Virus record (IMG/VR): IMGVR_UViG_3300047551_002350
Span: 1 to 33,668 of that record
Direction: 5' to 3' (one strand)
Source: a virus
DNA length: 33,668 nt
This document shows, one piece after another, positions 1 through 33,668 of this stretch. A program made the position numbers and the translations under genes. How positions within the stretch are numbered: position 1 is the stretch's first letter; every line of letters begins with the position of its first letter. Below the pieces are notes generated by a model, which was not told where the DNA came from, searched no databases, and was given only the letters and a program-made list of their open reading frames with translations.

Positions 1-637
1 ATTGTGATGACCTATCATAAATCATCGCTTTTCTTGTGTCATTAATAACTTGCTGTAGGTATCTTGGTTTTAATACATAGATACCTCTCTTATCATTATT
101 CTTTCTCACTTCATATTCATAATTACTAATTCCAATAACAGGATTTGGAATATAATCTACATTTGATCCAAGTATTGTTGCATCATTTGTATAAAGACTT
201 CCATTATCATAATAAGAAATTTTAAAGTCTGCATCAACAATTTGACCTGCAGGGAGAATTAGTCTATCTTCCGAATCTCTAACTTCTGTAGTTTCGTAAT
301 GGTGAATTCCATTTAAATCATTGCCATAGATTGACTCTGCATAATCATAGACTTGTCTATCTGAAAGTGGCCATTGGTCTCTTAGTCTTGTAATTCCTGC
401 GGATACAATCACAACCCAGTCATACTGAGTGCTACCATAAAGTTCTTGAGCGACTAATTCAGGTCTAGACCCATCTGGAATCTGATACTTATCAAAGACA
501 GTGAAGACATTCTGCAAGTCGTCACGAAGTTTAACTCTACGAAATAGATTCTTAACAAGCAAGTATTGATCAGAGGATTTTGAATCTGGTAAAAATGATT
601 GATATTCTAGGTTAGGTAATTCGCGGAAGTATGTCAT
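1..637 (-). CDS. 53: Baseplate wedge protein gp53 (partial, C-terminus off window)
   Basis: T4 gp53 joins the wedge subassembly to the central hub during baseplate assembly. About 212 residues are visible, from the start codon at 635-637 to the window edge, with no stop, so the 3' end lies outside. The N-terminus begins MTYFRELPNLEYQ, followed by FRRVKLRDDLQNVF and YGSTQYDWVVIVSAGI, which I recognise from cyanophage gp53 proteins. The start overlaps the stop of the upstream gp48 gene by one base (TAATG), indicating translational coupling in a leftward baseplate operon. Family assignment comes from memory of the family, not from an alignment. Confidence 0.85.
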   Translation of the reverse strand, partial: MTYFRELPNLEYQSFLPDSKSSDQYLLVKNLFRRVKLRDDLQNVFTVFDKYQIPDGSRPELVAQELYGSTQYDWVVIVSAGITRLRDQWPLSDRQVYDYAESIYGNDLNGIHHYETTEVRDSEDRLILPAGQIVDADFKISYYDNGSLYTNDATILGSNVDYIPNPVIGISNYEYEVRKNNDKRGIYVLKPRYLQQVINDTRKAMIYDRSSQ

Positions 638-1533
638 TAGTATCCAACTCCTATATCTGTACTCTTGTAGTCTTCTGCATAAATTGGTGACAATTCTTGG
701 AATTGTAAAGTCAATTGCATATGAACTGGAGTTGCATCAGCATATGTTGCATATTGTCCAGATCCATTATAATTAACACTCATTTGTGTGAGAGCACATG
801 GTTTAAAAGTATGCAAGAATGGATGTTGCCTTCCTCCACTCATATATTCCAATTTAAAGACATTTGGTGCTGAAACAAAAAGACCACCACCATTTTGATC
901 TGGTGTTCCTTTTTGAGGAGTCATGTTTTTTTTAAAAGTTCTAATTATAGTTTTAATTACTGCAGATTCCTTATTGTCTCTTGGAACCATGTCAAATGTG
1001 AAATTAAATGCAGGGCGCATGGTGACTCCGTTAAAAAGAATCTCCACATTTTCATTGAATACTTGTCCAGTTGCTCTTGAAATAATTTGATTGATATTTC
1101 CTTGTCCTAATGCTGCTTGAAGACCTGCTGCAGCTGCGCCAGCTGCAACTGCTTGTTGGCCTTCTCCCGTAGACACTGCTTCACCAACTCTTTGAAAAAA
1201 TTGTTTTCCAGAAGTCAATAATGATCCTACAAAATTTGAACTTAAAATAGATTCAGCGGCCGCGGATCCTAAACTTGCTGCTATTGGATTCATAGTCCCA
1301 GATTGCCAATCAGCAGCGTTACTGTCTTGAATATTTGCTGGCATTGGCAAAATAATATTTGCCAAAGATTTTTTAATACTCTCTCTTTTTAAAGCGTCTT
1401 CAGTAGTTCCAAGAGCAAAACTACTAGGACTTTGCAGTCCTAGACCTGGAGGTTCATATTTAATCACCTGTATTTTAAAATAATCATCTTGCGGCCCAAT
1501 ATTACTAAGAGGATATCTTAATGTTTCTGCCAT
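637..1533 (-). CDS. 48: Baseplate tail-tube cap protein gp48
   Basis: T4 gp48 sits on top of the hub and, with gp54, forms the platform on which the gp19 tail tube polymerises. The protein has 298 residues (T4 gp48 is 364). Features shared with T4 gp48 include a segment near residues 57-66 (LANIILPMPA, compare IANILLPRS), an Ala/Gly-rich central helix region (residues 85-150), and a tube-like C-terminal half with MVPRDNKESAVIKTIIRTF and a late FKPCALTQMSVNYN strand (compare T4 FGPCQIQSIRFD). It lies between the unknown gene at 1557 and gp53. A late-promoter-like AATAAATA lies 15-22 bases upstream of its start. Confidence 0.8.
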   Translation of the reverse strand: MAETLRYPLSNIGPQDDYFKIQVIKYEPPGLGLQSPSSFALGTTEDALKRESIKKSLANIILPMPANIQDSNAADWQSGTMNPIAASLGSAAAESILSSNFVGSLLTSGKQFFQRVGEAVSTGEGQQAVAAGAAAAGLQAALGQGNINQIISRATGQVFNENVEILFNGVTMRPAFNFTFDMVPRDNKESAVIKTIIRTFKKNMTPQKGTPDQNGGGLFVSAPNVFKLEYMSGGRQHPFLHTFKPCALTQMSVNYNGSGQYATYADATPVHMQLTLQFQELSPIYAEDYKSTDIGVGY

Positions 1534-1547
1534 TTACTTTTTCTAAC

Positions 1548-1555
1548 TATTTATT
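1548..1555 (-). promoter_or_regulatory. T4-type late promoter element (AATAAATA) for gp48/gp53
   Basis: On the minus strand AATAAATA, one mismatch from the T4 late consensus TATAAATA, lies in the short gap between the stop of the 1557-2138 gene and the gp48 start. The position suits a promoter with a leader of about 8-10 bases. In AT-rich DNA a single 8-mer is weak evidence; its support is the recurrence of NNTAAATA before other late genes here. Confidence 0.45.
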
Positions 1556-1556
1556 G

Positions 1557-2138
1557 TTAGTTTCTTACGATTTTTCCATAAGGGACTGATTTCAAAGTAT
1601 TAAATTCTTGAGGAGTTAATTCATACAATCCACTAACTAGTCGATCACCATCTGCAGTATTATACTGTCTTATTTTTCCCCAATGATAATTAAAAGCACG
1701 GAATCCTTTTGGTAAAATATCCCCAGCAATAATCAAAGGATGGCGATCATAAAGTATTCCTGGAGTTCCTGCATAATAGATATAAGTATAATATTTACCA
1801 GGAACTGGAAAATTCCTTTTTGTATCACTTGCAATTGTTAATATTTCATCCATTAACTCTTCTGGTGACTCTGTTCCAAATAAAGATTCTTTAAACTTTG
1901 AGAATCTATTTCCTGTTCGATCAGTTCCTGGTAATTTAGGTGAATTTGGATTCGCACTCTTATAATCATGATCATTTCGAATTAAACTTATTAATTGAGT
2001 TTTGGTTAATCGTTGATAACCACTAATTCTACCTTGACCAGTTGCTGTTGTATAATATATGCTATATTTTTCAGCAATTTCAACTAATTCTTTCTGTAAA
2101 TATTGATCTAATGGTTTTTCGTATCCTGTGAGTGCCAT
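1557..2138 (-). CDS. Conserved phage protein of unknown function, 193 aa
   Basis: I cannot name this protein. The N-terminal 50 residues (KELVEIAEKYSIYY followed by RLTKTQLISLIRN) look like a small helical SAP/Rho-N-type nucleic-acid-binding fold. The C-terminal half has YYTYIYYAGTPGILYDRHPL followed by GFRAFNYHWGKIRQY, a pattern I associate with short virion proteins of marine T4-like phages in which a YDR-P-L motif precedes a GF-x-NYHW motif. It lies two bases after gp4 and 23 bases before gp48, in a neighbourhood that in T4 contains genes 2-4-53. A virion or head-completion role is inferred from context only. No signal peptide or membrane segment is seen. Confidence 0.6.
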   Translation of the reverse strand: MALTGYEKPLDQYLQKELVEIAEKYSIYYTTATGQGRISGYQRLTKTQLISLIRNDHDYKSANPNSPKLPGTDRTGNRFSKFKESLFGTESPEELMDEILTIASDTKRNFPVPGKYYTYIYYAGTPGILYDRHPLIIAGDILPKGFRAFNYHWGKIRQYNTADGDRLVSGLYELTPQEFNTLKSVPYGKIVRN

Positions 2139-2139
2139 T

Positions 2140-2577
2140 TTACTTTAAATTTAATTCGTGTTCTGTGATGATTTTGAACTCATATCCACGATCAGCACAC
2201 CATTCTCGTGCTGCTTCCCACTTTGATTGGTTTTTAGCATACTCATAGACTTCACTGATATATCTTTTGGTTTGTCTTTGAGGTTTGACTGGAGGAACCG
2301 TTTGTTTTGATGGTTTAATCTCAATCATATATTTTTTAATAGTACCATCAGACTCTTTTACTTTTATGAGAAAATCAGGGTAGTACCGGTGAATTTTCCC
2401 GTCCAATGGAGAACGGTAGGGAATTGCTTTTTCTTCAGATTGCCATTCAATTATTTTTTCATTTGTATCACAATAAATCATAAATTTACGTTCCCATAAA
2501 GATCTGTAGATAATATTACAAACATTTCCACGATACTTTTCTGGATTTGATGGTTTAAATTTTCCTTTATATGACAT
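2140..2577 (-). CDS. 4: Head completion protein gp4 (nuclease-fold)
   Basis: T4 gp4 (also called 50/65) acts after DNA packaging to complete the head before tail joining, and belongs to a TnsA-like/PD-(D/E)XK nuclease fold. The 145 residues match the T4 length (about 150). Landmarks shared with T4 gp4 are YRGNVCNIIYRSLWERKF (T4 has YRGDPKKITYRSNWEKFF), an IIEW..SE segment, RRY/HRYYPDFLI, and MIEIKPSKQTVPPVKP (T4 FIEIKPKKETQPPVKP). The D in YYPDF and the E and K of IEIKP fit the nuclease core. It is the first gene of the leftward operon, just downstream of a late-promoter-like TCTAAATA at 2610-2617. Confidence 0.88.
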   Translation of the reverse strand: MSYKGKFKPSNPEKYRGNVCNIIYRSLWERKFMIYCDTNEKIIEWQSEEKAIPYRSPLDGKIHRYYPDFLIKVKESDGTIKKYMIEIKPSKQTVPPVKPQRQTKRYISEVYEYAKNQSKWEAAREWCADRGYEFKIITEHELNLK

Positions 2578-2584
2578 CTAAATA
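2577..2584 (+). promoter_or_regulatory. Late promoter element (TCTAAATA), rightward
   Basis: TCTAAATA differs by one base from the T4 late consensus TATAAATA. It lies 33 bases before the GTG start at 2618 and overlaps the gp4 start codon on the other strand. A mirror copy at 2610-2617 faces the other way, so this 40-bp gap looks like a divergent late promoter pair. Confidence 0.5.
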
Positions 2585-2609
2585 CTTACAACAAGAAACT
2601 CATAATAGG

Positions 2610-2617
2610 TATTTAGA
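2610..2617 (-). promoter_or_regulatory. Late promoter element (TCTAAATA), leftward
   Basis: On the minus strand the same octamer TCTAAATA lies 32 bases before the gp4 start. It ends directly against the GTG start of the rightward gene, so each promoter element abuts the start codon of the opposing gene. Confidence 0.5.
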
Positions 2618-3427
2618 GTGGCGCTACCACGCAGAATATCAGATATCAAACCATTATTCACCAACCTCGCACAAACTTCTCACTATGAGGTGAAGTTTGG
2701 TGGACTTCCTGGAGAACTGGTAAGTTATTTGAGACAAAGAGGAGTGACATCAAGGTTTATTGCCGAAGATGCTGGTTTACTCTGTCATAATGCAGTACTT
2801 CCAACAACACAACTTGCAACTGTAGATATTGCAGGCAACTATATTGGTATTACTGAAACTTTTGCCCATAGAAGAATCTATCAGGATATAAGTCTGGAAT
2901 TTTATATCGACAATAATTATAATACATTAAAATTCTTAGAGCATTGGATGGAGTTTATTGCAAGTGGATCTTCCAATCCAATCAATGGAAATAATCTAGC
3001 AATTAATAGTAATGTTGATCGAGGTTATTTCATAAGAATGCAATACCCTGAATATTATAAGTCAAATAGAACAAGTATTATTAAATTTGATCGTGACTAT
3101 AAAAGAGAAATAGAATATACCTTTGTTGGTTTATATCCATACAACATTGCATCTATACCAGTTTCTTATGGTCAATCTGATGTATTGAAGATGCAAGTAA
3201 CATTTAAAATTGATCGTTATGTGATTGGAAAGTCTTATAGTGTAAATTATAATAGAAATAATGATAATAATAAACTCCCTTCTCAACCTCAACCTCAACC
3301 AGTTTCTCAACCAAAACCAAGATTGGTTCCAAGATCTCCTGGTTCTATACCTTCGAATGGAGTAGAACTATTTCCTTCTGGACAGACTTTAGCAGAATCT
3401 CTTTATGGATCTACAAATAATAGATAA
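2618..3427 (+). CDS. 54: Tail-tube-like baseplate protein, probably gp54 (tube initiator)
   Basis: The start is GTG (no in-frame ATG fits), with AGGT nine bases upstream; the product begins MALPRRISDIKPLF. The 269 residues contain a tail-tube-like beta fold: FIAEDAGLLCHNAVLPTTQLA, then YQDISLEFYIDNNYNTLKFL and a W-x-EFI helix, reminiscent of T4 gp54 (CNYRAMQDWVNSV) and gp19. T4 gp54 starts tube polymerisation on the hub. The last 60 residues are a Pro/Gln/Ser-rich tail (QPQPQPVSQPKPR) not expected in T4 gp54. It heads the rightward hub operon. Other gp19-family tube proteins remain possible. Confidence 0.6.
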   Translation: MALPRRISDIKPLFTNLAQTSHYEVKFGGLPGELVSYLRQRGVTSRFIAEDAGLLCHNAVLPTTQLATVDIAGNYIGITETFAHRRIYQDISLEFYIDNNYNTLKFLEHWMEFIASGSSNPINGNNLAINSNVDRGYFIRMQYPEYYKSNRTSIIKFDRDYKREIEYTFVGLYPYNIASIPVSYGQSDVLKMQVTFKIDRYVIGKSYSVNYNRNNDNNKLPSQPQPQPVSQPKPRLVPRSPGSIPSNGVELFPSGQTLAESLYGSTNNR

Positions 3428-3430
3428 ATA
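3423..3430 (+). promoter_or_regulatory. Late promoter element (GATAAATA) over a stop codon
   Basis: GATAAATA includes the TAA stop of the upstream gene (3425-3427) and lies 25 bases before the gp26 ATG at 3455. The same stop-embedded layout occurs at 22682, 23012 and 30694. Confidence 0.45.
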
Positions 3431-3454
3431 ATTTGATCATATTTGTAATTGAAA

Positions 3455-4171
3455 ATGTTACCCAAAATTACAACTCCTTCTTATTCTTTAGAAATTCCAT
3501 CCCTTAAGAAAGAAATTAAATATCGCCCATTTCTTGTAAAAGAGGAAAAAATTCTTATTATTGCAATGGAGAGTGAAGATCCAAAGCAAATTGCAAATGC
3601 TGTTAAAACTGTAATCAGCAATTGTATTTTAACTAGAGGAATTAAGGTTGAGCAACTTGCAACTTTTGATATTGAATATCTATTTTTAAATATTCGTGGA
3701 AAGTCTGTTGGAGAAACAGTTGATGTATTAATCACTTGCCCTGACGATGGACAAACTCAAGTTCCTGTAAGTATTAATCTTGACGATATTCAAATTAGCG
3801 TTAGTGAAAATCATTCAAGAGATATTAAACTTGACGATAATTTAACTTTGAGAATGAAATACCCATCAATGAATGAATTTATTAAATCTAATTTTGGAAA
3901 TGAATTTAATATGAGTGTTGATGACACATTTAATCTTATCATTTCTTGTATGGAACAGGTATATAATGAAGAAGAGTCTTGGTCTGCATCTGATTGTACT
4001 CAAAAAGAGTTATCTGAGTTCATTGAACAATTAAGTTCGAAACAATTTAAAGAAGTTGAAAAATTCTTTTCAACAATGCCTAAACTTTCACATACTATTA
4101 AAATTAAAAATCCAAACACAAAAGTTGAAAGTGAAGTCTTATTGGAAGGACTGTCAAGTTTTTTCGCCTAG
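3455..4171 (+). CDS. 26: Baseplate hub assembly protein gp26 (T4_baseplate family)
   Basis: I recognise the T4 gp26 family (Pfam T4_baseplate), which assists hub and tape-measure assembly. Typical features are MLPKITTPSYSLEIPSLKKE, then YRPFLVKEEKILIIAMES and FDIEYLFLNIRGKSVG with a following CPDDGQ. I chose ATG at 3455, giving 238 residues. A TTG two codons upstream (3449) is in frame, but the family usually starts MLPKI. No strong Shine-Dalgarno site is seen. The last codons are AGT TTT TTC GCC TAG; the T TTT TTC heptamer at 4159-4165 is a canonical -1 slippery sequence leading into the downstream gp51-like frame. By position this protein matches the tail assembly chaperone (lambda gpG) of other tailed phages. 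Confidence 0.85.
   Translation: MLPKITTPSYSLEIPSLKKEIKYRPFLVKEEKILIIAMESEDPKQIANAVKTVISNCILTRGIKVEQLATFDIEYLFLNIRGKSVGETVDVLITCPDDGQTQVPVSINLDDIQISVSENHSRDIKLDDNLTLRMKYPSMNEFIKSNFGNEFNMSVDDTFNLIISCMEQVYNEEESWSASDCTQKELSEFIEQLSSKQFKEVEKFFSTMPKLSHTIKIKNPNTKVESEVLLEGLSSFFA
4159..4165 (+). other. Predicted programmed -1 ribosomal frameshift site (T TTT TTC)
   Basis: In the gp26 frame the codons are AGT TTT TTC GCC TAG, so the heptamer is in phase as X XXY YYZ. After a -1 slip, reading continues CGC CTA GGA ATG GCT into the frame at 4174, which is open to 4347, giving a fusion of about 297 residues. A Shine-Dalgarno-like GGAAGGA (4144-4150) lies 8 bases upstream. A possible small hairpin (GGCTCA at 4176-4181 with TGAGTC at 4191-4196) lies 10 bases downstream. 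Both are classes of stimulator known in bacterial -1 frameshifting. Frameshifting itself is inferred. Confidence 0.65.
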
Positions 4172-4173
4172 GA

Positions 4174-4347
4174 ATGGCTCATGAATCTCTTGAGTCATAT
4201 TATAAGACAAACTTTTCTCTAGTTCAGCATCATAAATACTCATTGACAGAGATAGAAAATATGTTACCTTGGGAGAGAGAAATTTATATTGCTCTTCTGA
4301 AACAATATATTGAAGAAGAAAACTTAAAGAACCAATCAAATGGCTGA
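4174..4347 (+). CDS. 51: gp51-like hub assembly frame, -1 extension of gp26
   Basis: The frame encodes 57 residues if started at ATG 4174 (MAHESLESYYKTNFSLVQ, then KYSLTEIENMLPWEREIY). The YSL-E-ML-WER-Y core is what I recall in short cyanophage proteins labelled baseplate hub assembly catalyst gp51, though T4 gp51 is much longer. The frame is -1 relative to gp26 and is open from the slippery heptamer. ATG 4174 has only TAGGA directly against it, with no usable spacing, so independent initiation looks poor and a 26-51 frameshift fusion is the more likely product. It overlaps the start of the tape-measure-like gene by 8 bases. Confidence 0.75.
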   Translation: MAHESLESYYKTNFSLVQHHKYSLTEIENMLPWEREIYIALLKQYIEEENLKNQSNG

Positions 4348-6016
4348 GTTAGATCCCGAAAAAGTTGGTAGATCTGGTGTCGATCCAGTTACGGGATCTC
4401 CTTTGTCTCAAGAAGTCCGAACTGCTCTTTTAAGAAAGTCTACTATTGATACATCAGTCTTTCAGAATATTGAAAATAGAAGGGCGCAAACTGACGCTCA
4501 AAATGCAGAATTATCTAGAGGACAAAATGAAGCTCTCTTAGGATTTAATTCAACGCTCCAAGCAATAAGAACAGATATTGTAAAGTTAGGGACTGGTCTT
4601 TCTGGTATTGCACTTCTTCTTCAACAAGATGCAACAGAAGATCAAAGCAAATTAAGAGTAGAACAGGAAAAAGAAAGAAGGTTAGCAGAGCGTCAAATTA
4701 GAATTGGAAAAGAGAGTGAAATAGAACAAAAAATTCAAAATGCAGTTGTTGAACCAGTACAAAGATTAGTTCCAAAAGTAAATGATATCTTTGGTAGAAT
4801 TGGTGCAGCTCTTGGAATTTTATTTGGTGGATGGTTAACAAATCAAACTGTTCAAGCAATAAAGGCATCTGAAGAGGGCAATACAAAATTATTCAATGAA
4901 ATTCGATTTAATATTATTAAAAATGTTGGAATAGCAGTTGGTGGATTATTTGCAATCAGAGCAGGATTTTCATTAATCAAAAAAACAATTGGTGGAATTG
5001 CTTCGGGTCTAACTAAACTTTTAATTGCAAAACCTCTTGCACTTGCTGCATCGTTGATTCCTCGCCCTGGTGGTGGACCAAAACCAGGTGGACCAAAATC
5101 AGGTGGTCCAAAACCAGGTGGACCAAAATCAGGTGGTCCAAAACCAGGTGGAGGAGTTTTTAGTGGACTTGGAAAAGTTCTTACATTTCTTAGTTCAGCA
5201 ATGAATGCTAAGAATAAAGAATATACTGATGCTGTGCTAGGAGCTCTAAGTTTATTTGCAAAAGCGCCAGGTCCCATTGGAATAGTTGCTAAAGTTGCAG
5301 GAGTTGCATTTACTTTAGATGAAATTGCGGAAGCTTTTGGTAAAAATATTTTTGGAGATGAGCGCGATAAAATTGTCAATGATGCTGCTGCAGCTGCAAA
5401 AAAAGAATTAGAAAAACTGAAAAAACCAACATCTTCAAAACCAACATCTTCAAAACCAACATCTCCTCCTATATCTTCACCAAAACCAGAAACTTCAGTA
5501 GACCCACCAGCACCTCCGGTTGCACAACCTCAAACGCCAATGATGGGCGAACAAAAACCATCAACTCCTCCACCATCTCCAGACATGGAGAAAAAATTTG
5601 AACAAGCATGGCAATATCGTAATAACCCTATGGCAAGAGGAAGAATTGAAGATGCTTGGAGTAAAATGACTCCGGATCAACAACAGCAAGCAAAAACCTG
5701 GGCATCATCAAAAGGATATGATTGGAGTGAAATGAAGTTAAAAGATTCTGTCAATATGAATCAACCACCAAAAACTGAAAGTGCAGAAATAGCACCTGCA
5801 CAAATGACAACACCTCCTAAGGAACCTCAACAAGTTGGCCAATTGCCAGAACCAAAACCATCTTTGACAATGATTAAAACATCAAGTGCTCAACAGCAAC
5901 AATCAAATCCCCCATTAACGAATGGTCCTTTGTCTGATGTTCCTTTAATTAACTCTGCAAATCCTGATAATTTTTATGTTTTATATTCGCAGTTAAATTA
6001 TAATGTGGTGATGTGA
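4340..6016 (+). CDS. Putative tape-measure/hub protein (gp29 position)
   Basis: The protein has 558 residues. Residues 50-150 are charged and helical, likely coiled coil (EQEKERRLAERQIRIGKE). Residues 145-240 hold amphipathic or hydrophobic helices including IGAALGILFGGWLTN. At about residues 243-272 there is a GGPKPGGPKSGG repeat, followed by another helical block (275-345) and a Pro/Ser/Gln-rich C-terminus. In tailed phages the chaperone pair (G/GT or gp26/gp51) immediately precedes the tape measure, so position and composition suggest a T4 gp29 counterpart. Sequence similarity to gp29 was not evident by eye. The GW-centred hydrophobic motif recurs in the next gene. Confidence 0.6.
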   Translation: MAELDPEKVGRSGVDPVTGSPLSQEVRTALLRKSTIDTSVFQNIENRRAQTDAQNAELSRGQNEALLGFNSTLQAIRTDIVKLGTGLSGIALLLQQDATEDQSKLRVEQEKERRLAERQIRIGKESEIEQKIQNAVVEPVQRLVPKVNDIFGRIGAALGILFGGWLTNQTVQAIKASEEGNTKLFNEIRFNIIKNVGIAVGGLFAIRAGFSLIKKTIGGIASGLTKLLIAKPLALAASLIPRPGGGPKPGGPKSGGPKPGGPKSGGPKPGGGVFSGLGKVLTFLSSAMNAKNKEYTDAVLGALSLFAKAPGPIGIVAKVAGVAFTLDEIAEAFGKNIFGDERDKIVNDAAAAAKKELEKLKKPTSSKPTSSKPTSPPISSPKPETSVDPPAPPVAQPQTPMMGEQKPSTPPPSPDMEKKFEQAWQYRNNPMARGRIEDAWSKMTPDQQQQAKTWASSKGYDWSEMKLKDSVNMNQPPKTESAEIAPAQMTTPPKEPQQVGQLPEPKPSLTMIKTSSAQQQQSNPPLTNGPLSDVPLINSANPDNFYVLYSQLNYNVVM

Positions 6017-6017
6017 T

Positions 6018-7889
6018 ATGGCAGCAATATTAGAGTCTCTTCAAAGATCGTCTATTAATATTAAAAGTATTTCTCAGACTTTATTTGATACTAAAAAAAG
6101 CACTTCAGCAGTAAATGAATCCGTAGGAAATATTTCTAGAATTGTTGCTACAAATACTAGAGTTAAAAGACAGTTATTTGAAAGGTCTAATATTCTAAGT
6201 TCCAGGAGAGAAGAGGCATCTAAAAGGCAAGAACTTGAAGATCAAATTGAATCTACAAGAGTATCATCATCTCCAAAAGCAGGACTTTCTTTTTCATCAA
6301 GAAGTGAAAAAGGACCTCTAGAAAGATTGTTGGGATTTTTAGGATTTACATTTGCTGGATGGATTGTAGAAAATCTACCCACATGGATTTTCATGGGTCA
6401 AGAGTTCATATCTAGGATTAACTCTTTTGGAAGATCTATGTATACTATGGTCTATAATATGCAAAATATAATCAAATATTTTGGTGATACTTTAGGATAT
6501 TCTTTAAACTCAATTCTTCGTTTAGACTTTGATGAGTTTGCTGGAGAGGGAACTGTTGCAAGATCTTTTGAAGAATTAAATCTTGCAGTTCAAGACCTAG
6601 GAACTAATATTACAGACACTTTTAAACTTTTTACTACACCACTCACAGAATCATTAGAAACTGGTGAGCAAGCACCTGCACTTGATGAAGAAAGACCAGA
6701 TACAATGTTTCCTGGAGTTCAACAAGAAACTGCAGGGTCTCCCATACCTTCTTATAGTGGACAAGAAACTACTGCTGGTGGAAAAGTTTTAAATCCGCAA
6801 GCAGCGTATGCGTATATCAGACAATTGGGAGTTTCTCATATACATGCTCTCGGTATTTTAGCAAATATCAAAGGAGAAAGTGAATTTAGAATTGATGCTG
6901 ACGAGACTGGAAAAGGAACAGGTGGTATTGGGTTATTTCAATATACATTTCCTAGTAGAAAAAAAAGATTTTTACAAGCAGTTCCAGATTATAAAACTAA
7001 TTGGAAAGCACAACTAGATTATGCTATAAAAAATGATGAGAATACTCCATTATATCTAAAAAAACAGTTTGGTACTCCAGAAGAAGCAGCTGATGATTTT
7101 ATGAGAAACTGGGAAAATCCATCTAAAAGTGTTTACGCTGAAAGAAGAAGGAAACATAATGAGTTTATTAAATCGTTTAAACCTTCATCAGGACAACCAC
7201 AAAAACCAACAGTTACTCCACAAACTCAAACTCCCCAAATATCACCTCCACCATCCACTCCTGTAAATCCAATGATTGGTGATCGTCTTGGTGCGGGAAG
7301 AGGTCATGGTGGTGTTGATTTGCAAGTAAAGGAAGGAACATCATTAAGAGCAATTTCTGATGGTATTATTGTTGATTCTGATTATGAAAAAGGATGGGGA
7401 AACTTTTTGGTAATGAAAGATAATCTTGGAATTTATCATTTATATGGACACATGCAGTCTGGTTATAAGCGTAGTGGATCTGTAAAAAAAGGTGAAGTAA
7501 TAGGTAAAGTTGGAATGACTGGAAGAACTACCGGACCACACTTACATTGGGAAACAGGAACTGGATGGAATGGTGGAGTAATAACTGGAAGATTTGATGC
7601 TCTTAATAAGTATAGTAGATTTGCACCATTTAATACTCAACCAGGTAAAGACACTAAAACAGAAACTCCTGCACAAATCTCAGCACAACCAAAACAATCG
7701 CAACCTGCTGCAATGACTCCTGAAAGAAAAGGATCGCAGGTTATGCTCATTGATGCTACTCAACCACAAGTTCCTCAAGCATCATATCCATCTCAACAAC
7801 AACCTTCTATTACATCAATAGTAAGTGAATTTAAGATGTTAAATAATTTTATTAAGAATAAACTTCTAATCGACCTAGCATACCTATAA
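6018..7889 (+). CDS. Tail-associated lysozyme and M23 peptidase, tape-measure-like N-terminus
   Basis: The protein has 623 residues and at least three parts. Residues 1-210 are helical with a hydrophobic segment (LLGFLGFTFAGWIVENLPTW, 104-123) resembling the preceding protein. Residues 257-385 resemble the phage tail lysozyme family (Phage_lysozyme2), with ILANIKGESEF containing candidate catalytic Glu287 and a GGIGLFQYTFPSR stretch. Residues 420-515 are an M23 (LytM/lysostaphin) peptidase with HGGVD (His430, Asp434), YGH and HLHWE (His508, His510), the zinc-ligand pattern. Pro/Gln linkers separate the parts. It probably digests cell-wall glycan and peptide links during injection, replacing the lysozyme domain missing from the gp5-like protein. 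It shares one base with gp27 (TAATG). Confidence 0.8.
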   Translation: MAAILESLQRSSINIKSISQTLFDTKKSTSAVNESVGNISRIVATNTRVKRQLFERSNILSSRREEASKRQELEDQIESTRVSSSPKAGLSFSSRSEKGPLERLLGFLGFTFAGWIVENLPTWIFMGQEFISRINSFGRSMYTMVYNMQNIIKYFGDTLGYSLNSILRLDFDEFAGEGTVARSFEELNLAVQDLGTNITDTFKLFTTPLTESLETGEQAPALDEERPDTMFPGVQQETAGSPIPSYSGQETTAGGKVLNPQAAYAYIRQLGVSHIHALGILANIKGESEFRIDADETGKGTGGIGLFQYTFPSRKKRFLQAVPDYKTNWKAQLDYAIKNDENTPLYLKKQFGTPEEAADDFMRNWENPSKSVYAERRRKHNEFIKSFKPSSGQPQKPTVTPQTQTPQISPPPSTPVNPMIGDRLGAGRGHGGVDLQVKEGTSLRAISDGIIVDSDYEKGWGNFLVMKDNLGIYHLYGHMQSGYKRSGSVKKGEVIGKVGMTGRTTGPHLHWETGTGWNGGVITGRFDALNKYSRFAPFNTQPGKDTKTETPAQISAQPKQSQPAAMTPERKGSQVMLIDATQPQVPQASYPSQQQPSITSIVSEFKMLNNFIKNKLLIDLAYL

Positions 7890-9223
7890 TGTCAATTAAA
7901 AAGTCCTTATACGATGAATTAATTTTAGAATCAAATGATAGATCCAGATCTGTTGGTCTTATAGGTGGTGCAATTCTCTTTGAATATTATGAAGATGTAT
8001 TTTCTCCCACAATTACTGCAAAAATTAAAGTAGTTGATAATGGAAATGTGATTGCTCCACAAAATAATCCAGACGGGGATAAACAATCAATTTATAATGG
8101 ATTACCTCTTAGAGGTGGAGAAAGACTTTCTTTAAAAATTGCAGGAAACTCTTCAACAAATCCTGGATTGGATTTTTCAAAAAGAGTAGAAGATTACTTT
8201 TATGTGTCTAGTATTACTGATGTAATCGCAGAATCAAATAGGGAAAGTTTTATATTACATTTAGTTTCAAGAGAGGCAATTACAAACGAAACCGTAAGAG
8301 TTGGTAAAAAATTTAAAGTTGATAATTCTATCAATGATTCTGTAGAAAGTATTTTAAGAGATTACTTAAAGACTAATAAAATAGGAAAGATTGATAAATC
8401 TTCCAACAAATATGGATTTATTGGAAATTTAAGAAAACCCTTTACTATATTAGTTTGGTTAGCATCGAAAGGAGTTCCTGAAAAATCTGGAAGTGGAACC
8501 GCAGGATTTTTATTCTATCAAACACAAGATGGATTTCAATTTAGATCAATTGATGGTTTATTAGAACAAACACCTAAGGCAACATATACCTATACACAAT
8601 CGCAAGATTCATATGATGATAAAGAAATGAAAGTAAACAATGATTTTAAAATCTTAAATTACCATGTTGAAAAAAATCAGAACTTAATTGAAAAACTAAA
8701 ACTTGGTACTTATGCAAGTCATAGAATGTTTTTTAATCCACTAGACTTTTCATTCTCTAGTCCAGAAGAAGGTACATTTAAACTTGAAAACTATTCTGGA
8801 AAGACAAGTAATTTAGGTAGTCAAATAAAACTTCCGCCATTATCTGAAGGATCTGATTTAACACTTGGAGATGTGCCAACAAGAATCATCACTGCAGTAT
8901 ATGATGTTGGAACAATGGATCCTTCAGTTTCAACAGAGATTAATTCTGATCAGACATTATATCAATCACAATCTTTAATGAGATATAATATCTTATTCAC
9001 ACAATCTTTGAATGTAATTGTACCATCAAATACAAATCTGAGAGCAGGGGATATTATTGAGTGTCAATTTCCAAAGATTACACAATCAGATGCAAAAGAA
9101 TATGACACTGAAACTAGTGGACTATATATGATTAAGGAATTGTGTCATCATTTTGATGTAAATAATTCATATACCTCTATGAAATTAGTAAGAGACACTT
9201 TTGGAATCAATAAGAAGGCATAA
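7889..9223 (+). CDS. 27: Baseplate hub protein gp27
   Basis: T4 gp27 forms the trimeric torus of the hub that holds the gp5 spike and matches the tail tube to it. The protein has 444 residues (T4 gp27 is 391). The N-terminus has the hub-domain pattern of an early strand motif (GAILFEYYEDVFSPTITAKI), followed by LRGGERLSLKI, and the C-terminal half has NLRAGDIIECQFP followed by SGLYMIKELCHHF, typical of the late beta-barrel in gp27/gpD-type hubs. It immediately precedes the gp5-like gene with 3 bases between them, the usual hub-spike pairing. The assignment is from memory of the cyanophage family plus position. Confidence 0.75.
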   Translation: MSIKKSLYDELILESNDRSRSVGLIGGAILFEYYEDVFSPTITAKIKVVDNGNVIAPQNNPDGDKQSIYNGLPLRGGERLSLKIAGNSSTNPGLDFSKRVEDYFYVSSITDVIAESNRESFILHLVSREAITNETVRVGKKFKVDNSINDSVESILRDYLKTNKIGKIDKSSNKYGFIGNLRKPFTILVWLASKGVPEKSGSGTAGFLFYQTQDGFQFRSIDGLLEQTPKATYTYTQSQDSYDDKEMKVNNDFKILNYHVEKNQNLIEKLKLGTYASHRMFFNPLDFSFSSPEEGTFKLENYSGKTSNLGSQIKLPPLSEGSDLTLGDVPTRIITAVYDVGTMDPSVSTEINSDQTLYQSQSLMRYNILFTQSLNVIVPSNTNLRAGDIIECQFPKITQSDAKEYDTETSGLYMIKELCHHFDVNNSYTSMKLVRDTFGINKKA

Positions 9224-9226
9224 TAA

Positions 9227-11227
9227 ATGATAGACGAATCACTTCTTAAAAGTAATTTTATTGGTAGAGATGGATTTCGTTGGTGGATTGGGCAGATTCC
9301 GCCAATTTCTGCTATGGGAGGGCAGGTTGATGGAGAAGGTTGGGGAAATAGATTTAAAGTAAGAATCTTAGGTTATCATCCTTATAGTGAAGCAGAACTT
9401 CCAAATGAGGATCTTCCTTGGGCACAATGTTTGATTCCAACTACGGCAGGTAGTGGTGCTGCAAATGTTTCTACAGGAGTGCAATTGCAACCAGGCGATA
9501 CGGTCTTGGGATTCTTTTTAGATGGTGATAATGCTCAAATTCCAGTTATTTTAGCAACATTCGGTAGATCTTTTTCTGTCCCTTCAACAACTTATCAGTC
9601 ACCATTTGTTCCTTTTACTGGATATTCAAGTAAAGTAGAAAAAGCAAAAGTTACTACCAATCAAACAAATGAACTAAGACAAGATTCAAATCCATCTCCA
9701 GTAAGCGCAACACAAGAGCAAGCAGACGCAATATCTCAAAAAGTAGGATATCAAGTATTTTCAGAAAATTCTGCGATTGGAAATAAGATTCCTCTAGCAA
9801 ACACTACCAAGAATACTAGAATTGATAAAATTCAATCGATTGTAAAAAATCTTCTTCGTAAGATAAGAAATCTTCAAGGTGATATTGAAAGAATAAGACA
9901 AGTCATTCGTCAAGCAGCAGACAAAATTGTTACTCTCTGCAATGATTTGATTGGCGGAATGTTTAACTATTTAATTGATATTTTGATTGGATTGTTAAAA
10001 CAGGGGTTAGATCTTCTTTACAAATTAGTTTATGCAAAAGTATTAGCAGCAACTGGAAATCCAGTAGCAGCACACCTTGCTGGAGTTGCAGCACAAGAGG
10101 CAATGGTTTTACCTGTGAAAGCACTTGAAGAGGCGTTTGGATGTATTGCGGGTGAAGCAATTGAAATTATGAAAGATTTAGTTTATGATATTTTAGATTC
10201 AACTATTGGAAATGTGGAACGTTTTGTGAGTTGTGCGGCAGAACAATTTGCAGGTACACTTCTTAATTCAATTATTGGAGTATTAGAAGGATTGTTTGAA
10301 GGACCACTATCTGCAATTCAAAATATACTTCAATTTTTCTCAGATTTTAATGTTGGTAACTTAATGCGTGAAGCAATTGGAATACTTTCTGAATTTGGGG
10401 CAGCATTTGCTTGTAATCAAAGTTTAGATAATTATAAAGGTCTTGTAAATGAGTGGACAGTTGGTGGGGGACCATCTGGATCTGTGTCAACATTAGCAAC
10501 TTCACTAGTTGGTACTTACACTAATATTCGTGATATTACAAATACTATTAATTCTGGTGTAGAAGCATTAACTGAATGTTTTACTGGTGCATTACAATTT
10601 GCAAGTCCTCCAGTAATTAATATTTTTGGAGGAAGAGGATCTGGTGCAACAGCAATTCCAATTTTTGGAAATCTTGTCACTAATCCAGATGGAAATGTGA
10701 CTGCAAGTGTTATTGGAGTGCAACTCACAAATCCTGGATCTGGTTATACCTTCCCACCATTTATAGAAATTGTAGATGATAATGATCAGGGATACGGTGC
10801 AGTAGCAAGATCTATTATCAATTCAAATGGAGAAGTTGAGTCCATTTATATGGTTTCTGAAGGAGAAAATTATTCAATCGGAAACATTGCAGAATTCTCT
10901 GTATTGAAAGTATTAGTAGAAGAGGGTGGAAGTGGATATGATGATCTTACTACTGTTATCACTGATGATCTTGGAAATGAATACGATTATCAGATTGTTG
11001 ATGGTCGTATCTATCAAGTTACACCTCTAAATAATATTGTAAATAGTCTTCCAAAACTTAGTATAGAATCTGATAATGGGTTTGGTGCAATATTGCGTCC
11101 TGTTGTAGGTGCTCTCAAGAGCACCGGTGCTCTCAAGGAGTCTGGAAATATACCTGCTTCACCAGATGCAACTTCAGCAAATCTATTCTCACAAGAAGTT
11201 CAAGTATCCATAGATTGTCCAACATAA
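9227..11227 (+). CDS. 5: gp5-like baseplate spike hub with OB fold, no lysozyme domain
   Basis: The protein has 666 residues. Residues 15-115 are the gp5 OB fold: FRWWIGQIPP, RFKVRILGYHPYSEAELP, EDLPWAQCLIPTTAG, and LGFFLDGDNAQIPVILATFG, aligning by eye with T4 gp5 (NWFVGVVEDR, VRVVGLHPP, LPWMSVIQPITS, VYGHFLDK). Where T4 gp5 has its lysozyme domain, this protein has about 200 residues of helical sequence (190-400, with KNLLRKIRNLQGDIERIR). The C-terminal third carries two GSGY units (NPGSGYTFPPFIEIVDDN and EEGGSGYDDLTTVITDD). The beta-helical needle is a separate gene immediately downstream. AAGAAGG precedes the start. Confidence 0.75.
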   Translation: MIDESLLKSNFIGRDGFRWWIGQIPPISAMGGQVDGEGWGNRFKVRILGYHPYSEAELPNEDLPWAQCLIPTTAGSGAANVSTGVQLQPGDTVLGFFLDGDNAQIPVILATFGRSFSVPSTTYQSPFVPFTGYSSKVEKAKVTTNQTNELRQDSNPSPVSATQEQADAISQKVGYQVFSENSAIGNKIPLANTTKNTRIDKIQSIVKNLLRKIRNLQGDIERIRQVIRQAADKIVTLCNDLIGGMFNYLIDILIGLLKQGLDLLYKLVYAKVLAATGNPVAAHLAGVAAQEAMVLPVKALEEAFGCIAGEAIEIMKDLVYDILDSTIGNVERFVSCAAEQFAGTLLNSIIGVLEGLFEGPLSAIQNILQFFSDFNVGNLMREAIGILSEFGAAFACNQSLDNYKGLVNEWTVGGGPSGSVSTLATSLVGTYTNIRDITNTINSGVEALTECFTGALQFASPPVINIFGGRGSGATAIPIFGNLVTNPDGNVTASVIGVQLTNPGSGYTFPPFIEIVDDNDQGYGAVARSIINSNGEVESIYMVSEGENYSIGNIAEFSVLKVLVEEGGSGYDDLTTVITDDLGNEYDYQIVDGRIYQVTPLNNIVNSLPKLSIESDNGFGAILRPVVGALKSTGALKESGNIPASPDATSANLFSQEVQVSIDCPT

Positions 11228-11228
11228 A

Positions 11229-11804
11229 ATGGCAGAAAGAAACAAAAATATCTACAAAAGGCAGTTAATTAGTTTCAACCCAAACTTTAGGATTGACACT
11301 GCAAATCCTCAGATGGGTTTGAGTGGTACTGATGTTTATAAAATTTATGGTGTAACCGATAATGGAGATAATCAATCTTCAATTAGTTTGAGTAGTGGTG
11401 GTTTATTTTCTGTTTATAATGACCATACTATTCAGATTTCTGGAGGATCTAAAAATGAGGAAGGAAGAGAAGATGTAGTCATTATTGGAAACAATGGAAA
11501 TGTTTCTATTTCTGCAAATGGAATGATTCGTTTGTATGCAACTAATATTATGGTTGAATCAGAAGAAGATATTCACTTTAAGGCAGGTAGAAATGTTATA
11601 ATGAAAAGTGGTTCTGGGCGCATTCTAATTGATGGTGAAAAGGTAGATATAAAAGGAACCAGTGGAAACATGCCATCTTTGCTTGGTATTGATTTTACCA
11701 AAAGAATTTTTGAAGGAAGTTTTGTTGGTATTGACTTTATTGATAAAGTTGTTGGTGGAATCGTTAAAAATGTAGTCAGCACAGTTATTGATTCAGTGTT
11801 ATGA
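11229..11804 (+). CDS. Separate membrane-puncturing needle, gp5 C-terminal beta-helix-like
   Basis: The protein has 191 residues. The central part (about 60-145) is a series of short alternating beta strands with Gly/Asn turns (GNNGNVSISANGMIRLYATN, then EEDIHFKAGRNVIMKSGSGR), the pattern of the triple-stranded beta-helix of T4 gp5 and VgrG spikes. The C-terminal 45 residues are hydrophobic (DFIDKVVGGIVKNVVSTVID). It starts one base after the gp5-like gene and ends overlapping the next fibre gene by four bases. I infer it trimerises on the OB hub as a separately encoded needle. Confidence 0.6.
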   Translation: MAERNKNIYKRQLISFNPNFRIDTANPQMGLSGTDVYKIYGVTDNGDNQSSISLSSGGLFSVYNDHTIQISGGSKNEEGREDVVIIGNNGNVSISANGMIRLYATNIMVESEEDIHFKAGRNVIMKSGSGRILIDGEKVDIKGTSGNMPSLLGIDFTKRIFEGSFVGIDFIDKVVGGIVKNVVSTVIDSVL

Positions 11805-14659
11805 GTAACAATCAGTATTTTGGTTTAGAAACTTTTTTTAATGAAGATGTAAAATTTTATAAAGATGTTTACATTTATGGAACCCTTTATTATGATTTTA
11901 GAAAAAATAATCTCATAGAATTTAATAATGTAAAGATAGAAGGATATTTAGAAGTTTTTGGATCATCTAATTTTTATGAAAATGTTTATTTTAATAAGGA
12001 TATTAGTGCAAGTATAATAACAGCAAGAAAAAGACTTGATGTTGGTGTAGGTGGTACAACTTTAAGAGCAGATACAGAAACAAGTAGAGTTGGTATTAGA
12101 ACTTCAATTCCAAAAAAAGAATTAGATGTAGTTGGAACTGCAATAATTAGTGGAAAGGTTGGAATTGGAAGTACAGAACCAGAACAAAAACTTGATGTAG
12201 CAGGAAGTGTTAAAATTGATGAATTTATTTATGATTCTGTAAATTCTCCTGGAATAAATGGTTATTACTTAAATATGGATTCCAGTGGAATTCGCTGGAT
12301 AGCAGGAACTCCAAACTTTACTGAAGGAATATATGTACAAGATGAAGGAACATATATTCCAACAGCAGGAATAGCACAATCATTTACTGTTTTAAACTTT
12401 AAACAAATTAATAGTTTGGGAATAGGTACTGATACAATTATCCCAATTCCAAATTCAAGTAATCCCACTTTCATTGCTGATATACAGTCTAAAGACTTAT
12501 GGGGATTTAATGGAGGTAATGATATCTATAGAATGACTAAAGTTGGTATACAGAATAATAATCCAGTAACAACTTTAGACATAACTGGAACTGTTCATGC
12601 AACTGGAGCAGTTGATTTTGATTATACATTAGACGTTGATGGTGCTACTACTTTAAATTCAACATTAGACGTTGATGGTGCCACAACACTTAATAATACT
12701 TTAGACGTTGACGGTGCTACAACACTTAATAACACTCTAGACGTTGATGGTGCTACTACACTTAGAGATACTTTAAATGTACAAGGTGCTACTGACTTAG
12801 ATGCAACTTTAAATGTTGATGGTGCTACAACACTTAATAATACTTTAGACGTTGACGGTGCTACTACACTTAGAGATACTTTAAATGTACAAGGTGCTAC
12901 TGACTTAGATGCAACTTTAAATGTTGATGGTGCTGCAGTTTTCAATAATACTATTGAACTCAATTCTTCTCTAATTGATATTAATGGAGAAATTGCAGGA
13001 CCTGGTGTAGGAAAAACTGATTATAGACTTGCTTCTGTAGGAACTGGTGTATCTTGGAGACCTGCTGGAGTTGAAACACAAAATACAATTTGGGTTACAA
13101 AAGATGGTAATGACTCAAATACTGGTTTTCTTGAGGGAGATGCAAAAGCAACTATAGGTGGTGCAGCGGCAGTAGCAGAACCTGGAGATACGATCGTTAT
13201 TAGACCCGGTGTTTATACTGAAAATAATCCTATTGGTCTTCGCACTGATGTTACAGTAACAGGACAAGATCTGAGACTTGTTACCATTAGACCACTAAAT
13301 GTTACTAAAGATGTTTTTCATGTTAGAAGAGGATGTCTAATTGAAAATATAAACTTTGCCGGAACTAGTGTTTTAGTAAATCATCCGGGTTGTGGTGCTG
13401 TAGCATTCCCCTCAACTAATCCTGCAGATTATGCTGTTTCTGGATATATTGCCCCAGGACCAGCAACTGAAGGACCAAGTGGTAGATGGAGAAGTCCATA
13501 TATCAGAAACTGCACTAACTTTATGACTGGCAGTATTGGTATGAAAATTAATGGCGATCATGCGACTGCCTCTACACCAGGTAATGATTTGAAGTGTATG
13601 GTTTGTGATTCATTTACTCAATACAATGAAAATGGCATTGGCGTTTCAATTACAAATAATGGTTACGCTCAGTTAGTTTCTATCTTTACAATTAACTGTG
13701 ACATTGGAATTTATTGTGATAGTGGTGGATCTTGTGACTTAACAAACTCAAACTCTTCTTTTGGTAATTATGGTTTATATGCTGTTGGAATTGGATCCAC
13801 AGAATTTACAGGAACCGTAGGTACTTATCCTCCGAATAGAGGTCAAACTGGTGTTGATGCTGGTAGTGATATTGTTACTTTCGAAAATGTAGGAAACTCA
13901 AGAAGACCTTACGATGGTCAAACATTATTTTTCAAGATAGATTTGGAAAATTATCCAGATGCTGTTGGTAGTGGTATAATTTCAGAACCTATGGTCGATA
14001 TTCAAGAAATAGTAGTCACAAATGGAGGAAGTGGATATAGTCCTGCTTCTCCACCAACTGTTATTATTCGTGATAGTTCTGATAATTCTCAACAACCAAA
14101 GGGTCCACAAGGTATTATCGCCGAACTAAGTCCAACTATTGATGAAGTAAGTGGTGCAATTGCAGCAATTGATGTTGTAAATAGTGGAAGAAACTATCTT
14201 TCAACGCAAAATCTTGAAGTTTTTATTGATGGTGGAAGTGCAACTGCAGAGGTAATCACAAAACCAATTTATTATGCAGTCGATTCAGCAACAGAAAATT
14301 CTGCAGGAATTACAACAGTTACGTTCACTGAATTCATTCCATATGAGTTATTTGGTGGAGAAGAAGTCTCATTCAGAAGAATCAGCAGAATTCTTACCAG
14401 TTCACACTCATTTGAATATATTGGTACTGGTACTGACATAAATACAGCGACACCATTTACTGGTGGTGTTCCTATTAAAGCAAATGAAATTGTTGCTTTA
14501 GATGGAGCACAAATTCCATTTACAAGTACGGATCAAAAAGGTAATTTTGATATTGGAGAAGGATTTCAAATTAATCAGCCTACCGCTACTATTAGAGGAA
14601 GAGATTTCAGTAAAGCGATTCAAGCAGAAGTTACACCACTCATACTTGCATTGAGGTAA
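11801..14659 (+). CDS. Tail fibre/adhesin with 12-residue repeats and beta-helix
   Basis: The protein has 952 residues. The N-terminal 270 residues resemble trimeric fibre shafts (VGIGSTEPEQKLDVAGSVKI). Residues 277-384 are nine 12-residue repeats of the LDVDGATTLNNT type. From about residue 427 to 676 a right-handed beta-helix follows: WVTKDGNDSNTGF, DTIVIRPGVYTENNPIGL, NGYAQLVSIFTINCDIGIYC and SCDLTNSNSSFGNYGLYAVG, resembling pectate-lyase-type adhesins. Residues 730-760 hold a GGSGY unit (VTNGGSGYSPASPPTVIIRD). It probably belongs to the baseplate-attached fibre system. It could also carry polysaccharide-binding or cleaving activity, but I see no defined catalytic motif. Confidence 0.65.
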   Translation: MSNNQYFGLETFFNEDVKFYKDVYIYGTLYYDFRKNNLIEFNNVKIEGYLEVFGSSNFYENVYFNKDISASIITARKRLDVGVGGTTLRADTETSRVGIRTSIPKKELDVVGTAIISGKVGIGSTEPEQKLDVAGSVKIDEFIYDSVNSPGINGYYLNMDSSGIRWIAGTPNFTEGIYVQDEGTYIPTAGIAQSFTVLNFKQINSLGIGTDTIIPIPNSSNPTFIADIQSKDLWGFNGGNDIYRMTKVGIQNNNPVTTLDITGTVHATGAVDFDYTLDVDGATTLNSTLDVDGATTLNNTLDVDGATTLNNTLDVDGATTLRDTLNVQGATDLDATLNVDGATTLNNTLDVDGATTLRDTLNVQGATDLDATLNVDGAAVFNNTIELNSSLIDINGEIAGPGVGKTDYRLASVGTGVSWRPAGVETQNTIWVTKDGNDSNTGFLEGDAKATIGGAAAVAEPGDTIVIRPGVYTENNPIGLRTDVTVTGQDLRLVTIRPLNVTKDVFHVRRGCLIENINFAGTSVLVNHPGCGAVAFPSTNPADYAVSGYIAPGPATEGPSGRWRSPYIRNCTNFMTGSIGMKINGDHATASTPGNDLKCMVCDSFTQYNENGIGVSITNNGYAQLVSIFTINCDIGIYCDSGGSCDLTNSNSSFGNYGLYAVGIGSTEFTGTVGTYPPNRGQTGVDAGSDIVTFENVGNSRRPYDGQTLFFKIDLENYPDAVGSGIISEPMVDIQEIVVTNGGSGYSPASPPTVIIRDSSDNSQQPKGPQGIIAELSPTIDEVSGAIAAIDVVNSGRNYLSTQNLEVFIDGGSATAEVITKPIYYAVDSATENSAGITTVTFTEFIPYELFGGEEVSFRRISRILTSSHSFEYIGTGTDINTATPFTGGVPIKANEIVALDGAQIPFTSTDQKGNFDIGEGFQINQPTATIRGRDFSKAIQAEVTPLILALR
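12629..12952 (+). repeat. Nine tandem 36-bp in-frame repeats
   Basis: Units begin at 12629, 12665, 12701, 12737, 12773, 12809, 12845, 12881 and 12917, each 36 bp (12 codons). There is also a 108-bp higher-order period: units 4-6 and 7-9 encode the series DVDGATTLRDT, NVQGATDLDAT, NVDGA. The DNA of units 4-5 and 7-8 is almost identical, suggesting a recent duplication within the array. Confidence 0.9.
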
Positions 14660-14662
14660 AAA

Positions 14663-15337
14663 ATGGCAGTAGCACCACTTAATAAATTTTTGACAATTGC
14701 AGTTCCTGTTGCTCCAGGAGAGCAAACTGTATATACCGCACCTACTGGCGTATCTGCTATCGTTTTGTATGCTCAAGTATCTAATGTTGGAATTGGTAAT
14801 ACATATCCAACAGTCACTTTCACACATAGAAGAAAAAGTACATCACAGAGAACTTTTGGTAATACAAGAAACAATAGAATCATAAAAGACGCTGAAATTC
14901 CACCAAACGATGCTATTGTACTTGTAGATGGTAGATTGGTATTAGAAAGAACTGCCGTTGTTACAGATTCTATTGTCATTGAAGGAACTCAATCTGGAAT
15001 CGTTTCAGTAACTAATTGTTTATATAATAACACTACAGGAGTCACAACAGTTACCACCATTAGCGCCCATAACTTCAATATTGGTGATGAAGTTACAATG
15101 AGTGGTTTGGCATTTACATGTGCTCCTGGAAATTATGGAATTACCACTACAATTTTCCCATCCCCACAACAATCTTTCACTATAGATTCAATCATTGGAG
15201 ATGTGGGAACCTCTAAAACCTTTGTAACTAATTCAGGAACAGTCACTGGAATCGCACATACATACGTTAGTGGTGGTTTGGTAGGACCACTTCAAATGGA
15301 ATTTATCTGCAGTATTCTAGAAAATAGTACCACATAA
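14663..15337 (+). CDS. Cyanophage virion structural protein, 224 aa
   Basis: I recognise a type of short structural protein common in fibre clusters of cyanomyophages but cannot give a precise role. The N-terminus is MAVAPLNKFLTIAVPVAPGE, followed by a beta-rich domain (GVSAIVLYAQVSNVGIGNTY, then VTFTHRRKST) and a second part with TTISAHNFNIGDEVTMSG, a small beta domain also seen in the 1999-residue protein (HGLNVGDLVVIRN). It lies 3 bases after the 952-residue adhesin and 2 bases before the 1616-residue fibre, so it probably belongs to the same adhesion structure, perhaps as a connector or cap. Confidence 0.55.
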   Translation: MAVAPLNKFLTIAVPVAPGEQTVYTAPTGVSAIVLYAQVSNVGIGNTYPTVTFTHRRKSTSQRTFGNTRNNRIIKDAEIPPNDAIVLVDGRLVLERTAVVTDSIVIEGTQSGIVSVTNCLYNNTTGVTTVTTISAHNFNIGDEVTMSGLAFTCAPGNYGITTTIFPSPQQSFTIDSIIGDVGTSKTFVTNSGTVTGIAHTYVSGGLVGPLQMEFICSILENSTT

Positions 15338-15339
15338 TT

Positions 15340-18300
15340 ATGCCAAAGTATCTTTCTGGGCGTTCTAAATTAACTCCCCAATCCGAGTTACAATCAGATA
15401 GATATAGATACTTATCTATTGAAAATGCAGAACCAAATCTTGGAGATCCAGTAGTTGGACCTTCTTCTGTAGTAGCAAAACCTGTACCTCCAGGTCAACA
15501 ATTCATTGTGGTTTCTGTTGAAGGAAGTCCTTCTGGTGAGAGATATTGGATTCCTAACCAAGGTGGAATCATACCAGGTTCAATCAGCGTTTTCGATGAA
15601 GGAAGTCTTGTTGGAACATTAAGTAGCATAACTCAACTTAATTTTGTTGGAGCGGCAGTATCAGCATCAGTTTCAATAGCATCTAGTAATCTTGCTACAA
15701 TTAGAGTATTTTCTCCAGGAAATAATCAAGAAATTTTATTTAATACTGCCAATGAATTTTCAACATCTTCAAAATTAAAGTTCGACTCTTCTATAGGTCT
15801 TTTATCTGCTGGGGATAGAATCAATGTCGGTGCTGGTGGAAAGGTAATTACAACAACCGGTATTGGTTCTGTTGGAATTGGAACCACAGATCCAACACAA
15901 GAACTTCATCTTCAAGGTGATTTGAGACTTACGGGTACAATTTATGATTATAATAATCAACCTGGAACTAGTACTCAAATTATAACAAAAAATAATTTTG
16001 GTGGATTATCTTGGGTAAATCAAAATACAATTAGGGCAGGTGCTGGTGGTACATATCAAAACGTTCAGTTTCATAATAATGCTGGATTAGTTGATGGTGC
16101 TTCCAACTTTGTATATGATGACGTTAATAGTAGAGTTGGAATTGGAAGTACACAACCAAAAGTTTTATTAGATGTTTTAGGAATATCATCCTTCAGGGGT
16201 GGTACAACCATTGATAATCTTAATATAACTGGTTTTACGACAACTTCAACTCTTGCAGTATCTGGAACTTCAACAACTCGCAACCTTTTAGTTACTGGTG
16301 TCAGTACAATTGGATTCGTAACAGGAACAAGTGCGTTTTTTACAGGAGTTGTAACTGCTTCTAAGTTTGTTGGAGGAGTTGATGTATCTCAACTTTATGT
16401 AACTGGTGTATCAACATTTTTACAAAAAGTAAATATTAATAGTGATTTAGGTGTAACTGGTCTTACAACAACTCAAAATCTTCAAGTTTATCAGTCAACA
16501 ACTCTAAATCGCTTAAATGTATCTGGCGTTTCAACATTTACTTCTCAAGTTAATGTTAATAACTTAAATGTTACTGGCGTAGGAACTTTTGATAATATTA
16601 AGTTAGATACTAATACAGTTAGCACGAACATTGGAAATCTTATTATTGATTCTAGTGCAGGAACCACTCAAATTAATGATGCGGTTTATGTTAATGATGC
16701 AACAGAATCTACAAGTAAGGATACTGGATCCATTATCACTGAGGGTGGAGTTGGAATTGAAAAGAGATTAAATGTTGGAGGGCAAGTCAGTTTAGCGACT
16801 GCTGGTGGAATCACTACAACTGGTGGTGACTTGTATGTTGGTGGAGATTTATACGTTCTTGATGATATTTTTTATGATGAACTTTTTGCTAGAAATGGAT
16901 ATTTTACTGGATTAACTTCTACAAAAGATTTACTTGTTACTGGAATTGCAACAATTGCAACACTAGGAGTTTCTGGACTTACAACTACCAGAAATTTAAG
17001 AGTAATTGGTGTTAGTACATTTGATGGATTACTTGACGCTAATGCTGGAGCGACAATTGATAATATTCAAATTGGTGTTTCTGGTGATAATGAAATTGAT
17101 ACTTCAACAGGAAATCTAATAATTGATTCTTTTGCCGGAACTACTACAATTGATGATCAATTGGTTGTTTCTGGTGTTTCAACATTTAATGCTAATGTAA
17201 CTTTTGGTGATGCCACTTCCGATACAGTATCGTTTACATCAAGAGTAGGAACTGGTATAACTCCCTCTGTAACAGATACTTATGATTTAGGTTCATCTAC
17301 TTTAAGATGGAACAACATTTATGCTAAGACTTTTGTAGGTGCTGTTGTTGGAAACGCTGATTCAGCATCTCAAGTATCTTCAGGTACAACCACTGGTACT
17401 TCATCTTATTTCCTAACTTTTGTAGATTCCAACAATGTAACTAGATCTAATGAATTTTTATATACTGACGCTGGCGTAACTTATAACCCATCAACAGATA
17501 TACTTACTCCAACTAATTTAAGAGTATCTGGAATTTCAACATTTGAGGGTAATTCAACATTTAATGCTAATGTAACTTTTGGTGATGCCACTTCCGATAC
17601 AGTATCGTTTACATCAAGAGTAGGAACTGGTATAACTCCCTCTGTAACAGATACTTATGATTTAGGTTCATCTACTTTAAGATGGAACAACATTTATGCT
17701 AAGACTTTTGTAGGTAGTATTACCGGAAATGCTGATACGGCAACTAAGTTATTAAATGCTAGAGATTTTAGTATTAATGGAAATAACAACACAAGTATTA
17801 ACGCTGGTGATGTTACTGCATCAGCAGTATCATTTGATGGAACTGCAAATGTTATACTAAGAGGTTCTTTAAAAAATATTATAGGATTATCATCAGGAAC
17901 TTATGGAAATTCAATAACTGTTCCTGTCGTTAGTGTCAATTCTCAAGGTATTGTAACTAGTATTACTTCCGTTGGTGTTAATTTTTCAACAGCAACCGTT
18001 GCTAATTCAGATAAAGTTGCTACTGTAACTAGAAGCACTAATGCAACTCACTATCTAACTTTTGTAGATTCTGATAATAATCCGTTTGATTATGAAAGTG
18101 TTTATACTGATGCTGGTGTAACTTATAATCCTTCAACAAATTTATTAACATCGGGTAATTTATTAGTATCTGGAATTACAACATTCCAAGGAAATGTAAC
18201 TATAGGCGATGCCAGTTCTGATAAAGTTTCTTTTGCAGCAACAGTAGATAGTAATATTATCCCTAGTGGTACTACTAGAGATTTAGGTTCTCCTAGCAAT

Positions 18301-20190
18301 AAATGGAATAATGTTTATGCAAATAACTTTGTAGGTGCTGTTAGTGGTAATGCTGACACAGCAACGAGAGCAAATTATGCCGACAATGCAGGAATCGCTA
18401 CCAACCTTAAAGGTGGAACTGCTTCTCAAATTCCTTATCAGACAGCAGCAAATACAACTTCATTCATTCCTAATGGTACTATAGGTCAGTTATTGCAATC
18501 TAATGGCACTTCGGCACCTTCTTGGGTAAGTCCAGGTAGTTTAAGTGCTGATAGAGCAAATTATGCTGACAATGCTGGAATCTCTACCAACCTTAAAGGT
18601 GGTATTGCTTCCCAAATACCTTATCAAACAGCAGCAAACACTACAGCATTCATACCTAATGGTACTACAGGACAACTATTACAATCTAATGGCACCTCAG
18701 CACCTTCTTGGGTCACTCCAAGTGGATTAAGCGTTTCTAGAGCAGATTATGCTACTAGAGCAGGATTAGCAACTGATCTAGAAATTAATGGAACCAATCA
18801 ACTTTTATATCAAGCATCAAATAATGATACTCAATTGCTAAGTCAAGGTTCTTCAGGACAACTACTACAGTCTAATGGTGCTTCGGCACCTTCTTGGGTA
18901 AGTCCAGGTAGTTTAACTGCCGACAAAGCAAATTATGCCGTCAATGCTGGAATCGCTACCAACCTTAAGGGTGGTCTTGCTTCCCAAATTCCTTATCAGA
19001 CAGCAGCAAATACAACTTCATTCATTCCTAATGGTACTACAGGACAGTTGTTGCAATCCAACGGTACTTCAGCACCCTCTTGGGTAAATCCAACCAATCT
19101 AACCGTAGATAGAGCGAATTATGCCGACAATGCTGGAATCGCTACCAACCTTAAGGGTGGTACAGCAGGTTCTATTCCTTATCAATCAAGTCCTAATGTA
19201 ACTACATTTTTAGCAGATCCAAATGTTAATGGTAGAATTCTCACCTGGAACGACACAACTAATGCACCTGTTTGGTCTGATCCAACTACAATCTCTGTAG
19301 GATCTGCATCAAGTCTTAATGTAACATTTGATAATTCTAGTAGTCCTAGATATCTAGTTTTATCTAGTACCACTAGTGGCATTACAACAGTACTAGTAGA
19401 TTCTGGTATTACTTATACTCCTTCTACAGATTTATTAACAGTAAGTAAAATAAAACCAACACAAATACAAGATAGCACCGGTGGAACTGGAACTGCAAAT
19501 TATGTTTTAACTGCAAATGGTAGTGGTGGTTGGTCTTGGTCTTCTGTAACTGGTGGAGGATCTCCTGCAATTGCTGGTATTACTATCCAAGAAGAGGGTA
19601 CAACTGTAGGAACTCAACTTGGAATTACAACTGTTAATTTTATTGGTGGTTCAGTTTTAGCGACAAGTCCATTTACAGGAACTGCAAATATTACATTTTC
19701 AAATGTTCCAGCAGGAACTGTCATTTATTATGCTGCCGCCAGTGCCCCTACTGGATATTTGGCTGCAAATGGCGCTGCAATTTCTAGAACTACTTACAGT
19801 GCTTTATTTACTGCTTTAGGAACCACATATGGTGCTGGTGATGGTAGTACAACATTTAATTTACCAGATTTAAGAAATAGATTCTCAGTTGGTTCTGGAT
19901 CTTCATATGCGCTTGGAGCAACTGGTGGTAGTGCTGATGCCATTGTGGTTTCTCACACTCATGGAGTTACACCTACATCTCCAGGTGCGTATAAAGGACT
20001 TATGATTTCAAGAAATCGTGTTGCTTCATTTCCTACTAATGATGCTATTGATGGATTATCAAATGGTCCACATTTTTCAGATGCTGGAGCTTCTTCTATA
20101 GGTAGGGGGTATATTGATTATGCAGGTTCATCAGGAACCAATGCAAACCTTCCACCATACTTAGGTCTTCTTGCCTGTATTAAATACTAA
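15340..20190 (+). CDS. Giant repetitive tail fibre with C-terminal tail-collar domain
   Basis: The protein has 1616 residues. Most of it is trimeric-fibre-like beta repeats of the VSGVSTF / VTGLTTT type, with chains of SNNKWNNVYA-like and VGIGTTDPTQ-like segments. Residues 1010-1320 are five 62-residue repeats (NYADNAGIATNLKGG, then SQIPYQTAANTTSFIPNG). From about 1457 the C-terminus is a phage tail-collar domain: YYAAASAPTGYLAANGAAIS, DGSTTFNLPDLRNRFSVGSG, a His-rich SHTHGV, and NANLPPYLGLLACIKY. Such collar tips bind the host surface in T4 gp12 and related fibres, so this is the best candidate for a main receptor-binding fibre. It contains a perfect 163-bp internal duplication. Confidence 0.8.
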   Translation: MPKYLSGRSKLTPQSELQSDRYRYLSIENAEPNLGDPVVGPSSVVAKPVPPGQQFIVVSVEGSPSGERYWIPNQGGIIPGSISVFDEGSLVGTLSSITQLNFVGAAVSASVSIASSNLATIRVFSPGNNQEILFNTANEFSTSSKLKFDSSIGLLSAGDRINVGAGGKVITTTGIGSVGIGTTDPTQELHLQGDLRLTGTIYDYNNQPGTSTQIITKNNFGGLSWVNQNTIRAGAGGTYQNVQFHNNAGLVDGASNFVYDDVNSRVGIGSTQPKVLLDVLGISSFRGGTTIDNLNITGFTTTSTLAVSGTSTTRNLLVTGVSTIGFVTGTSAFFTGVVTASKFVGGVDVSQLYVTGVSTFLQKVNINSDLGVTGLTTTQNLQVYQSTTLNRLNVSGVSTFTSQVNVNNLNVTGVGTFDNIKLDTNTVSTNIGNLIIDSSAGTTQINDAVYVNDATESTSKDTGSIITEGGVGIEKRLNVGGQVSLATAGGITTTGGDLYVGGDLYVLDDIFYDELFARNGYFTGLTSTKDLLVTGIATIATLGVSGLTTTRNLRVIGVSTFDGLLDANAGATIDNIQIGVSGDNEIDTSTGNLIIDSFAGTTTIDDQLVVSGVSTFNANVTFGDATSDTVSFTSRVGTGITPSVTDTYDLGSSTLRWNNIYAKTFVGAVVGNADSASQVSSGTTTGTSSYFLTFVDSNNVTRSNEFLYTDAGVTYNPSTDILTPTNLRVSGISTFEGNSTFNANVTFGDATSDTVSFTSRVGTGITPSVTDTYDLGSSTLRWNNIYAKTFVGSITGNADTATKLLNARDFSINGNNNTSINAGDVTASAVSFDGTANVILRGSLKNIIGLSSGTYGNSITVPVVSVNSQGIVTSITSVGVNFSTATVANSDKVATVTRSTNATHYLTFVDSDNNPFDYESVYTDAGVTYNPSTNLLTSGNLLVSGITTFQGNVTIGDASSDKVSFAATVDSNIIPSGTTRDLGSPSNKWNNVYANNFVGAVSGNADTATRANYADNAGIATNLKGGTASQIPYQTAANTTSFIPNGTIGQLLQSNGTSAPSWVSPGSLSADRANYADNAGISTNLKGGIASQIPYQTAANTTAFIPNGTTGQLLQSNGTSAPSWVTPSGLSVSRADYATRAGLATDLEINGTNQLLYQASNNDTQLLSQGSSGQLLQSNGASAPSWVSPGSLTADKANYAVNAGIATNLKGGLASQIPYQTAANTTSFIPNGTTGQLLQSNGTSAPSWVNPTNLTVDRANYADNAGIATNLKGGTAGSIPYQSSPNVTTFLADPNVNGRILTWNDTTNAPVWSDPTTISVGSASSLNVTFDNSSSPRYLVLSSTTSGITTVLVDSGITYTPSTDLLTVSKIKPTQIQDSTGGTGTANYVLTANGSGGWSWSSVTGGGSPAIAGITIQEEGTTVGTQLGITTVNFIGGSVLATSPFTGTANITFSNVPAGTVIYYAAASAPTGYLAANGAAISRTTYSALFTALGTTYGAGDGSTTFNLPDLRNRFSVGSGSSYALGATGGSADAIVVSHTHGVTPTSPGAYKGLMISRNRVASFPTNDAIDGLSNGPHFSDAGASSIGRGYIDYAGSSGTNANLPPYLGLLACIKY
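17178..17340 (+). repeat. 163-bp exact direct repeat, copy 1
   Basis: This sequence, within the 1616-residue fibre gene, recurs base for base at 17553-17715. It encodes a unit ending RWNNIYAKTFVG. The copies are 375 bp (125 codons) apart, so the frame is kept. Confidence 0.92.
17553..17715 (+). repeat. 163-bp exact direct repeat, copy 2
   Basis: Identical to 17178-17340 by direct base comparison, including synonymous positions, whereas neighbouring fibre repeats have diverged at many silent sites. This implies a recent duplication or gene conversion. Confidence 0.92.
18367..19296 (+). repeat. Five tandem 186-bp in-frame fibre repeats
   Basis: Units start at 18367, 18553, 18739, 18925 and 19111, each exactly 186 bp (62 codons), beginning at an R/K-A-N/D-Y-A codon series. 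Units 1, 2 and 4 are highly similar, unit 3 is diverged (EINGTNQLLYQASNNDTQ), and the last half of unit 5 is diverged. They form a shaft segment just before the collar tip. Confidence 0.88.
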
Positions 20191-20199
20191 TAAAAAACT

Positions 20200-20622
20200 A
20201 TGAAAATATACAATTATCACCCAGATTATAAGTATTTTTATTTTGAATCTGAAGCAGATCCATCTCCACTAGAACCTGGTGTATTTCTCATTCCGGCACA
20301 CGCAACCGATATTAAACCACCAACTTGCGAGTCAAATCAAATACAAATTTTTAATGGAACTTCTTGGGATATTGTTGAAGATGCAAGAGGAATTTATTAT
20401 TCTATTAAAACTCTAGAAGTTATAGAGAATTTAAATCCAATAGAAAAACCAGACAATTCAACAAAAGAAGTTCCACCAGAAGTTACGGAGGGATATAAAT
20501 TGACTTGGAATAATGGTTGGGTACTTGAAGAACTTCCACCACCTGCAGTATTAAGTCCCGAAGAAAAATTGGCATTATCTGGATTAACTGTAGAAGAACT
20601 TAAAGGATTACTTGGATTGTGA
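20200..20622 (+). CDS. Probable tail-fibre assembly chaperone (Tfa-like)
   Basis: The protein has 140 residues. The N-terminus MKIYNYHPDYKYFYFESEAD is followed by a Pro-rich stretch, then QIQIFNGTSWDIVEDARG and a W-containing LTWNNGWVLEELPP. The C-terminus is a short amphipathic helix (SPEEKLALSGLTVEELKGLL). This series (a beta sandwich with the N-G-x-W-x-x-V-x-D motif, then a helical end) is typical of phage tail-fibre assembly proteins such as lambda Tfa/Mu gpU. It sits immediately downstream of the giant collar fibre, as a dedicated chaperone should. A structural fibre-tip role is the main alternative. Confidence 0.65.
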   Translation: MKIYNYHPDYKYFYFESEADPSPLEPGVFLIPAHATDIKPPTCESNQIQIFNGTSWDIVEDARGIYYSIKTLEVIENLNPIEKPDNSTKEVPPEVTEGYKLTWNNGWVLEELPPPAVLSPEEKLALSGLTVEELKGLLGL

Positions 20623-20629
20623 CTAAATA
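20622..20629 (+). promoter_or_regulatory. Late promoter element (ACTAAATA)
   Basis: ACTAAATA shares its last base context with the TGA stop of the chaperone gene and lies 26 bases before the next start at 20656. It fits the NNTAAATA form seen at 2577 and 2610. An 18-bp palindrome (20640-20657) lies between it and the start. Confidence 0.4.
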
Positions 20630-20639
20630 CGAAAAAAAG

Positions 20640-20657
20640 ATGATATTATAATATCAT
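20640..20657. promoter_or_regulatory. 18-bp perfect palindrome over a start codon
   Basis: ATGATATTATAATATCAT is a perfect palindrome ending inside the ATG at 20656. As DNA it could be an operator. As RNA the short AU-only arms would form only a weak hairpin with little loop. Role unknown; AT-rich context makes chance possible. Confidence 0.5.
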
Positions 20658-21201
20658 GCCTATTTACATTAGAGATTCTGGTTCTTGGAAGAATGTTAGT
20701 GGCGGTGGTGCTGCTGGTGACACATTTGAAGTTGGAACAAGGATTCTATTTATTCAAGCAAATGCACCAACAGGATGGGTCAAAGAATCTAATGTTGCAT
20801 ATAATAATGCAGCGTTAAGAATAGTTACTGGATCTGGTGGTGGAGTAGTTGATGGTAGTGATTTTACTGCAGTATTTGCTTCAAGAGCAGTTCCCTTACC
20901 ATATCACAATCACTCTTTTTCTGGAACAACTGGTGATGATTCACCAGATCACACTCACAATTATACTGGTGTAGAAATTACCCAGGAAACTTCTGGTGGA
21001 AGTTCAACTAGACCAAGAAGAGATGAAGCAAAAACAACCACTGGAGCAAGTAATCGTCACCAACACGGTTTTAGTGGAAGTACAAAATTGGATTCAGACC
21101 CCCCTCTTGACACCCAACCCCTGATCCCCTATAATATGGGGATAATCAGCGGAATACTGAATGAGCACTGCACAAGAAACTGTACAGGGTATTGTAATTG
21201 A
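20656..21201 (+). CDS. Short tail-collar-type fibre protein, probably 3'-truncated
   Basis: The protein has 181 residues. The N-terminus MPIYIRDSGSWKNVSGGGAA is followed by a collar-like fold: GTRILFIQANAPTGWVKESN, then DGSDFTAVFASRAVPLPYHN, paired His motifs (HNHSF, DHTHNY, RHQHGF) likely to bind metal as in T4 gp12-type tips. The C-terminal 30 residues (from about 150, PLIPYNMGIISGILNEHCTR) look foreign: this DNA is simultaneously a consensus sigma70-type promoter (21107-21135) and the first 41 bases of the next gene. I infer that an island joined here and removed the original C-terminus. Whether the protein still folds is unknown. Confidence 0.65.
   Translation: MPIYIRDSGSWKNVSGGGAAGDTFEVGTRILFIQANAPTGWVKESNVAYNNAALRIVTGSGGGVVDGSDFTAVFASRAVPLPYHNHSFSGTTGDDSPDHTHNYTGVEITQETSGGSSTRPRRDEAKTTTGASNRHQHGFSGSTKLDSDPPLDTQPLIPYNMGIISGILNEHCTRNCTGYCN
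21107..21135 (+). promoter_or_regulatory. Consensus sigma70-type promoter (TTGACA-17-TATAAT)
   Basis: TTGACA at 21107-21112 and TATAAT at 21130-21135 are separated by exactly 17 bases, with both boxes matching the consensus perfectly. Transcription would begin near 21142 and read the small gene at 21161. The promoter lies inside the 3' end of the collar gene. It suggests early expression by host RNA polymerase. Confidence 0.85.
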
Positions 21202-21361
21202 TGTCTGCACTCGCACCTTCCTTCTCCTGAGTGACCAAGGAAGCGAGCGTCTGGTAGAGTGTGATACCGTTCAAGAGTTTATGAATGTTCTTGAAGTTGT
21301 GACTAAAAATCTTGACTTTGAGCAAATTGAATACGCAGATCTTGCGGTTTATGGCGAATGA
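21161..21361 (+). CDS. Small early protein of unknown function, 66 aa
   Basis: I do not recognise a function. The protein begins MSTAQETVQGIVIDVCTRTF and is acidic, with an apparent beta-rich first half (FLLLSDQGSERLVECDTV) and a helical middle (QEFMNVLEVVTKNLDFEQ). It has the look of small conserved cyanophage early proteins. GGAA lies 9 bases before the ATG. It sits 19 bases downstream of the predicted start point of a consensus promoter and overlaps the 3' end of the collar gene by 41 bases. The next gene, a Phd-like antitoxin, follows after 31 bases. No toxin motif is seen. Confidence 0.7.
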   Translation: MSTAQETVQGIVIDVCTRTFLLLSDQGSERLVECDTVQEFMNVLEVVTKNLDFEQIEYADLAVYGE

Positions 21362-21370
21362 TGCTACAAT
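21342..21370 (+). promoter_or_regulatory. Weak sigma70-type promoter before the antitoxin-like gene
   Basis: TTGCGG (21342-21347) and TACAAT (21365-21370) are 17 bases apart, and the predicted start point is about 16 bases before the ATG at 21393. Match quality is moderate. Confidence 0.35.
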
Positions 21371-21392
21371 ATAAATATCCTCAAAGAAAAGA

Positions 21393-21566
21393 ATGGAAAT
21401 TTTCACGGTGGAAGAGTTTCAGGAAAGGTTCGATGAACTGATTGAAAGAGTAGAAGGTGGAGAGCACATAGGTATTGTGAATGAGAATGGAAAGGCAGTG
21501 GTTATGATGCCTGCCGATGATGATCTCATACGAATACACACTGAATTAAACAACGAAGCACCTTGA
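21393..21566 (+). CDS. Phd/YefM-like antitoxin without a toxin partner, 57 aa
   Basis: The protein begins MEIFTVEEFQERFDELIERV and continues EGGEHIGIVNENGKAVVMMP. This is the Phd/YefM fold pattern: a strand, an EF helix, a V-E-G-G-E turn, and two strands (I-G-I-V-N-E-N-G-K-A-V-V-M-M). It is shorter than typical Phd proteins (about 70-90 residues) and has little of the C-terminal toxin-binding tail. No toxin gene lies beside it: upstream is an unknown protein, downstream are tRNA genes. In a phage an orphan antitoxin could neutralise a host toxin or act as a DNA-binding repressor; both are inferences. Its stop codon is within the -35 box of the next promoter. Confidence 0.7.
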   Translation: MEIFTVEEFQERFDELIERVEGGEHIGIVNENGKAVVMMPADDDLIRIHTELNNEAP

Positions 21567-21591
21567 CAAAGAGTTCCAAATCCTCTATAAT
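21563..21591 (+). promoter_or_regulatory. Consensus sigma70-type promoter for the tRNA cluster
   Basis: TTGACA (21563-21568) and TATAAT (21586-21591) are both perfect and separated by 17 bases. The start would be near 21598, about 10 bases before tRNA-Ile. The -35 box overlaps the stop codon of the antitoxin-like gene. Confidence 0.88.
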
Positions 21592-21607
21592 TGATTTGGG
21601 TTTTTAT

Positions 21608-21679
21608 GGTTCTGTCGCCTATTGGTTAAGGCCGACACCTTATAAGTGTCTGAACGGAGTTCAATTCTCTGCAGAACCA
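21608..21679 (+). tRNA. tRNA-Ile(UAU)
   Basis: A complete cloverleaf is visible: acceptor GGTTCTG with CAGAACC, D stem GCCT/AGGC, anticodon stem GACAC/GTGTC with loop CTTATAA (anticodon TAT), T arm CGGAG-TTCAATT-CTCTG, discriminator A. CCA is not encoded. It reads AUA, a codon favoured in AT-rich phage genes and often rare in cyanobacterial hosts. Confidence 0.92.
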
Positions 21680-21683
21680 TCGT

Positions 21684-21757
21684 GCAGGTTTACCCATCTG
21701 GTTGAAGGGACCGATCTCATAAATCGGCAGAGGTCAGTTCAATCCTGACAACCTGCA
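21684..21757 (+). tRNA. tRNA with CAU anticodon (Met, or Ile2 if lysidine-modified)
   Basis: Acceptor GCAGGTT pairs with AACCTGC, anticodon stem CCGAT/ATCGG encloses CTCATAA (anticodon CAT), and the T arm is GTCAG-TTCAATC-CTGAC, discriminator A. There is no encoded CCA. The anticodon stem lacks the three G-C pairs of an initiator, so it is an elongator Met or an AUA-reading Ile2. The two cannot be separated by eye. Confidence 0.9.
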
Positions 21758-21759
21758 CT

Positions 21760-21839
21760 TGCCGTGGTTCAAAACTTATGATAGAATCCAGTGGGGCATC
21801 TATCAAACAGTTTTGATTTAGTCTCACAAACACACGGCA
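21760..21839 (+). ncRNA. Unidentified structured element with three nested stems
   Basis: Three nested perfect stems can be drawn: TGCCGTG (21760-21766) with CACGGCA (21833-21839); CAAAAC (21770-21775) with GTTTTG (21810-21815); and TGATAGA (21779-21785) with TCTATCA (21799-21805) around a 13-base loop. An asymmetric 17-base strand (21816-21832) lies on the 3' side. It has tRNA-like size and an acceptor-like outer stem but no T arm or anticodon arm. It is followed at once by a promoter and has no U-run, so it is not an ordinary terminator. No known family is recognised. Confidence 0.5.
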
Positions 21840-21842
21840 TTC

Positions 21843-21871
21843 TTGACCACTACAACTCTTTGAGTTATAAT
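21843..21871 (+). promoter_or_regulatory. Sigma70-type promoter for tRNA-Leu
   Basis: TTGACC (21843-21848) and TATAAT (21866-21871) are separated by 17 bases, with one mismatch from consensus. The start would be near 21878, 18 bases before the tRNA-Leu acceptor stem. Confidence 0.8.
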
Positions 21872-21895
21872 GGTCTTACAACTGAATACTTCTAT

Positions 21896-22178
21896 GGGGC
21901 GGTGGTGGAATCGGTAGACACACCAGACTTATGAAAATTGAGCCTCATTTGGGAAACCTTATGAGTGTCCCTCCTCAAATTCGGGGAAACCTTTAAAATG
22001 GCAATCCCGAGCCAAGCATCGTAAGATGAAGGTGTAGAGACTAGACGGGGAGCACCTAAACTGAAAAGTATGGTGAAGGTATAGTCCAGACCACAAACTC
22101 TATGAGGCGGCGAAAGTCGTAGTGGTAAGAAAATCTGTTGAGCGTATGCTCGTGCGAGTTCAAGTCTCGCTCGCCCTA
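21896..22178 (+). tRNA. tRNA-Leu(UAA) interrupted by a group I intron
   Basis: Exon 1 is 21896-21930 and exon 2 is 22130-22178. Joined, they give an 84-nt class II tRNA: acceptor GGGGCGG with TCGCCCT (two G-U pairs at the ends), the Leu-type D arm GTGGAATCGGTAGACAC, anticodon loop CTTAAAA (anticodon TAA), a long variable arm GAGC-GTAT-GCTC, T arm GCGAG-TTCAAGT-CTCGC, and discriminator A without CCA. The anticodon stem has four clean pairs (CAGA/TCTG), with a C-T mismatch at the top. It reads UUA, abundant in this AT-rich genome. The intron sits between U34 and A35, the same site as in cyanobacterial and plastid tRNA-Leu(UAA). Confidence 0.92.
21931..22129 (+). other. Group I intron (subgroup IC3-like), 199 nt, in tRNA-Leu
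   Basis: The intron begins after exon ...ACTT and ends with G (omega-G, 22129). P1 pairs exon CTT with GAG (21940-21942 region), giving the required U-G at the splice site. P4/Q-type GGCAATCCCGAGCC is at 22000-22013, a P5 hairpin CATC-GTAA-GATG at 22017-22028, the R element GTGTAGAGACTAGACGG at 22032-22048, and S as AAGGTATAGTCC at 22076-22087. P7 is GACTA (22039-22043) with TAGTC (22082-22086). A P9-region hairpin with a GAAA loop is at 22108-22119. All core elements are present and no reading frame lies inside. It is shorter than the Anabaena tRNA-Leu intron (about 250 nt). Confidence 0.92.
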
Positions 22179-22182
22179 CTTA

Positions 22183-22222
22183 AAATAGTAAACTTTATAA
22201 ATAGTAATAGCGTTTACTATTT
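22183..22222 (+). promoter_or_regulatory. Hairpin leader with embedded late promoter for the HNH gene
   Basis: AAATAGTAAAC (22183-22193) is perfectly complementary to GTTTACTATTT (22212-22222), an 11-bp stem. The loop contains TATAAATA (22196-22203), an exact T4 late promoter octamer. The 3' arm ends two bases before the HNH start at 22225. Read-through RNA from the tRNA promoters would form the stem and bury the start region. RNA started at the late promoter (near 22209) would lack the 5' arm. This control scheme is inferred by analogy with I-TevI of T4. Confidence 0.6.
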
Positions 22223-22224
22223 AA

Positions 22225-22686
22225 ATGAATAGCAGATATACTTATAGCGAACAAGAACTTCGTGAAGCAGTAAAAAAATCAACTAGTATTAGGCAAGTTT
22301 TAGAAAAACTTGATATAGTTCCTGCTGGTGGGAATTACCAAACAACTAATAGAAGAATTAAAAAATTAAATATTGATATATCTCATTTTACTGGTCAAGC
22401 TTGGAACAGGGGAAAAGTTATTGGTCCAAAGAGACCTATTGAAGAATACTTGATAGAAAATTCTGTGGTTCAATCTTTTAAATTAAAAGGTCGTTTAATC
22501 GCAGAAGGTCTTAAAGAACACAAGTGTGAGTGCTGTGGCATAACTGAATGGAATGGAAAACCAGCACCGATTGAACTTGACCATATAAACGGCAACCATC
22601 ACGATAATCGTTTAGAAAATCTTCGTATCTTGTGCCCCAATTGTCACGCTCAAACAGATACTTACAGGGGTAAGAATAAAAAATAA
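22225..22686 (+). CDS. Free-standing HNH homing endonuclease
   Basis: The protein has 153 residues. The N-terminal 60 residues (YSEQELREAVKKSTSIRQVL) form a likely helical DNA-binding part seen in phage HNH enzymes. The C-terminal HNH/zinc domain has CECCG (Cys101, 103, 104), IELDHINGNHHDNRLENL (Asp119, His120, Asn residues) and CPNCHAQTD (Cys137, Cys140, His141). HNH enzymes of this type cut DNA to promote their own spread. It lies 46 bases after the intron-bearing tRNA-Leu and outside the intron. This suggests it cuts the uninterrupted tRNA-Leu site or nearby DNA and co-mobilises the intron. Its stop codon lies in a late-promoter-like AATAAATA. Confidence 0.88.
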   Translation: MNSRYTYSEQELREAVKKSTSIRQVLEKLDIVPAGGNYQTTNRRIKKLNIDISHFTGQAWNRGKVIGPKRPIEEYLIENSVVQSFKLKGRLIAEGLKEHKCECCGITEWNGKPAPIELDHINGNHHDNRLENLRILCPNCHAQTDTYRGKNKK

Positions 22687-22689
22687 ATA
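22682..22689 (+). promoter_or_regulatory. Late promoter element (AATAAATA) over the HNH stop codon
   Basis: AATAAATA includes the TAA stop of the HNH gene (22684-22686). A start point near 22695 would leave too little leader for ATG 22696 but would suit ATG 22711. Confidence 0.4.
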
Positions 22690-22695
22690 TAAGAT

Positions 22696-23016
22696 ATGGG
22701 AAAACCCCCTATGTCTTATCGTATCGATCACGCATATTGTTGGTATAATGACGGCACTATGATCGTAAAAATGTACTTCATCAATCACATTCCCTTTACA
22801 TTTGACGAAATGCCTGAAGGTCACTTATACGATCAAGACTTGTGTAGGGAAGCAGATAAAAATCGCACATATGATCCAGAAGACTTGTATAGATCTTCAT
22901 TCTACCTTATAGATGAAGAAGCACATCCATTTCTATTTCCAGTAGAATTAGAAAATCCAGAAGACCTTCCAGAAGACGACGAAATTGATTTTGACGGTGG
23001 TGATTTGACTTCATAA
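22696..23016 (+). CDS. Acidic protein of unknown function, 106 aa
   Basis: I do not recognise this protein. From the first ATG it begins MGKPPMSYRIDHAYCWYNDG, and the final 25 residues are strongly acidic (NPEDLPEDDEIDFDGGDLTS). Aromatic residues are frequent (YCWYNDG, FINHIPFTF). The start is uncertain: ATG 22711 (MSYRIDH) is better placed relative to the late-promoter-like element at 22682, giving 101 residues. It is between the HNH endonuclease and the 1999-residue fibre gene, and its TCA TAA end lies in another late element (23012). Its high acidity could fit a DNA mimic or a binding partner of a basic protein, but nothing here shows either. Confidence 0.6.
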   Translation: MGKPPMSYRIDHAYCWYNDGTMIVKMYFINHIPFTFDEMPEGHLYDQDLCREADKNRTYDPEDLYRSSFYLIDEEAHPFLFPVELENPEDLPEDDEIDFDGGDLTS

Positions 23017-23019
23017 ATA
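23012..23019 (+). promoter_or_regulatory. Late promoter element (CATAAATA) over a stop codon
   Basis: CATAAATA includes the TAA stop (23014-23016) of the upstream gene. It is followed by a small hairpin AAGATA-GCAA-TATCTT (23021-23036) and lies 34 bases before the 23053 start. Confidence 0.5.
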
Positions 23020-23052
23020 AAAGATAGCAATATCTTAAGAAGTCATAATCCG

Positions 23053-26000
23053 ATGCCCCTTAACAAATTATCGAATTTTATTAAGAATACCGATGGGCGC
23101 ACATTATATGTAAATCCCAACGATTTAGACGCTACAGATTCGATTACTAATACTGGAAATTCGCTTGCTCAACCTTTCAAGACTATTCAGAGAGCACTTT
23201 TAGAATCTGCAAGATTTTCTTTTGTGAATGGAAAAGGTAATGACTTAGTAGAAAAAACGACAATTCTTGTCTTCCCTGGCGAGCACCTAATTGATAATAG
23301 ACCTGGTTTTGCCATTTATGATAATGGTGGTACTGCATATGCCGTTCCTCCAACTGGCGGCACAGGAACTCCAGCACTCTCAACATTATCTTTAGAATTA
23401 GATTCTAATTTTGACCTAACACAAGAAGATAATATTCTTTATAAGTTTAATAGTGTCAATGGTGGTATCATTATACCTAGAGGAACATCAATTGTTGGTC
23501 TTGATTTAAGAAAAACAAAAGTCAGACCAAAATATGTTCCAAACCCAACAGACCCTCTAGTAGGAAAGTCTGCAATTTTTAGAGTTACTGGAGCATGTTA
23601 TTTCTGGCAGTTTTCATTCTTTGATGCTGATGATTCTGGTTTAGTTTATACTCACCCATCATTTTTTACAAGCAATTATCAGTCAGTTCCAAGATTCTCA
23701 CACCATAAACTCACATGTTTTGAATATGCTGATGGTGTAAATGAAGTCGGCACCTATGGTCTGACTGACCTTGATATGTATTATAGCAAACTATCAAATG
23801 CTTTTAATTCATATCGCCCAATTCCAGTAAATGCAAAGTTTCCTGAAAGTGATGAAGACTTTGCAAAAATGGCACCCGAATGGGAAATCGTTGGAGCGTT
23901 TGCATCTGATCCAATTGATATTCAGTCGGTTATTTCTGGAAATGGCACAACTGCAACTACCTTAGTCACAGTTACAACAACAGAATATCATAATCTAACT
24001 GTAAATACTCCCATCAAAATTAAAGGAGTTAGCACTCCAGAATATAATATTTCAACCAAGGTACAAAATGTTCTGAGTGCAACTACATTTACATACTTAC
24101 TTGAGACATTCCCAATTACTCTAGATCCAACTCCGGTGGTGACTGGAGCAACAGTAACTGTTGAGACTGATACCGTATCTGGTGCATCTCCTTATATCTT
24201 TAACTGTTCCCTCAGATCTGTCTGGGGTATGAATGGAATGCACGCTGATGGTAGAAGAGCATCAGGATTCCGTTCAATGGTTGTTGCACAGTTTACCGCT
24301 GTGTCACTTCAAAAAGATGACCGTGCATTTGTAAAATATGACCCAATAACAAGAACTTATGCTGGTGTAAACTATTCTACTGTTTATGGTGGAGCACTAC
24401 CAACAGGAGCATCACAAACAGATACTGCAAAAGTTTATCACTTAGATCCTAATGCAATTTATAGACAAGGGTGGGAAACAAGTCACATTAAGGTTTCCAA
24501 TGATTCCTTCATTCAGATAGTATCAGTCTTTGCAATTGGATTTAATAAGCATTTTGATATTGAGTCTGGTGGTGACGCTTCTATCACCAACTCAAACTCA
24601 AACTTTGGTCAGATATCACTTAACTCTGAAGGATTCAAGGCAGAAGCATTCGATAAAGATAATAATGCCTTTATTACATCTATCATTCCTCCAAGAGACA
24701 TTGACACTACAGTAGAAGAAGATATTGAATGGTTGTCAATTGATGTTGGACTTACAACTTCTGTGGGTGTTTCAACTCACTTATATCTCTACGGTTTAAA
24801 CGCTGCAGATAGTTTACCTGTAAGTGTTACTCAAGGTTATCGCATTGGTGCTCGTTACAGAGATAAACTTTATCTCTCAATCAATAATACTGAATATTCT
24901 GCAGACATTTATATGCAGGATGGTGTAACAAGTTCTTATAAAGATTATGATGTTTCGAGTGTATCATCTTCAACTTTAACAGTAGGAACTCACACAATTT
25001 CAACTGGTGAAAGAATCATCATTAATAGTGAAAGTGGAGATTTACCTGAGAATGTAATCCCACATATTGTATACTATGCAATTCGAGTTAATTCTACACA
25101 AATTAAGTTAGCAACATCATTTACGAATGCTCTTAACAATGAGGGATTGTCAATTTATGGAGGAACTCAACTGAAAGTTTACAGTAGAGTTTCTGATAAA
25201 TCTGCAGGCGATATTGGGTCTCCAATACAGTTTGATGCGACAGCAGGAAATTGGTATATTATTGTAAATAATGCAAACCAAATTTATAATCAACTGAATA
25301 CTCTTGGAGTTGCGGGATTATCTGAAACAACCGATCTTACTTATGTAAAGAGAATTGTTGATGATCGTAGTCTAGATGAGAAGGTTTATAAGGTAAGAGT
25401 TGTAATTCCAAAAGAATTATCTGGTGCTAAAGATCCAGAAGATGGTTTTATTCTTCAGGAATCTAGCACAACAGGTGCGAGAGCGGGTGATTTTACTAGA
25501 ACTAGTATTGCAAGCACGGACTTTGAGTATAATAAGAATCCAAGATTTATTACAACTTGCACTTTAGCGTCTACCACTGTTACTGTCCTAACATCACTTC
25601 CTCACGGACTCAATGTTGGTGATTTAGTCGTCATTCGTAATGTAACTGACAGCAGCAATCCAAGTGGTCTTTATGATCGTGGATATAATGGTAAGTTTGC
25701 TGTTGCATCAATTGTTGATGATATGTCATTTACACATTCTGTAATTGATGTAAATGGAAAAACACATACACCAGGATCGACTAGCACAAACGATATTAAC
25801 TCCAGAACAACTGCAGATCAAGTTAGAGACTTGCCAAGATTTGAAAGAAATGATTGGCAGTCAAATCTATACGTTTATCGTAATGAAGTTATCTCACCTT
25901 ATGTGCAGGGGTCTCAAGATGGAATCTATCATCTTTATGTGTTAAATGCAAGTAATAAGATTACAGAAGAATTTACTAATCTTGAGTATTCACAAAGTCC

Positions 26001-29000
26001 TGTAGATCTTTATCCTCAATTGGATAGAGATAACATTGAAGCAAACCCACAATCTGCAAAGACATTTGCTCTTCGTGCTCCAATTGGCGATACAAATACA
26101 AGTGATTTGAAGAAAAGTATCACTAGAGAAACAATAGATAAACTTTCTAGTGTTTTGGGTGTAGGGCAGTCAATAACATCAGTTTCTTCTTCTACTTCAA
26201 GTGCAACTCTTACTTTTGGAAGAAGACACGGACTTGGTAGAATTGTTAGTGGAACTTTAAATACTGTAAATGCAAATTATAATCCTGGCACATATTATGA
26301 TGTAAAACTTTTAATTGATGATGCACTTACAGGTGAATGGAGAGGGGCAACTGCAAAAGTAGTTGTAGAATCTGGTGGAAATGTAAGTTCTATAACGATT
26401 ATTTCGGGAGGATCTGGATATACAAACGGGCAAGTACTTAGACCAAACTCTTTAGTAATTGGGGCGGGAAATAATAATGCAACTTATACTATTTCAACTT
26501 CAAGTATTACAACAAGTATTGATGATGTAGTTCAGGTCACTGGTGTTGGCACTGTAACTGATGGATACTATAGAATCAGTGCAGTTAATTCACAAACTCA
26601 AGTATCTGTTGCCAAGACTGCTGGAGATCCAACTCCAATTGTAGGTCAATATGCATTTATAGTTGGACCATCATCTAAGATTACTGCAAGACCTTATAGT
26701 TCTACAACAGGTATTACTACATTTACAACTCAAACTCCTCACGGATTGTTGAAGGGTAACAAGTTTAGAGTTATCAACTCTGCTAATAATAATCTAGGTG
26801 ATTATGTTGTTGAGGAAAGAGTTGGTGTTAATACATTCACTGCGATTACTAATAAGTCTTTAAGTGCTACAGATGGTTTCATTCTCAAGCATGGATATTC
26901 TACTAATGAAGCAATTTCTGACGCAAGAGAAGAAAACTTCGGTATTCGTCAAGTTTCATTCTATGAAAATGAGATTGTAAAACTTTCAACAGCAATCTCT
27001 GATGATGCTTCAGCAACTACAGTAGTCATTTCATCAATCAATTCTGGAATTGGCACTGCTGCAAGGTTCCCAATGGGATCTTATATTCAGATTGATAATG
27101 AAATTATGAGAATTACTTCTTCAAGTAACAATTATCAATTCACAGTAATTCGCGGTGCTCTTGGAACTCGTAAAGAAAATCATGATGCCGATTCTCTAAT
27201 TCGTAAGATTAATCCAATTGCAGTTGAATTCCGTAGACCTTCAATTCTCCGTGCTTCTGGACATACTTTTGAATATCTTGGATATGGTCCAGGTAACTAT
27301 TCCACAGGTTTACCACAAGTTCAAGTCAAGTCACTGACTGAAAGAGAAGACTTCTTAGTTCAGTCGCAGGAAAGAGCAGGTGGTATTGTTGTATACACTG
27401 GAATGAATAACAGTGGTGACTTCTTTAGTGGAAATACAAAAACTTCTTCATCATCTGGTGAGGTCATTTCTTATGATATTCCATCACCAACTGTAACTGG
27501 TGAAGATCCTTCCAAGTCAAGTGTTGTTTATGATGAAGTAACTGTTAAAGAAAGACTTCTTGTTGAAGGTGGAGATTCTGGCACAGTTCTTTCTCAGTTT
27601 GATGGACCTGTCACATTTAACAAGCAAATCAGAAGCAAAGATACTTCTACTTTCAGTGGTCAGGTTAGAGTTACAAACACTACAACATCAGACTCAAGTG
27701 GTAAGGGTGCTCTGACTGTTAAAGGTGGTGTTGGAGTTGGTGAAAACTTAAATGTTGGAGGTAATTCCACTTTCACTGGAAGTGTTTTACTTTCAAGTCT
27801 TACAGATTCAACCTCAACCTCAACAGGTGCATTAAGAGTCTTAGGTGGCGTTGGAGTTGCTAAGACTGTCACTTCTCTAGGATTAACTGTAACTGGCAAT
27901 GCAAGTATTGGAAGCACTCTTACTGTTTCTGGTTCAGAAGGTATTACATCACCAAAGTTCAAAGCAACTACACCACAAAGTGCAACTTTGAATGGCACAC
28001 CAACATTCAAAATGCTTCGTGCTGATGGCAACCAAGACTTTATTACCTTCCGCGAGGTGCAGAATGCTTTAGGGTATGTCCCTGCAGACTCTGCATCAGT
28101 TTCTGGCGATTTCCCACTTGGAAACTCTTTAGTTTGTGATGATATTTCTGGGTCATTCGATGGATCTACTACAGACTTTACCCTTCGTATTGCAGGCACA
28201 GCATTCATTCCTGCTGGAAGTTCCGCAAACTTGATTGTATCTGTTGGTGGTGTTATTCAAAAACCAGGCACAGACTTCATAATTGTAACTTCTGGTGGTG
28301 CAAATACAAGCACAATTAGATTTACAACTGCTCCTGCATCTGGAGTTTCTTGCTTCATTATTGCTCTTGGCGGTCAAGGATCTCTGATTTCTAATATTGA
28401 TTGGGATACTAAAGGACAGATTCTTGTTGCTACTGGAGATAACACTGCTGCAAGACTTGCAGTTGGTGCAAATGGTACAGTATTAACTGCAGATGATACT
28501 CAAGCAACTGGTGTTAAGTGGGCACCTGGCACTCCAGTTGGATCTTTCTTCTATATGGCAGCATCTTCTGCCGATACTGCAACGGGTGGTAGTGCAACAA
28601 TTGGAGCAACAACTTATCATGCACCAGAAGGATATCTAATTTGTAATGGTGGAGACATTCCTACCAGTGGCACATTCCAAGGAGTTAATGCTGCTCTTCT
28701 CCAAAATCTTCGTAACTTCTTAGGATCCACTTATGGTGCTACGGGAAGACTTCCAAATCTGATTAATAACTTTGCAGGTTATTCTGCTGTGCCTGGAGCA
28801 ACTGGTGGTAGTGCTGATGCGATTGTTCCTTATCATAATCATACTGCTTATGATTCTGGACACTCTCACCCACTATACAATCAAATTTATGGTGCGGGTA
28901 ATTCCGTTGGTGGTGGTGGCAGTAACACTAGCAATCAAAATAGTGGAACTGGATATGCAAACATCACAGTGACTCACGCAGGAACCCCAGGAAATGCAAC

Positions 29001-29052
29001 CAATGCAAACCTTCCACCATATGTTGGAATGCTTCCAGTGATTAAATACTAA
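23053..29052 (+). CDS. Giant adhesin/fibre: beta-helix N-terminus, collar-type tip
   Basis: The protein has 1999 residues, the largest here. The N-terminal 560 residues resemble a right-handed beta-helix adhesin (TLYVNPNDLDATDSITNTGN, PFKTIQRALLESARF, SFIQIVSVFAIGFNKHFDIE, DASITNSNSNFGQISL), related to the 952-residue protein. The middle has repeated small beta domains (LPHGLNVGDLVVIRNV, TPHGLLKGNKFRVINS), a GGSGY unit (SGGSGYTNGQVLRP) and fibre repeats (GGVGVGENLNVGGNSTF). From about residue 1828 the C-terminus is collar-like: SFFYMAASSADT, APEGYLICNGGDIP, GATGRLPNLINNFAGY, GGSADAIVPYHNHT, and NANLPPYVGMLPVIKY. It probably forms a host-contacting fibre. The collar end closely matches that of the 1616-residue fibre. 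Confidence 0.75.
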   Translation: MPLNKLSNFIKNTDGRTLYVNPNDLDATDSITNTGNSLAQPFKTIQRALLESARFSFVNGKGNDLVEKTTILVFPGEHLIDNRPGFAIYDNGGTAYAVPPTGGTGTPALSTLSLELDSNFDLTQEDNILYKFNSVNGGIIIPRGTSIVGLDLRKTKVRPKYVPNPTDPLVGKSAIFRVTGACYFWQFSFFDADDSGLVYTHPSFFTSNYQSVPRFSHHKLTCFEYADGVNEVGTYGLTDLDMYYSKLSNAFNSYRPIPVNAKFPESDEDFAKMAPEWEIVGAFASDPIDIQSVISGNGTTATTLVTVTTTEYHNLTVNTPIKIKGVSTPEYNISTKVQNVLSATTFTYLLETFPITLDPTPVVTGATVTVETDTVSGASPYIFNCSLRSVWGMNGMHADGRRASGFRSMVVAQFTAVSLQKDDRAFVKYDPITRTYAGVNYSTVYGGALPTGASQTDTAKVYHLDPNAIYRQGWETSHIKVSNDSFIQIVSVFAIGFNKHFDIESGGDASITNSNSNFGQISLNSEGFKAEAFDKDNNAFITSIIPPRDIDTTVEEDIEWLSIDVGLTTSVGVSTHLYLYGLNAADSLPVSVTQGYRIGARYRDKLYLSINNTEYSADIYMQDGVTSSYKDYDVSSVSSSTLTVGTHTISTGERIIINSESGDLPENVIPHIVYYAIRVNSTQIKLATSFTNALNNEGLSIYGGTQLKVYSRVSDKSAGDIGSPIQFDATAGNWYIIVNNANQIYNQLNTLGVAGLSETTDLTYVKRIVDDRSLDEKVYKVRVVIPKELSGAKDPEDGFILQESSTTGARAGDFTRTSIASTDFEYNKNPRFITTCTLASTTVTVLTSLPHGLNVGDLVVIRNVTDSSNPSGLYDRGYNGKFAVASIVDDMSFTHSVIDVNGKTHTPGSTSTNDINSRTTADQVRDLPRFERNDWQSNLYVYRNEVISPYVQGSQDGIYHLYVLNASNKITEEFTNLEYSQSPVDLYPQLDRDNIEANPQSAKTFALRAPIGDTNTSDLKKSITRETIDKLSSVLGVGQSITSVSSSTSSATLTFGRRHGLGRIVSGTLNTVNANYNPGTYYDVKLLIDDALTGEWRGATAKVVVESGGNVSSITIISGGSGYTNGQVLRPNSLVIGAGNNNATYTISTSSITTSIDDVVQVTGVGTVTDGYYRISAVNSQTQVSVAKTAGDPTPIVGQYAFIVGPSSKITARPYSSTTGITTFTTQTPHGLLKGNKFRVINSANNNLGDYVVEERVGVNTFTAITNKSLSATDGFILKHGYSTNEAISDAREENFGIRQVSFYENEIVKLSTAISDDASATTVVISSINSGIGTAARFPMGSYIQIDNEIMRITSSSNNYQFTVIRGALGTRKENHDADSLIRKINPIAVEFRRPSILRASGHTFEYLGYGPGNYSTGLPQVQVKSLTEREDFLVQSQERAGGIVVYTGMNNSGDFFSGNTKTSSSSGEVISYDIPSPTVTGEDPSKSSVVYDEVTVKERLLVEGGDSGTVLSQFDGPVTFNKQIRSKDTSTFSGQVRVTNTTTSDSSGKGALTVKGGVGVGENLNVGGNSTFTGSVLLSSLTDSTSTSTGALRVLGGVGVAKTVTSLGLTVTGNASIGSTLTVSGSEGITSPKFKATTPQSATLNGTPTFKMLRADGNQDFITFREVQNALGYVPADSASVSGDFPLGNSLVCDDISGSFDGSTTDFTLRIAGTAFIPAGSSANLIVSVGGVIQKPGTDFIIVTSGGANTSTIRFTTAPASGVSCFIIALGGQGSLISNIDWDTKGQILVATGDNTAARLAVGANGTVLTADDTQATGVKWAPGTPVGSFFYMAASSADTATGGSATIGATTYHAPEGYLICNGGDIPTSGTFQGVNAALLQNLRNFLGSTYGATGRLPNLINNFAGYSAVPGATGGSADAIVPYHNHTAYDSGHSHPLYNQIYGAGNSVGGGGSNTSNQNSGTGYANITVTHAGTPGNATNANLPPYVGMLPVIKY

Positions 29053-29069
29053 TATAAGGAGATAAAGAA

Positions 29070-30698
29070 ATGTCAGTTACACAAGCAACTTTATTAGGAG
29101 ATACATTTGGAAGTAAAGCATCTGGAACAATTCCAGTTGGTGGAATTATTATGTGGTCTGGAAGCACAGCATCTATTCCTACTGGTTGGGCGTTGTGTAT
29201 GACCGGAGATAGTGAAGTTTTACTATCTGATGGTTCCACAAAAAGGATTGATGAAATTGTTGATAATAAGTTACAAGTTGAAGTAATGGCGTTCAACGAA
29301 ACAACTGGTTTAATCGAGCCAAGGAAAGTTGTAGACTGGTTTGTTAATGAAAGTAATAAAAATGAATATATTAGACTTAAGATTTTTAGAGGAAATTCTA
29401 AATTAGGTCAAAAAAGAAGTCTTGATGTAACTAGAGACCATCCAGTTTGGGTTGTTGATAGGGGATGGGTAACTGCTGATAAAATAAACTCTGGAGATAA
29501 AGTCCTTATACATCAACCAACTCTCACCAATGCAGGACATCAATCAATTCTAGGTCAATGGCTTGGAGATGGAAGTATTGACGAAATGGGAGTGTTTAGA
29601 TTATCTCATGGAAAATCTCAAGAAGAATATATTAGTGATACTACAAAAAAATTAGGAATAAATTTAAAAGAACACATACAGGCAGGCAATGGATATGGGG
29701 TGGGCAAAAAATATTTAAGAACTTGTTTAGCATTAAAAACTTTTTCTCCAGATACATATGAACTTATGATGTCTGGGAGAAAGGTGAGAAAAGAAGTGTT
29801 GAGAGAACTTGGACCAATTGGATTAGCATATTGGTATATGGATGATGGAAATCTTCAAGTAGATGTTAGGTCTGCTACTCCAACGGTAAGAGCACAGATT
29901 CATACAGAAGGATTCGATGAAGATGAATTACAGTTAATTATTGAATGGTTTAACTCTTCATATGGAATAAATGCAATTCCATACAATAGACCTAATACAA
30001 AGGGAAGATTTATAAGATTTGATTATAAATCAACTATTAAATTTTTAGAGATGATCGCACCATATATTCACCCATCTATGAAATATAAACTTCCCGAAAA
30101 CCTTCATTCAATTCCATATTTGCTAGAAGATATTAGTTTTATAGAAAATAAACCAACAGAACAATATGTTTCTGTTGTAGAGATTTGCAATCTATCTCCT
30201 AGTAAAAGAAATAGCAGTCGTTTTCATAAGCGATATGATATAAAAGTTGAAGGTCTTCATAGTTTTGTTGCAAATGGATTTATAGTTCATAATTGTAATG
30301 GTGCCAATGGCACTCCAAATCTACAAGATAGATTTATTGTAGGTGCTGGAAGTGCTTATGGTGTTGGTGCTACTGGTGGTGAAAATAGTGTAACACTAAC
30401 TACTAGTCAAACTCCAAATCATAGACACTTCCTTGCATCTACTAGCGGATATCAAGGGAGTGAAGGTGGAAAATCTGAATTAGGTCAAGCTCCAACTCAG
30501 CACATTTCAAGTTATGGTTTTGGGGGAAGTGGTGATACACAAGAAAAAAGAGATTATGTATTAGAAAGGGCAACTGGAGAGTGTAATGTTGGATTAAGTG
30601 GACCTCCAATAGACAGTAGTGGAAATCAATCTTTTGGTCAAGCACACGAAAACAGACCTCCATATTATGCTCTTGCATTCATTATGAGAGTTTCATAA
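29070..30698 (+). CDS. Tail-collar protein interrupted by an intein
   Basis: The precursor has 542 residues. Extein residues 1-42 (MSVTQATLLGDTFGSKASGT to IPTGWAL) and 409-542 (CNGANGTPNLQDRFIVGAGS onward, with PNHRHF and a C-terminal RPPYYALAFIMRV) together make a 176-residue short collar protein. The joined motif GWALCNGANGTPNLQDRFIV is the hallmark of the collar fold, so the interruption is within its most conserved segment. AAGGAG lies 10 bases before the ATG, the strongest ribosome site in the fibre block. It probably forms a fibre tip or accessory adhesin after splicing. Without splicing the collar fold would be broken, so splicing is likely needed for function. Confidence 0.88.
   Translation: MSVTQATLLGDTFGSKASGTIPVGGIIMWSGSTASIPTGWALCMTGDSEVLLSDGSTKRIDEIVDNKLQVEVMAFNETTGLIEPRKVVDWFVNESNKNEYIRLKIFRGNSKLGQKRSLDVTRDHPVWVVDRGWVTADKINSGDKVLIHQPTLTNAGHQSILGQWLGDGSIDEMGVFRLSHGKSQEEYISDTTKKLGINLKEHIQAGNGYGVGKKYLRTCLALKTFSPDTYELMMSGRKVRKEVLRELGPIGLAYWYMDDGNLQVDVRSATPTVRAQIHTEGFDEDELQLIIEWFNSSYGINAIPYNRPNTKGRFIRFDYKSTIKFLEMIAPYIHPSMKYKLPENLHSIPYLLEDISFIENKPTEQYVSVVEICNLSPSKRNSSRFHKRYDIKVEGLHSFVANGFIVHNCNGANGTPNLQDRFIVGAGSAYGVGATGGENSVTLTTSQTPNHRHFLASTSGYQGSEGGKSELGQAPTQHISSYGFGGSGDTQEKRDYVLERATGECNVGLSGPPIDSSGNQSFGQAHENRPPYYALAFIMRVS
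29196..30293 (+). mobile_element. Intein with LAGLIDADG homing endonuclease, 366 residues
   Basis: All splicing residues are present: Cys at intein position 1 (precursor Cys43, CMTGDSEVLLSDGS, block A), a block B T-x-x-H (TRDHPVWV, Thr121 and His124), a block F-like YDIKVEGLHSFVANG, and block G ending FIVHN (His407-Asn408), followed by Cys409 as the +1 residue. Between the splicing halves lie two LAGLIDADG-type motifs, LGQWLGDGSID (161-171, Asp167) and GLAYWYMDDGNL (251-262, Asp258/Asp259), so the endonuclease also appears intact. No frameshift is seen. It should self-excise and home into intein-free copies of this collar gene. Confidence 0.93.
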
Positions 30699-30701
30699 AT
30701 A
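30694..30701 (+). promoter_or_regulatory. Late promoter element (CATAAATA) over a stop codon
   Basis: CATAAATA includes the TAA stop (30696-30698) of the intein-bearing gene and lies 17 bases before the next ATG at 30719. Confidence 0.5.
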
Positions 30702-30718
30702 ACTAAAAAGTCTCCGAG

Positions 30719-32581
30719 ATGACAAATTATAACAAGTCATTTAATTTTAGGAATGGAGTTCAGGTTGATAATGATAACTTCATTGTTAATGCAAATGGTC
30801 TAGTTGGTATTGGAACAACAATACCTAGAGATTATTTGTTGAATGTTTATGGAGACGCAAGAGTTACTGGATTAGTTACCGCAACAAACGCTGATATTAC
30901 CAATTTAAGTGTTGGACTAGCAACTCTCAGAACTCTTAATATCGGAATCACATCATTAACTTCAGGAATTATAACTGCCACTTCTGGAGTTGTAACTTAT
31001 TATGGAGATGGTTCTAAATTATCAAATCTACCAGCATCTCAATGGATTGATGTAAATCCAGGGGCAGGAGTTTCTAGTATTTACGCTGCTGGAACAGTTG
31101 GAATAGCAACTACAAGTCCTGTATTTTCACTACAAGTAGGAGCAAATCCTCTTGTATATCCTTCAGGTATTGGAATTAATTCTACTGGTGATGTTTACAG
31201 TGCTGGAATAATCACAGCAACATCTTTCTCTGGATTTGGATCTAATATATCCCTACTTAATGCTTCTAATATAACATCTGGAACTTTAAGCACTTCATTT
31301 TTTCCATCAAGTATTAGATTATCAGGTATAATTACAGCATCATCTTTTGTAGGATCTGGTGCAGGTATCACTGCCATTAATGCCGATAACATCACATCAG
31401 GCACATTAAGCACATCTAGACTTCCTTCAGACATCATTGTTTCTGGAATTATAACTGCCAATACTTTTGTAGGAAACCTAACGGGAACTGCTACAACTGC
31501 AACAAATTTAGCACCTTCAGGAACAGTTTCTGTTACTTCTGTAAACAGTGGATTTACTTCAACTGGAATTGCAACAGTCACTGAAGCACTTTATGTTGTT
31601 GGTTATCCTGCAAAAGTTGGAGTAGGCACCACCACACTTCCAGAAGCAGATATTGAAGTTAATAAGACAGGTATTTCTTCAATTCGTGTAATCAGCACTA
31701 ATAATGTCGCTACGATTGGTATCGGTAGAAGTGCAGAGGTAAGGACAGGAAATACAAATACATTCTATTTGTATAGCACTCCAACATCTTTAGATATTAT
31801 AAACTCAAATACTGGAAATGTCAACTATTATCTTGATTATGGCACTGCAGGATTAGGAACTGGTGCTTTCCATTGGATTTATGGACAAAATCCTTCAAGT
31901 CCAATTATGTCACTGACATATGATGGACGACTTGGTATTGGTGTCACCAATCCAACAAGCAAATTATATGTTGTAGGAAATTCCTATATTACTGGTATCA
32001 CAACAGTTGATAGTAACTTAAATGTTTCTAATAATCTGAATGTAACTGGAAATATTACATTTAATGGATCTTTAACAGGAAATCTTGGTATTACAACTCT
32101 ATCAAGACTTGGAATTTCTACAAGCACTATTTCCAGCAATTCTTATGAGTTTTTTGTTGGAGGAGATCCTTTATTTGGTCCTGGTGTTGCTATTACCGCA
32201 AGTGGAGTAAGAGCATCTGGAATTATTCAAGCATCTAATCTTACTGCAACAAACGCCAATATCACCAATATTAATAGCACTGGTATTATAACAGCAATAA
32301 GTTTTAGTGGTTCTTTAACAGGAACTGCCAGTACTTCAACAGATGTAGTGGGTGGTATTGCAACTGTAAGCACTCTTAATGTTACTGGAAATTCAACTCT
32401 TGGTATTACAACAACCACTCAATTAACATCACAAAGACTTAATGTTTCTGGAGTTACAACATCTCAAGGTGGATTTACAAGTGGTATTGGAGTTACTAAT
32501 CCAGTACAGATTACAGTATCAGGTAATGTATTAACCTTCACTGTTACTGGTGTTGGATCTACAAGCTTGACACTATACTAA
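30719..32581 (+). CDS. Repetitive tail fibre protein, 620 aa
   Basis: The N-terminus MTNYNKSFNFRNGVQVDNDN is followed by FIVNANGLVGIGTTIPRDYL, the usual start of cyanophage fibre proteins. The body consists of beta repeats such as SGIITATSFVGSGAGITAIN, DNITSGTLSTSRLP, and GIGVTNPTSKLYVVG, the pattern of trimeric fibre shafts. Unlike the other large fibres it has no collar domain; it ends VTGVGSTSLTLY. It is the last gene of the fibre block, preceded by a late-promoter-like element and followed by a possible terminator hairpin at 32647-32679. A fibre shaft or hinge role is likely, but its location on the particle cannot be determined here. Confidence 0.7.
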   Translation: MTNYNKSFNFRNGVQVDNDNFIVNANGLVGIGTTIPRDYLLNVYGDARVTGLVTATNADITNLSVGLATLRTLNIGITSLTSGIITATSGVVTYYGDGSKLSNLPASQWIDVNPGAGVSSIYAAGTVGIATTSPVFSLQVGANPLVYPSGIGINSTGDVYSAGIITATSFSGFGSNISLLNASNITSGTLSTSFFPSSIRLSGIITASSFVGSGAGITAINADNITSGTLSTSRLPSDIIVSGIITANTFVGNLTGTATTATNLAPSGTVSVTSVNSGFTSTGIATVTEALYVVGYPAKVGVGTTTLPEADIEVNKTGISSIRVISTNNVATIGIGRSAEVRTGNTNTFYLYSTPTSLDIINSNTGNVNYYLDYGTAGLGTGAFHWIYGQNPSSPIMSLTYDGRLGIGVTNPTSKLYVVGNSYITGITTVDSNLNVSNNLNVTGNITFNGSLTGNLGITTLSRLGISTSTISSNSYEFFVGGDPLFGPGVAITASGVRASGIIQASNLTATNANITNINSTGIITAISFSGSLTGTASTSTDVVGGIATVSTLNVTGNSTLGITTTTQLTSQRLNVSGVTTSQGGFTSGIGVTNPVQITVSGNVLTFTVTGVGSTSLTLY

Positions 32582-32646
32582 AAACCCTGTAGACTACCTT
32601 TGTCCCGGTTGAAGATGAGATTCTAAAGCTTTATAGGACACTTAAG

Positions 32647-32679
32647 AGACCGTCCACTGAATCGCATCAGGGACGGTCT
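32647..32679 (+). terminator. Hairpin at the end of the fibre block, possible terminator
   Basis: AGACCGTCC (32647-32655) pairs perfectly with GGACGGTCT (32671-32679) around a 15-base loop, with TTCT just after. The U-run is short, so termination may be partial. It marks the boundary between the late fibre genes and the helicase gene. Confidence 0.55.
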
Positions 32680-32681
32680 TC

Positions 32682-32690
32682 TGCTATAAT
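32682..32690 (+). promoter_or_regulatory. Extended -10 promoter (TGC TATAAT) before the helicase
   Basis: TG-C-TATAAT is an extended -10 element with a perfect TATAAT and no clear -35 box; the hairpin's 3' arm occupies the adjacent upstream space. The predicted start point is only about 7 bases before the ATG at 32704, so the message would be nearly leaderless. Confidence 0.5.
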
Positions 32691-32703
32691 AGTCTCATAC
32701 GCA

Positions 32704-33668
32704 ATGAACTCTGTGATTCAACTCCGACCTCATCAGGATCATGCAGTCAGCATGATGATCAAGCATGACAAGGGTATCATCTGTGCTGTGACTGGTGCAG
32801 GTAAGACTCTGATTGGTGTTTTTGATACCATGAAGCAGTTTGAACAAGAAGAAGATCAAACAGTGGTTGTAGTTGCTCCACGACTGATGCTTGCTAATCA
32901 GTTGTCTCATGAGTATTTGGAATTTATTACTAATGCTTCTGTTTTTCATTGTCACAGTGGAGACACAATACATCAATCTTCTACAAACCCCAGTGTAATT
33001 CGCAAGTGGGTTCATAACACTCCTGGTCATAAGTTGATTTTTACAACTTATCACTCTCTTCATCGTTTGATTGAGTCTGATATTGAGATTGACACTGCAC
33101 ATCTTGATGAAGCACATAATTCTGTACAGAAGAACTTTTTTCCTTTTGTAGAGAAACTGTCTGAGATCTCAAAGCGTTTTTATTCTTATACTGCAACACC
33201 AAAGTATTCTTCACAGTTCAATAAACCTGGAATGAACTGGGGTAGGGTTTATGGTCAAATGATTGTGAACATTTCTGCACCTGAGATGATTTCTGGTGGT
33301 TTTATTGTTCCTCCTCAGATTCTTGCTCAAGAGATTAAGTCTGATCGTGACAAAGAGTTTGCATCTGAGCGTGATTGCATGACTCTTTTGGATACAATTC
33401 TGAATGAGGATAATATGCAGAAGGTTCTTGTAGCAGCTCCAAATACTAAAGTTTTGATTCGTATGCTTGCTGAGACTGAATTTATGACCGAGGTTCAGTC
33501 TTATGGTTATGAAGTTCTCTGGATTACTTCCAAATATGGTTCTTTTATCAACAATCAAAAGGTTACCAGAGAAGAGTTTTTCAATACCTTGAAGACCTAC
33601 GGTAGTGACCCCTCTAAGAAGTTTATTCTTCTTCACTACAGCATTCTTTCCGAAGGTATTGATTGCCC
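32704..33668 (+). CDS. Superfamily 2 helicase, UvsW-like (partial, 3' end off window)
   Basis: About 321 residues are visible and open to the window edge. The start MNSVIQLRPHQDHAVSMMIK has the Q-motif-like LRPHQ, then Walker A AVTGAGKT (28-35), motif Ia-like VVVAPRLMLANQL, motif II DEAH (135-138) and motif III YTATP. A second RecA domain begins near KVLVAAPNTKVLIR, with ILSEGIDCP at the edge. T4 UvsW is a DEAH-type helicase that unwinds branched DNA and R-loops and helps switch replication from origin to recombination mode. T4-like cyanophages carry such helicases, but other SF2 members cannot be excluded without the C-terminus. It is separated from the fibre genes by a terminator-like hairpin and its own promoter. 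Confidence 0.8.
   Translation, partial: MNSVIQLRPHQDHAVSMMIKHDKGIICAVTGAGKTLIGVFDTMKQFEQEEDQTVVVVAPRLMLANQLSHEYLEFITNASVFHCHSGDTIHQSSTNPSVIRKWVHNTPGHKLIFTTYHSLHRLIESDIEIDTAHLDEAHNSVQKNFFPFVEKLSEISKRFYSYTATPKYSSQFNKPGMNWGRVYGQMIVNISAPEMISGGFIVPPQILAQEIKSDRDKEFASERDCMTLLDTILNEDNMQKVLVAAPNTKVLIRMLAETEFMTEVQSYGYEVLWITSKYGSFINNQKVTREEFFNTLKTYGSDPSKKFILLHYSILSEGIDC

Follow-up and report, generated by a model that had tools for sequence, protein, structure and literature searches.

The window, a virus record of 33,668 bases analysed over its whole length, is a fragment of a cyanophage genome. On its plus strand, a promoter-like site at 21563-21591 (TTGACA, 17 nt, TATAAT; 12 of 12 consensus matches) precedes a tRNA-Ile (UAU) gene at 21607-21681 and a gene for a tRNA with a CAU anticodon, called Met, at 21684-21758, both detected by ARAGORN and Rfam. 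The second tRNA adjoins the element that is the subject of this work, a putative structured small RNA on the same strand at 21759-21839. A further promoter-like site at 21843-21871 (TTGACC, 17 nt, TATAAT; 11 of 12 matches) belongs to the next unit, and the boundaries originally described for the element, tRNA(CAU) on one side and a promoter on the other, are thus borne out. Transcription from the promoter-like site at 21563-21591 would cover both tRNA genes and the element; no intrinsic terminator was found at the element.

Just upstream of the tRNA operon promoter lies an orphan Phd/YefM-like antitoxin ORF of 57 aa (21393-21566, plus strand), which matches the PHROG 375 family 'Phd-like antitoxin' (E 1.9e-12) and Pfam PhdYeFM_antitox (E 8.8e-7), the latter at 29.1 bits, below the 29.8 cut-off. 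A Phd-like antitoxin ORF occupies the corresponding place in phage DSL-LC03, and a small DUF7294 ORF (21161-21361; E 3e-19) lies upstream of the antitoxin ORF in the window. The next tRNA after the element, tRNA-Leu(UAA) at 21893-22178, contains a group I intron (match to RF00028 at 21921-22106, 63 bits) that the original prediction did not mention. Comparison with an intron-less relative (L023) places the insertion between U34 and A35, which we take to be the site of the cyanobacterial tRNA-Leu intron. The HNH endonuclease ORF directly after the intron-bearing tRNA (22225-22686; PHROG 10822, E 2.6e-53) is possibly the homing endonuclease of this intron.

The element contains three perfect nested stems of 7, 6 and 7 bp, as originally noted: P1 pairs 21760-21766 with 21833-21839, P2 pairs 21770-21775 with 21810-21815, and P3 pairs 21779-21785 with 21799-21805. 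Such nesting is indeed far above chance. Of 20,000 sequences shuffled to the same composition, 5 had three perfect stems, each 6 bp or longer, nested in one another; among 6,686 other 80-mers taken from the window there were 3, from two spots. The predicted fold has an energy of -26.5 kcal/mol; 200 sequences shuffled with their dinucleotides preserved averaged -13.6, and none was equally stable (z -4.39).

Relatives are found in cyanophage tRNA clusters, where the original prediction had suggested that homologues be sought. BLAST detects the element at 88-93% identity in three isolated cyanomyoviruses, DSL-LC03, S-RIM32 and one S-RIM8 isolate, which belong to different genera or lineages within the Kyanoviridae, and pattern scans of IMG/VR add some 90 further stretches. 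The whole element is present at every inspected relative site. Twelve stretches returned by a single pattern scan of genome contigs were rejected as chance matches, having irregular spacing and no stems. The covariance model R1, of 81 positions, scores the window element at 108.8 bits (E 1.5e-30) and finds a single strong copy in each of the 53 matching records searched whole. Weak second matches of 15-17 bits occur in L001, G034 and G041, with two of the 53 records carrying an extra match of 17 bits.

An alignment of 44 distinct element sequences, ungapped or nearly so, provides the main evidence for an RNA structure. Across these sequences 95% of cells are paired, compared with 30-41% when the partner strand is slid, and the covariation score was reached by none of 500 shuffles. 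Changes on both sides of a pair affect 10 pairs and 66 cells and are spread over all three stems: two pairs in P1 (98.4% of cells paired), four of the six in P2 and four of the seven in P3. P2, for example, is CAAAAC/GTTTTG in the window, CAGATT/AATCTG in S-RIM32 and CAGGTT/AACCTG in L021, and in L108 P2 and P3 are fused into one long helix. The original prediction had named base-pair covariation beforehand as a point on which it should fall or stand, and P1, P2 and P3 all display the compensatory changes by which a structured non-coding RNA is recognised.

The fold appears to be completed by a 5-bp pseudoknot, absent from the original prediction, between GUGGG in the apical loop (21791-21795) and CUCAC in the joining strand (21823-21827). 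Of all registers between loop and joining strand, only this one (element positions 33-37 with 65-69) pairs at 5 bp in all 44 sequences. In two of its pairs one partner varies while pairing is retained; no pair has changed on both sides. Since the core of the pseudoknot never varies, its inclusion in the fold is likely but is not proven by covariation. Other invariant features of the alignment are UGAUUUAG (21814-21821), which comprises the end of P2 and the start of the joining strand, and the terminal A of the P1 3' strand.

Comparison with Rfam, also proposed originally, matched no family to the element either at the gathering threshold or at E<=10, and no earlier description was found in the literature searched. 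The pairing and its conservation make it very probable that the element represents a new family of structured RNA genes of cyanophage tRNA arrays.

How the element is placed in these arrays was examined over 57 distinct contexts. It lies directly after the 3' end of a tRNA in 42 of them, and the preceding tRNA may be any of eight types (Met, Tyr, Leu, Lys, Asn, Glu, Ile or Ser). In nine others the element has its own promoter, TTGACN-18-TAAAAT, ending 4-5 nt upstream of position 1; the predicted start site is then position 1 itself, which in these cases is always A instead of T. A T4-late-like ATAAATA box precedes the element in L045, L047 and L049. Downstream, a tRNA follows within 9 nt in 17 contexts and a -35-like TTGAC within 10 nt in 25, together 42 of the 57, while the other inspected contexts lead into other RNAs. 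The neighbouring tRNAs encode no CCA. In its layout the element follows the pattern of the tRNA genes that make up a modular array. The original suggestion of a small RNA co-transcribed with, and processed from, the tRNA cluster fits the placement against tRNAs, but the separate promoter in some relatives indicates that the RNA does not in every case derive from the transcript of a tRNA.

Modularity is also seen within the species S-RIM8. In one S-RIM8 record (KX349286), 328 bp separate tRNA-Thr from tRNA-Ala, compared with 3 bp in the other S-RIM8 records listed, and the flanks of this cassette are identical to theirs. In the cassette a structured stretch is accompanied by a gene resembling tRNA-Leu, by the element and by a second RNA, a hairpin; S-RIM32 carries the element and this second RNA in a different order. 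The comparison indicates that the element has been gained or lost within the species, although the gain is not creditable to the element alone, since the cassette carries further RNAs. A second S-RIM8 isolate with the same host strain name (WH8101) has no element, and no correlation with host strain is visible among the S-RIM8 isolates.

Other small RNAs share these arrays. Rfam identifies an orphan abiF antitoxin RNA (RF03085) in the array of S-CREM1 and in those of several phages that have the element; 13 of the 68 records tested contain one. Examples lying 4-7 nt before a tRNA are L053:1872-1908, L055:3358-3394, L057:991-1027, L080:4158-4194, L084:944-980, L102:9083-9119, L106:13535-13571, L123:2532-2568 and L124:1078-1114. 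When the scan was widened, 101 distinct contexts of abiF were collected, and in 90 of them the RNA sits 2-8 nt before a tRNA. No gene for an Abi_2 toxin was found in the 103 records searched (these 68 and 35 picked for abiF), many of which are fragments, and the element was not found in the 35. The slot 3' of the element holds an abiF RNA in several relatives and unrelated hairpin RNAs in others.

Further RNAs were observed in the course of these scans. Promoter-led hairpin RNAs lie between the element and tRNA-Arg, the abiF slot in relatives, in L043, L056, L063, L079 and L104. A second unannotated hairpin RNA of ~54 nt, GATAGAGGGTAAGC...GCTTACTCCATCT (L019:5083-5136, L018:4876-4924, L121:4001-4056), is located in tRNA arrays of S-RIM8, S-RIM32, S-SRM01, S-CREM1 and S-SZBM1. 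Phage-borne permuted tmRNAs of the cyanobacterial type (RF01851, RF04321) lie near tRNA arrays on the minus strand at L054:1498-1750 and L083:4804-5056.

The tRNA-like placement, the promoters of its own, the single copy per phage and the pattern of gain and loss all argue that the element is a small-RNA gene, and we infer that the ends of its product are set by tRNA processing or by a promoter. With strong confidence, then, the element can be regarded as the gene of a probably pseudoknotted small RNA of ~80 nt residing in the tRNA arrays of T4-like cyanophages. Its RNA would be transcribed together with the tRNAs. Because the adjoining tRNAs have no encoded CCA, cleavage by tRNase Z behind the last base of the upstream tRNA, a step taken from established tRNA biology, would create the 5' end of the element. 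The 3' end would arise either when RNase P cleaves the next tRNA or by exonuclease trimming back to P1. Where there is no upstream tRNA, the promoter would initiate at the same base, position 1.

What the mature RNA does is a more tentative matter. Our favoured single guess, which we hold with rather less than even confidence, is that it acts in trans as a decoy or antitoxin mimic by binding and blocking a host protein, either a toxin that targets RNA or an effector of abortive infection. The orphan abiF RNAs of such arrays presumably act likewise. This guess is prompted by those RNAs, by the lack of an Abi_2 toxin gene in the records searched, by the orphan Phd-like ORF beside the operon and by two precedents: abiF RNA binds AbiF directly and neutralises the toxin (PMC12373285), and phage TE evades ToxIN by means of a pseudo-ToxI RNA (PMC5086642). 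The link to antitoxins is one of guilt by association, since neither abiF nor any Rfam family resembles the element, and the absence of the element from the 35 records picked for abiF speaks against it. Taken as a whole, the statement that combines RNA gene, processing and decoy is possible but falls short of even odds.

A regulatory RNA of another kind would fit some of the same observations. A trans-acting small RNA could use its conserved single-stranded parts, AUUUAG and the joining strand rich in CAC, to base-pair with mRNAs of the host or the phage, and both the conserved unpaired stretches and the promoter found in some phages are compatible with this. However, the strongest conservation lies mostly in the pseudoknot and joining core and not in a free seed, the fold is compact and an intrinsic terminator is absent, making such a regulator unlikely. 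Action in cis, as a spacer or processing element that cuts or protects the upstream tRNA or stabilises transcripts ending there, could explain the 0-nt spacing to that tRNA and the promoter or tRNA immediately after the element. It is harder to reconcile with the nine of 57 contexts that have a promoter at the 5' end instead of a tRNA, with eight different types of preceding tRNA, or with a single copy per phage despite many tRNAs, most tRNA pairs having no element between them, and we consider it quite improbable.

The compact, probably pseudoknotted fold and its invariant core could also suit a metabolite-binding RNA. The riboswitch candidates manA and wcaG occur in or near cyanophage tRNA arrays, and the manA RNA of S-CREM1 lies exactly between tRNA-Leu and tRNA-Asn. 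Yet no protein gene lies directly downstream of the element, which is followed by a tRNA, a promoter or another RNA, and a ligand sensor is improbable enough to be given little weight. Still less credible is a heavily remodelled tRNA, or a tRNA mimic that engages tRNA enzymes, even though the size, the 7-bp terminal stem and the invariant 3'-terminal A are tRNA-like and P1 plus the probable pseudoknot would give 12 bp, as do an acceptor and T arm. ARAGORN gives no score and Rfam no tRNA score at E<=10, there is no CCA, anticodon arm or T arm, and in L108 P2 and P3 form one long helix; ARAGORN and Rfam agree with the original observation that tRNA identity is lacking, whereas the remodelled tRNA entertained alongside it is not supported, the conserved core being a different one with a probable pseudoknot.

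Size, probable pseudoknot and location at a cleavage point might suggest a self-cleaving ribozyme that releases the tRNA end, but this is very improbable given that no Rfam ribozyme matches, that promoter-led copies require no 5' cleavage and that a cyclic phosphate would prevent CCA addition to tRNAs in which it is not encoded. A DNA element (promoter, terminator or recombination site) can be virtually dismissed, since the 9 of 12 promoter match within the element (TTGCCG, 17 nt, TAGAAT) loses its hexamers in L108 while RNA pairing is kept by compensatory changes, and no terminator was found.

If the element encodes a trans-acting decoy, a broader and more doubtful reading can be put forward as a joint claim, namely that the tRNA arrays of cyanophages serve as banks in which orphan antitoxin RNAs are kept. 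These would include abiF, the element and several other small RNA families, which would be swapped in and out to neutralise different RNA-targeting defences of the host and would be freed by the tRNA maturation enzymes. Were this true, the element would be an antitoxin mimic for an undescribed RNA-controlled toxin of picocyanobacteria. A conserved non-tRNA RNA that obeys tRNA-like layout rules near orphan antitoxin RNAs suggests that the arrays are also platforms from which RNAs directed against host defences are expressed. Since some S-RIM8 isolates have the cassette and others lack it, near-identical phages are at hand in which the array hypothesis can be tested.

Among known RNA classes, tRNA (RF00005) is separated from the element by the searches themselves, as ARAGORN and cmscan detect both adjacent tRNAs and not the element. 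The position of a riboswitch or other cis-regulator, in the 5' leader of a protein gene, is not that of the element, whose flanks are tRNAs, promoters or other RNAs. The manA (RF01745) and wcaG (RF01761) RNAs are likewise structured cyanophage RNAs, and the S-CREM1 manA also lies between two tRNAs, but they have other folds and are proposed cis-regulators. The rnaC and rnaD genes of T4 (species 1 and 2 stable RNAs) likewise specify small structured RNAs of unassigned function inside a T4-like tRNA cluster; they differ in being longer (139 and 119 nt) and from a coliphage, and R1 has no match in the T4 tRNA region. The type III antitoxins ToxI and CptI are pseudoknotted RNAs, as the element probably is, and the pseudo-ToxI of phage TE is an earlier case of a host toxin neutralised by an RNA from a phage (PMC5086642). 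However, ToxI is an H-type pseudoknot borne on repeats, produced beside its toxin gene and cleaved by that toxin. The class is marked by tandem repeats adjoining the gene of an endoribonuclease toxin, whereas each record here has one 81-nt unit, which has a closing stem and is not accompanied by a toxin. The abiF RNA is a 37-nt hairpin motif placed before a tRNA and matches the element in neither sequence nor structure, its 37-position covariance model (RF03085) finding nothing in the window record, nor in the element when hits up to E<=10 are admitted. It is nevertheless, like the element, a short structured RNA without a toxin gene that adjoins tRNAs in cyanophage arrays, in which the two appear as interchangeable modules.
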